Assembly: GCA_019509785.1 (NCBI GenBank)
Contig: JAEKLQ010000024.1
Coordinates: forward strand, 186,001 to 250,000
Reading direction: 5' to 3'
DNA length: 64,000 nucleotides
Origin: Fibrobacterota bacterium
GTDB lineage: Bacteria; Fibrobacterota; Fibrobacteria; UBA11236
Part shown: piece after piece, positions 1 through 64,000 of the stretch
Layout: every line of letters starts with the position of its first letter
How positions within the stretch are numbered: position 1 is the first letter of the stretch
The notes under the pieces: model-generated
What the model was told of the DNA's origin: nothing
Database searches by the model: none
The model's input: the letters and a program-made list of their open reading frames with translations, nothing else
Program-made: the position numbers and the translations under genes

Positions 1-636
1 GTCCTCTGCACCACCGATACCGCATGGGCCTACCGGACCGAATTCGATGCGCCGGCTTTGGATTCGGGCGAATACCCGGTGCAAGTGCGCTGGGCCCAGG
101 CCTGCGAGTTCGACGCGACGCCCTGCCCCGTGGCCTACATGCCCCAGGACGTGGGTAACCTGCGCGTTACCGATTCGGCCGCCCTTCCCTATTCCTTCAC
201 GCCCCGTTCCGTACGCGCCGGCCAGGATTTCCATATCCGCCTACGCGGCACCTTCAATTGCGGCGACCTCATCAAATCCGCCACGGTGGATACGGCCCGC
301 CCCACTCTCCGCCTGAACTTCCTGATCGAACCGCATCCCGAGGATCTTTGCATCGCCCCTTTCCCCGGCATCGACTTCGCCGTGCCCGCCTTGGGGGCCG
401 GGGGATGGGAAGTGTACGCCTCCCGCGCGCCTTATTGCCCGCCCTCGAACATTTGCCCGTTAGCCCTGATGGCTCCGCAATTGGCCGGGGCCCTGGAGGT
501 TTCGCCCGTGGTCGAAACGGTGGTTCCGCTGCGTCCGGAAACCCGCGCGGGGCCCGCCGGCGCGGGCCATCCCGGCTTCCGATCGAAGTGGAACGGCTTC
601 TATTACGATGCGGCCGGCAAGGCCATGCTGCCTTAA
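1..636 (+). CDS. Cys-rich repeat protein, 5' end outside the window
   Basis: The frame is open from base 1 and ends with TAA at 634-636, giving 211 residues of a longer protein. It is a paralogue of the next gene: both share a DSGxYxVxxRxxxAC...ATPCP pattern. What remains is about one and a half repeats of a unit of about 110 residues. Each unit holds paired cysteines, for example FNCGD, EDLC, PYCPP and NICP, which suggests disulfide-bonded beta domains and therefore export. The signal peptide would lie upstream of the window. The stop is 16 bp before the next start, so the two are probably co-transcribed. I recognise no named family, and the function is unknown. Confidence 0.75.
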   Translation, partial: VLCTTDTAWAYRTEFDAPALDSGEYPVQVRWAQACEFDATPCPVAYMPQDVGNLRVTDSAALPYSFTPRSVRAGQDFHIRLRGTFNCGDLIKSATVDTARPTLRLNFLIEPHPEDLCIAPFPGIDFAVPALGAGGWEVYASRAPYCPPSNICPLALMAPQLAGALEVSPVVETVVPLRPETRAGPAGAGHPGFRSKWNGFYYDAAGKAMLP

Positions 637-652
637 TCCCCAGGAGAGGAAG

Positions 653-1873
653 ATGCCCGGTCAAACGAATAAGCGCATTTCCATCGGCCTGATCCTCGCC
701 TGCGTTTCCGCGCATGCGGCCACGGTGTCCTTGGATCCGCCGGTGGTGGAAGCCGAACTCCGATCCGTGATAACCGTATCGGGCCATAGCCAATACTGCG
801 CTCCCATCATCAGCCATGTCCAGGCGACGGTCGCGGGAACGACCCTCAACCTTTCCGCCGCCTTCGAGGACAATCCCGCCGCCGATTGCCTGCCCGGTCC
901 CGTGCCCTATGCCGCCGACTTCCCCTTGCCGCCCTTGGATTCCGGCGCCTACACCGTCCTCATGCGCATCCTGCCGGCCTGTTCTTATTCGGCCACGCCT
1001 TGCCCCTTCGCCGCCCCCATCCCGGATACCGGCCGGCTTTACGTCCAGGATCCCGCGGCCTCGCATTACCATGTCGATCCCAATCGCTCCGAGGCGGGCC
1101 ATGCCCTCCACGTGAAGATCACGGCGGCGGAATTCCAATGCGGGTCGGGCTTCGATTCCCTCAGCGTGGAAGCGCGGGGCGGGCGCCTTTCCCTCGGGTT
1201 CCAGCACCACCCGCATCCCGAGGCCTTGTGCCCCGGGGGCGCGGGGTTCGGCCCCGTCTTCGACCTGACCGGACTGAACCCGGGAATCTACCAGGTGTTC
1301 GCGACCGAGAAGATTCCTTGCGACCGCGGCCTCTGCGCGATGGTCCCGGGGCCGGCGACCTTCGCGGGGGCCCTGGTCGCCGACACCTTCTCCACCCGGC
1401 CGCTATGGGTTTCCCCGCGCTTCGTAGGCGCCGGCACCCCTTCCGACATAGGGCTAGGCGGCGTCGGCTTCGCCTGCGATGACTCCCTTATGGAAAAGCG
1501 GGCGGAGGTGAAAGACGGAGCCATCCATCTGCATTATACACTGACCCGGATGCCCCACAAGCCGGAGCGATGCATGGTGGATACCCTCTTCTCCGGGTAT
1601 GCCGCGTTTTCCCTGCCGGCCTTGCCCGAAGGGACTTTCCCTGTCTTCCTCGATGCGGGGAATTGCGGCTATGCGAGCGCCCTCTGCGCGTCCAGCCTCG
1701 CTACCCTTCCCGTGGATACCCTGGTCTCGACCGCCTCTTCGGGCCTGCGTCCGCAGGGCGTTAGGATAGGCGCCCGCCGCCTTCAGGGGCCGGGAGCGGC
1801 GCGGGTCATCTTGCCATGGGAAGGCCGGAAGGTGGATTTTTCGGGACGCGCGGTGGATCCGAAAGCCCGCTGA
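653..1873 (+). CDS. Secreted protein with three Cys-rich repeats
   Basis: This 406-residue protein starts at the ATG at 653, behind AGGAGAGGA. An in-frame ATG at 608 lies inside the previous gene and has no such site. Residues 1-23 form a short signal peptide ending AHA. The rest is three degenerate repeats of about 110 residues. Each begins near a first cysteine (YCAP, FQCG, FACD), carries a second after a PxxxxxC element, and ends in a glycine-turn strand followed by two close cysteines (PCDRGLC, NCGYASALC). It is a tandem paralogue of the gene before it. The basic tail has no sorting motif I recognise. Exported and disulfide-stabilised is a fair inference, but the function is unknown. Confidence 0.8.
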   Translation: MPGQTNKRISIGLILACVSAHAATVSLDPPVVEAELRSVITVSGHSQYCAPIISHVQATVAGTTLNLSAAFEDNPAADCLPGPVPYAADFPLPPLDSGAYTVLMRILPACSYSATPCPFAAPIPDTGRLYVQDPAASHYHVDPNRSEAGHALHVKITAAEFQCGSGFDSLSVEARGGRLSLGFQHHPHPEALCPGGAGFGPVFDLTGLNPGIYQVFATEKIPCDRGLCAMVPGPATFAGALVADTFSTRPLWVSPRFVGAGTPSDIGLGGVGFACDDSLMEKRAEVKDGAIHLHYTLTRMPHKPERCMVDTLFSGYAAFSLPALPEGTFPVFLDAGNCGYASALCASSLATLPVDTLVSTASSGLRPQGVRIGARRLQGPGAARVILPWEGRKVDFSGRAVDPKAR

Positions 1874-1928
1874 AAGCGCGAATCATCCGGTCCTTTGAGG
1901 GGAGGCCCGCGGGTGGTATCTTGGATCC

Positions 1929-2903
1929 ATGCGCAAGCTCTTCGTCACCCTGGGGGATCCCGCCGGCATCGGCCCCGAAGTCATCGTCAAATGCCTGGCG
2001 GGCATTTCCCTCGAAGGCGAGGTGGAGCCCGTGGTGGTGGGCGAACGCGAAATCCTGGAAGAGACCGCCAAGGCGCTGGGCCTCCACGTGCGCTTCTGCC
2101 CGGACGATTCGCCCCGCCATGGCCGCATCAAGGTGCGCAGCTTGGGGCTGCTCGGCCCCCGCGACTTCGAACTCGGCAAGCTCTCGGCCCCGTGCGGGAA
2201 CGCGGCCTACCATTACTTCGCCCATGCCGTGGAAGCCTGCCTGGCCGGCGAGGCCCAAGGTATCGTCACCGCTCCGCTCAACAAAGAGGCCATGAACCTG
2301 GCCGGCCACCATTACGTGGGGCATACCGACATCCTCGAGAAGATGACGGGGGCGGAAACCGTCATCATGGCCTTGGTACATCCCAAGCTCATCGTCAGCC
2401 ACGTCACCGATCATCTGCCGCTCCGTAAGGCCTTGGACCATATCACCGTCCCGCGCATCAAGGAAGTGGTGAAGCTGACCTGGCGCACCTTGGTGGCCAC
2501 GCGAACGCCCACGCCGCGCATCGCCCTGGCCGGGGTGAACCCGCATGCGGGCGAGAACGGCCTGTTCGGGCGCGAAGAGATCGAGGTGCTCAAGCCGGCG
2601 ATGGAAGAATTGAAGGCGGAGGGCTTTCCCGTGCACGGGCCTTTTCCCGGCGATACCGTGTTCCTGCAAGCCTTGCAGGGCCGCTTCGACGCGGTGCTGG
2701 CCATGTACCACGACCAGGGTTTCGGGCCCATGAAGACGGTGGACATGGCCAACGGGGTGAACTGCACCTTGGGACTGCCCTTCGTGCGCACCTCGCCCGA
2801 TCACGGGACCGCCTTCGAGATCGCGGGGAGCGGATTAGCCGAGCCCGATTCCATGCGGGCGGCGTGGGAGCTGGCGGTGAAGCTGCTTCCGCCGGCTATT
2901 TGA
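1929..2903 (+). CDS. pdxA: 4-hydroxythreonine-4-phosphate dehydrogenase PdxA
   Basis: PdxA oxidises 4-phosphohydroxy-L-threonine with NAD(P)+ in the DXP-dependent route to pyridoxal 5'-phosphate. It is cytosolic and works with PdxJ. The 324 residues match the usual family length. They show the expected signatures: N-terminal TLGDPAGIGPE, TAPLNKEAM, the metal-site GVNPHAGENG, and MYHDQGFGPMK followed by the active-site tail TSPDHGTAFEIAG. Its last 8 bp overlap, tail to tail, the end of the giant gene on the opposite strand. No other pyridoxine gene lies in the window. A PdxA2-type sugar-acid enzyme is possible in principle, but the context gives no support for it. Confidence 0.96.
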   Translation: MRKLFVTLGDPAGIGPEVIVKCLAGISLEGEVEPVVVGEREILEETAKALGLHVRFCPDDSPRHGRIKVRSLGLLGPRDFELGKLSAPCGNAAYHYFAHAVEACLAGEAQGIVTAPLNKEAMNLAGHHYVGHTDILEKMTGAETVIMALVHPKLIVSHVTDHLPLRKALDHITVPRIKEVVKLTWRTLVATRTPTPRIALAGVNPHAGENGLFGREEIEVLKPAMEELKAEGFPVHGPFPGDTVFLQALQGRFDAVLAMYHDQGFGPMKTVDMANGVNCTLGLPFVRTSPDHGTAFEIAGSGLAEPDSMRAAWELAVKLLPPAI

Positions 2904-5900
2904 TCAGCAGCATCTTGCGCGACTTCACGTAGCGCCCCGCCGTGAAGCGGTAGAAGTACTGGCCCGAAGGCGCTTCGATGCCGCCCTCGTTGCGGGCATC
3001 CCACATGACGCTGTACTTGCCAGCCGCCAAAGCCTTATCGGGCCGCACCAAGGTCCGCACCACGCGGCCGCGGGAATCGTAGATGATGAGGCTCACCTTC
3101 AGCTTCTCGCGTAGGGAGAAGCGTAAGGTGGTGATGGGATTGAAGGGATTCGGGTAGTTGGGCAAGAGCTCGGTGGTGAACGGATTGCCGGGGCGCCCGG
3201 CGCGCGGGCCGTAGAAGACGCTCCCGCCGTTGAAGTCCACCGCTTCCAGAAGGTACTGGTACGCGCTCCCGAACGTCGCCGTCCGGTCCAGGAAGACGTA
3301 GTCCCGCGTGCTCGCCGAAGATCCGCCTTGGGCCCCGGGAATGGGCTTAGGCGTGATGCGGACATAGCCCAGGCCGGCCAGCTCCTTCGAGCTCAGCGAG
3401 GCCGAAGGCAGGGTATCCGGCGCGTTACCCTCGGCCGAGGCCTTCCCTGCGGGCGCTTGGGCCGGCCCGGCAGATGCCTTGGCCGCCGCCAGCCGTCCCG
3501 CGTAGGCGAGGCTATCCTTGGCCACGATGGAATCGGCGGCCCCGGAAGGGACATAGCGGCGCCAAACATAGAAGCCGAGATTCTCGAATTCGCTTTCCGT
3601 GGTCCAGGCCAGGGAATCCACGCCATCGCCACCGGTGGCTTCGAAGCGGTTGAGCTTGACCGCCAAGCCCGACTTCTGGCTGATGAAGAAGACGTGTGTG
3701 CCGGGGGCCAGGGTTTTGTTGAATTGCATGACCACTTCGTTGCTGGCCGTATTCAGATAAGCGTTGTAATGGTATCCCCTAGTCAAAACCTGATTATCGA
3801 GCACGACGAAATCGGGCAGGGTGCCCTGCGTCCACGAGCTGATGCGGAAGGCGGGATAGAAAGAGGTTACCGTGTTCACGAACCTGAAACTGGCGATTCC
3901 GCTGGAGGCTGCATAGGTGTAGGCCCCGTCGCCTTCGGCGAAATTGTCGGCGTTGAAATCGAGGGCATCGTTGGTGACGCGGGTGCCGGTGATGGCGGTG
4001 AGGACGGCGGGGATCTGGGAGTCCTTCAAGAGGCTGTCGGCTGTGGCCGAGTCGGCGAATTTCTTGGAGAAATCCATCATGTAGTTGACCGTAACCGGCT
4101 TGTTGGCCGAGGTCCATTGCGAGAGCGGCATGTAGAATTGCAGCGCGCTCTGTTCGCTGGAGCCGGTCTGTTGGGAGTAGAAGGTGCTGCCGCCCGTCAA
4201 AGCCGCCGAAGTCGAATAGGTGGAAGTGGCGTTCTTGACGCTCAGGATGGCCATGCCGATGGGGTGGAAATTGAGGTCTCCGCCGAGCAAAGCCCAACGG
4301 GCATTGGCCGTGGCCGTGGTGGTCGACCACGATGCGGTCGCATTGTTTCCATCGTAGCCCGCGCTGAGATCCAGCCGCGGCGTGTCGAAATTGATGGATT
4401 GATTCCTGACCTGGTAGCTCACGAATACACGTCCTGTTGGGTAGAAGGTGAAGCGCTTGGTCACCGCCGCGGTGCCCTCGCCGGTGAGCGAGTCGGTGCT
4501 GAGGGTCAGGGATAGGCGGGTGGAAGAGCTGTCCACTAAGGTATAGGTGTTGGTCGCCGGCGATAAGTATCCCAGGCCGCTGGCGAACATTTCCGGAGAG
4601 GTCGCATCCAGCTTCAGTGATGACAAAACACGACCCGATTTGTACGAGTATCCGGCCAACTGAAAGGCCGAAGAGACGGCCACGTTGGGGCTCACGGCCG
4701 CGGCCTTCCATTTCATGATTTCTCCGAAGCCGGAGTCGAGTGTGGTTGACGGCGTGCCGGTAGGCGTGGTCCATCCCTTCAACCCGAGCTCCATATACCA
4801 CTGCCCGCTGGACGCGCCGGAAAAGACGGTGTCGGTAAAGTTCTTGATGGCGATCTTGCCTGATGTCGACGTGATGGTCAGCGACTTCATGGCCGTGGCC
4901 GTGCCCATGAACCCGGTCGAATCGTCGTCGTCGATGAACAAGGTCTGATCGGCGCCGGTCAGGATCTTGTTCAACTGCAATGTCAGGTAGTTCCCGGAGT
5001 AGGCGGTGGAAATCGAATCGACCACGTAATCGACATTGGTCTTAAGCTTGGTTCCGTTGAGGAAGACGTACTTGGGGTCGCGCGGCCCGAACCAGTTGGA
5101 GATGTAGAAGGCCGGCTGGACGCGCGTTTGCGCCGCGCCCCCGTTGATCAAGGCCACCACGCGGTTGTTGTTGTCGGCCCGCAGGGCGTAATGGCCGTAG
5201 CGCGACGAGAAGCCGAAATCGTAAACGGATTGCACGTCCGAACCCGGCAGTTCGCGGTTGTAGATACGCACGTCGTCCAAGGTCCCCTTGAATTTGGCAT
5301 TCGCAATCGCTCCGGATGCGTAGCCGAACACCAGGTTGGCGGAATTGCTGGTGGCCGTAGCGGCAGCGGTAGACGCGGCGGTCTGAACCCCGTTGACGTA
5401 CATCTCCAACTGCCGATTGCTTCCCGCATCGGCCACCACCGCGATATGCGTCCATGCTCCGTCCGTTAATGTCGGGCTGGTGACCGTGGCCGCGCCCATG
5501 GTGAAGATCACCTTGTTGACGCCGGTAACCTTGCGGCAATACCAGCCGTTGGCATTTGAGAGGCCCTTACTGAGAATAAGCGCCGTATCCCCCATGGTGA
5601 AGTCGGGCTTGAGCCAGAACATCACCGTGAATCCGTTGGCCGGATTCAGCACGCTGGTGCTGGCTACGTAGGCCGAATCGGTGGTCGTGAAGAGCACGCC
5701 CCCGCCCACCTTGCCGGTGGTCCATTTGTAATTGGCCCCGCCCAAGGTGGCGTTGTTCAGGTTATTCACCGACTTGTCGCGCGCGGTCGATCCCGCCCCG
5801 TCGTCGAAGGTCCAATGCCCTTGGATGAGATCCTGCCAGGAACGCTCGCCGATGAGGGTGCCGGCGCTCATGGAAAGGGTGCTGGGCGTATAGGCGTCGG

Positions 5901-8900
5901 CGTTGATGGCCGCGGCCTTGTCGAAGGTGAGGGAATTGTCGCCGACGTAGAGCAGGAAGTCGTGCCGGCGCACGGTGTTCTGCGACAGGTTGGCCAGGTC
6001 GGTGGTGTTGAAGAGGACGGTGCCAGGCGAGCCCGAGGCGGCTGTGGAAGTCGCCCAGGTTTCGCTCCCCGAAGCTCCCCCGTCGAGGTTGCGGGTCACC
6101 GAGAGCAAGGCGCCGCGCGAAGAGGTGGTCAGGTAGCCGAAGCCGTTATTTGTCCCCGCCGAAGTATAGGCCGCCGTGGTCGTGCCCAGTTTCAACGTGT
6201 AGTCGACCGTGCCCACCGTCGTGGTCGAAGCCGCCAGGTTCGACAGTTCCGATTCGATATACACGTGGCCGGAGGAGTAGACGCTGTAATAGATGTTCAG
6301 GTCGAGGGAGGCGGAAACGGGCAGGCGCTGGCGTATGACCGCCCGGGCGCGGGTGCCTTCGATCAAGGAGAGGACCGGTCCGGCGGTGGTCTGCGATGAA
6401 GCCGTGTAGGAATCGATCTTGGCGTCGAAAAGCAGGCTGTTGCTCGCGAGCAGGTTGGCCGAACTCGTGACCTTGTCGAAGAACTGGGTGATGCCGGCGC
6501 CGCGGGCCTGGTCCCAGATCAGCTTCCATTTCGAATTCTGTACCGTGATCGTCGTCGCGGTGCTTGTAACGGCCAAGGTGTCGAATTCGCCGGAAGGATT
6601 GGGCGTGTAACCGGTGCCTTCGTAGAGGCCGATATCGGGGGCCGTCCCGAGGGGCCGGGCGGTGCCGAAGTAATCGGCGGGAGTGCGGCGGGTGCACGCC
6701 CCCGCCCCCGAGCCGTAAGTCGTAGTGCCCGCATCGATGGCGGGCGAACCGGGAAGGAGCTTGAAGGCGTTGCGATCCGTAGGCGTGGTGTTCGCGAAAA
6801 GGGGGTCCGCCGTGACCGAACCCGTACAGGTGGTCGTGGTAGTATTCTGTCCCGTGGTCACGCCGAAGAACAGGTTGTTCGAGCAAGAGCCGATATTGGC
6901 CAAGAAGGATGTGATCCCGGTACCCCAGTTGTAGAAGATATTGTTCGACACGGTCGCATCGGTGGCGGAGGCGTTGACGAACTGAGAGAATCCGACGGTG
7001 GTGCCGCCCGACCCCACGAATACGTTGTTCACCACGTTGAAGGAATTGTCGTTCTCGGTCAGGATGCCATAGTAGATTGGCTGGTAAATGAGATTGTTGG
7101 CGATATGGTGCTGGTTGTTCGTGCCGCGCAACTCGATTGCGTCACCGTGCTTGTTATTGCTGGCGGTGTTATAGATGCGGCAACCTTCGACAAAGACATT
7201 GTCCGCGCCGGTGACATAGACCCCCACATCGCTGTTGATGAGGCATTTGACGTCCAGATTGCGGATCCCCATGTTGCCATAGAGCACCAAAGTCCATAGA
7301 CGGGCCCCGCCGTCCAAGGTCCCGGACCCATGGCCAAACATCACGGCGCGCGAATTGTTGTCGAAGGAAGTGACGATGGACGGCTTGGTGGTGATGGAGA
7401 AGACGCTGTCGGTATAAGTTCCCGGCATGACGCGCACCACCAGGGTATCCGTCGCACTGGCCCCGCAGGCTAGCGCATCCTTGATCGTCTTCTTCGGCGT
7501 GGAGGGGTTCTGGGCGCTCGCGCAACTGTTCGCCGCTAAACCGGTTGCGGAGTCTACATAGATGGTATCGGGCATGGTGACGCCGACCAAGGTGGCCGAA
7601 TCCGATGACGCGGAAGTGAAGGGACTCCATTTCCCGGAGGTATCCCGCACGGCCAGGGCGAAGTAATAGGTCGTGGGATAGGTCGCGGGGTAGTTATAGG
7701 TGGTATCGGTTTTGATGAGCTTGGCCACGAAAGTAGAGCCGCTGCCCACGCTGTCGGGATAACCCGAATACTTCACCCATATGCCCACCGAATCGGCCTT
7801 GGAGGAGTCGGAAACGGCCGAGGACCAGGACAAGCTGATGTTGCTCGACGAAGTGGCCGTGGCGGTGAGAGTGGCTTTATTGTTCGGGCCCGCGCGGCTG
7901 TTCCAGAATTTGTTGCCGGTGGCCCGCTGGGTTTCGTAATCGAGCTTGATCCAATCCGCCGAGCGGACCGTCTGGCTCCAACGGACTTCGTCGAAATAGC
8001 CGTTCCAAGGGTTTATGTTATTGGTCGACCGGATCCCGATGCGTGCGGTGGACGTATTTCCCGCGAATGACAGGGTTTGACTGCTATAGGTGGAATCGAG
8101 CGATCCATTGACGTACAGCTTGTAGGTGCCCGACCCGTCCCAGGTCCATGCGGCATGGTACCAGGTGGCAGTGGAGAGGACGGTGTTTCCCCGGACCGTG
8201 TTTCCGTTGATGTAGGGTTCCACGCGGTTGGAGCTGCTCACTCCGCTGGCGGCGAGACCGAAGGCGGTCGCCGAAGAATCGGATTTGGTGATGGTAAACA
8301 TACGATTCCCTCCGGCGGATCCCGAGAAGGAGGTGGCGTTGAACCAGGTGCTCAGCGTGACCGGGGTGGAGGTGGCGGGTAGGAAATTACTCGACGCCAC
8401 GAGTTCGACATAATCATTGCCAGAGCCGAACTGATGGCCCCGTCCGATGACCCCGTTCCGCCCGGTCGCGCTGATCATGTCCGTACCATGGTAGGCGTCG
8501 CCGGTGGCGTCCTTATAGACGCTCGCCGTACCCGTTCCGGCGGTTTCTTCGCTCAAGTGCCAGACTCCGGTATGCGAATCCGAGGTCGAAAACACGCAGC
8601 TCCCGCATTGCCCGTCGGCGACGGTCACCCCGTTGGCCTGGTAATACAGGGTGATGAAATCATGATCGCTATTGCCGTCCACCTGGGGCACGAGCACCCA
8701 GATTTCGGCGGAATCGATCCCTCCGGTGCGGTCCCATCTCTCCACCTGGTAGTTGAGCCACGTCGTGCCATCGCCGTCCAGGAAACGGATATCGGTCGGA
8801 GCGGTGGTGCCGCTTCCGTTCACTCCATACGCGGCCAGTCCCGTCAGCCGGACCAGCATCGGATAATTGGCTACGTTGCCCGTTACGTTCGCGCCCGTCT

Positions 8901-11900
8901 TGGTCGTGTTGAAAACCAGCTTCTGGGTGTATTTGAAATCGGAGGGCGAAGGATTGAACAAGGGGGTGGAATCGCGGCGCTGGTTCTGGTAGCAGAGTTT
9001 GATCCAATTGGAATCGCGCGCGACATTGGCGATGGCGATCTCGTCGTATTTCCCCTGGTAATACAAGTCGGTACCATAGTTGGATTTGCCCAGGTAATTG
9101 TTGGTGCGCGTGACGTTGCGTAGGCTTTGGGAGGAGGTTCCGCTCCCCGCCAGCACGCCGTTCTTGTAAAGTTTGAGCGCGGTCCCGTTTATGGTGAGGG
9201 CGAAATGGCCCCATACCCCTGTGGCTATGGCTCCGGTGGCCGTCTTCACGCCTCCCGCGGTCGTGTTGTTCACGATTTCCGCGTAGGAAGTCGTCGAGGT
9301 TCCCTGGCGACCATAATAGAGGTTGTCCACCCCGGAGCCGTTGCCGAAATCGAACAGGCGGGCGCCGGTGGCCGTGCTGGACCAATAGGCCCAGCCCGTA
9401 TAGGTGAATCCGTTGGACCAATCGGCAAGCCCCGAAGCGATGCTCAGGTACTGGTTGCTGCCGTTGAGGCTGTCTGCCCCCGCGATTACCCCTCCCTTGA
9501 ATTCGCTGCCGCTATAGTTGTTAGTGGTCAAGGAACCCGCGCTGCCCACCGCATCGGGGCGCGCCCCGGTCCCGCTGGTATTCAAATGCCAATCCCCGAT
9601 GAAATTGTTCGAGGTTTGGAAAACGCAGCTGGCGCATTGCCCATCGGCCATGGTCCCGCTCACGCTCGCCGCCTGCTTGTAATACATCGTGATGCTATGG
9701 CCCGCGTAATTGCCTTCCACGGTGGGCACCCTGACCCACACCTCCCCCGAATCGATCCCGCCCGTTCGATCCCAGCGCTCGATCTGGTAATCCAGCCAGG
9801 TGACCCCATCGCCGTCCAGGAAGCGGACATCCGTCGGAACGGTTGTGCCCGAATTGTTCGCGGCGAGCGCGGTCACGCCCGAAAGGCGGATCAATACTGG
9901 AAAATTGGTGACATCGGCCGCGATGTTGGCGCCCGAGGCCGTGGTATTGAGCTTAAAGGTCTTCGAGTTTTGGAAAGATGCCGTGGTATAGGCGGTCAGA
10001 AAGGTGCTGGTCGTTTTCTGGGTTTCGTAGGAAAGCTTGATGAAGTCGGAAGAGAGCGCGGTGGCGGTATTGCCGATGCGCACCTCGCTGATGTCCCCGT
10101 TGAAACCGGTTCCGAGGCCCCCCGCATTTTCCCCGATGTAGAGATCGGTATCATTGGTGGTGATGCTGGGGGTCAGGACGGAGGCGGTTCCGTCCCGGGC
10201 TCCGTCCACGTATAACCGCGTGCTATCGCCCGCGAAAGTGCCCACCACGAGATGCCAGCTTCCGTCATTGACGTTCACCGCCCCCCCTGACGCTAAGGTC
10301 GCGCCGGTCTTGTTGCAGGCGAAATACATGAAGTTGGTGGTATTATGGCGGGTCAGCCGAAAGGTGCCGCCTCCCTTGGTCACGATGGCCTGGTAAGCCT
10401 TGTTGAAGGTGCCCACCTTGATCCAAGCCCATACCGATATGTTCGTGGTCAAATCGTAATTCGATTCATTGGGCACGTCGATATAGCTGCTCGCGCTTCC
10501 ATCGAAGACGGCCGCGTTCTTGCTGACGATACCTCCATTGGCCAGATTGGGCAGGTTGGAGACGAAGGTTCCGTGGTTGGCGAGGGTGGTGGCATCGTAC
10601 GCCTTGGCCTCGGGCGCGTTCAGGTGGAACACGCTTTTGAAGACTCCGAACACCGAGTCGGAGCGCGCGTATGCGTTGGTGGTGCAGGAATCGCAGCCAT
10701 AATACAGCGTGATGTAGTCGGTGGCGGAGTTGCCATCCACCTGGGGCACCTTCACCCAGACCTTGCCCGTTTGGTTGGGCTTATCCCACTCCACCACCTG
10801 GTGTTTCAGGGTGGTGCCATCCTTGTCCACGAAAATGAGGTCGGTACCGCTGTCACTGGTCGCGCTGAAGGTCAGGTTCGACGATGTGAAGCGGAGGAAG
10901 AGGGGAAAATTGACGACATTGCCCGACACGTTCGCGCCCGATGAGGTCGTATTGAAGTTGAGCCGAACCGATTTGGTGAGATTGGACAGGGTGGCCGGCA
11001 CGCTGAAAAGCCAATTGGTATTGCTTTTGGCGTTATAGCTATGGGTGGCGACGCCTTTTGAACCCCCCGAGGCATCGCTACCATAAATCGTGGCGTAATC
11101 GGCCGTGAGCGTCCCCGCCGTCGTGATGGTCCATGCCCCCAGGTTCAGATCGACCAGGTTCCCGGCCGATCCCGCGAAGCTGGCGTTTCCGCCCACCGTA
11201 AGGGTGCGCCCCGTGAGATTGGTGAATGCCGATGCGTTTCCGTTGGTGAGGGTGAAATTGCCCGTGGTAGTGACGTCTTCGCCGTTGAAATCCAGGACGC
11301 CGGCGGTTTGCGCGTAGGAAAGGCAATTCAAGGTATTGGTGGAAAGCTGCAAGGTCGCGGCGCCGGTACTAGTGATAGCGGGAAGCGAGATTCCCGAGGG
11401 AGGGGTAAGCACCTGGATGCCGGAGCTTCCGGTCATGGCCAAGGTTCCCGTTCCCGGCGTCACCGCGGTCAGGCTGCGGAGGTTGGCGTCCCCTGTGGTA
11501 ACTTGCACGGTACTGGAGCCGAAATCCATGGATCCCCCCGAAGTCGAGATGGAGGCGATCGAATGAGTAAGCCCGGTCCCCCATTGCCACGTGCCGGCGC
11601 TCTGGGTGAACGCGCCTGTCGTGAGACCGTTGGTATTCACCAGAACGGTTCCCCCGGTTCCGGATTCCGTGATGGTGGGTAAAGTGGCTCCGCTCTTGGG
11701 CGTAAAATTCTGGGTGCCCGAGGTGCCGGTGAAGGCCAAGGTGCCGGTCCCCGCGGTGACGGTCATCCCGGAATAGAAGGTGGCATCGCCGGTGCTGATT
11801 GAAAGGGTTGAGGACCCGAAGTTGAACGTCCCCGTGTAATTGGTGAAATCGATGGAGGCGGCGGTATAGGCCGCGCTCATGGTCGAGTTGGCATCGTCGT

Positions 11901-13845
11901 TGGCGCTCGTTCCGTTGAAGGACAAGTTGAGGCCGGAGGACAGGGTGGTGCCACCTTGGAATTCGTCGAATACCACGGTAGACGTGACGCTGGACGTATG
12001 CGATGTAACGAACAGGGCGATTTGCGAATTGGCTCCGGTGCTTTGCGGAGTTTGGGCGGTCCCGACTTGCGTCCAGGCGCTCGTGGTGGCGGTTCGGTAA
12101 TACGCGGTGACCGAGGTACCGCTTTTGACCATGCGTAGCCAGCAGGGGAAGGTTACGGAACCGGTCGAGGTAAAAGTTTCGAGTTCGCCCACATTGCCGG
12201 AAATGTCGTATTGGAAGTGAAAACCATTCGAAGGCGTTACCGACAATGCGGCATAGCCGCCATTGGTCAGGGTTGCGATATTATCGGCCATCATGATGCC
12301 CGCCTTGGACCAGGGGTCGGCGGCGCTCTGGGATACCATCTTCACGGAAACATCGAAATCGCCCGTGATGTCGCTTCGGTAGGCGGCCACGAATTGGTTG
12401 GTCGCCCCCGAAATGTCCGAGCCCCGGCCGCGAAGGGTGAGCTGGTCGGCATTATCCGTCAGACTGTAGTAAGGGGTTTGGGTATCGGCATAGCCATCGT
12501 TATCGTACATCGTCCAAGCCGCGTTCTTGGTATCGGAGGTGAAATCGTCATCCGTTCCCGATGCGGCCATGCTGCCCGTTCCGTCGGCCTTGGTGGTCCA
12601 ATTGTATGCCTTGTTGAAATCGGTACTCGAGGTGAGTACGGCATTCCGGTTCCAATAAACGGTAGGAGCGGCGGTGGCGCTGTAGGTGACGGCGGTTTGG
12701 CTGCTTTTCTGGGTCTGATAGTTGAGCTTGATCCAGTCCGCCGACCGGGCGGCATTGGAGATTTCCAACTCGTCCATCTTGCCGTTGAAATCGTTATTGG
12801 ATTCTCCCGCGATCTTACGGCCGATGAATAAGAGATCGCCGGTGTTGTCGGTGCCGCCGGTAAAGTTGCTGAACGTAAGGGTCTGCGAGGTGCCGTCGAT
12901 ATAGACCTGCTTGACCGGTCCGGTGCTGTTGTAGACGTAGGTGACCTGGTGCCAGGCATCGGTTCCCACCGCGGTGTTGCCAGCGATGTACGCCCGGGTG
13001 TGGCCGACAAACGCCGGATAGCGTCCTTGCTCGTTCGAATTCGTGGTATTGTCGCCGAAATAGAAATTCGATTCCTGGCTGGACCAGGTGCCGTCGTTCC
13101 CCTTGGAGAATAGGGTTCCCGGACTGGCCACGCCGCTGGACAAGTAGACCCAGGCCGAAGCGGTGAAGAGGGTTCCGAAGCCGACCTGATTGAAGGCGCC
13201 GGTCTGGAAATAATCCCCGGTTCCATCGAAGGTCTGCCCCGTCCCGATGGCGCCGGTCGTGCTGGCGGCATTGCCGTTGCGCGTGCCGCTCAGCCCGTTC
13301 GAGGTGGCATCCGTGATGCTGCCCGAGGTTTCGCCGAGATGCCATACGCCTTGGAAATTATTCCCGGTCGTGAACACGGAGGATGCGCTGGAAGCATCGG
13401 TCTGCCCGCTCTTGCCCCAGTATATCCGGATGTCCGTGCTGGCATTGCCCGCTATCGAGGGCACCAGCACCCAGATGTCCGCCTCCGTCGCGCCCCAAGA
13501 CTCGATCTGGTAGGGAAGCGCCGTAGCCCCGTCCGAGCTGGAGAAGCGCACGTCGGCCCCGTTCGCCAAGGCGTCGCTCAAGACGTCGCTGGCATTGGCC
13601 GTCAGCAACCGTATGAGGATGGGATAGGTGGTCTGCGTGCTGGTTACGTTGGCGCCGCCGCCCGAGTTCGTCGTATTGATGGTGATGGTCTTGTACGTGG
13701 CCCAGGTGTCGTAGGGACCTGCGTGGGCGGTGGCGGCCAGCAGCAGCAGAGCCGCGCAAAGCCTAAGCCCGGCGCGGATCGCCAGCGGCGGTCTCATTCC
13801 GGATATGGGTCGCGGCGCGGATGCCGGATCGAAGTGGCGGTCCAT
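2896..13845 (-). CDS. Giant secreted DUF2341/LamG/beta-helix surface protein
   Basis: This 3649-residue protein is exported. The hydrophobic signal ends AHA near residue 42. Met17 would give a more classical signal peptide, but AGAGGA lies 13 nt before the first ATG. In order: a DUF2341 plus LamG unit (about 43-390), a DUF1349-like sandwich and strand-rich repeats (about 400-950), three more DUF2341-LamG units beginning near 958, 1295 and 1642, a fibronectin-III-like stretch (about 1990), a right-handed beta-helix (about 2090-2400), a fifth LamG (about 2670-2880), and large strand-rich domains. The C-terminus (about 3552-3649) has YPNPFNP, a strand pattern, and PSGQYFYR...KMLLIK, typical of FlgD-like or type-IX-like sorting domains. 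DUF2341 and LamG domains are usually found in carbohydrate- or adhesion-related surface proteins. I infer a surface adhesin or glycan-binding scaffold. Confidence 0.9.
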   Translation of the reverse strand: MDRHFDPASAPRPISGMRPPLAIRAGLRLCAALLLLAATAHAGPYDTWATYKTITINTTNSGGGANVTSTQTTYPILIRLLTANASDVLSDALANGADVRFSSSDGATALPYQIESWGATEADIWVLVPSIAGNASTDIRIYWGKSGQTDASSASSVFTTGNNFQGVWHLGETSGSITDATSNGLSGTRNGNAASTTGAIGTGQTFDGTGDYFQTGAFNQVGFGTLFTASAWVYLSSGVASPGTLFSKGNDGTWSSQESNFYFGDNTTNSNEQGRYPAFVGHTRAYIAGNTAVGTDAWHQVTYVYNSTGPVKQVYIDGTSQTLTFSNFTGGTDNTGDLLFIGRKIAGESNNDFNGKMDELEISNAARSADWIKLNYQTQKSSQTAVTYSATAAPTVYWNRNAVLTSSTDFNKAYNWTTKADGTGSMAASGTDDDFTSDTKNAAWTMYDNDGYADTQTPYYSLTDNADQLTLRGRGSDISGATNQFVAAYRSDITGDFDVSVKMVSQSAADPWSKAGIMMADNIATLTNGGYAALSVTPSNGFHFQYDISGNVGELETFTSTGSVTFPCWLRMVKSGTSVTAYYRTATTSAWTQVGTAQTPQSTGANSQIALFVTSHTSSVTSTVVFDEFQGGTTLSSGLNLSFNGTSANDDANSTMSAAYTAASIDFTNYTGTFNFGSSTLSISTGDATFYSGMTVTAGTGTLAFTGTSGTQNFTPKSGATLPTITESGTGGTVLVNTNGLTTGAFTQSAGTWQWGTGLTHSIASISTSGGSMDFGSSTVQVTTGDANLRSLTAVTPGTGTLAMTGSSGIQVLTPPSGISLPAITSTGAATLQLSTNTLNCLSYAQTAGVLDFNGEDVTTTGNFTLTNGNASAFTNLTGRTLTVGGNASFAGSAGNLVDLNLGAWTITTAGTLTADYATIYGSDASGGSKGVATHSYNAKSNTNWLFSVPATLSNLTKSVRLNFNTTSSGANVSGNVVNFPLFLRFTSSNLTFSATSDSGTDLIFVDKDGTTLKHQVVEWDKPNQTGKVWVKVPQVDGNSATDYITLYYGCDSCTTNAYARSDSVFGVFKSVFHLNAPEAKAYDATTLANHGTFVSNLPNLANGGIVSKNAAVFDGSASSYIDVPNESNYDLTTNISVWAWIKVGTFNKAYQAIVTKGGGTFRLTRHNTTNFMYFACNKTGATLASGGAVNVNDGSWHLVVGTFAGDSTRLYVDGARDGTASVLTPSITTNDTDLYIGENAGGLGTGFNGDISEVRIGNTATALSSDFIKLSYETQKTTSTFLTAYTTASFQNSKTFKLNTTASGANIAADVTNFPVLIRLSGVTALAANNSGTTVPTDVRFLDGDGVTWLDYQIERWDRTGGIDSGEVWVRVPTVEGNYAGHSITMYYKQAASVSGTMADGQCASCVFQTSNNFIGDWHLNTSGTGARPDAVGSAGSLTTNNYSGSEFKGGVIAGADSLNGSNQYLSIASGLADWSNGFTYTGWAYWSSTATGARLFDFGNGSGVDNLYYGRQGTSTTSYAEIVNNTTAGGVKTATGAIATGVWGHFALTINGTALKLYKNGVLAGSGTSSQSLRNVTRTNNYLGKSNYGTDLYYQGKYDEIAIANVARDSNWIKLCYQNQRRDSTPLFNPSPSDFKYTQKLVFNTTKTGANVTGNVANYPMLVRLTGLAAYGVNGSGTTAPTDIRFLDGDGTTWLNYQVERWDRTGGIDSAEIWVLVPQVDGNSDHDFITLYYQANGVTVADGQCGSCVFSTSDSHTGVWHLSEETAGTGTASVYKDATGDAYHGTDMISATGRNGVIGRGHQFGSGNDYVELVASSNFLPATSTPVTLSTWFNATSFSGSAGGNRMFTITKSDSSATAFGLAASGVSSSNRVEPYINGNTVRGNTVLSTATWYHAAWTWDGSGTYKLYVNGSLDSTYSSQTLSFAGNTSTARIGIRSTNNINPWNGYFDEVRWSQTVRSADWIKLDYETQRATGNKFWNSRAGPNNKATLTATATSSSNISLSWSSAVSDSSKADSVGIWVKYSGYPDSVGSGSTFVAKLIKTDTTYNYPATYPTTYYFALAVRDTSGKWSPFTSASSDSATLVGVTMPDTIYVDSATGLAANSCASAQNPSTPKKTIKDALACGASATDTLVVRVMPGTYTDSVFSITTKPSIVTSFDNNSRAVMFGHGSGTLDGGARLWTLVLYGNMGIRNLDVKCLINSDVGVYVTGADNVFVEGCRIYNTASNNKHGDAIELRGTNNQHHIANNLIYQPIYYGILTENDNSFNVVNNVFVGSGGTTVGFSQFVNASATDATVSNNIFYNWGTGITSFLANIGSCSNNLFFGVTTGQNTTTTTCTGSVTADPLFANTTPTDRNAFKLLPGSPAIDAGTTTYGSGAGACTRRTPADYFGTARPLGTAPDIGLYEGTGYTPNPSGEFDTLAVTSTATTITVQNSKWKLIWDQARGAGITQFFDKVTSSANLLASNSLLFDAKIDSYTASSQTTAGPVLSLIEGTRARAVIRQRLPVSASLDLNIYYSVYSSGHVYIESELSNLAASTTTVGTVDYTLKLGTTTAAYTSAGTNNGFGYLTTSSRGALLSVTRNLDGGASGSETWATSTAASGSPGTVLFNTTDLANLSQNTVRRHDFLLYVGDNSLTFDKAAAINADAYTPSTLSMSAGTLIGERSWQDLIQGHWTFDDGAGSTARDKSVNNLNNATLGGANYKWTTGKVGGGVLFTTTDSAYVASTSVLNPANGFTVMFWLKPDFTMGDTALILSKGLSNANGWYCRKVTGVNKVIFTMGAATVTSPTLTDGAWTHIAVVADAGSNRQLEMYVNGVQTAASTAAATATSNSANLVFGYASGAIANAKFKGTLDDVRIYNRELPGSDVQSVYDFGFSSRYGHYALRADNNNRVVALINGGAAQTRVQPAFYISNWFGPRDPKYVFLNGTKLKTNVDYVVDSISTAYSGNYLTLQLNKILTGADQTLFIDDDDSTGFMGTATAMKSLTITSTSGKIAIKNFTDTVFSGASSGQWYMELGLKGWTTPTGTPSTTLDSGFGEIMKWKAAAVSPNVAVSSAFQLAGYSYKSGRVLSSLKLDATSPEMFASGLGYLSPATNTYTLVDSSSTRLSLTLSTDSLTGEGTAAVTKRFTFYPTGRVFVSYQVRNQSINFDTPRLDLSAGYDGNNATASWSTTTATANARWALLGGDLNFHPIGMAILSVKNATSTYSTSAALTGGSTFYSQQTGSSEQSALQFYMPLSQWTSANKPVTVNYMMDFSKKFADSATADSLLKDSQIPAVLTAITGTRVTNDALDFNADNFAEGDGAYTYAASSGIASFRFVNTVTSFYPAFRISSWTQGTLPDFVVLDNQVLTRGYHYNAYLNTASNEVVMQFNKTLAPGTHVFFISQKSGLAVKLNRFEATGGDGVDSLAWTTESEFENLGFYVWRRYVPSGAADSIVAKDSLAYAGRLAAAKASAGPAQAPAGKASAEGNAPDTLPSASLSSKELAGLGYVRITPKPIPGAQGGSSASTRDYVFLDRTATFGSAYQYLLEAVDFNGGSVFYGPRAGRPGNPFTTELLPNYPNPFNPITTLRFSLREKLKVSLIIYDSRGRVVRTLVRPDKALAAGKYSVMWDARNEGGIEAPSGQYFYRFTAGRYVKSRKMLLIK

Positions 13846-13934
13846 CGTTTAAGCGGATTCCTCTCGGGGCGGGCCCCGTAAAACGCTTTACGATTATAGG
13901 ACTCGGCCGGGTCCGGCGACCCGGATGATGGGCT

Positions 13935-15398
13935 TTAATGCTTTGGGGGATTTGGAGTATTGGAGGCGGGCGCTTCCTTCGGCATGAGCCCGGGCTCGAG
14001 GATCCTGCCGTCGGCGGAATGAAGGGCTCCCCCTTCACCGGTGAAGAGACCGGCGGGCAAGATTTGCGTCGGGGGGTCGCGATCGGACCGTGAACGCGGG
14101 CGCAGCGAAACCGGTTCGGGATCCAGCGTTAAGGACAAGTAGCCGATGGGATCGGGCTTGGCCGGGTCCATGACCGGACGATCGCCGAGCAGGAACGGCG
14201 CCATGGTATTGCCCAGATCCTTTACCCCTTTGGCCACGCAACGGGCCAGCTCGTAGCCGCCGATCTCGGTGAAATGGGTGCCGTCCATATAGCACTTGTC
14301 GGCATCGGCCGCGCCGTAGGCCTGCATGACTTGCATGGTCATCTTGTTCAAGTCGATGCTGGCCACGCCCAGGGCTTTCGCCTGGTTGCGCATCGCCTCC
14401 GCGAGCCCGCCGATGGAGGTCTTGGGATCGGTGTCGCCCTCGCGCGCCGTCGGAAGGACGAAGATGGGCACGCATTGCTTGGCCCGGATCTGATCGGCGA
14501 AGGTCTTGAGGTTGGCCGGGTAGCCCTCGCTGTCGGCCGGGGTCTTCTGATCGTTGTGCCCGAATTCCACCGCCACGTAATCGCCGGGCTTGGAGTCGGC
14601 CAAAAGCTTGGTCAACCGTTTCATCGCCAGGAAAGCCCCGGCGGTGAGGCCCGACTCGGCATAGTTGGCGATGGCCAGGCCGGGCTTGAAGAAGCGGCCG
14701 ATGTCCTGCCCCCATGCGGTCCAGCCTTCGTTGGCCGAATCGAGTTGGTCCACCACGGTGGAATTGCCGCACAGAAACCAGGTGATCGCTTTATCGTTCC
14801 GGACCAGCTCCAGGCCCGCGATGGCCGGCTTGCGGCCCGAGAATCGCAAGGTCAACTTCTCGTCCCAGGTATAATAACCCAGTTCGCGATCCTTCAAGGT
14901 CATGGTCACGGTGCCGTCCACGCTCTTGGCCTCGCGCCGGTTCACCGTGATGGTCCTGGCCGCCAGCTGACCAGATACGGTGGTCACGCGATCGAAAAGC
15001 AGGCGGCGGTTCTCGGCCTTGACGGTCGTCTCGGAAGCGCCCGCGGGATCGCCCAGGTAGACGGTCAGGTCATAATTGCCTTGCGGAAGCTTCACGGAGA
15101 AAAGCAGTTCGCCGTTAGCGGTACAGAAGTCGCCGGTGAGCGGATCCCCGCCTTGGTCCTGGCAGGTGGCGGCCGCGCCCGTTTTTTCGAAGCCGTATCC
15201 CGAGGCGGAGGTGTAAAAGGTGGCGGGTCCGACCGGAAGGTAGCCGGCGGGCGCCGCCTTGCCCGCCGGGCCGAAATCGTATTTATAGGTTTGCGCGCCG
15301 ACCGGGAGCATTCCCATCAGCGCCAGTCCGAGGACCGCCCTCGCCGCCGTTTCGAGCCATCCCCTGCGAAGCTTGTTCCGCTGCATCATATCTTGCAT
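13935..15398 (-). CDS. CE12-like SGNH esterase (rhamnogalacturonan acetylesterase type)
   Basis: Exported SGNH hydrolase of 487 residues, probably removing acetyl groups from pectin-type polysaccharide. The start at 15398 follows AGGGGA, and the ATG at 15419 lacks a site. A signal peptide ends near residue 36 (VGA). Residues 37-198 form the jelly-roll domain seen in front of bacterial rhamnogalacturonan acetylesterases. Residues 203-400 are the SGNH domain: Ser213 in GNST, SGLTAG at 249-254, GHND at 280-283, and Asp372 with His375 in DGTHF. Block I usually reads GDS, and here Asp is replaced by Asn. The last 85 residues are proline- and arginine-rich with no domain I recognise. The family assignment is firm, but the exact substrate is inferred. 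Confidence 0.88.
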   Translation of the reverse strand: MQDMMQRNKLRRGWLETAARAVLGLALMGMLPVGAQTYKYDFGPAGKAAPAGYLPVGPATFYTSASGYGFEKTGAAATCQDQGGDPLTGDFCTANGELLFSVKLPQGNYDLTVYLGDPAGASETTVKAENRRLLFDRVTTVSGQLAARTITVNRREAKSVDGTVTMTLKDRELGYYTWDEKLTLRFSGRKPAIAGLELVRNDKAITWFLCGNSTVVDQLDSANEGWTAWGQDIGRFFKPGLAIANYAESGLTAGAFLAMKRLTKLLADSKPGDYVAVEFGHNDQKTPADSEGYPANLKTFADQIRAKQCVPIFVLPTAREGDTDPKTSIGGLAEAMRNQAKALGVASIDLNKMTMQVMQAYGAADADKCYMDGTHFTEIGGYELARCVAKGVKDLGNTMAPFLLGDRPVMDPAKPDPIGYLSLTLDPEPVSLRPRSRSDRDPPTQILPAGLFTGEGGALHSADGRILEPGLMPKEAPASNTPNPPKH

Positions 15399-15459
15399 CG
15401 ATTTCCCCTGGAATGGCACCGCGCTTTCCGGATCCTATAATACTCGCCTTGGTCTCGCC

Positions 15460-16545
15460 TTAGTCGATCGGATCGGTCACCGCCTCCACCGGCGCGGGCG
15501 GCGTTTCGGTTTCTTCCACGTCCCGCCACCAAGGGTCGATCGACTGGACATGGCCCGGCTCGATGGGCTGGCCGAGCCGAGGCATGAGGAGCGGCGCATC
15601 GGTCGGCGCCAGCTTCACGAGCATCTCGGCGGGCTCATCCCACGCATGCATGGCGAGATTGAACGTTCCCCAGTGGACGGGCAGGAAAGCGCCGCCGCCC
15701 AGCAGTGCATGGGCCTTAAGGCCATTCTCCGGCCCGAGATGGATTTCGCCCCAGGCGGGATGCCAGGCGCCGACCTCCAGCATGACCAGATCGAAGGGGC
15801 CGAGCTTGTTCTTGATCTCGCCGTATTCTTCCGTCAAGCCGGTATCGCCGCTGAAGAAGACGGAGTGGCGCGGTCCGCGCATCGCCAGCGAGGACCAGGA
15901 GGTGCGGTTCCGATCCGCGACGCCGCGGCCGGAAAAATGCTGGGACGGGGCCGCCGTGATGGTGAGATCCCCGATCCGATGCGACTCCCACCAATCGAGT
16001 TCGGTGATGCGATGCGCGGGAACGCCCCAAGCCTCGAGGTGGGCGCCCACGCCCAACGACGTCACGAACGGGACGTCCAGCGGAACCAGCCGCAGGATGC
16101 TCGGATAGTCGAGATGATCGTAGTGGTCGTGGGAGATCACGACGGCGTCGAGGCGCGGCAGTTTCCCGATCTCGACCGGCGCGGGGTGGAAGCGCTTCGG
16201 TCCCGCGAAGGAGATGGGGGAAACGCGATCGCCCCAAACCGGATCGGTCAAAACCCGCATGCCATCGATCTCCAACACAACGGTGGAGTGGCCGAGCCAG
16301 GTCGCCCGCAGCCCGCTCTGCGCGGGCCTAAGCCAAGTCTCGAGCGGATCGACGATGGGCAGGACGCCCGCGGGAACGCGCCGCCGGCCTCCGCACATGT
16401 ATTCCTTCACCGTCGCGAGCGCCGTTCCCTTCTTCAACCCCGCGCCCACGGGGAAGGTGTTCCGGAAGACGCCATCGCGGAACCGCGACGAGGCTTGCAT
16501 GCGCTCCAGACGCGCTCCCTGCGCCTTGCTGCCTAATGCCTGCAT
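15460..16545 (-). CDS. Metallo-beta-lactamase-fold hydrolase (NAPE-PLD/UlaG-like)
   Basis: A 361-residue cytosolic metallohydrolase. The start at 16545 follows GGAAGGAG with 5-nt spacing; an upstream ATG at 16614 has no site. The zinc motif SHDHYDH, the later QHFSGRG, SGDTG and VHWGTF elements, and the early WLGHSTVVLEIDG strand match the bacterial branch of the N-acyl-phosphatidylethanolamine phospholipase D and UlaG-like group. That group acts on phosphodiester or lactone bonds, and its bacterial members are mostly uncharacterised. It shares orientation with the genes on both sides but is separated from each by 60-120 bp, so an operon is uncertain. The substrate cannot be told from sequence. 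Confidence 0.9.
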   Translation of the reverse strand: MQALGSKAQGARLERMQASSRFRDGVFRNTFPVGAGLKKGTALATVKEYMCGGRRRVPAGVLPIVDPLETWLRPAQSGLRATWLGHSTVVLEIDGMRVLTDPVWGDRVSPISFAGPKRFHPAPVEIGKLPRLDAVVISHDHYDHLDYPSILRLVPLDVPFVTSLGVGAHLEAWGVPAHRITELDWWESHRIGDLTITAAPSQHFSGRGVADRNRTSWSSLAMRGPRHSVFFSGDTGLTEEYGEIKNKLGPFDLVMLEVGAWHPAWGEIHLGPENGLKAHALLGGGAFLPVHWGTFNLAMHAWDEPAEMLVKLAPTDAPLLMPRLGQPIEPGHVQSIDPWWRDVEETETPPAPVEAVTDPID

Positions 16546-16668
16546 GAATCTCCTTCCCGAAGGTAGGCGGTGATACGAAGAAGGGATCCCCGCAGGAATC
16601 CCCTCTTGTCGCAAGGACCGCGCTAATCCCGCACGGATCGGCGCGTCCGGATTTCGCTTCGAGAGGCC

Positions 16669-17265
16669 TTAAGCCGCGGCTCCCACGGCTTCCCGCTTCG
16701 CGCTTTGCGGCGCATGCTCGCGCAGCCAGCCCATCACTTCGCGGTAGAAGCCGGGATGATCCTGCCAGGTACGGGAGGTGATTAGATTGCCGTCGCGCAC
16801 GACCTCGCGATCCTCGTACTTGCCGCCGGCGGCGATGGCTTCCCAGCGCACGTGCTCATAGCAGGTGACGCGCTTGCCCTTGGCCAAGCCGGCCGCGGCC
16901 GCGATCTGCACGCCATGGCAAATGGGAAAGACGCCCTTGCCGGCCTTGTCGAACTCGCGCAGGATGTTCAAGACTTGTTCGTTGTTCCGCAGATACTCCG
17001 GGGAGCGGCCGCCGATCACGATAACGCCTTCGTACTCCGCCACTTTCACCTCGGAAAAGGTGATGTCCGAGCTCCACTTGTAGCCCGGCTTCTCGATGTA
17101 GGTATCCCAGCCGGGTTCGAAATCGTGGATAACCAGGTTCAAGGCGCGTTTGGATGGCGCTGCCACCACGGGCACGAAGCCTTCTTCCATGAAACGGTGA
17201 TTGGCGTAGAGCGTTTCGTAGCTTTCGCCGCCATCGCCGACAATGATGAGGATCTTGCGAGCCAT
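16669..17265 (-). CDS. DJ-1/PfpI family protein
   Basis: A 198-residue member of the DJ-1/PfpI glutamine-amidotransferase-like family. Cys116-His117 sits in the nucleophile elbow FPICHGVQ, with a family-typical Glu14 early on. The family includes glyoxalase III or deglycase-like enzymes, putative peptidases and stress proteins. Strand-helix alternation across the length fits a single flavodoxin-like domain. ATG follows GGGGGAAGG closely. The gene ends 123 bp upstream of the metallohydrolase start on the same strand. A detoxification or stress role is the family expectation, and nothing here narrows it. Confidence 0.9.
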   Translation of the reverse strand: MARKILIIVGDGGESYETLYANHRFMEEGFVPVVAAPSKRALNLVIHDFEPGWDTYIEKPGYKWSSDITFSEVKVAEYEGVIVIGGRSPEYLRNNEQVLNILREFDKAGKGVFPICHGVQIAAAAGLAKGKRVTCYEHVRWEAIAAGGKYEDREVVRDGNLITSRTWQDHPGFYREVMGWLREHAPQSAKREAVGAAA

Positions 17266-17449
17266 CCTTCCCCCTATATGAATGCAGAAACGGTTCAGTG
17301 TTCCGGGGTTTTTCCCCGAGCTACTTCAAGTTAGCCAGGATTCCCCTTTTCCGGGTGGAAGAATTCCGCATTTAGTCGCCATATTTCGACAACCCGCCCC
17401 GGGGAAGGGCCCAAAATATTGCGCGGAAAGGTGTTTGGCTCCGGGAATC

Positions 17450-17506
17450 GGCCTTCCGAAGCGGAAGGGGCCTTCCGAAGCGGAAAGGGCCTTCCAGGGT
17501 GGAAGG
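17450..17506 (-). terminator. Three tandem hairpins after the PAS-AraC gene
   Basis: Three consecutive units of about 19 bp (17450-17468, 17469-17488, 17488-17506) each form a CCTTCC/GGAAGG hairpin around a short loop. They begin 19 nt past the stop codon of the minus-strand PAS-AraC gene and lie close to head-to-tail. There is no clear T run. They could act as a multi-hairpin transcription end or an RNA-stabilising element, or be a small REP-like repeat. A similar triple array follows the HD-GYP gene at 57324-57373. Confidence 0.55.
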
Positions 17507-17524
17507 GGCTAGCCGGGAGGCTTT

Positions 17525-18262
17525 TTAAGGATTGGAGGGCAGGGTGCGCTGAGGAGCCGGCTGGCGCGCCCGGAAAGCCCGCGGCGAATAGCCGGAGTGC
17601 TTTTGGAATTGGCGGGAGAAGTGGCTGGTGTCGTAGAAGCCGGTTTCCCGGGCGATGCGGCCGATAGGGTGGCGGGTGACCACCAGCAATTGCTGGGCTG
17701 CCTCCAGGCGGATGCGCTGGATATAGCGCAGGGGCGGCTCGCCGTACTCCTTCTTGAAGTTGCGCTCGAATTGCTTTACCGAAAGCATCGCCATCCTGGC
17801 CAGGGCGGGAATCTCGATCTTCTCGGAATAGTTCTCCATGATATAGTCGACCACCGGCGGCAATCGTTGCTCTGAGTCGGGAGGAGCGTTCGCCTTCTTG
17901 AGATGGCGGCAAACCCCTTCCAGGCCGGAAACGGTCCCGTCGCCGTCGCGCAGGGGAACCTTGGTGGTGGTGAACCAATCCGCCGTGCGATCGCGTCCCA
18001 GCACCAGCTCCACGCGGTTGACGACCGGCTCGGCCATATCCAAGACCCGGGAATCGTCCTTGATGTAATGCTCGGCCAGGAAACGCGGCCAGATATCGTA
18101 ATCGGTCCTATCCAACAGCTCGGACTCTTGCTTTAAGCCGGCCATGCGGACGAAAGCGGCATTGGCGGCGACGAAACGGCCCTCGCGATCCTTGGCGAAA
18201 TACCCCGTATCCGGGATATACCGGAACAATGCCAGCCCGCCGCCGCTCAAGGTGTTCGCCAT
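17525..18262 (-). CDS. PAS-AraC family transcriptional regulator
   Basis: A 245-residue regulator. Residues 1-125 form a PAS sensor (YFAKDREGRF, then DYDIWPRFLAEHY, then WFTTTKVPLRD). The C-terminal half is an AraC-type double helix-turn-helix (SVKQFERNFKKEYG and ETGFYDTSHFSRQFQKHSG). The ATG at 18262 fits the PAS start; the open frame upstream to 18676 lies under the divergent hydrolase gene and is spurious. It is divergent from the alpha/beta hydrolase across 108 bp, so it may regulate that gene and itself. A second gene of the same architecture lies at 33407-34171. PAS replaces the usual sugar-binding cupin, so the signal may be a small ligand or redox state. Confidence 0.92.
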   Translation of the reverse strand: MANTLSGGGLALFRYIPDTGYFAKDREGRFVAANAAFVRMAGLKQESELLDRTDYDIWPRFLAEHYIKDDSRVLDMAEPVVNRVELVLGRDRTADWFTTTKVPLRDGDGTVSGLEGVCRHLKKANAPPDSEQRLPPVVDYIMENYSEKIEIPALARMAMLSVKQFERNFKKEYGEPPLRYIQRIRLEAAQQLLVVTRHPIGRIARETGFYDTSHFSRQFQKHSGYSPRAFRARQPAPQRTLPSNP

Positions 18263-18370
18263 ACGGCGAAAGGTACGCTCAGAATCACTTGAAGAATCGG
18301 CGTTTCCGGAAGGTAGCAGACAAATTCCCCTCTCTTTTGGATTTTTCCGGGTCCATCGAGGGGGGGCGCC

Positions 18371-19159
18371 TTGGCGATTCAGACCCATGTAGACATTGAT
18401 CGCTTGCGCATCGAAGAGTCCGGGACGGGACCGGCCATTTTGTGCCTGCACGGAGTGGGCGGCTGCGGCGCTTGGTTTACCGGCCTGGCCCGGCGCCTGG
18501 AGGACCGTTTCCGGATACTCAGCTTGGATCTGCCCGGCACGGGGCAGAACCGCCAGGCCTTCGCACCCTTCTCCATCGAGCGTTGCGCCCGGGTTCTGGC
18601 CGAATACCTCGAAAAGCGGGAAACCGGTCCGGTGGCCGTGCTGGGCCATTCCATGGGGGCGATCCTCGGACTGCACCTGGCGGCCGCCGTACCCGCGCGA
18701 ATGCGCGCCTTGATTTCGGTCGGAGGACTGCCTTCCATTACCGCCGGCACGCGCGCGCGCCTCACCGAGCGTAAACCGCTGATCGAGAAAAACGGGATGG
18801 GCGGCCTGGGATGGAAGGTCGCGACCGCCAACTTCTCCAAGGCCAGCTTGGCGCGTAGCCCGGAAACCCTGGCCCTCTTCTCCCGCTTATGGGAGTCGCA
18901 GGACCCTTCCGCTTATCTGGAAGCCATGGACTCCTTGATGGCGGCCGAGGCCGAAAGCCTGGCGGCGCATGCGAAGATGCCCTGCCTGGTGCTGCGCGGG
19001 AAGGAAGACGGCTATGCGCCGGCGGAGGAATCGCGCCGCTTCGCGGCTTCGCTTCCGGGAACCATGCGCTTCTTCGAACTGGAGGGCTGCGCGCATATGC
19101 CCTTCCTGGAAGATCCGCAGGCCTTCGCCGAAGCCATCGCCGCTTTCCCGCGGACCTGA
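18371..19159 (+). CDS. Alpha/beta hydrolase
   Basis: A 262-residue alpha/beta hydrolase. It has the oxyanion segment LHGVGGCG, the nucleophile elbow GHSMGA with its serine, a late acid in the GKEDGYAP region, and the catalytic histidine in GCAHMPF near the end. Most likely an esterase or lactonase of the broad 3-oxoadipate enol-lactonase/MhpC-like group. The start is TTG at 18371 behind GAGGGGG; no upstream ATG is better placed. It is divergent from the PAS-AraC regulator, which is the likely controller. The substrate is not readable from sequence. Confidence 0.9.
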   Translation: MAIQTHVDIDRLRIEESGTGPAILCLHGVGGCGAWFTGLARRLEDRFRILSLDLPGTGQNRQAFAPFSIERCARVLAEYLEKRETGPVAVLGHSMGAILGLHLAAAVPARMRALISVGGLPSITAGTRARLTERKPLIEKNGMGGLGWKVATANFSKASLARSPETLALFSRLWESQDPSAYLEAMDSLMAAEAESLAAHAKMPCLVLRGKEDGYAPAEESRRFAASLPGTMRFFELEGCAHMPFLEDPQAFAEAIAAFPRT

Positions 19160-19298
19160 CGCGGAACTTAAAGTAATCCCGCGGCTTTTACGCCAATCCT
19201 ACTAGTTAAGAAATTTCAGCGAATCCTTCCGGCATCCGATATCCGTTAGGCGGGGAATATCCCCGGCCGGGCCGGAAGCCCGCGCGAAAGGAGAAAAG

Positions 19299-19961
19299 AT
19301 GATAAACAGTATTCAAGGCGGAAGCCCAGGCGCGAGCACTCCGCTCAAGCATAACCGGCGCTTCGCGAAGATGGATAAGAACGGGGACGGGGGCCTTGAC
19401 GAAAGCGAATTGGCCGGCATGGCCAAGCGCACGGGCAAAAGCGCTTCCCAGCTCCTATCCGAGATGGATACCAATCAAGATGGTAAAGTCGATTCCGGCG
19501 AGATGCGGACCGCCATGGAAAAGCGGAGGGCGGCCTCGGGCCAGGCTCCGGACGCGGCGGGGCAATTCACCACCGCGCTGATGAACATCCTCAAGCAGTT
19601 GCAAGGCGGATCGACCGGCGGTAGCGACGGAAGCAGCGATGCCTTTTCCAAAATGGATACCGACGGGGACGGCAAATTGACCCCGGCGGAATTCGCGGCG
19701 GGATCGGCGAAGCAGAAGAGCGACGGGGACCAGGGCATGGCATCGGCCGCCAAGGAATTCACCTCGTCCCTGATGAACCTGTTCAATCAATTGCAGGGAT
19801 CGGGCCAGGGCGGCGGAGCCGCGAATCCGGCCGCAACCGCATCCGCGGGAACGACCGGGCAGGGCGACATGGTGGCCCAATTCCAACAGGCCCTGAAGAA
19901 CGGCTTCTCCTTCACCCAGACCACCACCACGGAGATGACGACGCTCCAGTCCATCGGCTAA
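19299..19961 (+). CDS. EF-hand calcium-binding protein
   Basis: A 220-residue protein with three canonical EF-hand loops: 26-37 (DKNGDGGLDESE), 57-68 (DTNQDGKVDSGE) and 120-131 (DTDGDGKLTPAE). A degenerate loop near 141 completes a second pair. Two near-identical amphipathic helices follow the pairs (FTTALMNILKQLQG at 90-103 and FTSSLMNLFNQLQG at 154-167), so the protein looks internally duplicated. There is no signal peptide. A glycine/alanine-rich linker leads to a Gln/Thr-rich end. ATG follows AAAGGAG. A cytosolic calcium buffer or sensor, or a non-classically secreted protein, is possible. The neighbours give no clue. Confidence 0.88.
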   Translation: MINSIQGGSPGASTPLKHNRRFAKMDKNGDGGLDESELAGMAKRTGKSASQLLSEMDTNQDGKVDSGEMRTAMEKRRAASGQAPDAAGQFTTALMNILKQLQGGSTGGSDGSSDAFSKMDTDGDGKLTPAEFAAGSAKQKSDGDQGMASAAKEFTSSLMNLFNQLQGSGQGGGAANPAATASAGTTGQGDMVAQFQQALKNGFSFTQTTTTEMTTLQSIG

Positions 19962-20067
19962 CGGCGCCGTCTGGCCGCTTTGCAAGTACCCTCTCGACTC
20001 AGGGAAGAGTCGGGATTGTCCGCGAGCCCCATTCACGGCCCTGATTCACGGACACCATCCACCGGAC

Positions 20068-21747
20068 TTAATCGCGAACCAGCTTGAGCGTCCGGCTGCC
20101 TTCCGGCCCCGCCACCTGCAAGAGATAGACTCCCGCCACGCGCGCTTCCTTTAGGGTAACCTGCATGCTACCGGACCCGTTCCGCGTGGCCAAAGGCCTT
20201 CCGGACAAATCGTACAGGCGGATGACGAAGGCCCCGGCGCTTCTCACGGCCACGGACAATTCCCGGCCCGGCAATACGCCGATTTCCGGACCGCCGCCCG
20301 CGCCGCGGGAGGCATGCGCGATCGAAACGGGGAGTTCCAACTTGGGGAGGGCAGGCCGGCAAGTTCCGTTATACTCGATCCGGATGATGCTCGTGCTCGA
20401 AGTCACGGACCGGTAACCCGAATAGCTGACGACATAGAAGGCGCCGTCGGGTCCGGTTTGGAAATCCAAGGGCGCGTTTAATTGGATTTTGGTGAAAATG
20501 GGATCGTTGGCCGTTATGCTTTTGCCGTCGTCGGTGACGGTGAAGGCATACGCCTTGTTGGCCCCATTGAAATCCGTGACCAGCCATTTGCGATTGAAAT
20601 GCGGCGGCATCTTGATGGAGGAATTCAGATCGCCGTCATAGCGGTAAATGGGACCGGTGATGGCGCAGGCCCGCGCATAAGCATAAATGGGCGCGATGGC
20701 CGGAGGCAAGGTGTCCAAGCCGAGGGTGTAGCCGTTCAAATTGGCTCCGGCAGGGATAACGGGGTGGGCCGGGTCGATTCCCGATTTCGTCGCTTTGGCG
20801 CCGGCGAAAAAGGGATAGCCGAAATTTCCGGGCGCGGTGGCCAAGTCGTACTCCTCGGTTTTATCGGTGCCGGCGTTGGATCCGTTCATGGGTTTGCCGT
20901 CCATATCGGCGTCATCGGGGCCGACATCGCCCCAGACCAGCCAGCGGCGGACGGGATCGAGGGACAAGGTATACGGATTCCGCGAGCCCATCACGTAGAT
21001 TTCGGGACGCGTTTTCCCCGCCGGATATTTTCCCGCGGGAAACAGGTTGCCATCGGGAATGGAATAGGTGCCGTCCGGTTTGGGATGGATGCGCAGCACC
21101 TTGCCGCGCAGATCGTTGGTATTGGGGGAGCTCCACACGGGGTAAGCATCGCTGCCGATCATGTCGTTTCCGGTGCTGATCCAAAGATCGCCATAGGCGT
21201 CGAATTACAGAGCGCCCCCCGTATGCTGGCTGCCGATCTTGATCGGAACGCTGAGCACGACCTTCTCCGAGGCCATATCCATATGCGCGTTGGCCGCATC
21301 GAGCGTGAAGCGCGATACCCGCCAACTCGTCTCGCTGGCGCTTTTAAAGGTGTAGTACAGGTAAACCCAATGGTTGGATTTGAAAGCCGGATCCAGGGCG
21401 ATGCCCATCAGGCCGTCGGAGGAGGACCCATCGATCGTCAGGTTGAATTTGCCTAAGGTCAAGACCTTTCCCGTCTGCGAATCGAACTTGCGCAACTTGC
21501 CGAAGCGCTCGGTGAAATAAACGTCCACCTTGCCCTTGGCGTCTTCGCCCGGTTGGGCGAGGAGATCGAATGCCATTTTCATGGGTTCGTCTATCGTATC
21601 GGCCGAGCGCGAAACCAGGGTCGTGACCTTGAAATCCGCATCCGTCAAATCCGAACAGCCCGTCCAGGTCAAGGCGGAATGGGCGGGATACGCCGCCAGC
21701 CCGACAGCGAGAAAAATCCATCCAAGCGAATTACCAGTATCTCTCAT
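20068..21747 (-). pseudogene. PQQ-type sugar dehydrogenase, broken by an in-frame TAA
   Basis: A single reading frame of 560 codons encodes a signal peptide, a soluble glucose/sorbosone-dehydrogenase beta-propeller and a sorting-like tail. It is interrupted by TAA at 21205-21207 (codon 181). The protein family continues without loss across the stop: HTGGAL before it, FDAYGDLWISTGND after it. This is therefore a single-base nonsense change (for example from CAA, GAA or AAA) or a sequencing error, not a frameshift. If real, the product is a 180-residue fragment, and translation could restart only at internal codons such as 21162. The C-terminal 80 residues (YDLSGRPLATRN...YLLQVAGPEGSRTLKLV) resemble type-IX-like sorting domains. 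It is divergent from the DUF1080 gene. Confidence 0.88.
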
Positions 21748-22104
21748 GTTACCCCACCGTATCGGGTCCCGTTCCGCACCCTAGGGAAGCGGGCCCGACT
21801 AGGCTTTAATAGCCTGATAATCGCCTTAGGTCAAGCCGTTTCCGCGGGGCCCTGCCGGTTACGCCATATCCTGCATTTCCCAAAAGAAACCCATATCGCT
21901 TGCGCAACTATTCGGAATGCGTACGCAACTCACATACGGAGACGGAATCTAATGCAACGTGAACGATAGTTTTCTTCCTGGAACGGTGGTATTCTCAGAT
22001 GAAAAATGGGCTAAACCGCACAACCTCTTTTCCCGGGTTTCTCATATATTGGCATAAGCCGAACGGGACCTCCCGCGGGGTTTCATCATCACGGGGATTT
22101 TCAA
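21748..22104 (+). promoter_or_regulatory. 357-bp divergent regulatory gap
   Basis: There is no credible gene between the broken sugar dehydrogenase and the divergent DUF1080 gene. The stretch is more AT-rich than its neighbours. It holds a 10-bp palindrome TGCGTACGCA at 21918-21927, inside GCGTACGCAACTCACATACGG (21919-21939, written here as one 21-base region of which the ends GCGTACG and ACATACGG are the key parts). Similar ends recur before the third xylanase at 37041. The region most likely carries both promoters and a shared operator. This is inference from position and repeats. Confidence 0.4.
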
Positions 22105-23268
22105 ATGAATTTAATCTCAAGGGTTTGCCTGGCTTTGCCGCTGACGACGTTCGCATTGGCGATGGCGGATCAACCTGCCATCTCGATTCCCGTAACCAAC
22201 GCGCCTTGCCAGGATGGCCCGAAGATGAACGGCACCAAGCCCGACACCGTCAACGCGGCGCCGGATTCGGAAGGCTTCGTCTCCATCTTCAACGGGACGG
22301 ATCTCACGGGTTGGTGGGAAGACTGCCAAACGCATACGACCGATACCAAATCGGGCGGCGTCTGGATCGTCGATCCCAGCCAGCACATCCTCTATTCGCG
22401 GGAAGAGGGCGCCAACGGCGACATCCTCGCCACCAACAAGAAATACGACAATTACGAAATCATCATGGACGTCTGGCCCGTTTTCGGGAACGACGGCGGC
22501 GTTTTCAATCGCACCACCGCGTCCGGTTCCTGTTGGCAGTCCACCATCGACTACATCCAGGGAAGCAGCGTGGGCGGGAGCTACAACGAAAAATCCTGGA
22601 TGCCCGGCAACCTGAACGATGATCCCTTCCTGTTCGGGGGCAGCCCCGCCAACCCGTCCATTTCGACCTGGACCACCTTTACCAAGGATTTGAACCCGAC
22701 CAGCTTCGGCTGCGCCGCCGGAGGCTGCGTCGCGTCCGACTTCGAGAAGGTCTGGGACATAAACGGCTGGAACCAGTTCCGGGTTAAATTCTACGACGGC
22801 TTGACCGTGGGCCGCAGCGTCACCATGGAAAATTTCTTCCGCAAGGCGGGCGCGGCGAATTGGGTCCCCACCTATAAGAAAACGCAAGCCCAGGTTACGC
22901 CTGCCGGCCCCATCGCGCTGCAAATCCACGGCGCCGGCCGTTGGAAGGCCGGCACCTATAACCTGTACCGCAACATCAAGGTCCGCCCGCTCAATACCGA
23001 TGGAACGCCGATCATCCCTCCCGTGAGCGCGATCAAGGCCACGGGAAGCGCGGCTCCTTCCCTCAAGCTGGCCAACGATATCCTTACCGGCAGCCTGGAC
23101 GGCGATTACGAGATCACCTTGTCCGACGTGCGCGGACGGGTGGTGGAAAGATTCCATGGCGCCGCCGGGATTTTCCGGCACGCCCTAAGCAATGCGGCGC
23201 ATGGCGTCCTGATCGCCGAGTTGAGAAGCAATCGTGGCGTGACCCACCTTCACTTCAGCCGTATTTAA
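22105..23268 (+). CDS. Secreted DUF1080 (3-keto-disaccharide hydrolase-like) protein
   Basis: A 387-residue exported protein. Residues 1-22 are a signal peptide. A concanavalin-like DUF1080 domain spans about 55-315, with FNGTDLTGWW near its start and the usual NYEI...GNDGGVFNR and closing NIKVRPL strands. The family includes enzymes acting on 3-keto-glycosides and many uncharacterised glycan-active proteins. The last 65 residues (YEITLSDVRGRVVERFHG then a strand ending HFSRI) look like the sorting-type beta domain also seen on the sugar-dehydrogenase and GH16 products. It sits 60 bp upstream of three co-directional barrels, so it may be the first gene of that operon. Confidence 0.85.
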   Translation: MNLISRVCLALPLTTFALAMADQPAISIPVTNAPCQDGPKMNGTKPDTVNAAPDSEGFVSIFNGTDLTGWWEDCQTHTTDTKSGGVWIVDPSQHILYSREEGANGDILATNKKYDNYEIIMDVWPVFGNDGGVFNRTTASGSCWQSTIDYIQGSSVGGSYNEKSWMPGNLNDDPFLFGGSPANPSISTWTTFTKDLNPTSFGCAAGGCVASDFEKVWDINGWNQFRVKFYDGLTVGRSVTMENFFRKAGAANWVPTYKKTQAQVTPAGPIALQIHGAGRWKAGTYNLYRNIKVRPLNTDGTPIIPPVSAIKATGSAAPSLKLANDILTGSLDGDYEITLSDVRGRVVERFHGAAGIFRHALSNAAHGVLIAELRSNRGVTHLHFSRI

Positions 23269-23328
23269 TCCCGGCCCCATCCTGATTATTATTACAGGAA
23301 CGGGAAAATCCCCGCCGGAGCTCCGGAT

Positions 23329-24819
23329 ATGATTAAACCGTTACGCTTGCTGGCGGGCTTGGGCATTTATGTCCTGCCGTTCAGCGCTCATGCGGTTTCC
23401 CTGAAATTGCACTCCCAGGCCTGGACCGAGGCGGGCCGAATCATGCACTCGACCGACACCTTGCAGGCCAATTTTAATGGTAATTGGGAACAATCCATGG
23501 GCATGCAGGTGAACGGCGCCATAGACCTGGGGGAAAACCTGGAAGGCGGATTCGGGTTCGGCATGAACCAGGTTTACCATTCCCTGGGAGACCTGCAGCA
23601 GGAAAAATTCACCCTATCGAAGTTCATCAATTACGTCTCCGAGGCCAGGGTGACTTACTCCCTGGGAGAAAAAGCCAACCCGGTTTTCAGCGCCACCCTC
23701 GGCGACTTCGCGTACAATTACAATCCCGAAGTCAAGAATCTGGGCCTTTACCTGTTCCGGGGGCCGGTGTATCCGGGCTTCCTGGTCTCCGGCTTCGAGG
23801 ATTTCCATACCGATACCACGCGCGCGGCCTTTCTGGGGTTGCATCTGCATCATGCGATGGGGCGGTTCCAGCAGGACCTGATCCTTTCCAGCGAAAGGGA
23901 TTTGCCGCCTAGCTTCGATTGGAGCCTCGGCTACGTGGCCAAATTCCAGCCCGTGGACGGCCTGGAATTCGGGGCGGGCGTCAACTTCTACCACCTTATC
24001 CCGGACAATGCCGACATCACCACGCCGAACAACCGCAAGGTGGACGGCCTGTTCAGCAAGGACTCCAACCTGATTGCCGCAGGCGGCCCGGTGGATCCCT
24101 ACCAACTCCAATACATGGAAGTGGTTTCTCCCGGCGACACCGTCGTGTATACGCATCAAGGCGCCAAGGTGATGGCCATGTTCGATTTCGATCTCAAAAA
24201 GGTTTTCGGCCTCTCGGAGGGCTTGGGGAAAAAGGATTTGATCCTCTACGGCGAAGGGGCCATCATCGGGGTGAAAAACCAGGGGACGATTTACTCCCGT
24301 ATCGGCGACCGCATCCCGGTCATGATCGGGTTCAACCTGCCCACCCTGGGCTCGCTGGATTTCCTGTCCGTGGAAGTGGAACGCTACACCGCCAAATACA
24401 AGGCCGATTACAGCAAGCTGGGCTATGATCAATCCTTATACTTCAAGAACATCGCCCCACCGCCGTTGGGGGCCAAGAAGCAGCCCTCCGCGATCCCGAT
24501 TTCCACCAAGGATTTGGCGGGCGATCGTTACAGCATCAATTCCGACGGCGATTTCGTGAACATCCAGACCGGCCAGGTGATCAAGGTCAAAGGCACGGCC
24601 CTGGACCCGGAAAACCTGACCGCGGACGATTGGAAGTGGTCGCTCAACGCCGAGAAAACCGTGGCCGGCCATGTCCGTTTCACCGGCCAGCTCGCCAACG
24701 ATCATTTCGTGCCGCGGCCCATACGCGGCGGCCTGATCACGGAAACCTCCGGCCTTTCCCAGGTTTTTTCCTCGCTGAAGGACTGGTACGTCATGGGCAG
24801 GATCGGGTACTTCTTCTAA
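23329..24819 (+). CDS. Outer-membrane beta-barrel protein, paralogue 1
   Basis: A 496-residue exported barrel. The signal peptide ends near residue 22 (AHA), amphipathic strands run throughout, and the C-terminus is GYFF, the aromatic ending recognised by the BAM machinery. It is the first of three tandem paralogues sharing a signature YNPxxKxLGLYLxRGPVYPG (here with variations) at about residues 128-146, a GVNFYxLxP strand, and a late DDWKWSL segment. Start ATG at 23329; GGAG lies 9 nt upstream. I recognise no named porin family. A role in uptake or surface binding of glycan breakdown products is suggested only by the neighbouring genes. Confidence 0.85.
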   Translation: MIKPLRLLAGLGIYVLPFSAHAVSLKLHSQAWTEAGRIMHSTDTLQANFNGNWEQSMGMQVNGAIDLGENLEGGFGFGMNQVYHSLGDLQQEKFTLSKFINYVSEARVTYSLGEKANPVFSATLGDFAYNYNPEVKNLGLYLFRGPVYPGFLVSGFEDFHTDTTRAAFLGLHLHHAMGRFQQDLILSSERDLPPSFDWSLGYVAKFQPVDGLEFGAGVNFYHLIPDNADITTPNNRKVDGLFSKDSNLIAAGGPVDPYQLQYMEVVSPGDTVVYTHQGAKVMAMFDFDLKKVFGLSEGLGKKDLILYGEGAIIGVKNQGTIYSRIGDRIPVMIGFNLPTLGSLDFLSVEVERYTAKYKADYSKLGYDQSLYFKNIAPPPLGAKKQPSAIPISTKDLAGDRYSINSDGDFVNIQTGQVIKVKGTALDPENLTADDWKWSLNAEKTVAGHVRFTGQLANDHFVPRPIRGGLITETSGLSQVFSSLKDWYVMGRIGYFF

Positions 24820-24840
24820 AGCCTGGATGAGAATTCGATC

Positions 24841-26214
24841 ATGCGTTGGCAATTGAAATCCATACTTCCGCTTCTGGCGCTGGCCGCGTCGGTATGGACG
24901 CAGGGAAACCTGCGGGCGCAGGATTCCCTGGACGTGAAATACAAGGGCGCGGCCTGGCTTCAATTCGGGCGCGTCCAACACAGCACCTATTCCCTGGTCA
25001 ATGGCGGCGAACCGAACAACATGAACGGCAACTGGGTGCAGGCGGCCGGGGTCCAGGTCGCTTCAACGGCCAAGTTCGGCGACGGCTGGGACGGGGCCAT
25101 GGCAATGGGCGTCCTCCAATCCGAGAATGCCCGCGGGGACGTAAGCGTGGCGAATAACTGGTACCCCATCTGGAGCACCTTCATGGGCGAGGCCCGGGTT
25201 ACCTTCACGGCCGAACTCCCGGCCTCGCAGAAAATCCAATTGAACCTGGGGTACTTCCCTTACGATTACAATCCCGATGCCAAGGATCTGGGGCTTTACC
25301 TGCTGCGCGGATACGTTTATCCGGGAACCCCGGTTTCCGGTTTCGAGGCCCGGGGGACGACGCCGGCGGCCAATATCTACGGGGGCATGTTCAGCTACGG
25401 GATCGGCGCCTGGAAGAACGATCTGCTCCTGATTTCGGAAACCGAAAACCGCCCCTACTTCGATCTGTCCGTCGCCGACGTCGCATCGTGGCAGCCGGTA
25501 CCGGCCCTGCAACTGGGGGCCGGGGTGAATTTCTACCGCTTGCTGCCGCGCAACAAGAAAAGCGATTCGCCGCGCCAACCGTGCAACAACGTCGCCACCA
25601 ACTACGTGCAAATCGATGAAATCGACAATGAAGTCTGCTTCATCCAGGACACCATATCCTTCGACCCGGCGACGCAAACCGCCAAGGTGGACACCGTTTA
25701 CGGATCCCTGTCGGGGACCAAGCTCATGGGCCGCTTCCGCTTGGATCCCAAGCTTTTGCTTGATTTGTCCGCGCCCTTCGGAAAGCAGGATCTGGTCCTC
25801 TACGGCGAGGTCGGGATATTGGGCCTGAAGGATTATCCCAAGTACTACAACGATATCAAACGGCGCATGCCGGTGATGATGGGATTCAATCTTCCCGCCT
25901 TCGGCTGGCTGGACAAGTTTTCCATCGAGGTCGAATATTACGCTTCCAAGAACTTCGCCGATTACGGCAAGGCCGAAGCGGATTACTCCTGGGTCCCGCG
26001 GCCCGTGCCCGACGTGAACAATGCCCGGGACGATTGGAAATGGTCGCTCTATTTCTCCAAGGTTTTGCTCGGCCACCTCCGCCTTTCGGGCCAGGTCGCC
26101 AATGACCATCTCCGCATGTTCGGCCCTCCGGATATCGGATTCATGTCCTATGCCGAGACTTTGAATACGCAGAAGGATTGGTACTGGATGTTCAAGTCCA
26201 CGTTTTTCTTCTAA
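24841..26214 (+). CDS. Outer-membrane beta-barrel protein, paralogue 2
   Basis: This 457-residue barrel begins 21 bp after paralogue 1 in the same operon. It has a signal peptide ending RAQ, the shared YNPDAKDLGLYLLRG segment near residue 145, GVNFYRLLP, DDWKWSLYFSK and a terminal FKSTFFF. A strand-to-strand insertion with two cysteines (PCNN and EVCF, about residues 248-262) is absent from the other two paralogues and could form a disulfide-closed loop facing outward. Otherwise it is colinear with them. Function unknown. Confidence 0.85.
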   Translation: MRWQLKSILPLLALAASVWTQGNLRAQDSLDVKYKGAAWLQFGRVQHSTYSLVNGGEPNNMNGNWVQAAGVQVASTAKFGDGWDGAMAMGVLQSENARGDVSVANNWYPIWSTFMGEARVTFTAELPASQKIQLNLGYFPYDYNPDAKDLGLYLLRGYVYPGTPVSGFEARGTTPAANIYGGMFSYGIGAWKNDLLLISETENRPYFDLSVADVASWQPVPALQLGAGVNFYRLLPRNKKSDSPRQPCNNVATNYVQIDEIDNEVCFIQDTISFDPATQTAKVDTVYGSLSGTKLMGRFRLDPKLLLDLSAPFGKQDLVLYGEVGILGLKDYPKYYNDIKRRMPVMMGFNLPAFGWLDKFSIEVEYYASKNFADYGKAEADYSWVPRPVPDVNNARDDWKWSLYFSKVLLGHLRLSGQVANDHLRMFGPPDIGFMSYAETLNTQKDWYWMFKSTFFF

Positions 26215-26231
26215 GGGATGGCCGGAGCAGC

Positions 26232-27590
26232 ATGAGAACCTTTGCTTTCCGAACCGTCGTTATGGCCATGGCGGCCGCGGGCGCTCTGCGCGCGCAACCC
26301 GCCTCGCCATCCGGTCCGCAAAAAGGATTGGACTTCCACGGAGGAGCGACCTTCGGGTACGGGGAACTCGTGCATTCGAGCGACACCTCCCAGCTCGACT
26401 ACTCGGGCAACCGCATCCAAAACGTATCGGCGCGATTCTCCATGCGGGCCGGCTTCAGCGAAAACCTCTCCGTGACCGCCGGCATGGGCATCGTTGAGCG
26501 CCATTACCTTTCCGGGCGCATCAGCGATAACGGCGGCCGCACGCCGTTCGTCTGGTCGCCCTTCGTAACCGATGCCAGCCTGGAATACGCGTTTTGGAAT
26601 GCGGGGGAAAACCGCGCCGCGATAACCGCCGGATATTTCCCGTACACCTACAATCCCGACATCAAGGACCTGGGGCTATACCTGTTGCGCGGGCCCGTCC
26701 ACCCCGGCGTTCTCGTTTCCGGCTACGATTCCAAGTATACCCAACCCATCGCCAACACCATGGGCCTGCGCGTGCAGCTTGCCACGGGCCCTTTCGAACA
26801 GAACCTGATCATCGGAAGCGAAATCGAGAACTATCCGCTTTTCGACATTTCCCCCGCGTACATCGCCAGCGTGAAAATCGGCGCGGCCCTGCGGATCGCG
26901 GCGGGCGTGAATTTTTACCACCTCATTCCCATCGACAGAAAGCTCACTTCGCCGGACACCTTCGGAAGCAATGATCTACCCGACAATTTCAACGGGGATC
27001 CCAACTCCCGGACCCAGATTTACGTCGATCCCGATACCGCCGCCCACGACACCACCTTCCTATCCTTCGCGGGCACCAAGCTGATGGCCAGCGCCAGCTT
27101 CGATCCCAAGGCTTTCTTTTCCAGCGATGTATTCGGCCGCGAGGATTTGAAGCTGTACGGGGAAATCGCCGTCATCGGGCTCGATCACGGCAAAGCGTAC
27201 GATGCCATATACGGGGACTTAATGCATCGCATGCCGGTGATGGTGGGTTTCAATTTCCCCGCCTTCGGCCTTCTGGATCATCTCTCCCTGGAAGTGGAAT
27301 GGTACGGGTCCAAGGTGAAGGACGATTTGGGACGATTGCAAGCGACGACGGGCAATTACCAATCGCCCCTTCCGGTCGTGAACAGCGCGGGGTTGAACCT
27401 CAGGCGCGACGATTGGAAATGGTGCCTGCAGGCCGCCAAGACTTTCGGGCAATTGCGGATCAGCTTGCAGGCGGCCGACGATCATAGCCGTTCCGGGGGA
27501 ACGCTCACCTCTCCGGGGTCCGAATGGGAAACTTATTTCGTCACCCCGAAAGATTTTTATTGGCTAGCGAGGCTGGGTTTCTTCTTCTAG
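26232..27590 (+). CDS. Outer-membrane beta-barrel protein, paralogue 3
   Basis: The last of the three tandem barrels, 452 residues. ATG at 26232 follows GGAG and lies 17 bp past the previous stop; the longer frame from 26178 overlaps paralogue 2 and lacks a site. The signal peptide ends RAQ. Signature TYNPDIKDLGLYLLRGPVHPG begins near residue 140 (21 residues long; key positions are the NPD, the GLYLLRG and the final HPG). GVNFYHLIP, DDWKWCLQAAK and a terminal RLGFFF follow. It is convergent with the BNR-4 gene at 27640, with a small hairpin between them. Confidence 0.85.
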   Translation: MRTFAFRTVVMAMAAAGALRAQPASPSGPQKGLDFHGGATFGYGELVHSSDTSQLDYSGNRIQNVSARFSMRAGFSENLSVTAGMGIVERHYLSGRISDNGGRTPFVWSPFVTDASLEYAFWNAGENRAAITAGYFPYTYNPDIKDLGLYLLRGPVHPGVLVSGYDSKYTQPIANTMGLRVQLATGPFEQNLIIGSEIENYPLFDISPAYIASVKIGAALRIAAGVNFYHLIPIDRKLTSPDTFGSNDLPDNFNGDPNSRTQIYVDPDTAAHDTTFLSFAGTKLMASASFDPKAFFSSDVFGREDLKLYGEIAVIGLDHGKAYDAIYGDLMHRMPVMVGFNFPAFGLLDHLSLEVEWYGSKVKDDLGRLQATTGNYQSPLPVVNSAGLNLRRDDWKWCLQAAKTFGQLRISLQAADDHSRSGGTLTSPGSEWETYFVTPKDFYWLARLGFFF

Positions 27591-27627
27591 CGGACTCCCC
27601 TGGAAGCGGATGTTAAATGCGCGCGCA

Positions 27628-27650
27628 TGACGCCTCCCCTCAGGGCGTCA
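27628..27650. terminator. Hairpin between convergent genes
   Basis: TGACGCC (27628-27634) pairs with GGCGTCA (27644-27650) around a 9-nt loop. It lies between the third barrel gene and the convergent BNR-4 gene and overlaps the latter's stop codon. There is no T run on either side, so it would be a weak intrinsic terminator at best. Confidence 0.35.
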
Positions 27651-29091
27651 GCATACGCAGAACGGGCATGCCGCCCTTTTCTTCGGCCCCGATCAGATTG
27701 AAGTAGTCTCCCGAAAACCGGAACACCGGGGTCGGAAACCCGGAGTTTGCCGGCGAAACCCGAAGCCGCCGATCGGCGCGGGCGGGCGACAGGGATGTCG
27801 GTTCCGATAAGAAGGCGTACTTCATTCCCGTGTTGAAATCGGTGTAATGCGTATAATCGCCGTACATCCACAGCAGGGTCCGGCGCGGATTGGTTTGGCC
27901 CGGCTCGGTCCAAGGAATGATGGGACGCACGTTGTTCTTGGCCGATTTCGAGGTGATCCCCTCGATGTCCCAGGTGACGCCCATATCCTTGGTGTACCAA
28001 CGCTCGATTTCGAAAATGCCGCCCACGGTTCCGTTCGGCGGACGCGAGAGAAACACTTCCGAAGGATCCTGGGGATTCAAGATGATGCCGCCGGAATACT
28101 GCGGTTCCCGCTCCGTGGTACCCGCGGGCGTTTGCGGGAACCAATGGGCGGCGGGGCACATCTGGTTGACGATCCATTTGGTCCCGTTCCAACGCGCGTA
28201 ATAATAACGGTGGTCCGAATCCGATGGCATCACGGTGAAGACCATGACGGGCCGGTTTTGCGCATCCAGGGCGATGTCCCAAATCCAGGCCTTGCCCTTG
28301 GTGGCGCCGTCATAGACCTTATCCGCTTCGTTCGGCTCGACGGGAATCTGGGAGACGGTCTTGATCTGGGTCCCGTCCGCGTGGTGGAACGCGCCCGCTT
28401 CGTAATACATGTAGTAGATGCTGTTATTGGGCACGTCGCGGGGATGCCCATCGGTGAAGCCGAAGTGGATCTTCGAGACCCCGTCGCCGCGGTATCTCAC
28501 GTAGGGACGCGCCGCGCCGCCGCCTATCCATTGCGCCGGCGTCCCCCAGGTCGCGCCGTCATCGTCCGAAGTCGTCGCCGTGGGATGCCAGTTGATCACG
28601 CGATTGAAGAAATAGACCCGGTCGTTTTCCTTGGAAAGGCGGATGGGATTGGCGTAGGTGGTATTGTCCGGAAAGACCCAGGTCCGCTCGGCGCCCCAGG
28701 TGCGGATATCCTCCGGATTCACCGTGGTGCGGATGTACACGTTATGATCGACGGTATGGCGCGAATAGAATGCCGTGATACGCCCGTCCTTACGCATGTA
28801 AAGCGCGGGCACGTCATGATCATCCTGCTCGAGCCCGACGTGCAGGCTGGCCGTGTCGACGGCGCCGGTCGCGTAATCGTAGGACCAGACGCGCGGGGTT
28901 CCCTGCTTGGTCATAAAGCCCAGATAGATTTTCTCGTGCAGGCCCTTGTAGTAGAGACAGCGGGGATCCGTGAAGAAAGTCCAGGCCCCGTTGGCGTCCG
29001 CCGTGGGATAGCTTTGCCCGGGTCCGGGCGGAACGGTTTGCGCGAATGCGGCGGAGAACAGAATGGGCAGTAATGGGATTTTCCAGTCCAT
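27640..29091 (-). CDS. Secreted BNR-4 family protein, polysaccharide-lyase candidate
   Basis: This 483-residue exported protein has a signal peptide of about 18 residues and the repeated strand pattern of the BNR_4 (BNR repeat-containing family member) propeller. Useful landmarks are DHDVPALYMRKDGRI, TYANPIRLSKEN, RPYVRYRGDGVSKIHFGF, WIWDIALDAQNRPVMVF and YSGGIILNP. This family contains the ulvan-lyase families PL24, PL25 and relatives, as well as uncharacterised proteins, so a uronic-acid lyase is plausible. The divergent gene at 29275 is a second, more distant member. The catalytic residues cannot be assigned here with certainty. Confidence 0.78.
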   Translation of the reverse strand: MDWKIPLLPILFSAAFAQTVPPGPGQSYPTADANGAWTFFTDPRCLYYKGLHEKIYLGFMTKQGTPRVWSYDYATGAVDTASLHVGLEQDDHDVPALYMRKDGRITAFYSRHTVDHNVYIRTTVNPEDIRTWGAERTWVFPDNTTYANPIRLSKENDRVYFFNRVINWHPTATTSDDDGATWGTPAQWIGGGAARPYVRYRGDGVSKIHFGFTDGHPRDVPNNSIYYMYYEAGAFHHADGTQIKTVSQIPVEPNEADKVYDGATKGKAWIWDIALDAQNRPVMVFTVMPSDSDHRYYYARWNGTKWIVNQMCPAAHWFPQTPAGTTEREPQYSGGIILNPQDPSEVFLSRPPNGTVGGIFEIERWYTKDMGVTWDIEGITSKSAKNNVRPIIPWTEPGQTNPRRTLLWMYGDYTHYTDFNTGMKYAFLSEPTSLSPARADRRLRVSPANSGFPTPVFRFSGDYFNLIGAEEKGGMPVLRMLTP

Positions 29092-29274
29092 TCCCCGAAA
29101 GTATCCCGGATTCGACTAATCCGCATTCGAGGATGATCTTTTTACTACTAGCCCCGGCCCCAATCCCCCATAATCCTCCACCGGTGAAACGAATTGTTGC
29201 GCTGACAGAACGTTATTCGGGGACGGCGGGGAACCGGAAACGGGTTAGATTCAAATCATGAGCCGGAATCCGAT

Positions 29275-30771
29275 ATGAGTTATTTGACATTCATTCCCAT
29301 CGCCCTGCTGGCCGCGGCCCTGCCCGCGCTCGGGCAGCAGCGGTTGACCATCCTGGATTCCGCCTTGGTCTCCAAGGTTTGGTCGGGGCATCCCGTGGAT
29401 TTCTCCCTCCTGGCGAGCCCGGGCGACTCGATTTACGCCGCCTACTACGATAGCGCCGAGGCCATGACCGTGGCGATGCGGCCCGCCGCCGCCGGGTCCG
29501 CCTGGAAGTACAAGAAGCTCCCGTCCCAATTGGGATGGGACAGCCATAATTACGTCACCGCCGCCCTGGACGAACGGAACACCCTGCACGTGAGCGGGAA
29601 CATGCACGTGGCCGACCTGGTCTATTTCCGCGAGACCGCGCCCGGCGATATCGGGAGCCTGCAAAAGGTCGCCAGCATGGTCGGGACGCAGGAAAATTCC
29701 ATGACCTACCCGGTCTTCTTCCAGGGCACCAAGAACGAATTGCTTTACATGTATCGCGACGGGGGCAGCGGCAACGGGAACGAATACATCAATCGCTGGA
29801 ACCCGGATACGAAAGCCTGGACCCGGTTGCTGGGGACCGCCTTGTTCGACGGGCAGGGCCTGCGCAACGCCTATCTGGGGGCCCCCAACGCCGGCCCCGT
29901 CTCCGGCCCGGACGGATATTACCATCTTTTCTGGTTCTGGCGCGAGACTCCGGACGCCGCCACCACGCACGACGTCTCCTACATGCGGACCAAGAACCTG
30001 ACGCAATGGGAGACTTCGTCCGGCGCGGGCCTGGCCTTGCCCATCAATTACGGTACGCCGGGAGTCATCCTGGATTCGGTTCCGCAGCACGGGGGAGTCA
30101 TCAACCGCGGCCAGATCGGCTTCGACGCCCAGGGCCGGCCCATCGTTTCCTACCACAAGTTCGACTCCAGCCCCAACGGATACACCCAGATCTACAACGC
30201 GCGCCTGGAAGACGGGAAATGGCGCGTACGCCAAACCAGCAACTGGACCTACAAATGGAATTTCGGGGGCAACGGTACCTTGGTATTGGAAGTGCAATTC
30301 GGGCCGGTCACGCTGAACCCCGACGGAACCCTCACCCAATGGTTCTACCACTATCTTGGCGCCAACGGTCCGGTGGAAACGGGAGTGTGGGTGTTGGACC
30401 CCGCCACCTTGCAACCGTTGCGAACCCTTCCGGACGCCTATTGGCCGGCCAATCATGAGACCGCCCAGGTTCAGGGCATGCAGGTGAATTGGGCCCAGGC
30501 CCAGTCCAAAGCCGATCCTGCCGTCATCTATGCTTTGCGATGGGAAACCATGCCCAACAACCAGGATCTCCCGCGTTCGCCGATTCCCGCCGCCACGCCG
30601 TTGATGTGGTACAAGTTGCGGAACCCGAACGCGGTTACGGCCTTATTCCGATCCGGCGCGCATGCGAAGCGGCTCGTGAATTCCGCATCGCACTGCCCGC
30701 TTTGCCATTACTCGCTGACGGGACGGAACCGTACGGTCCGGGCCCGTCAGCCTACGTCGCCGGACCCATAG
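29275..30771 (+). CDS. Secreted BNR-4 family protein, second lyase candidate
   Basis: A 498-residue exported BNR_4 propeller. The signal peptide ends ALG near residue 20. The segment GWDSHNYV...LHVSGNMHV at about residues 84-112 is strongly conserved in this family, whose characterised members include PL24/PL25 ulvan lyases, and its histidines are candidates for catalysis. Later strands include GGVINRGQIGFDAQGRPIV and a WQ-rich closing blade. The C-terminal 50 residues after the propeller are arginine- and histidine-rich with two CxxC-like cysteines (HCPLC) and match no domain I know. It is divergent from the other BNR-4 gene across 183 bp. Confidence 0.82.
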   Translation: MSYLTFIPIALLAAALPALGQQRLTILDSALVSKVWSGHPVDFSLLASPGDSIYAAYYDSAEAMTVAMRPAAAGSAWKYKKLPSQLGWDSHNYVTAALDERNTLHVSGNMHVADLVYFRETAPGDIGSLQKVASMVGTQENSMTYPVFFQGTKNELLYMYRDGGSGNGNEYINRWNPDTKAWTRLLGTALFDGQGLRNAYLGAPNAGPVSGPDGYYHLFWFWRETPDAATTHDVSYMRTKNLTQWETSSGAGLALPINYGTPGVILDSVPQHGGVINRGQIGFDAQGRPIVSYHKFDSSPNGYTQIYNARLEDGKWRVRQTSNWTYKWNFGGNGTLVLEVQFGPVTLNPDGTLTQWFYHYLGANGPVETGVWVLDPATLQPLRTLPDAYWPANHETAQVQGMQVNWAQAQSKADPAVIYALRWETMPNNQDLPRSPIPAATPLMWYKLRNPNAVTALFRSGAHAKRLVNSASHCPLCHYSLTGRNRTVRARQPTSPDP

Positions 30772-30831
30772 AGTCCCCAACATAATGATTGCTCGGCTGC
30801 GGCCGGCTGCGCGGCGCGTCCGAAGCCGGGT

Positions 30832-31869
30832 TCAAGGCATGGGAACGAGTCGGCTTCCCTCCGCGGACCGCACGATCAAAAGGCCATGCGGCAGGTTATC
30901 GAATTGCATCCAGCCCGGGTTCCTGGATCGCGCCAGGATGCGGCCCTGCAGATCGCTGACGGAAACCTCGGCGGGTTTGTCGCCCCCGAACACCCGCAAG
31001 CGGCCGGCGGTCGCTTCCATCCGGAACGGGGCCGCCTCGGTCGGCGCCGCGATCGACGTCGTATGCACGTTGCCCAGGGGATCGGCCGGCGGGGTAAGGT
31101 TTCCCGACCAGCCTTTTTTCGACAGGATCAACATCAAGTACCCGCCCGAGACCACGGCGTTGTTGGGAGTGAAATCGGCCATGTTCCCGTCGAAAGTCCA
31201 ATTCCCGCGGGACCATCTTTGCGTGTCGAGGCTGTTGAAATCATCGACCCATTTCGGCGTGAAATTGGAACCGTTAGGGCCCTGTCCCGGGGTGTAAGCC
31301 GAATACGCGATCCAATTGACCGTTTGCGTAACCGGCAGCTTGGCCGGATCCATCGCGCCCGCCCAGTCCGCCGCCGTGCTCGCCCACAGGTTCATGCGAT
31401 AGGTTTCCGGCATGTCGGAAAGGTCCTTCACCTGCGGGTCGGTAGCCAGGTTCTTACGGACGGTTTGGCCGTCCATGCGGTAGACGATGGAATCGGGGGT
31501 CCAGTCCAGCGTATAGGTATGGAATTCCTTGGAAACGTCGGAAGAGGTCTGGAAGGCCTCGGAGGTGGTTCTGGATGCCGCGTTCCCGGTGATCAGGTTC
31601 GATTGGAAGCCGTTCGGGTTCTTCCCGATCACTTCGATGTCGATCTCGCGCCAGGGTTCGGGCGAACCCTTGGAGGAATTGTTGTAGTAGGTGAAGAAGG
31701 AAGAGACGGAGCCCGGCGTCGCCGCCATGCGCATACGCATTTCCCAACGCCCGAACTTCACGGTTTCATTGGAATAGAATTCAGCCCCGTCCAAGGCGGC
31801 GGCGCCGGCGGCGCCCGCGGCCAGGGCGACCTGGCCCAGGGTCAAGCCGATGTAAAGCGTGCGAAGCAT
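30832..31869 (-). CDS. Circularly permuted GH16 endo-beta-1,3-1,4-glucanase
   Basis: This secreted lichenase-type enzyme (345 residues) should cleave mixed-linkage beta-glucan. A signal peptide covers the first 24 or so residues. The mature start GAEFYSNETVKFGRWEMRM is the strand that lies mid-protein in ordinary GH16 enzymes. The catalytic motif EIDIE places nucleophile Glu75, Asp77 and acid/base Glu79 unusually early. The strands that normally begin the fold (WVDDFNSLDTQRWSRGNWTFDG) come at about residues 208-229. This is the permuted order known from the Fibrobacter succinogenes lichenase. A 70-residue sorting-like tail follows. GGAGGAAGAA precedes the ATG. It is divergent from the tandem-winged-helix regulator at 32016. 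Confidence 0.95.
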   Translation of the reverse strand: MLRTLYIGLTLGQVALAAGAAGAAALDGAEFYSNETVKFGRWEMRMRMAATPGSVSSFFTYYNNSSKGSPEPWREIDIEVIGKNPNGFQSNLITGNAASRTTSEAFQTSSDVSKEFHTYTLDWTPDSIVYRMDGQTVRKNLATDPQVKDLSDMPETYRMNLWASTAADWAGAMDPAKLPVTQTVNWIAYSAYTPGQGPNGSNFTPKWVDDFNSLDTQRWSRGNWTFDGNMADFTPNNAVVSGGYLMLILSKKGWSGNLTPPADPLGNVHTTSIAAPTEAAPFRMEATAGRLRVFGGDKPAEVSVSDLQGRILARSRNPGWMQFDNLPHGLLIVRSAEGSRLVPMP

Positions 31870-31983
31870 TTCTTCCTCCGATTTAATCTCCGGTCCGCGC
31901 CGCGAAGCGAGGATACCGGGTCATCCCATTAGTGGATGCCGGGCGCCGGCGGATTAAAAGCATATTTCCACTTTCAAAGCAAC

Positions 31984-32007
31984 CGTACCAGCGTACTAAT
32001 TCGTAAC
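31984..32007 (+). promoter_or_regulatory. Spaced CGTA repeats before the regulator gene
   Basis: Within the 146-bp divergent gap between GH16 and the regulator, CGTAC (31984-31988), CGTAC (31992-31996) and CGTAAC (32002-32007) are spaced 8 and 10 bp apart on the same strand, just before the GTG start. They are candidate operator half-sites for the adjacent regulator. This is position-based inference. Confidence 0.3.
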
Positions 32008-32015
32008 ATAAGGGC

Positions 32016-33410
32016 GTGGAAGCCAAATTCCTCAACGACTTACGCGCCCTCATCCGGGCGGCCGGAAGCCGGCGCCTTCCCTCGGTGCGGGCGCTGGCGG
32101 CGCGTTGGAAATGCTCCCCCACCACGGTCCAAGGCGTATTGCGGAAGGCGCGGGCGCTAGTTTGGATCGAGACGAAGTCCGGCGGTGGGAGCTGGCCGGC
32201 CGGGCGGATGCCGGCCCCGGTCGCTCCGCGCGCGCGACGGACCGCCGAGTCCCTGGCCGCCGAACTCAGGGAAGAGATCCGTTCGGGAAGATGGGGAGGC
32301 GGGGAGCGGCTGCCCGCGCCTAAGCATATGGCCGCCCGGCATCAGATCCATCCCGCCACCGCGCGCAAGGCGTACGGACTGCTGTCCCATGACGGGACGG
32401 TGGAAAAGCAGGGACGCGCTTGGCAGGTTTCGCATCCGCGGCGGCGAAACGACGCGCAACCCGTCCTTTTATGCCTGGGAGCGGGGGAAAAGGACGGTAG
32501 CCTGCGCCTCGGCTCGGATCGCGAGTGGGATTTCTGGCGCGAGATCCAGATCGAGGCCGCGCGCAACAACCTGCTGGCCGAAATCCATCCCTGGTCGGGA
32601 AAGCTGCCCGAGCTAGGCATGCGGCCCGTGGGCGCGGTGGTTTCCACCTGGCATCTGCCCGACCCGTATCCTCTGCTATCGGCCCTGCACCGCGCCCGCC
32701 TTCCCGCCGCGGTGTGGTTGGAAAACCCCGTGCTTTCGCCCGCGCGGCTCTCCATCCGATCGCCGTGGCTCGGCTTCCACGACATGGCCTATGGCCTGGA
32801 ATCGGGCGCGATCCTGGGGGATCATCCGCTTATCCGGAAGCATGGCCGTATCGCCTGGATCTCCCCCTTCCATGGAGCCGAATGGTCCCGCAATCGGCTG
32901 GAGGGAATGCGGAATAAGCTATCCGAGGGGACCGCCCTGCACGAGGCCCTGGGCCCGTGGGTCTCGGAATGGGATTTCCAGGAAGCGGTATGGCACGACC
33001 CCGAGGCATGGAAGAGGGTGCGCCTGGATGGCGTGGGAGGGGAGGCGCGTTTCTCCGACCTGGTGCGCCCGTTGATGGAGGCCCTCGGCCGGGATCGCTT
33101 GCTGGAAAGCTTTTCCCCTTACCTGGAAAAGGCGCTGGCCTCGCGCTCGAGCCTATGGGTGGCGGCTTCGGATTGGGTCGCCTTGGCCTGCCTGGATTGG
33201 TTGGAGGCCAAGGGGGTTCGGGTACCCGGAGATGTCGCCTTGGCCGGGTTCGATGATTCGCGCGAGGCCCTGCGCCGCGGCCTGACCAGCGTCCGCTTCG
33301 ATGCCCCGATGATGGCGCGGGCGATGGTGCGCCAGGTCCTGACGCAGACCCGGGAGCGCAGGACCATCCATTATGAAGGAACCGTGGTGGCGCGCGGATC
33401 GACTCCTTAG
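32016..33410 (+). CDS. Tandem winged-helix, LacI-like transcriptional regulator
   Basis: This 464-residue regulator begins with a winged-helix (about 5-57, LPSVRALAARWKCSPTTVQG) and continues with a second GntR-type winged-helix (about 76-140, LPAPKHMAARHQIHPATARKAY). The C-terminal 310 residues look like the LacI/GalR periplasmic-binding-type effector domain, ending with VRVPGDVALAGFDDSREALRRGLTSVRFD. Such GntR-LacI fusions (as in AraR) sense sugars, but two DNA-binding domains in one chain are unusual. The start is GTG at 32016. It is divergent from GH16, and its last 4 bp overlap the convergent PAS-AraC gene (shared TTAG carries both stops). A hemicellulose-sensing repressor is the best inference. 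Confidence 0.85.
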   Translation: MEAKFLNDLRALIRAAGSRRLPSVRALAARWKCSPTTVQGVLRKARALVWIETKSGGGSWPAGRMPAPVAPRARRTAESLAAELREEIRSGRWGGGERLPAPKHMAARHQIHPATARKAYGLLSHDGTVEKQGRAWQVSHPRRRNDAQPVLLCLGAGEKDGSLRLGSDREWDFWREIQIEAARNNLLAEIHPWSGKLPELGMRPVGAVVSTWHLPDPYPLLSALHRARLPAAVWLENPVLSPARLSIRSPWLGFHDMAYGLESGAILGDHPLIRKHGRIAWISPFHGAEWSRNRLEGMRNKLSEGTALHEALGPWVSEWDFQEAVWHDPEAWKRVRLDGVGGEARFSDLVRPLMEALGRDRLLESFSPYLEKALASRSSLWVAASDWVALACLDWLEAKGVRVPGDVALAGFDDSREALRRGLTSVRFDAPMMARAMVRQVLTQTRERRTIHYEGTVVARGSTP

Positions 33411-34171
33411 GGCCCCCGACTTATACCGCCCTTCGCCGCGCCCGCATCGGCCGGGGGCCGGGCGCTCCCATGGTGCCGCGTGCGGAAAGCCGTGGGGGAA
33501 ATCCCGGTGTACTTCTGGAATTGATGCGCGAAATGGCTGCTGTCGTAGAATCCGGTTTCGCGGCTGATTTCGGCGATGGGCAAGCGGGTCATGGCCAGCA
33601 GCTGGCGCGCGGCGTCCAAGCGGATGCGCTGGATGTAGCGCACGGGCACCTCGCCGTAATCCTGCTTGAACTTCCGTTCGAATTGCTTCACGGACAAGGA
33701 GACCTTGGCCGCCAAGGAGGGGATATCGATCTTGCCGGGATAATTTTCCATGATGTATTCGATCACGCTCGCCAGCTTGGGGGCGGGTTCGATGGGCGCC
33801 TTCGCCTTCTTCAAGTAGCGGCACACGCCTTCGATGCCGGTGATCTCGGCCGCGGCGTCGCGTAAGGGCACCTTGGTGGTCGTGAACCACTCCGCCGATC
33901 GGTCGCGGCCCAAAACCAGCTCGATGCGGTTCAGCAACGGTTCGCCCGAGGCCATTACCCGCGCGTCGTCCTTGGCGTAATGCTCGGCCAGGAAGCGCGG
34001 CCAAAGATCGAAATCGGTTTTCCCAAGCACGTCCGCCTCTTCGCGTACGCCTGCCATTTCCAGGAAAGGGGCATTGGCCGCCAGGAATCGGCCTTGAGAG
34101 TCTTTGGCGAAATAGGCCACGTCGGGCAGGAATTTGAAGAGGTCATACCCATGCGAAACGGTGGATCCCAT
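33407..34171 (-). CDS. PAS-AraC family transcriptional regulator, second copy
   Basis: A 254-residue paralogue of the regulator at 17525. The PAS half has VAYFAKDSQGRF, DFDLWPRFLAEHY and EWFTTTKVPLRDA; the AraC half has SVKQFERKFKQDYG and ETGFYDSSHFAHQFQKYTG. Long identical stretches between the two copies point to a recent duplication. It is divergent from the first xylanase gene across 175 bp, so the GH10 cluster is its likely target. The last 20 residues are alanine- and glycine-rich without clear function. Its end overlaps the convergent tandem-winged-helix gene by 4 bp. Confidence 0.92.
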   Translation of the reverse strand: MGSTVSHGYDLFKFLPDVAYFAKDSQGRFLAANAPFLEMAGVREEADVLGKTDFDLWPRFLAEHYAKDDARVMASGEPLLNRIELVLGRDRSAEWFTTTKVPLRDAAAEITGIEGVCRYLKKAKAPIEPAPKLASVIEYIMENYPGKIDIPSLAAKVSLSVKQFERKFKQDYGEVPVRYIQRIRLDAARQLLAMTRLPIAEISRETGFYDSSHFAHQFQKYTGISPTAFRTRHHGSARPPADAGAAKGGISRGP

Positions 34172-34346
34172 ATTTCCCGATCATATCCCCAAAAGGTGAA
34201 AACTACTTCCAGAGAGTCGGTAAAGAATCGTCACCCGCTTGGACCCTTTGGACGGGACCCCGATAACCCAATGTCCGGCGCCGAAGAAGGAAGGTAATCC
34301 GCAGGTTTCCCCCCTAGATTCCGCGAAGTCGAGGGAGGGTTTGAAT

Positions 34347-35555
34347 ATGATTCGTAAATCGCTTTTCGCCATCATGGCAATTCCGCTAATCGCAACATCC
34401 GTCCGGGCCCAGGCTACGAGCTTCAGGGACGCCGCGGCCAAGGCCGGCATCAACGTGGGCATGGCCAGCAGCGCCGGTTCGCTGAAAGGCACCGGCTCCT
34501 ACGTCACGCTCGCGAAGACCTTGAATCTATTCGTGTGCGAGAACGATATGAAGTTCCAGCCTACCGAACCTTCCCAAGGGAAGTTCAGCTACAGCGGAGG
34601 GGACGGGCTCTACGACTTCGCCAAGGCGAATAACTCGCGCATGCGCGGGCATAATTTCATCTGGCATTCGCAATCGGGATGGGCCGCCACCGTGAACGGC
34701 ACCCGCGACCAGATGCTCAGCATCATGCGGACGCATATCGATTCGGTAGCCGGCCATTTCAAGGGGAAGATCCTGGAGTGGGACGTGCTGAACGAAATCA
34801 CCGACGACGGGAACGGGAACGCCCTGCGGAAATCCTTCTGGGACAAAGCCATCGGCGACGATTACCCCGATTCCGCCTTCTTCATCGCCCGTCGCGCCGA
34901 TCCCTACGGGAAACTCTACTACAACGATTACGGCGCCGACGGCGTGAACGGTAAATCCACCGCCATGGTCAACCTGGCCAAGAAGTGGCTCACGAACAAG
35001 GTTCCCATCGACGGCATCGGGCTGCAGTGCCATCTCTCGAGCGGCTTCAAGAAGGAAGACATTTCGGCCAACATCAAACGCTTCGGGGACCTGGGACTGC
35101 GGGTTTCCCTGACCGAGATCGATATCAAGGGCAGCAACACGGCCGATTGGACCAATCTTTTAGGTGCTTGCCTGGAGAACTTCAATTGTACCTCCTTCGT
35201 GACCTGGGGGATTTACGACGGGGGCACCTGGCTCGGGAGCAGCTGTAACGGATGCCTGCCTTACGACGCCCAATACCAGCCGAAGGCCTGCGTGCAGGCG
35301 ATGATCGATCTCATGAACAACGCCGATCCCGCCGTGGTGGCGAAGCGGAAGGATTTCACCAAGACCGATCTCGCCGTTCCCGTCATCGCCTTCCCGCGGG
35401 AAGTCATGCGGCAGAAGCATGCGGGCGGATACTTGGGCTTGGCTGCGGTCCCGGTCTTCTCCGACGCTTCGGGAATGGTCGATGGCTTGGGCCGGAACCG
35501 TTCCGTCGCACCCAATTCCCCTTGGGCCGCGGGCCTCAGCATCCAAAGCCGGTAA
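34347..35555 (+). CDS. GH10 endo-beta-1,4-xylanase, copy 1
   Basis: An exported xylanase of 402 residues. The start at 34347 has GAGGGAGG upstream; the frame upstream to 34239 has none. The signal peptide ends RAQ near residue 21. The GH10 barrel follows, with RMRGHNFIWHSQ, acid/base Glu150 in WDVLNE, YNDYGADG, QCHLSSG, and nucleophile Glu257 in LTEIDI. The barrel ends near residue 330. A further tail of about 70 residues ends LGRNRSVAPNSPWAAGLSIQ, a short pattern repeated in both downstream copies. Hydrolyses internal xylan bonds outside the cell. Regulation by the divergent PAS-AraC gene is likely. Confidence 0.96.
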   Translation: MIRKSLFAIMAIPLIATSVRAQATSFRDAAAKAGINVGMASSAGSLKGTGSYVTLAKTLNLFVCENDMKFQPTEPSQGKFSYSGGDGLYDFAKANNSRMRGHNFIWHSQSGWAATVNGTRDQMLSIMRTHIDSVAGHFKGKILEWDVLNEITDDGNGNALRKSFWDKAIGDDYPDSAFFIARRADPYGKLYYNDYGADGVNGKSTAMVNLAKKWLTNKVPIDGIGLQCHLSSGFKKEDISANIKRFGDLGLRVSLTEIDIKGSNTADWTNLLGACLENFNCTSFVTWGIYDGGTWLGSSCNGCLPYDAQYQPKACVQAMIDLMNNADPAVVAKRKDFTKTDLAVPVIAFPREVMRQKHAGGYLGLAAVPVFSDASGMVDGLGRNRSVAPNSPWAAGLSIQSR

Positions 35556-35611
35556 ACATTTGGGAACCGGACGTCGGCGTCCCTAAAAGGTTAAACACCT
35601 CACAAGATTCT

Positions 35612-35630
35612 GGGCGAGCATGGCTCGCCC
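35612..35630 (+). terminator. Hairpin between xylanase copies 1 and 2
   Basis: GGGCGAGC (35612-35619) and GCTCGCCC (35623-35630) form a perfect 8-bp stem with a 3-nt loop, 57 nt past the first xylanase stop. There is no clean T run after it, so it may be an attenuator, an RNA-stabilising end or a weak terminator. Confidence 0.5.
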
Positions 35631-35660
35631 GCATCGACTTCTTAAGCCGATATCGACCCT

Positions 35661-35684
35661 GTAATCGCATACGATCGCGATTAC
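35661..35684. promoter_or_regulatory. Inverted repeat before xylanase copy 2
   Basis: GTAATCGC (35661-35668) and GCGATTAC (35677-35684) are a perfect inverted repeat with an 8-nt centre, 112 bp before the second xylanase start. The two-fold symmetry and spacing fit a dimeric regulator site in a separate promoter for copies 2 and 3. No binding protein can be named. Confidence 0.4.
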
Positions 35685-35795
35685 GCGCGGCAAGAAGACG
35701 CTTCTTCCTATACATTGCGCAGAGCATGGGGATCATACCTCCGCCCGGGGGGGCGCGGGAAATCCATTACTGATGAAACTGTCGAAGGAGCGCTT

Positions 35796-37016
35796 ATGAT
35801 TCGCCGTCCTCTCATCGCAACCTTGGCCTTTCCGTTGCTTATCTCCTCGGCGTGGTCCCAGGCTGCCACGAAAATCCGGGACGCCGCGGATGCCGTCGGC
35901 CTCAACTTCGGCCTCGCCACCAGCGCCAACCAGGTCCGCGATACCACCAGCGCCTACGCCCAGGACGCGAAGACCCAGTTCAACTTCGCCGTGTGCGAGA
36001 ACGACATGAAGTTCGACAACACCGAGGGGCCTATCGGCACCTTCAAGTACACGGGCGGCGACGGCCTCTCCGCGTTCTGCGTCGCGAACAAGATGAAGAT
36101 GCGCGGGCATAACTTCATCTGGCATTCCCAATCCAACACCGCCTCGGGCGCCGTCCACGACCGCACGACGGGGCTTACCGTCATGCGCAACCACATCACC
36201 GCGGTGGGCGGGCATTTCAAGGAAAAGATCCTGGAGTGGGACGTATTGAACGAAACCCAATCCGCTGGCTCGGGTTCATTCTGGTATAAGGCGATCGGCG
36301 CGGATTACACCGACTCGGCCCTGGCCATCGCCCGTAGCGTCATCGGGACCAGCGGATATCTCTACTCCAACGATTACGGCGCCGACGGCGTCAATGGCAA
36401 GTCCACCTCCATCCTGACGCAGGCGAAGAAGTGGCAGACCAACAAGGTTCCCCTCGACGGGATCGGGTTCCAATGCCACCTTGGCCATGGCATCAACAAG
36501 GCCGACATCTCGGCGAACATCAAGCGTTTCGGCGACATCGGCCTGCGGGTTTCCTTGACGGAGATCGACATCACCCAGGCGACCGCGGCGGATTGGACCG
36601 CGCTGTTAGGGGCTTGCCTGGAGAATTTCAATTGCACCTCCTTCGTGACCTGGGGCCTTACCGATGCCTCGTCGTGGATCGGCTCCACCTGCGGTTGCCT
36701 CCTTTACAACGGGAATCCGCCAACTCCCAAGAACGATATGATCTCGGCGGTACTGGCCGCGCTGGCCGCCGCCGATCCTGCCGTGACCGCGAAGCGCAAG
36801 GCTTTCATCGCGCTTCCTCCGGGAAGCCTCGGGCCCAATGCCGTGCAGGTGTTGCAACGTCCTCTCGCCCAGCGCGGCCCGGAACTCTTCTTCGGCGCTT
36901 CCCCGGTTAAGATCTTCTCGACGCCGAACGGCAACGCCATCGACGTCTTGGGCCGGAACCGGGCGCTGATCCCGGTTTCTTCCAATCTCCCCGGTTTGAG
37001 CATCCAGCCTCAGTAA
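35796..37016 (+). CDS. GH10 endo-beta-1,4-xylanase, copy 2
   Basis: A 406-residue secreted xylanase, close paralogue of the genes on both sides. ATG at 35796 follows GAAGGAG. The signal peptide ends near residue 21. The barrel shows KMRGHNFIWHSQ, acid/base Glu153 in WDVLNE, SNDYGADG, QCHLGHG and nucleophile Glu256 in LTEIDI. The loop after the acid/base is shorter than in copy 1 (NETQSAGSGSFWYK), which could alter the aglycone subsites. The tail ends LGRNRALIPVSSNLPGLSIQ, a weaker version of the shared terminal pattern. It has its own upstream region of 240 bp. Confidence 0.96.
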   Translation: MIRRPLIATLAFPLLISSAWSQAATKIRDAADAVGLNFGLATSANQVRDTTSAYAQDAKTQFNFAVCENDMKFDNTEGPIGTFKYTGGDGLSAFCVANKMKMRGHNFIWHSQSNTASGAVHDRTTGLTVMRNHITAVGGHFKEKILEWDVLNETQSAGSGSFWYKAIGADYTDSALAIARSVIGTSGYLYSNDYGADGVNGKSTSILTQAKKWQTNKVPLDGIGFQCHLGHGINKADISANIKRFGDIGLRVSLTEIDITQATAADWTALLGACLENFNCTSFVTWGLTDASSWIGSTCGCLLYNGNPPTPKNDMISAVLAALAAADPAVTAKRKAFIALPPGSLGPNAVQVLQRPLAQRGPELFFGASPVKIFSTPNGNAIDVLGRNRALIPVSSNLPGLSIQPQ

Positions 37017-37090
37017 CGACCCAACTCGCGGGCCGGCGAAGCGTACGACACATACGGCGCCAGGCCCGCTGACCAGCACAAGGAGCGACC

Positions 37091-38314
37091 ATGAACCGCC
37101 ATCTGCCTTCGGCCCTTCTCGCCCTCCCGCTTTTCATCTCGTGCCCGTGGGCGCAAACCGCGACGACCTTGCGCGACGCGGCCGATGCCATCGGCCTCAA
37201 CTTCGGCCTGGCCACCAACAGCTACCAGGTCAGTAGTTCCACTTCCGCCTATGCGGTGGCCGCCGCGGCCCAATTCAACTTGGCGGTGTGCGAGAACGAG
37301 ATGAAGTTCGAGAGCACCGAGAAACCCATCGGCACGTTCAATTACAGCGGCGGCGACGCCGTCTACAAATTCGTCAGCGCGAACAAGATGAAGATGCGCG
37401 GCCATAACTTCGTATGGGGCGGCCAATCCAGTTCGGCCCAGGCGGCCGTGCACGACCGCGCTTCAGGGCTCAGCATCCTCAAAACCCACATCGACTCGGT
37501 GGGCGGCCATTTCAAGACCAAGATCCTGGAATGGGACGTGCTGAACGAGATCACCAACGATGGCGGCTCGGGCGGCCTCAAGGGCATTTTCTGGAAAACC
37601 AACATCGGGGACGATTACGCGGATTCGGCGTTGGTCTTTTCCCGCCGCGCGATCGGGACCAACGGGTATTTGTATTCCAACGATTACAGCGCCGACGGCG
37701 TCAACGCGAAGTCGACCTCTATCCTCAACATGGCCAAGACGTGGATACAGAAAGGCGTGCCCATCGACGGCATCGGGTTCCAATGCCATTTGAGCACGGG
37801 CATCAACAAGGCCGACATCTCGGCGAACATCAAACGCTTCGGCGACCTGGGATTGCGCGTATCCCTGACCGAGATCGACATCAAGCAGGCGAAAACGGCG
37901 GATTGGACCGCCCTCATGGGCGCGTGCCTGGAGAACTACAATTGCGTGTCCTTCGTGACCTGGGGCCTCACCGACGCCTCCTCCTGGATCGGCAGCAGTT
38001 GCGGATGCCTCTTGTATAACGGCAGCACGCCCGCCCCCAAGACCGATTTCATCAACGCCCTCCTGGACGCCATGGCCCACGAGGACCCGGCCATCGCCGC
38101 CAAGCGGAAGGAGTTCATCCAAAGGACCCCGGGAACGACGGCCTTATACGCCCGCAGCGCCGCCTTCCGGACCCCGTCCAGCCGCTGGCTGGGAGCCGCC
38201 CCGGTACCGCTCTTCTCCAATGGCGCGAAGGGGCCCGTGGACATCCTCGGCCGTAGCCAACCGGTCGCTCCGCGCTCGCCGTGGGCGGCCGGACTCGGCA
38301 TCTTGCCCCAATAG
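37091..38314 (+). CDS. GH10 endo-beta-1,4-xylanase, copy 3
   Basis: A 407-residue secreted xylanase beginning 74 bp after copy 2, behind AAGGAG. A signal peptide of about 20 residues precedes the barrel: KMRGHNFVWGGQ, acid/base Glu153 in WDVLNE, SNDYSADG, QCHLSTG, nucleophile Glu261 in LTEIDI. Copies 1 and 2 have FIWHSQ in the -1/-2 region; here it is FVWGGQ, losing a histidine that is strongly conserved in GH10. That may change activity or specificity. The tail ends LGRSQPVAPRSPWAAGLGIL. It is convergent with rpe, 5 bp away. Confidence 0.94.
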   Translation: MNRHLPSALLALPLFISCPWAQTATTLRDAADAIGLNFGLATNSYQVSSSTSAYAVAAAAQFNLAVCENEMKFESTEKPIGTFNYSGGDAVYKFVSANKMKMRGHNFVWGGQSSSAQAAVHDRASGLSILKTHIDSVGGHFKTKILEWDVLNEITNDGGSGGLKGIFWKTNIGDDYADSALVFSRRAIGTNGYLYSNDYSADGVNAKSTSILNMAKTWIQKGVPIDGIGFQCHLSTGINKADISANIKRFGDLGLRVSLTEIDIKQAKTADWTALMGACLENYNCVSFVTWGLTDASSWIGSSCGCLLYNGSTPAPKTDFINALLDAMAHEDPAIAAKRKEFIQRTPGTTALYARSAAFRTPSSRWLGAAPVPLFSNGAKGPVDILGRSQPVAPRSPWAAGLGILPQ

Positions 38315-38319
38315 CCCGC

Positions 38320-39003
38320 TTAAGGACCCAGCAGGGCTTTGAGGGACCGGCAGGTGCCGGCCACATCGCCCGAACCGAAAATGGCCGTGCCCACCACGGC
38401 CACGTTCACCCCCGCCGCCCTCACTTCGCGGATGTTCTGGGGCCCGATTCCCCCGTCCATCTGGATGTCCAGTTCCAGCCCGCGGGCATCCGCCTGCGCC
38501 CGTAGCGCGCGCGCCTTATCCAAGACGTAAGGGATGAATTTCTGGCCGCCGAAACCGGGGTTCACGGACATCAGCAGGACCAGATCCAAAAGCGGAAGCA
38601 CCTGTTCCAAGGCCCCGATGGGGGTGGCCGGGTTCAGGCTCGCCCCCACGCGCAAGGGGATGCCGGCCCTGCTCTTTTGGGCCTTCACCAGCCGCACCAG
38701 GGAATCCAAATGATGGGTCGCTTCCACATGTATGGTAATGGAGTCGGCGCCCGCCTTTGCGAAATCCGTCACGAATCGCTCCGGATGGGCGATCATAAGG
38801 TGGCAGTCGAGGGGCAGTTGCGAACATTTCCGGAAGGCTTCCACCAGGACCGGCCCGAAGGTGAGATTGGGAACGAAATGCCCGTCCATGACGTCCAAAT
38901 GCAGCCAATCGGCCCCGCCCTGCGCCACCGCCGCGCATTGCCCCCGCATGTCGGACAAATCGGCATTTAAAATGCTGGGGGCCAGGATTCCGGTTCGAGC
39001 CAT
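38320..39003 (-). CDS. rpe: Ribulose-phosphate 3-epimerase
   Basis: A cytosolic enzyme of the pentose-phosphate pathway that interconverts ribulose 5-phosphate and xylulose 5-phosphate, 227 residues, full length. Metal and catalytic landmarks are present: ILAPSILNADL at the start, His35-x-Asp37 in HLDVMDGHFVP, His68 in CHLM, MSVNPGFGGQKF and the Asp of QMDGGIG near the end. AAGGAG precedes the ATG. Being beside xylanases could help channel pentoses, but rpe is a housekeeping gene and the neighbourhood may be chance. Confidence 0.97.
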   Translation of the reverse strand: MARTGILAPSILNADLSDMRGQCAAVAQGGADWLHLDVMDGHFVPNLTFGPVLVEAFRKCSQLPLDCHLMIAHPERFVTDFAKAGADSITIHVEATHHLDSLVRLVKAQKSRAGIPLRVGASLNPATPIGALEQVLPLLDLVLLMSVNPGFGGQKFIPYVLDKARALRAQADARGLELDIQMDGGIGPQNIREVRAAGVNVAVVGTAIFGSGDVAGTCRSLKALLGP

Positions 39004-39050
39004 TTTTTTGCTCCTTATTGAGGGCTGAAAAATAGTTTAATGGGATAGCC

Positions 39051-39518
39051 ATGGGATTTAAGCCATTCTGCTCCGCCTTTTTGAAGCGCATGTTCAGCCC
39101 CATGCGGACCCGCGCTATCAAGTCCATGCTCTTCTCGGGCACGCCGGTGCTCGAACGCATCCGCATGGATAGCGGACATGAGGGACCGGTATTCACGCTC
39201 TTCTACAGGAACGGCCTAATGCTCACCTTGGGCGAATCCGGCATTCTCGACTACCAGGATCGCAGCTTCGAGGGGTTCCTGGGCGGCGAGAGCCGGGCCA
39301 CCCACGATCGCGATTTCCTGGCCTCGTTGCATCGGATCGTACTGCAAAGCCTATTGCGTTACATCACCGCGCCGCGCGTGGAAGTCCGCCAGCGCGAACG
39401 GGCCGCCGAAGCGGCCTCGAAATTGTACCTGGCCTGCGAGCAGCGTCCCGTCGCCCCGTCTCCGGACCAAGTTTCCTGGTCTCCCGGTTCGCCCCGCGAG
39501 CCGGCCCGCTCCCGCTAG
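39051..39518 (+). CDS. Small hypothetical protein
   Basis: A 155-residue open frame, divergent from rpe by 47 bp and convergent with the acetyltransferase. The first 30 residues are basic and hydrophobic. The middle (GPVFTLFYRNGLMLTLGESGILDY) suggests a small beta-rich domain, followed by a helical segment and a proline/arginine-rich end. Codon use resembles the neighbours. Start ATG at 39051 has only a weak GGGA site; Met14 at 39090 is an alternative. I recognise no family. Confidence 0.55.
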   Translation: MGFKPFCSAFLKRMFSPMRTRAIKSMLFSGTPVLERIRMDSGHEGPVFTLFYRNGLMLTLGESGILDYQDRSFEGFLGGESRATHDRDFLASLHRIVLQSLLRYITAPRVEVRQRERAAEAASKLYLACEQRPVAPSPDQVSWSPGSPREPARSR

Positions 39519-39526
39519 CCTCGAAT

Positions 39527-40381
39527 TCACTTCCGGAAGAATTCCGGATCGGCAGCCAGCACCACGTCCATGGCTTCGCGCGCCAGGCTTTCCGGGATCC
39601 CGAAGGTCGTTCCCAACGCCTGGAACAGTTCTTCGCGGCCCAGTTTGCGCATCACGCTTGCCTCGGCGGTCCGCACCAGCAGGCTGCGTTTTTGCAGGTA
39701 GTACTGCGCACCGTCCCGCACGCGGTTGAGTACGGGGTAGCGCATCATGGGCAGGCGATAGCTCGCTTCCCAATGGGCGAAGAACTCCTCCTCCCCCACC
39801 GCCCGCTTCCGGAAATCGAAGCGGTACTTCAAGCCGCCCCCTTCGGGGCGGCCGGTATCCCGGGGGCCGCTCCATAGCCGCCAGGCGCCGGCTTCCGCCT
39901 TATCCTCCAAGCGCACGGCATTGGGCGGGATCCACGCTTCCAGCGACAATCCGGCTCCCGGCAGGGGAAGGGGCTCGAAGATGAGATAGCCGGGATCGAG
40001 CAGGTAGGCGCGGCCCTCCCAATCCATGCGCAAGGCGCAGTGGATGTTTTGCGATCGGCCCTTGTCGCCCATCAGCAAGGCGTAACCGATGCCCGCCTCC
40101 CGGAGCCGGCCCGCCAGCCACCACGTGAGGGAAAAGCAAGTGCCGCCCGCGCCGGTCTCCCGATTGCGTTCGAGCCAGCCCTCCGCCAGGCCCAAGGTAG
40201 CTTCCATGTTACCCCCGGCCGCATGGGCGGCGATCTTGCTCAGGTTCTCGTAAGGCAGGATCGAAAGCTCGCGCAGGGCCGTCAGCACGGGGGCGGGGAA
40301 GGGGACGGGTTCGGGGGGCATGCGGTCGGCGTTTCCGTTAAGGGCTCTTAGGGACGGAAAAGGTAGTTCGCCCCGCCCCAT
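39527..40381 (-). CDS. Arylamine N-acetyltransferase-like protein
   Basis: A 284-residue protein of the NAT family, which moves acetyl groups from acetyl-CoA to arylamines or related acceptors. The thiol triad is readable: Cys82 in GGTCFSL, His114 in NIHCAL and Asp129 in LLDPGYL, with the early PYENLSKI motif. The C-terminal half is less typical. An in-frame TGA just before the ATG fixes the start at 40381 or later; GGAGG lies 15 nt away. The family also includes acyltransferases of natural-product pathways. The true acceptor is not readable. Confidence 0.85.
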   Translation of the reverse strand: MGRGELPFPSLRALNGNADRMPPEPVPFPAPVLTALRELSILPYENLSKIAAHAAGGNMEATLGLAEGWLERNRETGAGGTCFSLTWWLAGRLREAGIGYALLMGDKGRSQNIHCALRMDWEGRAYLLDPGYLIFEPLPLPGAGLSLEAWIPPNAVRLEDKAEAGAWRLWSGPRDTGRPEGGGLKYRFDFRKRAVGEEEFFAHWEASYRLPMMRYPVLNRVRDGAQYYLQKRSLLVRTAEASVMRKLGREELFQALGTTFGIPESLAREAMDVVLAADPEFFRK

Positions 40382-40530
40382 TCATCGAACCGCAATCCTC
40401 CGGATGCAAGTCCGTAATCCCCAATCGGTAATTTGCCTGGCCGATCCCGGGCGGAGCGGGGCTTCACGGCCGCGTTCCGCCCGGGTCGCATCGATTCCCG
40501 ATCGAACATTCCATTTCCGGAAGGATGACC

Positions 40531-42051
40531 ATGAAGCCCGAAAATACCTTTTCCTTTCCCATCGGCCTGGCTTTGCTCGCCTCGCCCCTGTTGGCCCAAG
40601 TCCAAGGGCCCAGCAGCTCGGCCACTCCCTATCTCGTGCCCACGGCGCCGGGGGTGGAGATTACCTCCATCCTTACGGCCGGGGACACGGTCAAGCATTT
40701 CAACGGCGGCACCCAGCTTTACCGCATGAGCGGCATACCCGACGGCCTGGGCGCATTCGACAACGATCGCGACGACGAGGATGAATTTTCCGGCGAACGC
40801 GGCAACGGCCATGCGCGATGCCATCGCGACGAGGGGACCTTCACCGTGGTCATGAACCATGAGCTGACCAATTCCGATGGCGTGGCGCGCGATCATGGCG
40901 GCAGGGGCGCCTTCGTTTCCCGCTGGACCATCCGCAAGTCGGATCTGAAGGTGGTGGCCGGCGTGGATCAGATGCAGCACGTCAGGCTGTGGAACCCGGC
41001 CGCCTCGGCCTTTTACGATTCCACCGGCGTCACCTTCAGCCGCTTCTGTTCGGCCGATCTGGCCAAGCCTTCCGCCTACTACAATCCCGCCACCGGGATG
41101 GGAACGCGGGATCGCATTTTCCTGAACGGCGAGGAAGTCTCCGGCGGCCGCGCCTTGGCCCATATCGTCACGGGCCGGTATGACGGGACCACCTACGAGT
41201 TCACCGGCATCGGCCGCGCTTCCTGGGAAAACCTGCTCGCCAACCCTTATCCCCAGGATAAGACCGTCGTCCTCGGCGATGAAGACGCGACCCCGGGCGG
41301 CGTTTACATGTACGTGGGCATGAAGCGGTCGACGGGCAACAGCATCGAACGGGCCGGCCTGATTGGCGGAACCCGTTATGGCGTGGCCGTGCAGGGCATC
41401 GCCGCGGAAGATCGCTTCGCCGGCATCCCCGCCGGGACCCGCTTCTCCATGGCCGCCGCGACCGATCCTTCCGTGACGAAATTCTGGCGCCCCGAGGATG
41501 GCGCCTGGGATACGCGCAACCCCGATCGCTACTACTTCGTGACCACCGATCGCCTCGATCTTAAGAAGGACGGCCTGGGCGCCACCGAGGGCCGCTCCCG
41601 CCTGTGGCGCTTGACCTTCGACGATATCCGGAACCCCGAGGCCGGCGGCAAGATCGAAATGATGCTGGACGGCACCGAGGCGCAGAACATGCTGGACAAT
41701 ATCACCGTGGACGAGAAGGGCAAGCTGATCCTGCTGGAAGACGTCGGCAACGCCGCCCATAACGGCAAGGTGTTCAGCTTCGATCCGGATACCCGCGCGC
41801 TGGCGCAGATCGCCAAGCATGACCCCGCCCGTTTCGGCGACCTCACGGTGCCGGCCGGTCCCGGCTTCAATCAGGACGAGGAGACCTCCGGGGTAATCGA
41901 CATCAGCGAGCTGGTGGAAAACACCCGCGGGTACAACACCCGGAAATACGACTACTTCCTCATCGTCGACCAGGCGCACGCCAACGTGGCGGCGACCGAC
42001 CCATCCATCGTGGAGAAGGGCCAGTTCCTGATGATCAAGGCGCCTAAGTAA
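40531..42051 (+). CDS. PhoX-like (DUF839) secreted phosphatase or beta-propeller protein
   Basis: A 506-residue exported protein. The second of two close ATGs (40531) has GGAAGG at good spacing. The signal peptide ends LLAQ near residue 22. The rest follows the PhoX/DUF839 fold, with VVMNHELT, NGEEVSGG, GDEDATPGGVYMYVG, TTDRLD, GTEAQNMLDNI and LLEDVGN. These are the acidic and polar positions that hold Fe and Ca in alkaline phosphatase PhoX. Phosphate release from organic phosphate is the family function; close relatives may be structural. No Pho regulatory site was seen upstream. Confidence 0.85.
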   Translation: MKPENTFSFPIGLALLASPLLAQVQGPSSSATPYLVPTAPGVEITSILTAGDTVKHFNGGTQLYRMSGIPDGLGAFDNDRDDEDEFSGERGNGHARCHRDEGTFTVVMNHELTNSDGVARDHGGRGAFVSRWTIRKSDLKVVAGVDQMQHVRLWNPAASAFYDSTGVTFSRFCSADLAKPSAYYNPATGMGTRDRIFLNGEEVSGGRALAHIVTGRYDGTTYEFTGIGRASWENLLANPYPQDKTVVLGDEDATPGGVYMYVGMKRSTGNSIERAGLIGGTRYGVAVQGIAAEDRFAGIPAGTRFSMAAATDPSVTKFWRPEDGAWDTRNPDRYYFVTTDRLDLKKDGLGATEGRSRLWRLTFDDIRNPEAGGKIEMMLDGTEAQNMLDNITVDEKGKLILLEDVGNAAHNGKVFSFDPDTRALAQIAKHDPARFGDLTVPAGPGFNQDEETSGVIDISELVENTRGYNTRKYDYFLIVDQAHANVAATDPSIVEKGQFLMIKAPK

Positions 42052-42064
42052 GGGCTCCCGGGCG

Positions 42065-42096
42065 GCCCGCGTTCAGCCGAACAGACCGACGCGGGC
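42065..42096. terminator. Hairpin between convergent PhoX-like and aroC genes
   Basis: GCCCGCG (42065-42071) and CGCGGGC (42090-42096) form a 7-bp stem with an 18-nt loop in the 62-bp gap between two convergent genes. There is no long T run. A shared weak terminator is possible. Confidence 0.4.
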
Positions 42097-42113
42097 TCGA
42101 GGGCGAGGGAAGA

Positions 42114-43229
42114 CTAGAACAGATTTTCCCTCGCCCTTTGCTCCAGGAACAAGTCGGCCAGGGTCAGGGCGGCCATGGCTTCCACGATGACGACCGCCCG
42201 CGGCAGGACGCAGGGATCGTGCCGCCCCTTGGCGGCCAGGGTGCGCGGCTTCCCGTGCTTGTCCACCGTCTGCTGGGGAAGCGATATTGTTGCCGTGGGC
42301 TTGAACGCGATACGGCACAGGATGGGCTCGCCGTTGGTGATGCCTCCCTGCACTCCGCCCGAACGGTTGCTGGAAGTGCCGATGGAGTCGAGGGGCGAAG
42401 CGTCCTTGGCCCGCTTACCGCCCTTCACGATGAAGGGATCGTTGTGTTGGCTGCCCTTGAGGCGAGTGCCGGCGAAGCCGCTCCCGATTTCGAAACCTTT
42501 GGTGGCCGGCAGGGAGAGGAAGGCGCGGGCCAGTTCAGCTTCGGCGCGGTGGAAGACGGGTTCTCCCACTCCCTTCGGCGGCCGCGTGACCACGAGTTGG
42601 ATGACCCCGCCCAGGGAATCCTGGGATTTGCGGGCGGCCTCGATGGCGGCCGCCATCTTCTTCGCGGCCGCCGCGTCCGCGCAGCGCACGGGATTGGCCT
42701 CGACCATGGCGAGGGTGGCCTTAAGCGGATCGATGGCCGCGTCGATTTCCCCCACTTGCGATACGTAGGCGAGGATTTCCGTTCCGCAGGCTTCCTTCAG
42801 GAGCTTGCGCGCCAGCGCGCCCGCGGCCACGCGGCCGATGGTCTCGCGCGCCGAAGCGCGGCCGCCCCCGCGGTGATCCCGGAAACCGTATTTGAGATCG
42901 TAGGTGAAATCGGCATGGGAGGGGCGATACATCTCGGCCATGTCGCCGTAATCGTGCGAGCGCTGATCGGTATTGGCGACCAGCATGCCGATGGGCGTGC
43001 CGGTGGTCTTCCCGTCGAAAATGCCGGACAGGATCTCCACCTTGTCGGCCTCGTTGCGGGGCGTGGTCAGCTTGCTTTGGCCGGGACGGCGGCGATCGAG
43101 TTCGGCCTGCACCTCGGCCTCGCTGATGGAAAGGCCGGCCGGGCAGCCGTCCAGGACCACCCCGACGGCCTTGCCGTGGCTTTCGCCGAACGTGGAGATG
43201 CGGAACAGGTTGCCGTAGGAGGAGGACAT
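42114..43229 (-). CDS. aroC: Chorismate synthase
   Basis: Catalyses the last shikimate-pathway step, 5-enolpyruvylshikimate 3-phosphate to chorismate, using reduced FMN. The 371 residues include the family signatures [40 protein letters not shown] and GGITNGEPI. The start at 43229 gives the conserved [17 protein letters not shown]-terminus; the frame upstream to 43424 is not conserved. Nothing else from the pathway is nearby. It is transcribed towards the PhoX-like gene, with the 530-bp gap behind it. Confidence 0.97.
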
Positions 43230-43546
43230 GATCTCAAGTATAGGAATTCGCCGTTGCTGGGCTGGGTCTGGCGTGGCCGTGCCTCCGGGGCGGTTCGGAT
43301 GACTCGCTTTCCCGGGTGGGCGGTCGATCGCCGGCCGGGGGAATGGGGACGCCCGCGCAATGGGGAGCGCGGGCTTTCTATGAGGGAAATCGATCCCCTT
43401 CCCCCGGCCGGCGACGCTCGTCAACTCACCGCCCCGGAGGCCCGGACACGCCTACTCCGTTCCGCCACGGCGAACGCCCATCCTTTTGACTGGCGCATGC
43501 GATCCTGGCAGTCGGTTTCGCGGAGGCTGGGGGAGAAAGAAGGGGG

Positions 43547-43595
43547 CTATAGAGACTTTGTGTAGACAATGATTGTCAATACAAAGTCTGTATGG
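43547..43595. repeat. 49-bp near-perfect palindrome
   Basis: The core arms are 43553-43570 and 43572-43589, 18 nt each with 16 matching, around a single central G. Outside one mismatch the pairing continues for a further 4-5 bp. Outer arms read AGACTTTGT and ACAAAGTCT, inner arms GACAAT and ATTGTC. It is clearly AT-richer than its surroundings. Candidate roles are a dimer operator, a cruciform or a small RNA stem; no transposase or target duplication was found. Confidence 0.7.
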
Positions 43596-43608
43596 GTGGC
43601 AATGCCTA

Positions 43609-43636
43609 CCGCCCCTGGAGGGGCGGGGTGGTTTTT
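43609..43636 (+). terminator. GC hairpin followed by T5
   Basis: CCGCCCC (43609-43615) and GGGGCGG (43620-43626) form a perfect 7-bp stem with loop TGGA, followed after 5 nt by TTTTT (43632-43636). On the plus strand it reads as an intrinsic terminator, although no plus-strand gene precedes it. It would end a transcript from the palindrome region. Confidence 0.5.
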
Positions 43637-43759
43637 CGTGAGGCTCTGGGAGAGAGGGGGCGGACTAGGCCGGACTGGGGCCCCTTAGATAGGGGGCTCT
43701 GCTTTGGCGGTTGCGGGCCTGTCTATGCGAGGTAGGCGTGCTCTGGGGGCGGGCCCCTG

Positions 43760-44095
43760 CTAAGCGGGACCTTGGAGCTTGGGGTTGTTCTTGTGGCGGT
43801 CGGCGTCGCGGGCGGTTTTCTTCTCGAGGTTCTGGGCGAAGGCGGCGGTCAGGTCCACGCCGGTCTGGTTGGCCAGGCAGATGAGGACGAACAGGACGTC
43901 GGCCATCTCGTCTCCCAGGTCCTTGGCCAGGTCCGCTTTCTTGAAGCTCTGATCGCCGTAGGTGCGGGCCATGATGCGGGCCACTTCGCCCACCTCTTCC
44001 ATGAGGATGGCGGTATTGGTCAGTTCGCTGAAGTAGCGCACCCCGATGGTCTTGATCCAGGAGTCCACCTGGGCTTGGGCTTCTTTAAGCGTCAT
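43760..44095 (-). CDS. MazG-like nucleotide pyrophosphohydrolase
   Basis: A 111-residue all-alpha NTP pyrophosphohydrolase of the single-domain MazG type. The magnesium-binding pattern is present: Glu34-x-x-Glu37 in MEEVGEVAR and Glu63-x-x-Asp66 in LGDEMADVLF. It would hydrolyse dNTPs or aberrant nucleotides to the monophosphate. It has no partner gene in the window and is divergent from the glycosyltransferase by 150 bp. It resembles housecleaning enzymes more than the stress regulator MazG itself, which has two domains. Confidence 0.93.
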   Translation of the reverse strand: MTLKEAQAQVDSWIKTIGVRYFSELTNTAILMEEVGEVARIMARTYGDQSFKKADLAKDLGDEMADVLFVLICLANQTGVDLTAAFAQNLEKKTARDADRHKNNPKLQGPA

Positions 44096-44245
44096 GGCGG
44101 ATTTCCCCGCCCGGTGGAACTATATGCGCCGGGCAACCGTCCAATCTAGCCAACAATCCGGGATCCGCAAACCGAGGCCGGGGCCGGCGACGGGGCCGGG
44201 GATTTTTACCTTAGGGGACCCATTTTGCCATCCGGCGTTGAACCC

Positions 44246-45367
44246 ATGGACATCCTGATCGTCTCCCAAGACTTCCCGCCCGAGGAAGGCGGTATCCAGA
44301 CTTACGTCCTGGAGCTGGCGCGTCGTTTCATCGCCCGCGGGCACGACGTGCGCGTCATTTGCCCCGGCCTCCCGGATGCGCCCGCCCCGCTTCCCGGCCT
44401 CAAGGAAGTCGTGCGCCTACGCATCGGCTCATCCTTCCTGTGGTCGCGCCTGCTAACGTATCTTCCCGGTTACCTCCGCTCCCGCCCTTCCCTCTCCCGC
44501 ATCCTCTATGCCCAATGGCAAGGGGCCGCCGGCGCGTTCCTCTGTCCCAAGGGCGTCCGCAAGGAGTATGCCTTGGTCCATGGCCGCGAGTTGCTGACTT
44601 CCGTTTTCGGCCCCCTCCAGCCCGGCCTCATGCGCAAGGCCTTCGCCCGCCTCGACGGCGCCTTTCCCAACAGCAACGAGGTCCTGCGCCTTACCCGGGC
44701 GCATGCGCGGCCCGGCTGCCCCTTGCATCTCATCCATCCCGGCGTCGATCCTCAGGCGTTCCGCCCGGTTGACGCCGCCTTCCTGCGCGCCCGCTATGGC
44801 CTGGGGGACGCGCCCGTCATCGTTTCCCTGGGGCGCATGGTCGCGCGCAAGAACCTACGCATGCTCATCGAGTCCCTGCCCGCCGTGCGCCGCGCCTGGC
44901 CGGGAACGCGCCTGCTCTTGGGCGGGACCGGGCCCGAACGCGAAAGCCTGATGGCCCGCGCCGGCGAACTGGAATTGGCGACGGGACCGGAAGCGGCCGT
45001 GCTGTTCCCCGGCCGCATCGCCGACGGCGAGATGGCCGCCCATTACAGTCTTGCCGACGTGTTCTGCCTCCCGAGTCTCGCTTCCCCGAAGGACGTGGAA
45101 GGTTTCGGCATCGTCTATCTCGAAGCGGGCGCCTGCGAAGTGCCGGTGGTGGGAGGCCGCGCGGGCGGCGTGCCCGACGCCGTCGCGGACGGGGAGACGG
45201 GCCTCCTGATCGACCCCGCTTCCCGCGGCGAACTCGAAGGCGCGCTGATCGCCCTGCTTTCCGATCGCGAGCGGAGAAGGGCCATGGGCCGGCGCGCGCG
45301 GGAGCGCATCCTGAAGGACTTCACCTGGGACGCTTGCGCCGACCGTATGCTGGCATGCATGGCCTGA
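44246..45367 (+). CDS. Glycosyltransferase family 4
   Basis: A 373-residue GT-B fold enzyme, first gene of the envelope block. The start at ATG 44246 gives the typical MDILIVSQDFPPEEGGIQTY opening; TTG at 44225 is a poorer option. The donor domain has VSLGRMVARKNLRMLIE, LLLGGTGPER, and the C-terminal EGFGIVYLEAGACEVPVVGG motif carrying the two glutamates of GT4 (EX7E). Uses a nucleotide sugar to extend a lipid-linked glycan or a surface polysaccharide. It lies 28 bp before the PAP2 gene. Confidence 0.93.
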   Translation: MDILIVSQDFPPEEGGIQTYVLELARRFIARGHDVRVICPGLPDAPAPLPGLKEVVRLRIGSSFLWSRLLTYLPGYLRSRPSLSRILYAQWQGAAGAFLCPKGVRKEYALVHGRELLTSVFGPLQPGLMRKAFARLDGAFPNSNEVLRLTRAHARPGCPLHLIHPGVDPQAFRPVDAAFLRARYGLGDAPVIVSLGRMVARKNLRMLIESLPAVRRAWPGTRLLLGGTGPERESLMARAGELELATGPEAAVLFPGRIADGEMAAHYSLADVFCLPSLASPKDVEGFGIVYLEAGACEVPVVGGRAGGVPDAVADGETGLLIDPASRGELEGALIALLSDRERRRAMGRRARERILKDFTWDACADRMLACMA

Positions 45368-45395
45368 CAATCTATCTTTAGGACCCTTGGCACTC

Positions 45396-45983
45396 ATGGA
45401 CGCAACCGAAACCGAACCCACCGCCCGCATCGCCACCGCTTTCGGGGCCATCACCGGCCGCGTGACCGCCCTCGACATGGCGTTTTTCCGGCTCTTGGCC
45501 GCCGTCAATCTGCCCAAGTCCGTGGCCTATTCCCTCATCCTGTTGGTGCGTAGCGGGGACGGGTGGATTTGGGCCCTCATCGCCTGCGCGCTTTGGCTCT
45601 TCCTGCCTTTCGCCGAGATGGAACGCGTGGTGTTGCATTGCATCCTGGCCTTCGCCATCAGCCTGGCCATCTACTTCCCGGTCAAGTTCATCGGGCGCAG
45701 GTTGCGACCATACGAAAAGGGACTGCCGATCAAACCGCTGGTGCCTCCGCTGGATAAATACAGCTTCCCCTCGGGCCATACCATGAACAACCTGGCGGTC
45801 GCCCTCACCTTGGCCGCCCATTTCCCGGTCTTGTTCCTGCCCGCCATCGCCATTCCCATCCTGTTGGGCGCCTTGCGCGTGCTCTTCGGGGTCCATTACT
45901 TGAGCGATATCATCGGCGGCAGCGTGCTGGGCGCGTTCGCTTTCGCGCTCGCGAAGGCTTTCTTCCCGCTTTCCGGCTCCTGA
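45396..45983 (+). CDS. PAP2-family membrane phosphatase
   Basis: A 195-residue integral membrane phosphatase. The three PAP2 motifs are in place: Lys97...ArgPro104-105 (KFIGRRLRP), PSGH at 125-128, and Arg161...His167...Asp171 (RVLFGVHYLSD). At least four hydrophobic segments surround them. ATG at 45396 was chosen over TTG at 45387. Next to glycosyltransferases and a flippase, it may recycle undecaprenyl diphosphate or dephosphorylate a lipid-linked intermediate. Co-directional and close to the gene before it. Confidence 0.93.
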   Translation: MDATETEPTARIATAFGAITGRVTALDMAFFRLLAAVNLPKSVAYSLILLVRSGDGWIWALIACALWLFLPFAEMERVVLHCILAFAISLAIYFPVKFIGRRLRPYEKGLPIKPLVPPLDKYSFPSGHTMNNLAVALTLAAHFPVLFLPAIAIPILLGALRVLFGVHYLSDIIGGSVLGAFAFALAKAFFPLSGS

Positions 45984-46133
45984 TTGGCGTTCGCTTCCGT
46001 TTCCATCGGATTCCCCGCGGGATTCCCGCTTCCTTCCTTCGCCTCTGGATAGTAAAATCGGCCTCGGCATCGTTCATCCTGGCATTACCATGAGGGGACA
46101 GGTATCTTATACGCGTTCGCTTCCGCGCATAAC

Positions 46134-47675
46134 ATGATGACCTACCGCGAAGGATTCCGGGCGTGCAGACGCCTTAGGGCACGGTGGCCTTTTGGCCCCA
46201 TGCTCGCGTTATGCCTATGCCTGGCCCATCCGCGCCTGGCCCATTCGGCCGCTCCCTCGCCGGATTCTTCCCGGTCCTCCGATTCCGGGAAAAGCAAGGC
46301 CGAGGTCGATTCCGATTTGGACGACTCGGACGCGACCGAGGCGGCGGGTCCCGATTCGATCGGCCACCGCCTCTACACTTACATCTCTTATCCCTTCCTC
46401 CAAATAGTCACCTTGCCGGTGGAAGTGGTGCTGGTGCCGGCCGTCAAGGCGGTGCTCTATCCCACCAAGCCCCCGCTCCGCTACATGCTCAACCAGAACG
46501 TCATCGATCGAACCATTAAGCTGATCAGCTTCGGGAATGAAGGCCAGATCATGGTTTATCCCACCATGAACCTGGCCCCGGGAACGGGATCGTCCACGGG
46601 CCTCACCTTGCGCGATCAAACCCTGTTCGGCCGGTCCAGCGAGCGGGCGGTGCTGATGACCAATTTCTTCGTGAACGGCGACTGGAAGATGCGTACCTAC
46701 GCCACCGCAGCGGACATGGCCGGCAGCGGCTTGAACTCCAAGCTCTCGGTGACCCTCACCCACGCCAAGAACCAGTCCTTCAACATGCCGGGCACCCCCA
46801 TCTTCTGGTCCTATGCGGACACTTCCACGGCGCTCTCCCTGGGCATCTCCCATCTCTTGTACGAAAGACTCGCCGTGCGCGGCCAATACGTGTTCCGCGA
46901 CAACCATTACGGGAATTCCCCGACCGATAACAAACCGTTCGTAGAACGCGCGGGCTTCCTTAAGGATGCGAACGATAGCCTTGACGAACAGATGCGCGGC
47001 CTGCAATCCAATTGGCACGATCATATCGTGGCGGTGGGCCTCACCCGGGATACCCGCAACAACCAGAACATCGTGCTGGGCGGGAGCGATTTCGATGCGT
47101 CCTGGCAATACCATCTCACCGACGCCAACCATAACTTCCATGCCTGGGAGCTTTCGCTCTCCAATTATTTCAAGCTCGGGAAGGAAAAATACGAGATCTC
47201 CACGGACGAGGAGCGCAAGGCCGGCGGCCTTTCCATGCAAAAGGTCCTGAAGAAAATGGAATTGGAAAACCTCAAGAAGGAGCTTTTCAACCGCAAGGTC
47301 CTGGCGACGCACGTATACGCGGCGCAAAGCTTCGAGGTGCCCGGCAATCATATGCCGGTCTACGGCCTGCAGACCCTGGGCAACGACACCCCTTTGCGCG
47401 GCTACAGCGGCAGCCGGTTCCGCGACTACGCCGTCCTGTCGGCGGGGGCGGAGTACCGCTTCCCGGTCATGCGGCTGGTGGACGGGGTGATCTTCGACGA
47501 GTACGGCGTGTTCGGCCGCTCCTGGGACCAGATCGACTATTGGGACGGGCTGAAGAACTCCTGGGGCTTCGGCATCCGCGTGCGGCGCCCGGACATCTAT
47601 CTCTTCCGCTGCCAGCTGGGCTTCCACGGCACTCAGGGCATCGTCCTGAACCTGTCCGTGGACGAACCCTATTAA
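46134..47675 (+). CDS. Omp85/BamA-like outer-membrane barrel
   Basis: A 513-residue outer-membrane protein. A signal region covers residues 1-38. A serine- and aspartate-rich linker (about 40-70) follows, then a short region ahead of a barrel of about 16 strands. The sequence PLRGYSGSRFRDYAV...EYRFPV is the surface-antigen (Omp85/D15) hallmark holding the lid-lock arginine. Only about 80 residues lie between signal and barrel, so POTRA domains are absent or vestigial. A charged helical insert (about 355-385, KVLKKMELENLKKELFNRK) breaks a strand pair. Position beside flippase and glycosyltransferase genes suggests an envelope-assembly role. Confidence 0.8.
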   Translation: MMTYREGFRACRRLRARWPFGPMLALCLCLAHPRLAHSAAPSPDSSRSSDSGKSKAEVDSDLDDSDATEAAGPDSIGHRLYTYISYPFLQIVTLPVEVVLVPAVKAVLYPTKPPLRYMLNQNVIDRTIKLISFGNEGQIMVYPTMNLAPGTGSSTGLTLRDQTLFGRSSERAVLMTNFFVNGDWKMRTYATAADMAGSGLNSKLSVTLTHAKNQSFNMPGTPIFWSYADTSTALSLGISHLLYERLAVRGQYVFRDNHYGNSPTDNKPFVERAGFLKDANDSLDEQMRGLQSNWHDHIVAVGLTRDTRNNQNIVLGGSDFDASWQYHLTDANHNFHAWELSLSNYFKLGKEKYEISTDEERKAGGLSMQKVLKKMELENLKKELFNRKVLATHVYAAQSFEVPGNHMPVYGLQTLGNDTPLRGYSGSRFRDYAVLSAGAEYRFPVMRLVDGVIFDEYGVFGRSWDQIDYWDGLKNSWGFGIRVRRPDIYLFRCQLGFHGTQGIVLNLSVDEPY

Positions 47676-47758
47676 CCTCCTTAACCTCCGCGCGTCCAAA
47701 AGCCCGGCTCCGTGCCCGCCCCGGCTGTAGCTGGGCTCTTAGTACATTTCGCCAGGAC

Positions 47759-49264
47759 ATGCCGCCCTCCCAGGATCCCCCTCCCGCGGCCGGGCCGGCC
47801 GCTTCGGCCCAAGGCCATCGCGAATTCATCAATCGCGGCTCCCGCTTCATGCTTCTGGACAACGTGTCCAAGGCGGCCGAACCCTTGCTCGTGCTCCTCT
47901 GCGCCAGGGCCTATGCCGGCGGCGAATGGGGCATGTTCAAGTACTACGAATCTCTCATCCTTCTGCTTACGCGCCTGGGCTCGCTGGGGCTGGACCGCGG
48001 CGTAGTGTGGATCTACGCGCGCTGCGAGAACGACGGCGTCTTCGTGCGCCGTTTCAGCCGCTGCGTGAACCTGGTCTTCCTGCTGTCCGGGCTTCTCTTC
48101 TTCGGGGCCTTGGCCCAATACGCGGGCTACCTGCCCACCTTCGGATCGTGGACCGCCTCCATGCCGCACTCCCCGGCCTTAACCTTCGCCTTGTTCATGG
48201 CCAGCGTGCCGGTGCAGGCCTGCGCCCTCCTCTTCCTGCAATCCCTCCTCAACAAGCGCGTGCTCGTCTTCGGCCTGATGATCCGCAACCTGATCGTTCC
48301 CGTGCTCATCTATGGCCCGGCCCTGGCGCTGTCCTACACGCCGCTGAAATCGGTCGGGCTCGCCTTGCCTTACCTGGGCGGCAACCTGGCCGGCTTGGCG
48401 CTCGCGATGGTGGGCTTCCTCCGCAATTACCAGGTCAACTGGAAGGACTGGGCCTTCTCCGCCTTCCCTTCGCGGTCCTTGCTCCGCTTCTCCCTGCCCC
48501 TGGCCAGCACCGATTTCTTCATGAGCTTCGCCTACCGCTTCGACATCCTGCTCCTGGGCCGCTACTCCGGCATCCGCGAAGTGGAGATCTATTCCGTCAT
48601 CGTGATGATCTCCAATACCCTGCGCTCGCTGCGCCAGTCCTTCGACGGGATCATGCTTTCGGTTTTCTCCACCGGCGCCGAGGGCGTGGACGCGGGACGC
48701 CGACGCAACTTCAATTACGCGACCTGGATGGTCACCACCGTACAGGTCCCCTTCGTGTTCCTCGCCCTCATCTTCGGGCGGGAAATACTGTGGCTCATCT
48801 CCCCCGTGTACGCCCCGGGCATGTGGGTATTGGCCATCGCCACCTTCTTCAACCTGGGGGCGACCTTGGGATCCTTCTCCGCGCAACTTTTGATCGGGCT
48901 CGGGCGCACCTTCATGATCCCCGTCTCCCAGGTCGCCTTCATCCTCTCCAGCCTGGCGCTCAACTACCTCATCATCCCCCATTACGGCGCCGAGGGCGCC
49001 GCCTTCGCCACCGGCGTGGCCACCTTGCTCGGCGGACTGGTCGCGTTCGGCGGGGTGTGGGCCTACGCGCGTTCGCCCGTCCTGCAATGGGAATACCTGA
49101 GCCCGCTCCTGACCGGCTCTCTTTTCTATCTCGCGGCGACGGCCCTGCACTTCCTGGCCAAGCCCGGCCTTCCCGCCGACATCGCCGCCTTCGCCGCCGC
49201 CAGCGCCGCCTTCGGCTGGCATGCGCGCGGCAAATGGAAGAAGTTCAATGCCCCGCGCCCCTGA
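47759..49264 (+). CDS. Polysaccharide flippase (MOP/Wzx-like)
   Basis: A 501-residue multi-spanning membrane protein of the polysaccharide-transport or MATE-like type. About 12-14 hydrophobic segments can be read. The N-terminal FINRGSRFMLLDNVSKAAEPLLVLL and the mid-protein pattern FSLPLASTDFFMSFAYRFDILLLGRYSG are typical of Wzx proteins. It would flip a lipid-linked oligosaccharide across the inner membrane. ATG at 47759 fits the conserved start; longer frames overlap the previous gene's end. Its last 17 bp overlap the next glycosyltransferase start, so the two are likely translationally coupled. Confidence 0.9.
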   Translation: MPPSQDPPPAAGPAASAQGHREFINRGSRFMLLDNVSKAAEPLLVLLCARAYAGGEWGMFKYYESLILLLTRLGSLGLDRGVVWIYARCENDGVFVRRFSRCVNLVFLLSGLLFFGALAQYAGYLPTFGSWTASMPHSPALTFALFMASVPVQACALLFLQSLLNKRVLVFGLMIRNLIVPVLIYGPALALSYTPLKSVGLALPYLGGNLAGLALAMVGFLRNYQVNWKDWAFSAFPSRSLLRFSLPLASTDFFMSFAYRFDILLLGRYSGIREVEIYSVIVMISNTLRSLRQSFDGIMLSVFSTGAEGVDAGRRRNFNYATWMVTTVQVPFVFLALIFGREILWLISPVYAPGMWVLAIATFFNLGATLGSFSAQLLIGLGRTFMIPVSQVAFILSSLALNYLIIPHYGAEGAAFATGVATLLGGLVAFGGVWAYARSPVLQWEYLSPLLTGSLFYLAATALHFLAKPGLPADIAAFAAASAAFGWHARGKWKKFNAPRP

Positions 49265-50330
49265 AACCGTCTGCCTGCTTGGGCATCATGAGTTGGATTA
49301 CCCGCGCAACCGTAGCCTCCGCGCGGCGCTGGAAGATGCGGGTTATCCCGTTCTGGACGTGCATTCGCGCGCGCCCTTCCCCTGGCGCCATCTCATCCTC
49401 GGGTTCGGTTACCTTAAGATCTTCCCCCGCGTGCGCCGGGTGCTTGTCACCGAAGGCGGCCATCGGCTGGTCCCGTTCATCAAGCTGCTGGCTTGGCTTA
49501 CCGGGCGCGAGGTCGTTTTCGATCCTTTCCTTTCCCGCTACAATACGCGCATCGAGGATCGGAAGCTGTACCGCCCCGGCGGGTTGCAAGCCTGGATTTG
49601 CCGCTGGCAGGATTGGTCCTCCACCCATGCCGCCGATCGCCTCCTCTTCGATACCCAGGAGCATCGCGATTACTTCTTCGCCCAGTACCGGTTGCGCAAG
49701 CCTTCCCTGGTGCTTCCCGTAGGCGTCCCGGAAGCGCATTTCCATCCTCGCCCGCCCGGGTCCCTGCCTTCGCCCTATGCGGCCGGCGGCGCCGCGTTCC
49801 AAGTGCTCTTCTACGGATCTTATATCCCCTTGCAAGGGGCGGAATGGATCGTGGAGGCGGCGGCGCTCTTGCGCGGCAAGGACATCGCCTTCACCCTGAT
49901 CGGGAGCGGGCAGACCCGGGCCGAAGTGGAAGCCCGGGCGCGGTCCCGGGACATTCCCGGCCTCCGCTTCCTCCCGAACGTTCCCGAAGCGGAGCTTCCC
50001 GCCTACCTGGCGCATGCCGACCTATGCCTGGGCATTTTCGGGGACACCCTGAAGGCGGCGAACGTGGTGCCGAACAAGGTGGTGCAGGCGGCGGCGATGG
50101 GCAAGCCCCTCCTCACCCGCGACTCGCCCGCCATCCGCCGTTATTTTTCCGATGGCGAAAACATCGCCCTGGCGCCGCCGGCCGATCCGCAAGCCCTGGC
50201 CGACCGCATCCTGGCCTTACGCGGCGACCCGGGACTCCGGGCCAGCCTGGGGGCGAACGCCCGCCAGGTCTTCGAAAACTCCTTTTCCACAAAGGCCCTT
50301 GGCCGGCTCCTGCGCGGTTTCCTCGGCTAA
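49248..50330 (+). CDS. Glycosyltransferase (GT-B, GT4-like)
   Basis: A 360-residue GT-B enzyme starting inside the flippase gene (ATG at 49248, 17-bp overlap). The acceptor half opens VCLLGHHELDYPRNRSL. The donor half has VLFYGSYIPLQGAEWIVEAA, LIGSGQTRAEVEARA, LRFLPNVPEAELPAYLAHADLCLGIFG and the VPNKVVQAAAMGKPLLTRD segment where GT4 enzymes bind the nucleotide sugar. Partner of the flippase in making a surface glycan. It is followed by an intrinsic terminator, which ends the operon. Confidence 0.92.
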   Translation: MPRAPETVCLLGHHELDYPRNRSLRAALEDAGYPVLDVHSRAPFPWRHLILGFGYLKIFPRVRRVLVTEGGHRLVPFIKLLAWLTGREVVFDPFLSRYNTRIEDRKLYRPGGLQAWICRWQDWSSTHAADRLLFDTQEHRDYFFAQYRLRKPSLVLPVGVPEAHFHPRPPGSLPSPYAAGGAAFQVLFYGSYIPLQGAEWIVEAAALLRGKDIAFTLIGSGQTRAEVEARARSRDIPGLRFLPNVPEAELPAYLAHADLCLGIFGDTLKAANVVPNKVVQAAAMGKPLLTRDSPAIRRYFSDGENIALAPPADPQALADRILALRGDPGLRASLGANARQVFENSFSTKALGRLLRGFLG

Positions 50331-50346
50331 TTCCGCCTCGCCCTTC

Positions 50347-50371
50347 GCCCGCCCTCCTTTGCGGGCTTTTT
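50347..50371 (+). terminator. Intrinsic terminator after the glycosyltransferase
   Basis: GCCCGC (50347-50352) and GCGGGC (50361-50366) form a stem with an 8-nt loop, followed at once by TTTTT (50367-50371). An overlapping alternative stem, TTTGCGGGC with GCCCGCAAA (50358-50382), can also form. It closes the GT4-to-glycosyltransferase operon. Confidence 0.8.
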
Positions 50372-50409
50372 AGGCCCGCAAATCGGGGCCATCACCACGC
50401 CTTCTCCTC

Positions 50410-50439
50410 TTGATTCCCCCCGGAACCTGGCCCTATAAT
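50410..50439 (+). promoter_or_regulatory. Sigma-70-like promoter for the SH3 gene
   Basis: TTGATT (50410-50415), an 18-nt spacer and a perfect TATAAT (50434-50439) lie about 80 bp before the SH3-protein start and just after the preceding terminator. Position and boxes fit a housekeeping promoter. Confidence 0.6.
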
Positions 50440-50518
50440 TTTTGAAAGGCGACGGCGAAGACGAGACCCGTCCCGCCGGCCCTGCAAGCGCTTTCGCCGA
50501 TCGATCAAGGAGTGCCCC

Positions 50519-51304
50519 GTGCGCGTGCGTAAACTCCTCCTATGCTTAAGTCCCCGCATTCTGTTAGGGACCCTGGGCCTTTTCGGCGTCGCCCCGGTGG
50601 CCGCCCAGGTGTACGCTTCCCTTCCCGACAATCCCATCGCCTTCGGCAACTGCACGGCCCGCGTCAAGGTCGATATCGCGCGTTTGCGATCGGGCCCCTC
50701 GCTGGACTCCAAGATCCTCGGGGTGCGCAAGCAGGATGAACCGCTACACGTATTGAAGGTGGTGGGCAAATGGGTGCAGGTGGAAACCGTCACCGGCGAC
50801 ACCGCCTACATGGCCGCCTACCTGTTGGCTTTCCCGGCCAGCGATCTTTTGGAACAATGGAAGCGCGAAAGCCCGGCGCCCAGCGTGGGCAAGAAGGCAA
50901 GAGTGAAATGGGCCTCGGTGGAATTCCGCAAGTACCCCTCCCGGCTTTCCGCCAGCCTGGGCCATTTCGATCTCGGGGACGAAGTCGCGGTTTTGACCGA
51001 CATGGGGAATGGCTGGAGTTTCGTCGAAAGCCGCAAGACGGATGGCAACGGCCCCTGCTACGGCTTCCTCGCCAACCGCGCCTTGGCCGCTCCGGACGTT
51101 CCCGATCCCCCGGATTGGGCCGCCCCGGTCTCCCAAGTACGCTTAAATCCGGGTCAGCAGCCGGAGGTCAAGCCGGTCCGGGAAAGCCCGAGCCAGTACT
51201 GCCTGCGCACCGCCTGGAGCCCGGAGCTTTTCAAGATGGAGTTGAGGGCCAAGACCTCGGAGGCGGAACAGAAAATGTTGGAACAGCGCGTAGCCGCGCG
51301 CTGA
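50519..51304 (+). CDS. Secreted protein with two bacterial SH3 domains
   Basis: A 261-residue exported protein. The start is GTG at 50519, 6 nt after AAGGAG. The signal peptide ends VAAQ near residue 30. Two bacterial SH3 repeats follow: about 48-105 (VDIARLRSGPSLDSKILG...GKWVQVET) and about 125-190 (WASVEFRKYPSRLSASLG...GNGWSFVESR). A charged C-terminal helix ends the chain. Such domains usually bind peptidoglycan or sense the wall. Early in the coding region it holds GCATTCTGTTAGGGACCCT (50556-50574), a 19-nt word also found in the rfbB leader. A cell-wall role is inferred. Confidence 0.85.
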   Translation: MRVRKLLLCLSPRILLGTLGLFGVAPVAAQVYASLPDNPIAFGNCTARVKVDIARLRSGPSLDSKILGVRKQDEPLHVLKVVGKWVQVETVTGDTAYMAAYLLAFPASDLLEQWKRESPAPSVGKKARVKWASVEFRKYPSRLSASLGHFDLGDEVAVLTDMGNGWSFVESRKTDGNGPCYGFLANRALAAPDVPDPPDWAAPVSQVRLNPGQQPEVKPVRESPSQYCLRTAWSPELFKMELRAKTSEAEQKMLEQRVAAR

Positions 51305-51317
51305 GGCGAGCGCGCCT

Positions 51318-53078
51318 TTAGTTGAACGATCCGTCCAGGCTCCCCGCCACGCGGAAGCGGACCGGATTCCCGTTGGGCTGCTCCCGGATATCCGCTCCGA
51401 AGGCATGCAGCGCCGCCACCGTCAGCTTCAGTTTTTCCGAAAACAGGCTTTGGGACAAGGAAAATTGGTTCTCCCAGTGCGAGGTTATCTTGAAGACCGG
51501 ACCCCAATGGCGCACTTCCTTGGGGCCCACGTAGGCGACCTGCCCATCGATGCGGGTCTTGGCCCCTTTCCAGGTCAACCCATAGCCCGACCCGGCGGAA
51601 AGCCACCAAGGGCTGGGGAGGAACTCCAGGCTGTCGGCGTCATGGCCGCGGAACCGGCGCAGGCCCGCTTCGGCTTTCCAATTCCCCTGCGGCCCCAGCT
51701 CCCCGGACGCGAACAGCCTTCCGCCTGAATTGGCCACCCAGAAATCGCTGCCCACGTAGCCTCCCCGTCGTAGGAGAATGCCGTCTCCGCTATCGAACAG
51801 GGAGCCGTGGAACAGGGGCAACTCCCATTCCATGGCGTAATCGGCCGCTAGCCCCGCCTGGAAATGCTTCCGCACCTCGCGGTATTCGGCGCCGGCCACC
51901 ACGCCCCGGTTCTGCTGACCCGGCTGGAAGCGGCCCACGGCCTGGGAGTCGGCGCTCAGGTACTCGGTGGGGACGGTATAGCCTTTGAAGGCGTAGTGGT
52001 AATATCCCTTGAGGAATTGGAGGGGTTGATGGGAACCGAAGGGCTCCCGGAACTCGGTGCCATGCTGGGCCTGGAACATGCCTTCGCGGTAACCCAGCGA
52101 CCCTTGCGAGACCATGCGCAAAGGCATGGAATCGGGAGCGGTCCAATCCTGCTGGTAACGGAACCGGAAGGGATACTCCTTCTCTTCGAACTCCCCGAAG
52201 GCGCCTTGCGAGTTCATCGCCCTCCGCTCATAGCCGATATCGAACTGCCATTTCCAGGTTTCCTCCGAGGAGCCTAAAAAGCTCAAGTCGAGTTCGGAAC
52301 GGCGCCAATGCGACTTGTCGAATTGGAACGGGCTAGGCGAATCCCATTGCTGCTCCACCAGGGACAAGGTGAAGCCCTCGCCATCCCGGTAATGGAAGTC
52401 GAAGTTGAATCCCTGCCAGGGGTACACCTGCCCCGTCACCGGCGAAGCGGTCCACCACCATCCTTGGTTGGCCTGCAGCCCCAGGGTGGCCCCGCGGCGG
52501 ATGTAGGCCGCGCCCAAGGCGGCCTGGCTGCGGATGGGCCCGTCGCCGCCGAACCAGGCCCAATCGCCCTTGTTCTCCGCCGTGGACATGAACTTGCGCG
52601 CGGGCAAGGTGGCTTGGGAATAAAGGGCGTTCTGATCGAGGGCGGCGTGCAGGCGAAGCGCATCCATCGGCGACCAGGCCAGTTCGGATTGGACGAAGGG
52701 GGAAGCGCCTTCCCCGGGAGCATTGGCGCCGGTGGCCGAGTAGGAGAAAATGGAACTGTCCGCCTCCCAACGCCGGTCCGGGCCGTAATGCAGGTAGGGA
52801 TGGGACGGCCACAAGAACGGGAGCACGTCGCCGGCGTTCTGGTAGAACTCCTTCCCGGCCACGAAACCTTCTTCGCCATTCAACAGGAAGTGGTTCTCGG
52901 GTTCACGATTCCGATCCAGGAGGAAGGTATTCTCGGCCGGCACGCCGCCCTGCTCCCAAGCCGGCGGCGCATCCGCGGCCAAAGCGGGGAAAGCGGCGCC
53001 GGCGGTCAGGCCAGCGATAAATCGGACGGCCATGAGGGCGGGAATGCTGCGGGATGCGGACCGATGCAAGGGCTTCAC
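51318..53078 (-). CDS. Outer-membrane beta-barrel protein, unknown role
   Basis: A 586-residue barrel. The chosen start is GTG at 53078, 6 nt after GGAGG, which yields a proper signal peptide ending LAAD near residue 36. The open frame upstream to 54089 lies under rsmB and is not protein-like. Many alternating strands rich in Tyr, Trp and Phe follow, with turns of two to five residues. The C-terminal residues are GSFN, so the BAM aromatic is one from the end. No family recognised. It is convergent with the SH3-protein gene (13 bp apart) and lies 62 bp downstream of rsmB. Confidence 0.8.
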   Translation of the reverse strand: MKPLHRSASRSIPALMAVRFIAGLTAGAAFPALAADAPPAWEQGGVPAENTFLLDRNREPENHFLLNGEEGFVAGKEFYQNAGDVLPFLWPSHPYLHYGPDRRWEADSSIFSYSATGANAPGEGASPFVQSELAWSPMDALRLHAALDQNALYSQATLPARKFMSTAENKGDWAWFGGDGPIRSQAALGAAYIRRGATLGLQANQGWWWTASPVTGQVYPWQGFNFDFHYRDGEGFTLSLVEQQWDSPSPFQFDKSHWRRSELDLSFLGSSEETWKWQFDIGYERRAMNSQGAFGEFEEKEYPFRFRYQQDWTAPDSMPLRMVSQGSLGYREGMFQAQHGTEFREPFGSHQPLQFLKGYYHYAFKGYTVPTEYLSADSQAVGRFQPGQQNRGVVAGAEYREVRKHFQAGLAADYAMEWELPLFHGSLFDSGDGILLRRGGYVGSDFWVANSGGRLFASGELGPQGNWKAEAGLRRFRGHDADSLEFLPSPWWLSAGSGYGLTWKGAKTRIDGQVAYVGPKEVRHWGPVFKITSHWENQFSLSQSLFSEKLKLTVAALHAFGADIREQPNGNPVRFRVAGSLDGSFN

Positions 53079-53140
53079 GAATCGCCTCCGTGCTGGGAGA
53101 TCAAGAATAGAAAACACGAGGGAGGGGGGCGGCAATCCCT

Positions 53141-54547
53141 TCATCCGCGGCGGACCAGGCGGGCGGCGAAGAATCCGTCGTATTCCGATTCGCCGGGATG
53201 CAGCCATAGGCATCCGCGCTTGATCGCGAAGGCGGGCAGATAGGCGGACGCGTCGTCGAGGCGCCAATCGGGGTGCGCGGCGAGGAAGGCTTCCACCACC
53301 TCCAGGGACTCCTCCTCTTCCGGGCTGCAGGTGGCGTAGAGGATGCGCCCCCGCTCGGAGGCAAGGCGGGCGGCATCGGCGAGCAGGCCTTTTTGCAAGG
53401 CCGCCAGGCGGGCGAAATCCCCCGGCACATGGCGCCAACGGGCTTCGGGCCGGCGGCGGATCACGCCCAGGTTGCTGCACGGGGCGTCCACGATGATGCA
53501 ATCGAATCGCCCGCGTAGGGCGGCGTGCGCGGGATCCATCACCACGGGCCGGAGCCGATCGTGCCCGAGGCGCTCGCGGGCATCCCGGATGCGGCGCAAG
53601 CGGCGGAAGGAAAGATCGTTGCAAACGATGGGAGCGGCGGATGCGGGCGTTCCGGAGGGAACCGCAGCGACAGCGGCCCGGCCGCCGGCTTTTTCCGCGG
53701 CGAGGGAATATTCCAACAGACAGGCGGCCTTGCCTCCGGGAGCGGCGCAGAGGTCCAGCAGGGATTCGGAAGGCCGCCAGGCGGCCAGGCGCGCGATGAG
53801 CCCGGCGGCGGGATCCTGGAACGCGAAGGCTCCGCGGGCGAAGAGGTCCGAATGCAAGGCGACCTCGCTCGATCCCATGAGACGCAGGAATAGGGGCGCG
53901 TCCGCTTCCGGTTCCGCCGAAAGACCCAAGACGGCGAGGCCGGCCCGGACTTCCGCCACCGCGGCGTCCGCCTTCGAAGCGCGGGCCGGATTTGCGCGGA
54001 TGAACGCGGGGGCCTCTTCGTTGTTGCGAGCGAGGGTGGTCTTGAGGCGCTGGGCGCCGAGGCGCTTGAGCCAACGCCGCACCAACCATTCCGGATGAGA
54101 AAAATTCACGGCCAGGGAGCGGACGGATTCCCCCGGGGCCCGCTTAAGCCCTTGCGCGGCGATCTTCTTGAGGAGCGCGTTGGCGAAGCCGGCTTGATGC
54201 TTGCCGGCATGGCGTTTGGCCAGTTCTACCCCTAAGTTCACGGCCGCGAAAGCGGGCACGTCCAGGAAAAGCATCTGGTATGCGGAAAGCCGCAGGATCG
54301 ACCGCAGGGTGCCGGGCCCCGGAGGCTTCGGCGCGTAAGCGTCGATATTGTAGTCGAGCAGGGAGCGGTTCCGCACGACCCCCAGGCAAAGGGTTCGGAC
54401 CAAGCCGCGATCGGACTTGGGAAGGTCGTTGGTATGGAGCGGGAACAGATCCTTGAGGAAGGGGCCTTCCTTACTGGGGCCTTCCGATTCCTGCGCGCGC
54501 AGGATGCCTAAAGCGGCTTCGCGCGCCGCGTAGCCGGCTACGCTCAT
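53141..54547 (-). CDS. rsmB: 16S rRNA (cytosine-967-C5)-methyltransferase RsmB
   Basis: Methylates C967 of 16S rRNA with S-adenosylmethionine. The 468 residues contain a NusB-like helical N-terminus (about 1-140) and the NOL1/NOP2/Sun methyltransferase domain: AdoMet loop DLCAAPGGK at 265-273, release cysteine Cys357 in DAPCSNLG, and nucleophile Cys407 in YATCSPEEEE. GAGAGGG precedes the ATG. It follows fmt by 24 bp on the same strand, the usual fmt-rsmB order. A loop of about 20 residues (285-305, Ala/Gly-rich) is inserted after the AdoMet site. Confidence 0.95.
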   Translation of the reverse strand: MSVAGYAAREAALGILRAQESEGPSKEGPFLKDLFPLHTNDLPKSDRGLVRTLCLGVVRNRSLLDYNIDAYAPKPPGPGTLRSILRLSAYQMLFLDVPAFAAVNLGVELAKRHAGKHQAGFANALLKKIAAQGLKRAPGESVRSLAVNFSHPEWLVRRWLKRLGAQRLKTTLARNNEEAPAFIRANPARASKADAAVAEVRAGLAVLGLSAEPEADAPLFLRLMGSSEVALHSDLFARGAFAFQDPAAGLIARLAAWRPSESLLDLCAAPGGKAACLLEYSLAAEKAGGRAAVAAVPSGTPASAAPIVCNDLSFRRLRRIRDARERLGHDRLRPVVMDPAHAALRGRFDCIIVDAPCSNLGVIRRRPEARWRHVPGDFARLAALQKGLLADAARLASERGRILYATCSPEEEESLEVVEAFLAAHPDWRLDDASAYLPAFAIKRGCLWLHPGESEYDGFFAARLVRRG

Positions 54548-54571
54548 TCCGGCCCTCTCACTTCGGCCTTC

Positions 54572-55525
54572 TCACGACAACCGGAAGTTTTCGCGCTCGG
54601 CAGGTTGCAGTCCGTTGACGAAGTCGGGCCCGGACACCCGGGGCTTGCCTTCCCATTGCACTTCGCGCAACATCAGCCAGCCGCGCCCGGTCGCGACGTA
54701 AGGATAGCGATCGGTTCCAATGCGAACCGTTCCGGGTTCGGCGCTCTCCGTCGCCGCCGGCGGCTCGTCCACGGGCCGGGTCGCATGCACGCGGAGTACG
54801 CGGGCGGAGCCCGCCTGCGCCGCGTAACACACCGGATACGGGTTGAAGGCGCGCACGCGATCGTGCAAGGCTTGGGCGGGCAGGGCGAAATCGAGCTTGC
54901 CGTCCTCTTTCTTGAGCTTGGGCGCCGGAGTGCTGGCCGAATGATCCTGCGTTTCGGTCCGGGACCGTCCCGCTTCCAGATCGTCGAGGGCCTGAAGCAA
55001 GGTATCGCGGCCCAATTCGCGCAACCGCGCGAAGAGATCCGCCGAGGTTTCTTCCGGCCCGATGGGCGTTCTCGCCCGCGCCAGGACTTGGCCATGATCG
55101 ATTTCCGCGTCCAGTTGGAACACGGTCACTCCCGTTTCCTTTTCCCCGTTGGCGATGGCCCATTGGATGGGCGCGGCCCCGCGGTACTTGGGTAAAAGGG
55201 AACCGTGCACGTTCACGGCCCCGAAGCGGGCCAAGGGAAACAGGGTCGCGGGCAGGATGCGGTAGGCGACCACGACCAGCAGATCGGCGGCTTGGGCCTT
55301 GATGAGGTCATGGAACTCCGGCGTCTTGAGCGATACGGGCTGCGCCACCGGGAGGCCCAGGGCGAGGGCCTTTTCCTTCACCGGCGGGGCCGCCAGCTTC
55401 ATGCCCCGCCCTTTGGGTTTATCCGGCTGCGTGACCACCAGGGAGACTTGGTGGCGGGCCTGCAGGGCTTCCAGGAAGGGGACGGCGAATTCGGGCGTGC
55501 CCATGAAGACGAGTCGCATCCCCAT
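54572..55525 (-). CDS. fmt: Methionyl-tRNA formyltransferase
   Basis: Formylates initiator methionyl-tRNA using 10-formyltetrahydrofolate. The 317 residues show the N-terminal VFMGTPEFAVPFLEAL, and the catalytic Asn105, His107 and Asp143 (in NVHGSLLPKYRGAAPIQW and LDAEIDHG), with spacing matching the E. coli enzyme (106, 108, 144). The C-terminal OB-fold domain is present. Start 55525 (ATG) or 55519 would both be possible; neither has a strong site. It is followed by rsmB and divergent from vapB. Confidence 0.96.
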   Translation of the reverse strand: MGMRLVFMGTPEFAVPFLEALQARHQVSLVVTQPDKPKGRGMKLAAPPVKEKALALGLPVAQPVSLKTPEFHDLIKAQAADLLVVVAYRILPATLFPLARFGAVNVHGSLLPKYRGAAPIQWAIANGEKETGVTVFQLDAEIDHGQVLARARTPIGPEETSADLFARLRELGRDTLLQALDDLEAGRSRTETQDHSASTPAPKLKKEDGKLDFALPAQALHDRVRAFNPYPVCYAAQAGSARVLRVHATRPVDEPPAATESAEPGTVRIGTDRYPYVATGRGWLMLREVQWEGKPRVSGPDFVNGLQPAERENFRLS

Positions 55526-55555
55526 AATGGAGTTAATCGCGCCCACATGCGCAAG

Positions 55556-55579
55556 GCGGGAAGAGGATTATCTTCCCGC
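55556..55579. promoter_or_regulatory. Perfect inverted repeat before vapB
   Basis: GCGGGAAGA (55556-55564) and TCTTCCCGC (55571-55579) form a perfect 9-bp inverted repeat with a 6-bp centre, in the 95-bp gap between fmt and vapB, 42 bp before the antitoxin start. Toxin-antitoxin complexes usually bind such repeats to repress their own operon. Confidence 0.55.
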
Positions 55580-55620
55580 ACGGAAGGCAATTGACTTGTA
55601 TGCATCCGGGAGGCATCTTT

Positions 55621-55827
55621 ATGCATATGCGGACTACGATCAATATCGACGATGAATTGTTGCGGAAGGCCTCCGAGGCCACGGGGATCACCGAGAAAAC
55701 CGCTTTGGTACGGAAAGCCTTGGAAAGCTTGGTCGTGGACGCGGCCTATAAGCGCCTGGCGGCCATGGGCGGGACCATGAAGAACCTTAAGCCCGTTTCC
55801 CGCAAGCGGCCCTGGTCGCGCAAGTGA
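55621..55827 (+). CDS. vapB: VapB-type antitoxin
   Basis: A 68-residue antitoxin. The N-terminal MRTTINIDDELLRKASEATG is the ribbon-helix-helix-like opening common in VapB proteins of the DUF2191 type. A helix and a basic toxin-binding tail (KPVSRKRPWSRK) follow. ATG at 55621, 7 nt after GGGAGG, was chosen; ATG at 55627 is possible. Stop TGA overlaps the toxin's GTG start by 4 nt, so the two are translationally coupled. It should bind DNA with VapC and neutralise it. Confidence 0.9.
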   Translation: MHMRTTINIDDELLRKASEATGITEKTALVRKALESLVVDAAYKRLAAMGGTMKNLKPVSRKRPWSRK

Positions 55828-56198
55828 AGGTGCTGGCGGATACCTCGGTGTGGATCCATTTCCTGAGCGCCGGCGAGCCCGGCATGTCCGATTTGCTCAC
55901 CCAAAAAGCGGTGGACATGCATCCTTTCGTCATCGGCGAGTTGGCTTGCGGGAACCTCGCGGACCGAAAGCGGTTCTTAGCCGAGATTGGCAGGCTTCCG
56001 CGCGCTTTGCCCGCGCAAGACAACGAGGTCCTCGCATTCGTGGAATCGCATCGTCTCTACGGCACAGGGCTGAGCTGGACCGATGCCCATCTTCTCGCTT
56101 CGGCCCTGATTTCGGGAGATCAGCTATGGACCCGGGATAAAGCCCTTGGCAAGGCCGCTGTGAAGGTCGGGATCGCCTTTAACCCCGGCGCGCATTGA
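55824..56198 (+). CDS. vapC: VapC-type PIN-domain toxin
   Basis: A 124-residue PIN-domain ribonuclease, toxin partner of VapB. Acidic metal-site residues are readable: Asp6 in LADTSVW, Glu39 in GELACG, Asp87 in WTDAHLLAS and Asp105 in TRDKAL. The GTG start overlaps the vapB stop (GTGA). VapC toxins cleave tRNA or rRNA; which RNA is unknown. The pair sits as an island between fmt and rfbB, in keeping with mobility, although no transfer signature is visible. Confidence 0.93.
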   Translation: MKVLADTSVWIHFLSAGEPGMSDLLTQKAVDMHPFVIGELACGNLADRKRFLAEIGRLPRALPAQDNEVLAFVESHRLYGTGLSWTDAHLLASALISGDQLWTRDKALGKAAVKVGIAFNPGAH

Positions 56199-56252
56199 TT
56201 CGATCCTGGTCGGGTCGGGCCGTCCCATGATTTCGGCTCCGCTTAGAGCCGG

Positions 56253-57221
56253 TCAGCCCTTCTTCAGGGGCCGCCACCATTTTTCGTTGGCCTTGTACCA
56301 CTCCACCGTGGACTTGATGCCCGAGTCGAAATCGTGCTTCGGCTTCCACCCCAACTCCCGGCTGATCTTGGAGGCGTCGATGGCGTAGCGGCGATCATGG
56401 CCCAGGCGATCTTCCACGTAGCGGATGGAGGTTTCGTCCTTGCCCATCAGGGCGAGCAGCTTGCGGGCGATCTCGATGTTCTCGCGCTCGTTATTGCCGC
56501 CGATATTGTAGGCCTCGCCCGCGCGGCCCTTCTCCAGGGCCAGCAATATGCCGGTGCAATGATCTTCCACGTGCAGCCAATCGCGCACGTTCTTCCCATC
56601 GCCGTAGATGGGTATCTGCTTGCCTTCCATCAGATTGGAAATCAGCAAGGGGATGAGCTTCTCGGGGAATTGGTACGGGCCGTAATTGTTGGAGCAGCGG
56701 GTGAGGACGGTGTCCATCCCGAAGGTGTGGTGGTAGGCCTGCACCAGGAAATCCGAACCGGCCTTGCTGGCCGAGTAAGGGGAATTGGGCGTCAGGGGGG
56801 TGGTCTCGCTGAATAGCCCGGTGGGGCCGAGCGAACCGTAAACCTCATCGGTGGACACGTGCAGGAAGCGGCCCACCTTGGCCTTGCGCGCCGACTCCAG
56901 CAACACCTGGGTGCCCATCACGTTGGTCTGGACGAAAATCTCGGGCCCGGCGATGCTCCGATCCACGTGCGACTCGGCCGCGAAATGGACGACCGCATCC
57001 GGATTGGCCGAGAATATCTCGCTCATGAGGGCGCTGTCGCAGATATCGGCCTTGAAGAACTTGTAGTTGGGATTGCCGGCCAGATCCGACAAGTTGGCCG
57101 GATTCCCGGCATAGGTCAACTTATCGACATTGGTCACGCGCCAGCCAGGGCGGGAGGCGAGGACCAGGCGGATGAAATTGGATCCGATGAAACCGCAGCC
57201 GCCGGTGACGATGAGATGCAT
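56253..57221 (-). CDS. rfbB: dTDP-glucose 4,6-dehydratase
   Basis: Short-chain dehydrogenase-type enzyme, second step of dTDP-L-rhamnose synthesis and related dTDP-sugars. The 322 residues include the NAD motif TGGCGFIGSN, the catalytic Thr-Asp-Glu at 124-126 (STDEVYG), and Tyr149-x3-Lys153 (YSASK). RCSNNYGPYQFPEKLIPL and VRDWLHVEDHC are also typical. Other rml genes are not nearby. The leader forms a hairpin covering its ribosome-binding site (57226-57280), so translation may be regulated. Confidence 0.96.
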   Translation of the reverse strand: MHLIVTGGCGFIGSNFIRLVLASRPGWRVTNVDKLTYAGNPANLSDLAGNPNYKFFKADICDSALMSEIFSANPDAVVHFAAESHVDRSIAGPEIFVQTNVMGTQVLLESARKAKVGRFLHVSTDEVYGSLGPTGLFSETTPLTPNSPYSASKAGSDFLVQAYHHTFGMDTVLTRCSNNYGPYQFPEKLIPLLISNLMEGKQIPIYGDGKNVRDWLHVEDHCTGILLALEKGRAGEAYNIGGNNERENIEIARKLLALMGKDETSIRYVEDRLGHDRRYAIDASKISRELGWKPKHDFDSGIKSTVEWYKANEKWWRPLKKG

Positions 57222-57225
57222 AAGG

Positions 57226-57280
57226 GTCCCTAACAGAATGCTGGCTTAGAGCGAGGCCGAGACCCCATTCTGTTAGGGAC
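57226..57280 (-). promoter_or_regulatory. Leader hairpin over the rfbB ribosome-binding site
   Basis: Two 15-nt arms, GTCCCTAACAGAATG (57226-57240) and CATTCTGTTAGGGAC (57266-57280), are perfectly complementary with a 25-nt loop. On the minus strand the arm nearest the gene ends 5 nt before the rfbB ATG and includes the GGGA that would serve as Shine-Dalgarno. Closing the hairpin would block translation. The word also occurs in the SH3 gene at 50557. Confidence 0.6.
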
Positions 57281-57323
57281 TCTGAAAGTCAAAGTTAGCA
57301 AACCGCGGAAATTAGGCAATCGG

Positions 57324-57373
57324 CCCGGCAAGGCCGGGGGCCCGGCAAGGCCGGCGGCACGGCAGGGCCGGGG
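57324..57373 (-). terminator. Three tandem hairpins after the HD-GYP gene
   Basis: Units of about 15-18 bp (57324-57338, 57341-57354, 57356-57373) contain CCGGC/GCCGG stems around AAG or AGG loops. They start 17 nt after the HD-GYP stop codon. The sequence differs from the triple array at 17450-17506, but number, spacing and position match. A transcription end or RNA-stability element is the simplest reading. Confidence 0.5.
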
Positions 57374-57389
57374 CGCGGTTAGCCTGAGC

Positions 57390-58421
57390 TTACTTGCTGA
57401 ACTCCCTGGACACGCGGATGAGATCCTCTTCGATGCGAAGGAAGGCTTGCACCAAATCGGGATCGAAGTGCCGGCCCGATTCCGCCAGGATCATTTCGCG
57501 CGCCTTTCCGTGCGGGATCGGTTCCTTATAACAGCGGCGCGAAACCAAGGCATCGTACACGTCCGCCAGCGCCACTATGCGGGCGGAGAGGGGAATGGCT
57601 TTTCCTTTCAGCGGCTTTCCGATCCCGGGCTCGACGAACATGGCCCGGGTGGACCCCAGCACGTTCGGGTAACCGGTGCCGTCGTAGCGCTGGTGGTGGT
57701 GGTAGGCGATCTCCTTGGACAAGGAGTAGAAGGTGCGCCATCCCAGCTTCAGCTCCAACTCGTGGAGCAGATCGCCGCCGATGATGGTGTGCATCTTCAT
57801 GATCTCGAACTCATCGGCGGTAAGGCCCCCGCGCTTCTTGAGGATGTCGTCGCGGATGCCCACCTTGCCGATGTCGTGGAGCGGCGCCGCGATGAAGATC
57901 TCGTCGCAATAGCTGCGCGTGATGTAATCCGAGTACTCCGGGAACTTGGCCATTTCTTGCGCGAGCATGCGCGAGTAATGGCTCATGCGGATGATATGAT
58001 CGCCGGTGTCGGGATCGCGCACCTCGGAAATCTTGGCGAAGCCGAGGATGGAAACCTTCTGGATCTCGTTGCCGCGCTCCAGGCCCTCCAGGATGCGATC
58101 ATGCATCCCCTGGTTGGCCTTGCGGTAGGCGGAGGCGATGGCCCATAGCCCGCCGTAGGGCACCACGAATTCGGGCAGCCATGCGAGCCAGGGCAAGGGT
58201 TGGGCAGGCAGGAAACCCGCGGCCGTGCCATGCACGGCGACATGCATTCCGAAACGGGCCAGGTGGAAGACGGCCCCGAAGGCGAGGGCGGGAAGCAAAG
58301 GATTGTCGAGGATGGTTTCGAACAAGGCCAGGGTGCGGGGGGCCGGGGCGCGGGCCGTAAACGGCTTGACCGCTGGAAGGGCCGTAGGCTTGCCCTGGCC
58401 ATGGATATCCAATAATGTCAT
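57390..58421 (-). CDS. HD-GYP domain phosphodiesterase
   Basis: A 343-residue membrane-associated protein likely to hydrolyse cyclic di-GMP. Two or three hydrophobic segments (about 40-65 and 75-100) precede the catalytic domain. HD-GYP landmarks: GDHIIR at 140-145, the HD pair in HDIGKVGI at 182-189, His211, HHHQRYDGTGYP at 241-252 (GYP at 250-252), and late DVYDALVS. No sensor domain such as PAS or GAF is present, so the membrane part may sense. The distant GAAGGGG site leaves the exact start slightly open. Confidence 0.93.
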   Translation of the reverse strand: MTLLDIHGQGKPTALPAVKPFTARAPAPRTLALFETILDNPLLPALAFGAVFHLARFGMHVAVHGTAAGFLPAQPLPWLAWLPEFVVPYGGLWAIASAYRKANQGMHDRILEGLERGNEIQKVSILGFAKISEVRDPDTGDHIIRMSHYSRMLAQEMAKFPEYSDYITRSYCDEIFIAAPLHDIGKVGIRDDILKKRGGLTADEFEIMKMHTIIGGDLLHELELKLGWRTFYSLSKEIAYHHHQRYDGTGYPNVLGSTRAMFVEPGIGKPLKGKAIPLSARIVALADVYDALVSRRCYKEPIPHGKAREMILAESGRHFDPDLVQAFLRIEEDLIRVSREFSK

Positions 58422-58606
58422 AGGATCGATGGTCCCCTTCGATCGCGAACCTAGCTATAGTAAGGCCCACGAGGCCTTTCGCACAGCGCGATTCTCCCGA
58501 CCGATAACGGGCGAACCGGTCCCGTTTCGCCATGGTCGCAAAGAGGGTGGTGAGCGTGGACGCATGATTTTGCTATGATTTTACCAGCGCGCGATGCGCT
58601 CCCCCC

Positions 58607-59404
58607 ATGCCTCGTCCTAATTCACGGAAATCGGCTCCCCATGATCGCCTTGCCCGCGCTCGTATGCTGATCCGGTCGCGCCAATCCCTCAGCGAATCCC
58701 TGGCTGCAAAGAATTCCGACAGAGAGGAAAAAGTGGTCTTCGCCCGCCTCGATCATGGGCGCGAGGCCCGCAAGGGTTTTCCGGAAGTGGTTTTCGGGGA
58801 AGGCAAGACCCCGGAACAAATCGTGCTCTTGGCCGAGCGCATCCTGGCGCGCTCCGGACGGCTCCTGGTCACGCGCGCCCCGCCCGAGGTTTGGGAACGC
58901 CTACGGCCCCGCTTTCCGCGCCTTAGCTACGATGCGGCCGCGCGCGCGATCTGGTACGCGGGAACGCCGGCGTTACGCGCCCGCCATGCCTTGCGGCGCG
59001 GTAGCGTGCTGGTGGTGGCGGCCGGCACCGGCGATCTGCCCGTGGCGGAAGAGGCGGCGCTCACCGCCCGCCTGCTCGGCTGCCGGGTCAAGACCGTCTA
59101 CGACGTGGGCGTGGCCGGCTTGCATCGGCTGCTGGCCCAGTTGCCCGCGCTCCGGAAGGCCACCGTCATCATCGCGGTGGCGGGCATGGAAGGGGCGCTC
59201 GCCAGCGTGGTCGCCGGGCTCGTGAAGGCGCCCGTCATCGGCGTGCCGACCAGCATCGGTTACGGATCGTCCCTGCAAGGCATGGCTGCGCTCTTGGCCA
59301 TGCTCAACTCCTGCGCTTCCGGGCTCACCGTGGTCAATATCGATAACGGTTTCGGGGCCGGGTTCGCGGCGGCCCAGATGTTGCGTTTGGCCCAGAAAGC
59401 TTGA
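58607..59404 (+). CDS. larB: LarB-like nickel-pincer cofactor biosynthesis protein
   Basis: A 265-residue member of the LarB family. LarB carboxylates nicotinic acid adenine dinucleotide as the first step to the nickel-pincer nucleotide of lactate racemase and related enzymes. The characteristic LDHGREARKGFPEVVFGEGKTPEQI segment begins near residue 48. The PurE-like C-terminal domain follows: VVAAGTGDLPVAEEA, AGMEGALASVVAGL and PTSIGYGSSLQGMAALLAMLNSC. LarC and LarE, needed to finish the cofactor, are not in the window. ATG at 58607; a TATGAT box lies 28 bp upstream. Confidence 0.95.
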   Translation: MPRPNSRKSAPHDRLARARMLIRSRQSLSESLAAKNSDREEKVVFARLDHGREARKGFPEVVFGEGKTPEQIVLLAERILARSGRLLVTRAPPEVWERLRPRFPRLSYDAAARAIWYAGTPALRARHALRRGSVLVVAAGTGDLPVAEEAALTARLLGCRVKTVYDVGVAGLHRLLAQLPALRKATVIIAVAGMEGALASVVAGLVKAPVIGVPTSIGYGSSLQGMAALLAMLNSCASGLTVVNIDNGFGAGFAAAQMLRLAQKA

Positions 59405-59432
59405 TTGCAGGAGGCCGGACCGAATTCGTAGA

Positions 59433-60578
59433 ATGAGCGGGATGATTTCCTCCCCGGTGCGTATCGGCGCGGCCGCCCTTGCCCTTTCTGTCCTCTGCGT
59501 TTCCGGTCTAAACGCGGACACGGAAGTATGCGGCACCTATGAGCTGGCCACCGAATGGAACGCCCACGATTCCCCCTATCTGGTCACCGGCGACATCTTC
59601 ATCCCGGCCACCTCCCGCTTGCGCATCGGCCCGGGCGTCACCGTCCGCTTCGCCAAGCCCAGGCCCTGCGAGCTGCAGAAGAGGAAAATCGACCAGGTGG
59701 ATTGGTCGGATTCGATGTATACCGGCATCAAGGCCGAAGGCACCCTGTACGTGCTCGGCAGCGAAGACAAGCCCGTGGTGTTCGAGCCGGAAAGCCCGAA
59801 AGCGGGCGCCATCGGCTGGGACGGCCTGCGGCTGACGGGGCAGAAAGAGGGCATGGCCGAGATCGGATTCGCCGTCTTTCGGGGGGCCAATCAGGCCATC
59901 GCCGCGGAGAAGGCGGGATTCTTCATCCATCATTGCCTGTTCGAAGGGAACAACACCGGCATCCTGGCGGGGCTGCGCGGCGACGTGGGCATCGTCAATT
60001 GCGACTTCATCGGGAACCTGAGCGCCGGCCTCGTGATCCGCAAGGCCGGCCCGCGCATCGCCAACAATCTCTTCGCCCAGAACCGCGCCTACGGGATCTG
60101 GGCCGACGGCCGCCCTGCCATCCAGGCCCGCTACAACGCCTTCTGGGGCAATCGGGAAGAGGCTTGCTACAAATGCCCCTATGCCCTGCTCGACTCGTCG
60201 GCGAAGAACGCCAACGGCGATGCCTGCGATGCCTTCGGCAACCTCGCCGCCGATCCCATCTTCGTGGGCTCGGCCGCTTACGACGCCGCGCGCGAGGCCG
60301 ACGTGGCCGAAACCACTCCCGCCCATCTGGTGAAAGATCCCGAATTGGCCCAGCTCGAAGCCAAGGCCCGCGCCAAGGAAGAAGCCAAGGCCAAATCGAA
60401 AGCGAAGCGGAAGAAGGAGTACGAGCCGCTCGGAAAAGGCCCGTACGTCCTTTCCAAATACTCCAAGCTGATCGACGCGGGGCATCCCGGCAAGGACTTC
60501 CGCGATCGCGACGGCAGCCGCAACGATATCGGGCTGCACGGCGGGCCGATGGGCCGCATCGCCATCGATCCCTTCTAG
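59433..60578 (+). CDS. Secreted right-handed beta-helix protein
   Basis: A 381-residue exported protein. The signal peptide ends LNAD near residue 29. Residues about 60-245 form short glycine/asparagine-punctuated strands of a right-handed parallel beta-helix (IHHCLFEGNNTGILAGLRGD, then VNCDFIGNLSAGL, then IANNLFAQNRAYGI). Such domains occur in pectate lyases, polygalacturonases and adhesins. Three cysteine-containing loops follow. A lysine/alanine-rich charged helix (about 308-332) is inserted before the final strand region, which ends IDPF. No lyase residues were recognised. 28 bp after larB. Confidence 0.8.
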   Translation: MSGMISSPVRIGAAALALSVLCVSGLNADTEVCGTYELATEWNAHDSPYLVTGDIFIPATSRLRIGPGVTVRFAKPRPCELQKRKIDQVDWSDSMYTGIKAEGTLYVLGSEDKPVVFEPESPKAGAIGWDGLRLTGQKEGMAEIGFAVFRGANQAIAAEKAGFFIHHCLFEGNNTGILAGLRGDVGIVNCDFIGNLSAGLVIRKAGPRIANNLFAQNRAYGIWADGRPAIQARYNAFWGNREEACYKCPYALLDSSAKNANGDACDAFGNLAADPIFVGSAAYDAAREADVAETTPAHLVKDPELAQLEAKARAKEEAKAKSKAKRKKEYEPLGKGPYVLSKYSKLIDAGHPGKDFRDRDGSRNDIGLHGGPMGRIAIDPF

Positions 60579-60647
60579 GTCGGCTCTAAGGGCCCAAAAA
60601 CGCCCCAAGCTCCGGCACCGGAGCGTCCGCCGCGCCGCCCCGCGCCC

Positions 60648-60676
60648 TGGACCCGGGAGTGCGGCGTCCTTATAAT
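60648..60676 (+). promoter_or_regulatory. Promoter that would give a very short leader
   Basis: TGGACC (60648-60653), a 17-nt spacer and TATAAT (60671-60676) lie just before a start codon at 60683. The expected transcript start would be at or within a few bases of that ATG, so the mRNA may be leaderless. No Shine-Dalgarno sequence is present, in agreement. Confidence 0.55.
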
Positions 60677-60682
60677 TTGGAC

Positions 60683-60916
60683 ATGGAAATCGGAAGCGTC
60701 TCCTCCTTGGATTCCACCTCCTCCATCCAGGGCATGCAAAAGGCCTTCGCCCGCAATGCCGAGCGGGCCAAGCGCCTCGCCGATCCGGAGGGCGATACCC
60801 AGCTCGATAAGGATATGGCCGAACTCCCTTCCGACAAGGAGGACGTGGCCATCCAGACCAAGGTCATCAAGACCAAGGATCAGATGCTGGGGGATTTGCT
60901 GGATATCCTCGCCTGA
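60683..60916 (+). CDS. Small helical protein
   Basis: A 77-residue protein, soluble and mostly helical. The N-terminus is Ser-rich (SVSSLDSTSSIQGMQ), followed by charged helices and a C-terminal KVIKTKDQMLGDLLDILA. That end resembles the closing helix of flagellar rod/hook proteins such as FlgC or FlgG and of short FlgC-like proteins found in many bacteria, but the match is short. ATG at 60683 lies just past a TATAAT box; the upstream Met at 60659 has no site. No flagellar genes are nearby. Function unknown. Confidence 0.65.
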   Translation: MEIGSVSSLDSTSSIQGMQKAFARNAERAKRLADPEGDTQLDKDMAELPSDKEDVAIQTKVIKTKDQMLGDLLDILA

Positions 60917-61061
60917 CCGGCGCCCTCTGTCACCATTTTCGCTAGTGCTTGTCCGTTCCGGGGCCTTGGGCCCCGTCCTTCCGCGTCTGGACCTATTGTG
61001 GGCGGCGTAAGCGGGATATATATTCCAGGTCGCGCCCACGTCTCAGGAAAAAGGTCCGACC

Positions 61062-61835
61062 ATGAAAGCTGTTCTGCTCTCCCTTGCCCCGCTCCTTTTT
61101 ATGGGCTGCTTGCCCGGAGTCAATGACGTCGTCCTGAGCGCCCGCGTGCGGCCCTTCCAGGATAACTCCCATCCCAAGCCGAACCCTAAGCCCGTGAAAG
61201 ATCCCGTCAGCCCATTCGCCCTGGATAGCGGCACGGTTTTCCTGGCCGATTTCGACTGCACACTCGTCAACCGGGTCACGGAAGCCCAAGGCTCCATGCA
61301 GGCCGGCGCTTTCGTGCCCGCGCTCTTCGGCTCCGGGGTGCATTTACAAGCGGATGCGGGGCAAAAATTCCTGGTCGCCTTCCCGAACACCCCGGCGCTC
61401 TCCTTGCGGTCGGGTACGCTGGAAGCGCTCGTTCGTTACGATGCGGTGCAGCCGGGCTTTTCCCATTTCATCGACAAGTCCTGGCAATACGGGGTCTCCG
61501 CCTTCGACGGGAAGCTGGCCGCCTGGTTCGGAAGCACTTGGTGGTATACCGACGTCGCCTTGCCCGTGGGGGAATGGTCCTATGTGGCCGTCACCTTCGA
61601 TGGCCAAACCTTGAAGATGTACTTGAACGGGGGCCTGGCGGCTTCGACCGCGTATTCCGGGACGGGTAATCCTGAATACAGTTCGGTCTTCGATTTGGGC
61701 ATCGGCAATGCCGACGATGCCGGATTCAATATCCCCTTCAAGGGAACGGTCGATGCCGTTCGCCTCTCGCGCCCGGTGCGCACCGCCGATCAGATCGCCG
61801 AGGCCTGGACGCGCATCGAACCCCGCAATTATTAG
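61062..61835 (+). CDS. LamG-domain lipoprotein
   Basis: A 257-residue lipoprotein. The signal ends with a lipobox LFMGC, so Cys16 would be lipidated. A linker rich in proline, lysine and asparagine (about 38-50) leads to a concanavalin-like LamG domain (about 57-250): SGTLEALVRYDAV, SFAVT-type strands WSYVAVTFDGQTLKMYLNG, and DAVRLSRPVRTADQIAEAW. The family binds glycans or proteins. The domain is close in style to the LamG units of the giant protein at 2.9-13.8 kb. It is followed by a strong terminator. Confidence 0.9.
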   Translation: MKAVLLSLAPLLFMGCLPGVNDVVLSARVRPFQDNSHPKPNPKPVKDPVSPFALDSGTVFLADFDCTLVNRVTEAQGSMQAGAFVPALFGSGVHLQADAGQKFLVAFPNTPALSLRSGTLEALVRYDAVQPGFSHFIDKSWQYGVSAFDGKLAAWFGSTWWYTDVALPVGEWSYVAVTFDGQTLKMYLNGGLAASTAYSGTGNPEYSSVFDLGIGNADDAGFNIPFKGTVDAVRLSRPVRTADQIAEAWTRIEPRNY

Positions 61836-61843
61836 GCACAAAA

Positions 61844-61873
61844 AAAGACGGGACCCTCGCAGATCCCGTCTTT
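61844..61873. terminator. Bidirectional intrinsic terminator
   Basis: AAAGACGGGA (61844-61853) and TCCCGTCTTT (61864-61873) make a 10-bp stem with a 10-nt loop; an A run lies before it and T residues close it. It ends the LamG lipoprotein transcript. Confidence 0.85.
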
Positions 61874-62064
61874 CCCTCGTGTGGTGCCCGTATCCTTGCG
61901 GAACGAGTACGCCCATATACCTCAGGAAGAAACGTGCCAAACGAGGTTGCATGGAGTTAAGGCTTTTTTAGAATATTTATGGGGGTGGCCCGGTTTCCGG
62001 CCGTTTCGGGCCTGTAAAGAAAAGCCCGCCTTGTCGGGATGCCTTACACCAAAAGCGAGGAACC

Positions 62065-63048
62065 TTGGAATTGCGATACGAACAACTCTCGCCGGTGCTG
62101 GCGAAATTCCTCGCCCGTTACGGCTTCGGTCCCGATGCGAAATTGGACCTCGCGGGCTCGGCAGGCTCGCGGCGCGAATATTACCGGATGGCCATGGGCT
62201 TGAGATCCTTCATCGTCCTGGTTTCCCCGCCCGACGATGCCGACTTCGGGCGCTTCCTCCGCATCACCCAATTCTATCGCCTGATGAATTTCCCCGTCCC
62301 CATGGTCTATTGCATCGACGATGCGGCCCACCAGGTGTTACTGGAAGATCTCGGCGATCGCCGGCTCTACGATCTGGTGAAGGACGGCGGGCCCGCCACC
62401 GAATTCTATAGCAAGGTGATCAACCAACTCATCGACCTGCAAACCCGTTGCTTCCAATGGCACCAGGAATGCCCGGACATCCGCTCGCGCCTGTTCGACG
62501 AGCATGATCTCCTCTGGGAGACCGATTATTACAAGACCCAATACCTGTTGGGACACCGGGGCATCGCCTATTCCGCCACGGACGACGCCCGTCTCGACGC
62601 CGTGTTCCATGAGTTGGCGCGGCGCGTGGACGGCCAACCCAAATCGATCATGCATCGCGATTTCCAATCGCAGAACCTGATGATCCAGTTCGACGGGACC
62701 GTGCGGGTGATCGATTACCAGGGGAGCCGCCTGGGCTCGGTTTATTACGATCTCGCGTCCTTGCTTCTCGATCCCTACGTGCTCTTGCCCGACGCGGACA
62801 TCGACGAGCTCCTGCGCTATTACCATCAGAAGTCCCTCAACCCGCTCCCCTTCGACGAGATGTACCGGCAGTTCCTCTTGGCGGCCGCGCAGCGCATCAT
62901 GCAGGCATTGGGGGCTTATTGCTTCCTGTCCCGGGTGAAAGGGCTGCCGCAATTCCGGGCCTACATCGACCCCGGCGAAAAACGCCTGGCCTGGATCGTG
63001 GAACGTTCCGGCTGGCCGGACCTCGAGCGGGTGCTGCCGCCGGCCTGA
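62065..63048 (+). CDS. AmgK-like aminosugar kinase (APH fold)
   Basis: A 327-residue kinase of the aminoglycoside-phosphotransferase fold. Its pattern resembles AmgK, which phosphorylates N-acetylmuramate and N-acetylglucosamine at the anomeric carbon in peptidoglycan recycling. Catalytic Asp199 lies in HRDFQSQN, and magnesium-binding Asp217 in VIDYQGSRLGSVYYDLASLL. The N-lobe holds VLLEDLGDRRLYDL. The start is TTG at 62065 behind GCGAGG. The usual partner MurU is not beside it. Another APH-type kinase role cannot be excluded. Confidence 0.85.
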   Translation: MELRYEQLSPVLAKFLARYGFGPDAKLDLAGSAGSRREYYRMAMGLRSFIVLVSPPDDADFGRFLRITQFYRLMNFPVPMVYCIDDAAHQVLLEDLGDRRLYDLVKDGGPATEFYSKVINQLIDLQTRCFQWHQECPDIRSRLFDEHDLLWETDYYKTQYLLGHRGIAYSATDDARLDAVFHELARRVDGQPKSIMHRDFQSQNLMIQFDGTVRVIDYQGSRLGSVYYDLASLLLDPYVLLPDADIDELLRYYHQKSLNPLPFDEMYRQFLLAAAQRIMQALGAYCFLSRVKGLPQFRAYIDPGEKRLAWIVERSGWPDLERVLPPA

Positions 63049-63118
63049 TCCCTTTTTCCTACTTTCTTGGGCCTTAAATGGCGCCTCCAGCGCCGCGCGG
63101 ATGGCCGCGGAGAGGGAC

Positions 63119-64000
63119 ATGATGGCGGGATTCATCAAGGAGAAAACGGCCTGGTTCAAGGAGGACTGGAAGGCGCTCCTCGGCGTCATCCTGCTGGGAT
63201 TGATTCCCTTCGCCTTGCCGACCCAATCGGAAGGAGCTTTCCTTTTCTCGCCGGGCCAGGCCCTCTACGCTTCCGATCAATTGGGCTCGCCTTCGTGGCG
63301 TTTCTACTTCGAAGCCCTGAAGCACGGGATCATCCCGCAATGGCTTCCCTACGAGCTGGGCGGCATGCCCAGCTTCGACGCCGGCTTCGGCGATACCGCC
63401 TATCCCCTATTCATCCTGCTCGGCATGATCTTGCCCATCAAGACCTTGATCTCGTGGATGTTCGTCTTCCACGTGCTGATCGCGGGCTTGTGCGCCTACT
63501 ATCTGGTGCGACGCTTCTTCCGGCTCGACAAGCTGTTGTCCGTGGCCCTGGCGGCCGCCTACATGCTCAATACCAATTTCATCTCCCACATCCACGCGGG
63601 GCATACGGGCAAGTTCTACATCATGACCTGGCTACCCTTGTCGCTGTACCTGCTGTTGCGCAGCCTCCAGCGCGAAGCCAAGCTGCGCCATTTCCTGGGA
63701 CTGGCCCTGTCCGTCACCTTGATGATGCTGCCTTTCCATCCCCAATTCCTGTACTACGTCCTGATGGGCTACTTCGTGGTCTGGGCCTGGCGCACCTTCC
63801 AACTGGCGAAGGAAAAGGCCTACGGCTCCGCCGTCATGACCGCCGCCCGCTTCTGGGTCCCCATCCTGCTTGGCCTCGGGATGGCCTTCTTCGTGCTCTA
63901 TCCCCCCACGCAATGGACCAAGTTCTATGGCGTACGCGGGTCGACGGAGAAGACGACCTATGAGCATGCCACCTCCTGGTCGATGCACCCCGAGGAGACG
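63119..64000 (+). CDS. YfhO-like polytopic membrane protein, 3' end outside the window
   Basis: The frame runs open from ATG at 63119 (GGAG at 63109) to the window end, giving 294 residues so far. There are at least seven hydrophobic segments. GGMPSFDAGFGDTAYPLF in the first periplasmic loop and NTNFISHIHAGHTGKFYIMT next to a transmembrane segment resemble YfhO and related GT-C-fold membrane glycosyltransferases. These move sugars from lipid carriers to wall or surface polymers. It follows the AmgK-like gene by 70 bp. Only the first part is visible, so the family is provisional. Confidence 0.82.
   Translation, partial: MMAGFIKEKTAWFKEDWKALLGVILLGLIPFALPTQSEGAFLFSPGQALYASDQLGSPSWRFYFEALKHGIIPQWLPYELGGMPSFDAGFGDTAYPLFILLGMILPIKTLISWMFVFHVLIAGLCAYYLVRRFFRLDKLLSVALAAAYMLNTNFISHIHAGHTGKFYIMTWLPLSLYLLLRSLQREAKLRHFLGLALSVTLMMLPFHPQFLYYVLMGYFVVWAWRTFQLAKEKAYGSAVMTAARFWVPILLGLGMAFFVLYPPTQWTKFYGVRGSTEKTTYEHATSWSMHPEET

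Follow-up and report, generated by a model that had tools for sequence, protein, structure and literature searches.

A dispersed palindrome family with REP-like habits in a Fibrobacterota bacterium

What does a 49-bp, AT-rich, almost fully symmetrical sequence do between aroC and mazG in a Fibrobacterota bacterium, and does it serve either gene? The palindrome lies at 43547-43595 of the window, by which we mean the whole 64,000-nucleotide stretch of DNA that was analyzed. Both neighboring genes are on the minus strand, and the interval from the aroC start (43229) to the mazG end (43760) was noncoding, as an earlier note on this DNA had described it. The features of the gap and its borders were as follows.

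42114 to 43229, minus strand: aroC, chorismate synthase (Pfam PF01264, E 7.6e-140), with the gene start 318 bp from the palindrome.
43236 to 43485, strand-neutral: long GC-rich inverted repeat of a separate repeat family, distinct from the palindrome.
43549 to 43570, plus strand: left arm of the palindrome, ATAGAGACTTTGTGTAGACAAT, belonging to a ten-member family.
43559 to 43583, strand-neutral: match to the family core TGTATTGACAATsATTGTCAATACA, as defined by the alignment of copies; the window copy reads TGTGTAGACAATGATTGTCAATACA.
43572 to 43593, plus strand: right arm of the palindrome, ATTGTCAATACAAAGTCTGTAT, with the inner 12-mer ATTGTCAATACA.
43609 to 43637, plus strand: terminator-like GC-rich hairpin (stem 43609-43626) followed by the T run GGTGGTTTTT.
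43760 to 44095, minus strand: mazG-type pyrophosphohydrolase (Pfam PF03819, E 3.8e-13), with the 3' end 165 bp from the palindrome.

The best core of the palindrome, 43549-43593, was Watson-Crick in 19 of 22 pairs, its arms being 86% complementary around a single central base at 43571. Symmetry continued to the outer limits at 43547-43595, adding one Watson-Crick and one G-T pair, and the inner 15 bp formed a 7-1-7 dyad. The length of 49 bp and the 16 of 18 core pairs reported previously were thereby upheld. By our own score, this element was the top-scoring short-loop palindrome of the whole window. Its AT-rich palindrome score was 13, compared with a maximum of 11 across 40 composition-matched first-order Markov windows. 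Stretches of this genome totaling 400 kb contained a single further AT-rich palindrome scoring at least 12, itself a member of the family described below. The predicted RNA fold of 43540-43640 had a free energy of -44.9 kcal/mol (z -4.9). The palindrome is real and well above chance; with its score above the Markov maximum and ten matching copies in the genome, which by themselves already rule out chance, an accidental origin has a negligible probability.

The terminator-like hairpin that had been reported beside the palindrome was present on the plus strand at 43609-43637 and carried both marks of an intrinsic terminator, a GC-rich stem and a T run. At 43549-43593, a terminator scan of both strands made no call. 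Much of the gap was occupied by the separate inverted repeat at 43236-43485, a near-perfect, GC-rich long hairpin of ~200-250 nt (-142.6 kcal/mol, z -7.4) with at least eight relatives in the same genome (68-78% identity) and one short match in the nearest species, G005. Elsewhere in the window, a perfect 15-bp inverted repeat (GTCCCTAACAGAATG / CATTCTGTTAGGGAC, 25-bp spacer) lay between minus-strand genes at 57226-57280, and 2896-13797 was predicted to hold one minus-strand gene of about 10.9 kb.

The earlier note had proposed searching the rest of the genome for the same palindrome, and ten copies were found. The genome (G000) is a 106-contig draft, 96% complete. Using the palindrome as the query, two further loci were recovered, and a half-arm pattern search added three more, with 0 matches to the reversed control pattern. 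A covariance model (R1) built from six copies returned exactly ten loci in this genome, with E below 2e-7 on either strand and below 2e-8 on the best strand, and nothing weaker, between about 1e-7 and E=10. The loci were located on the following contigs.

Family loci: C24 (the window), C33, C39, C46, C49, C53, C54, C56, C58, and C87.

These copies were 37-41 bp palindromes scattered over the genome, with the core TGTATTGACAAT-s-ATTGTCAATACA and the alignment consensus (G/C)ACAnTGTATTGACAATsATTGTCAATACAnTGT(C/G). The inner 25 bp was nearly invariant among the ten, and ATTGTCAATACA was common to them up to a few bases. Among the four guesses offered previously, an element relic comes nearest, as the palindrome is a dispersed ten-copy repeat; an operator and a small-RNA stem fared poorly.

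Flanking pairs 6-40, 9-37, and 10-36 differed between copies and were complementary within each copy, with AT, TA, GC, and CG all occurring at pair 10-36. Arms within a copy matched each other better than they matched the arms of other copies. The p value for pair 10-36 was 0.0006, the overall covariation score was reached in 0 of 500 within-column shuffles, and the arm match was reached in 0 of 20,000 re-dealings of whole arms among copies, which preserve the make-up of each arm; the copies are related, and these values are not strict probabilities. Such arm matching may have one of several origins: the action of an enzyme on the hairpin, selection, or the homogenization of inverted-repeat arms through template switching (PMC8794818).

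We scrutinized the genomic placement of the copies using, outside the window, our own gene predictions from a simple codon-usage gene caller. Every own copy (10/10) followed a gene 3' end, including the copy on C53, where the next gene was missed by the caller and the distance was assigned by hand. Convergent genes flanked four of the ten sites, and the other six were in tandem gaps. Divergent gaps contained no site (0/10, p 0.015), compared with their share of 34% by number and 42% by length among the gaps in 400 kb of the genome. When these sites were combined with those of a second palindrome family in G005, only 1 of 45 was divergent versus 34% of gaps (p 1.6e-7), convergent gaps were enriched (13 of 45 versus 10%), and within tandem gaps the 3' end of the upstream gene was the nearer one at 24 of 31 sites. 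On C33 (L035:1540) and C49 (L036:1540), the palindrome edge supplied the TAG stop codon of the neighboring minus-strand gene, as expected for an inserted sequence. The lone divergent-gap site, L057 (G005:C125:36931), lay between a gene for a DUF4423 protein and a ThuA gene. We take DUF4423 to be a Fibrobacter-type regulator family, and this protein is a possible candidate binder of the family sites.

R1 gave 0 matches in five congeneric species. Across about 90-100 further relatives it gave a single weak match, in G062; the matched sequence, an AT-rich intrinsic terminator that follows a hemB-like gene, was judged unrelated. The exact core had no match in about 85,000 species genomes or in the viral collection, and no plasmid or phage match for the palindrome was found. 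A loosened core matched one Desulfobacula sequence, near the chance expectation in 257 Gb. Two viral contigs carrying the G005 19-mer were missing the second arm, and congeners carrying ATTGTCANTACA held no comparable palindrome. Judged by these searches, the ten-copy family is species-specific.

The expectation of conservation in relatives was borne out only in part: the sequence was absent from the five congeners, yet the mazG-aroC gap of G005 contained a palindrome that was related but different. G005 is the nearest species and, among the congeners, has the aroC closest to that of G000 (87%). The palindrome in its gap, TGTAATGTCATTGTCATTACAgggctTGTccgTACAATGACATTACA, represents a 47-bp family of about 36 copies that was confined to G005 and likewise located at 3' ends. 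Both families had the 12-mer ATTGTCAWTACA in common, and the own 12-mer ATTGTCAATACA differed by one base from ATTGTCATTACA of the G005 family. Of the seven own gaps with a testable counterpart in G005, three contained elements of the G005 family there (mazG-aroC, leuA, and hisF, the last with two copies; about 0.0003 by chance) and four did not (purD, lhr, methyltransferase/flippase, and cNMP-binding). Both flanking genes corresponded in G005 for mazG-aroC and hisF, and one only for leuA. Within the G005 family, invariant base positions alternated with free ones (variance about twice the mean), a pattern that suggests base-specific recognition, and the arms showed no covariation except at pair 1-21 inside the left module (p 0.005). 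No target-site duplication above background flanked 10 own and 33 G005 copies, and alignment of the orthologous gaps, which were too diverged, gave no clean empty site. The C33 gap of G000 exceeded its G005 counterpart by about 44 bp, a difference consistent with an insertion, with flanks that were not cleanly alignable. G005 also carried other palindromic sequences. Downstream of leuA, and about 100 bp away from the element of the G005 family, L123:2594-2660 was a separate array in which three near-palindromic 19-bp modules (TGTTGAACAATGTTCAACA type) were separated by 5-bp spacers and repeated with a 24-bp period. At the cNMP-protein locus, L134:225-271 was a further imperfect palindrome, AAGGTCTAAGGTTTAAGG...CCTTAAACCTTAGACCTT.

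Our leaning, with some reserve, is toward a REP-type extragenic palindromic repeat that is non-autonomous, low in copy number, and species-specific, and whose copying enzyme would be absent or unrecognized, because dispersed copies, species restriction, placement at 3' ends, and hairpin-like arm matching are REP-type habits. The occurrence in G005 of a sister family with the same habits also argues for this reading. REP, REPIN, and BIME elements are short extragenic palindromes in species-specific families that prefer sites downstream of genes (PMC3733652, PMC2817692, PMC3116915), REP elements being mostly downstream (PMC3733652), and the present family is likewise short, extragenic, species-specific, and mostly downstream of genes. 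Unlike GTAG-type REP elements and their RAYT enzymes, it has an AT-rich, fully symmetric core and a copy number of ten here and about 36 in G005, where REP copies often exceed 100. Neither an unpaired GTAG/GTGG tetranucleotide nor a CGTC tag stood at one end in the copy alignment. The Y1/RAYT transposase model (PF01797) had 0 matches in G005 and in G000, where at 96% completeness absence is not absolute; the same model matched only the congener G001, and controls were positive in E. coli and four others. A half-arm search of the own genome for a parent IS, which the incomplete assembly could hide, returned palindrome copies only. Without the tag, the enzyme, and the high copy number, the family would therefore be REP-like in its workings without belonging to the REP family. 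CGTC-tagged repeats are similar as palindromic families without a dedicated transposase (PMC3733652), whereas in the symmetric core here neither a head nor a tail is defined. MITEs are similar in being non-autonomous, hairpin-forming, dispersed, and sometimes a source of stop codons, but they differ in the target-site duplications and the parent IS with the same ends, neither of which was found here. Quasipalindrome correction, in which template switching homogenizes inverted-repeat arms and produces compensatory changes without selection (PMC8794818, PMC8604942), accounts for the arm matching only and not for ten dispersed copies.

Shared positions, as seen with G005 at three of the seven gaps that could be compared, are unusual for independently mobile repeats, and retained positions with a changed sequence are the feature that the mobile reading has most difficulty explaining. 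This combination keeps alive a rather doubtful alternative, namely that the palindromes serve as recognition sites for a DNA-binding protein (a chromosome organizer or a recombination or replication factor), with positions kept while the sequence co-evolves in each species. Consistent with such sites are the shared gaps, the common 12-mer, the alternation of invariant and free positions in G005, the resemblance of the 7-1-7 dyad to a dimer site, and the copy numbers. However, a dimer site leaves arm complementarity at non-fixed positions unexplained, four of the seven gaps had no G005 element, such sites were absent from the other congeners, and no binding protein was found. The sites matS and parS are symmetric sequences present in tens of copies outside genes. 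The palindromes resemble them as multiple symmetric extragenic sites, but here the sequence changes completely between sister species, the arms covary, and the cognate protein is only putative. A role in the RNA is possible but, in our judgment, improbable: the palindrome would act as a 3'-end hairpin in mRNA, whether by ending transcripts in both directions, by marking a site of processing, or by providing a stabilizing stem. The uniform position after 3' ends, the four convergent sites, the strong hairpin, and the compensatory changes with some G-U pairs would all fit, but both strands at the palindrome lack a U tract, ftsZ has its own intrinsic terminator upstream of its palindrome copy, and both core strands are equally conserved, which an RNA would not require. 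In addition, the orientation of the asymmetric G005 family relative to the upstream gene, 16 against 9, was not significant. Rfam covariance models gave no match at the gathering threshold, leaving the suggestion of a specific small-RNA gene unsupported.

Least probable of the functional readings, and very much so, is an operator regulating aroC and/or mazG. The palindrome is upstream of aroC and its core dyad resembles a dimeric operator, but it stands 318 bp from the gene start and no sigma-70-like promoter was found nearby. The other nine copies lie beside unrelated genes, none in a divergent promoter gap and four of the ten sites between convergent genes, which have no promoter. No link of the palindrome to aroC or mazG was found, and it probably does nothing specific for either.

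If the family is a REP-type repeat, its copies would have spread, or been rewritten, by way of a single-stranded hairpin or a cruciform. Some enzyme may have acted on the hairpin, and template switching between arms during replication may have preserved their complementarity. Copies landing in promoters would have been lost, with those after 3' ends remaining. The element may predate the split from G005, its sequence having afterward undergone a different replacement in each species. Among short palindrome families of bacteria, the best studied are linked to RAYT transposases, and the family described here has REP habits without such an enzyme in its genome. With a different sequence and some positions kept in the sister species, the two families offer a tractable small case for distinguishing selfish leftovers from sites used by a protein. 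We regard it as unlikely, if worth stating, that sister species retain palindromic sites at the same gene borders while each species rewrites the entire set in step with a putative trans-acting protein; if true, the sites and their binder would form a rapidly evolving system in a group that lacks REP transposases.
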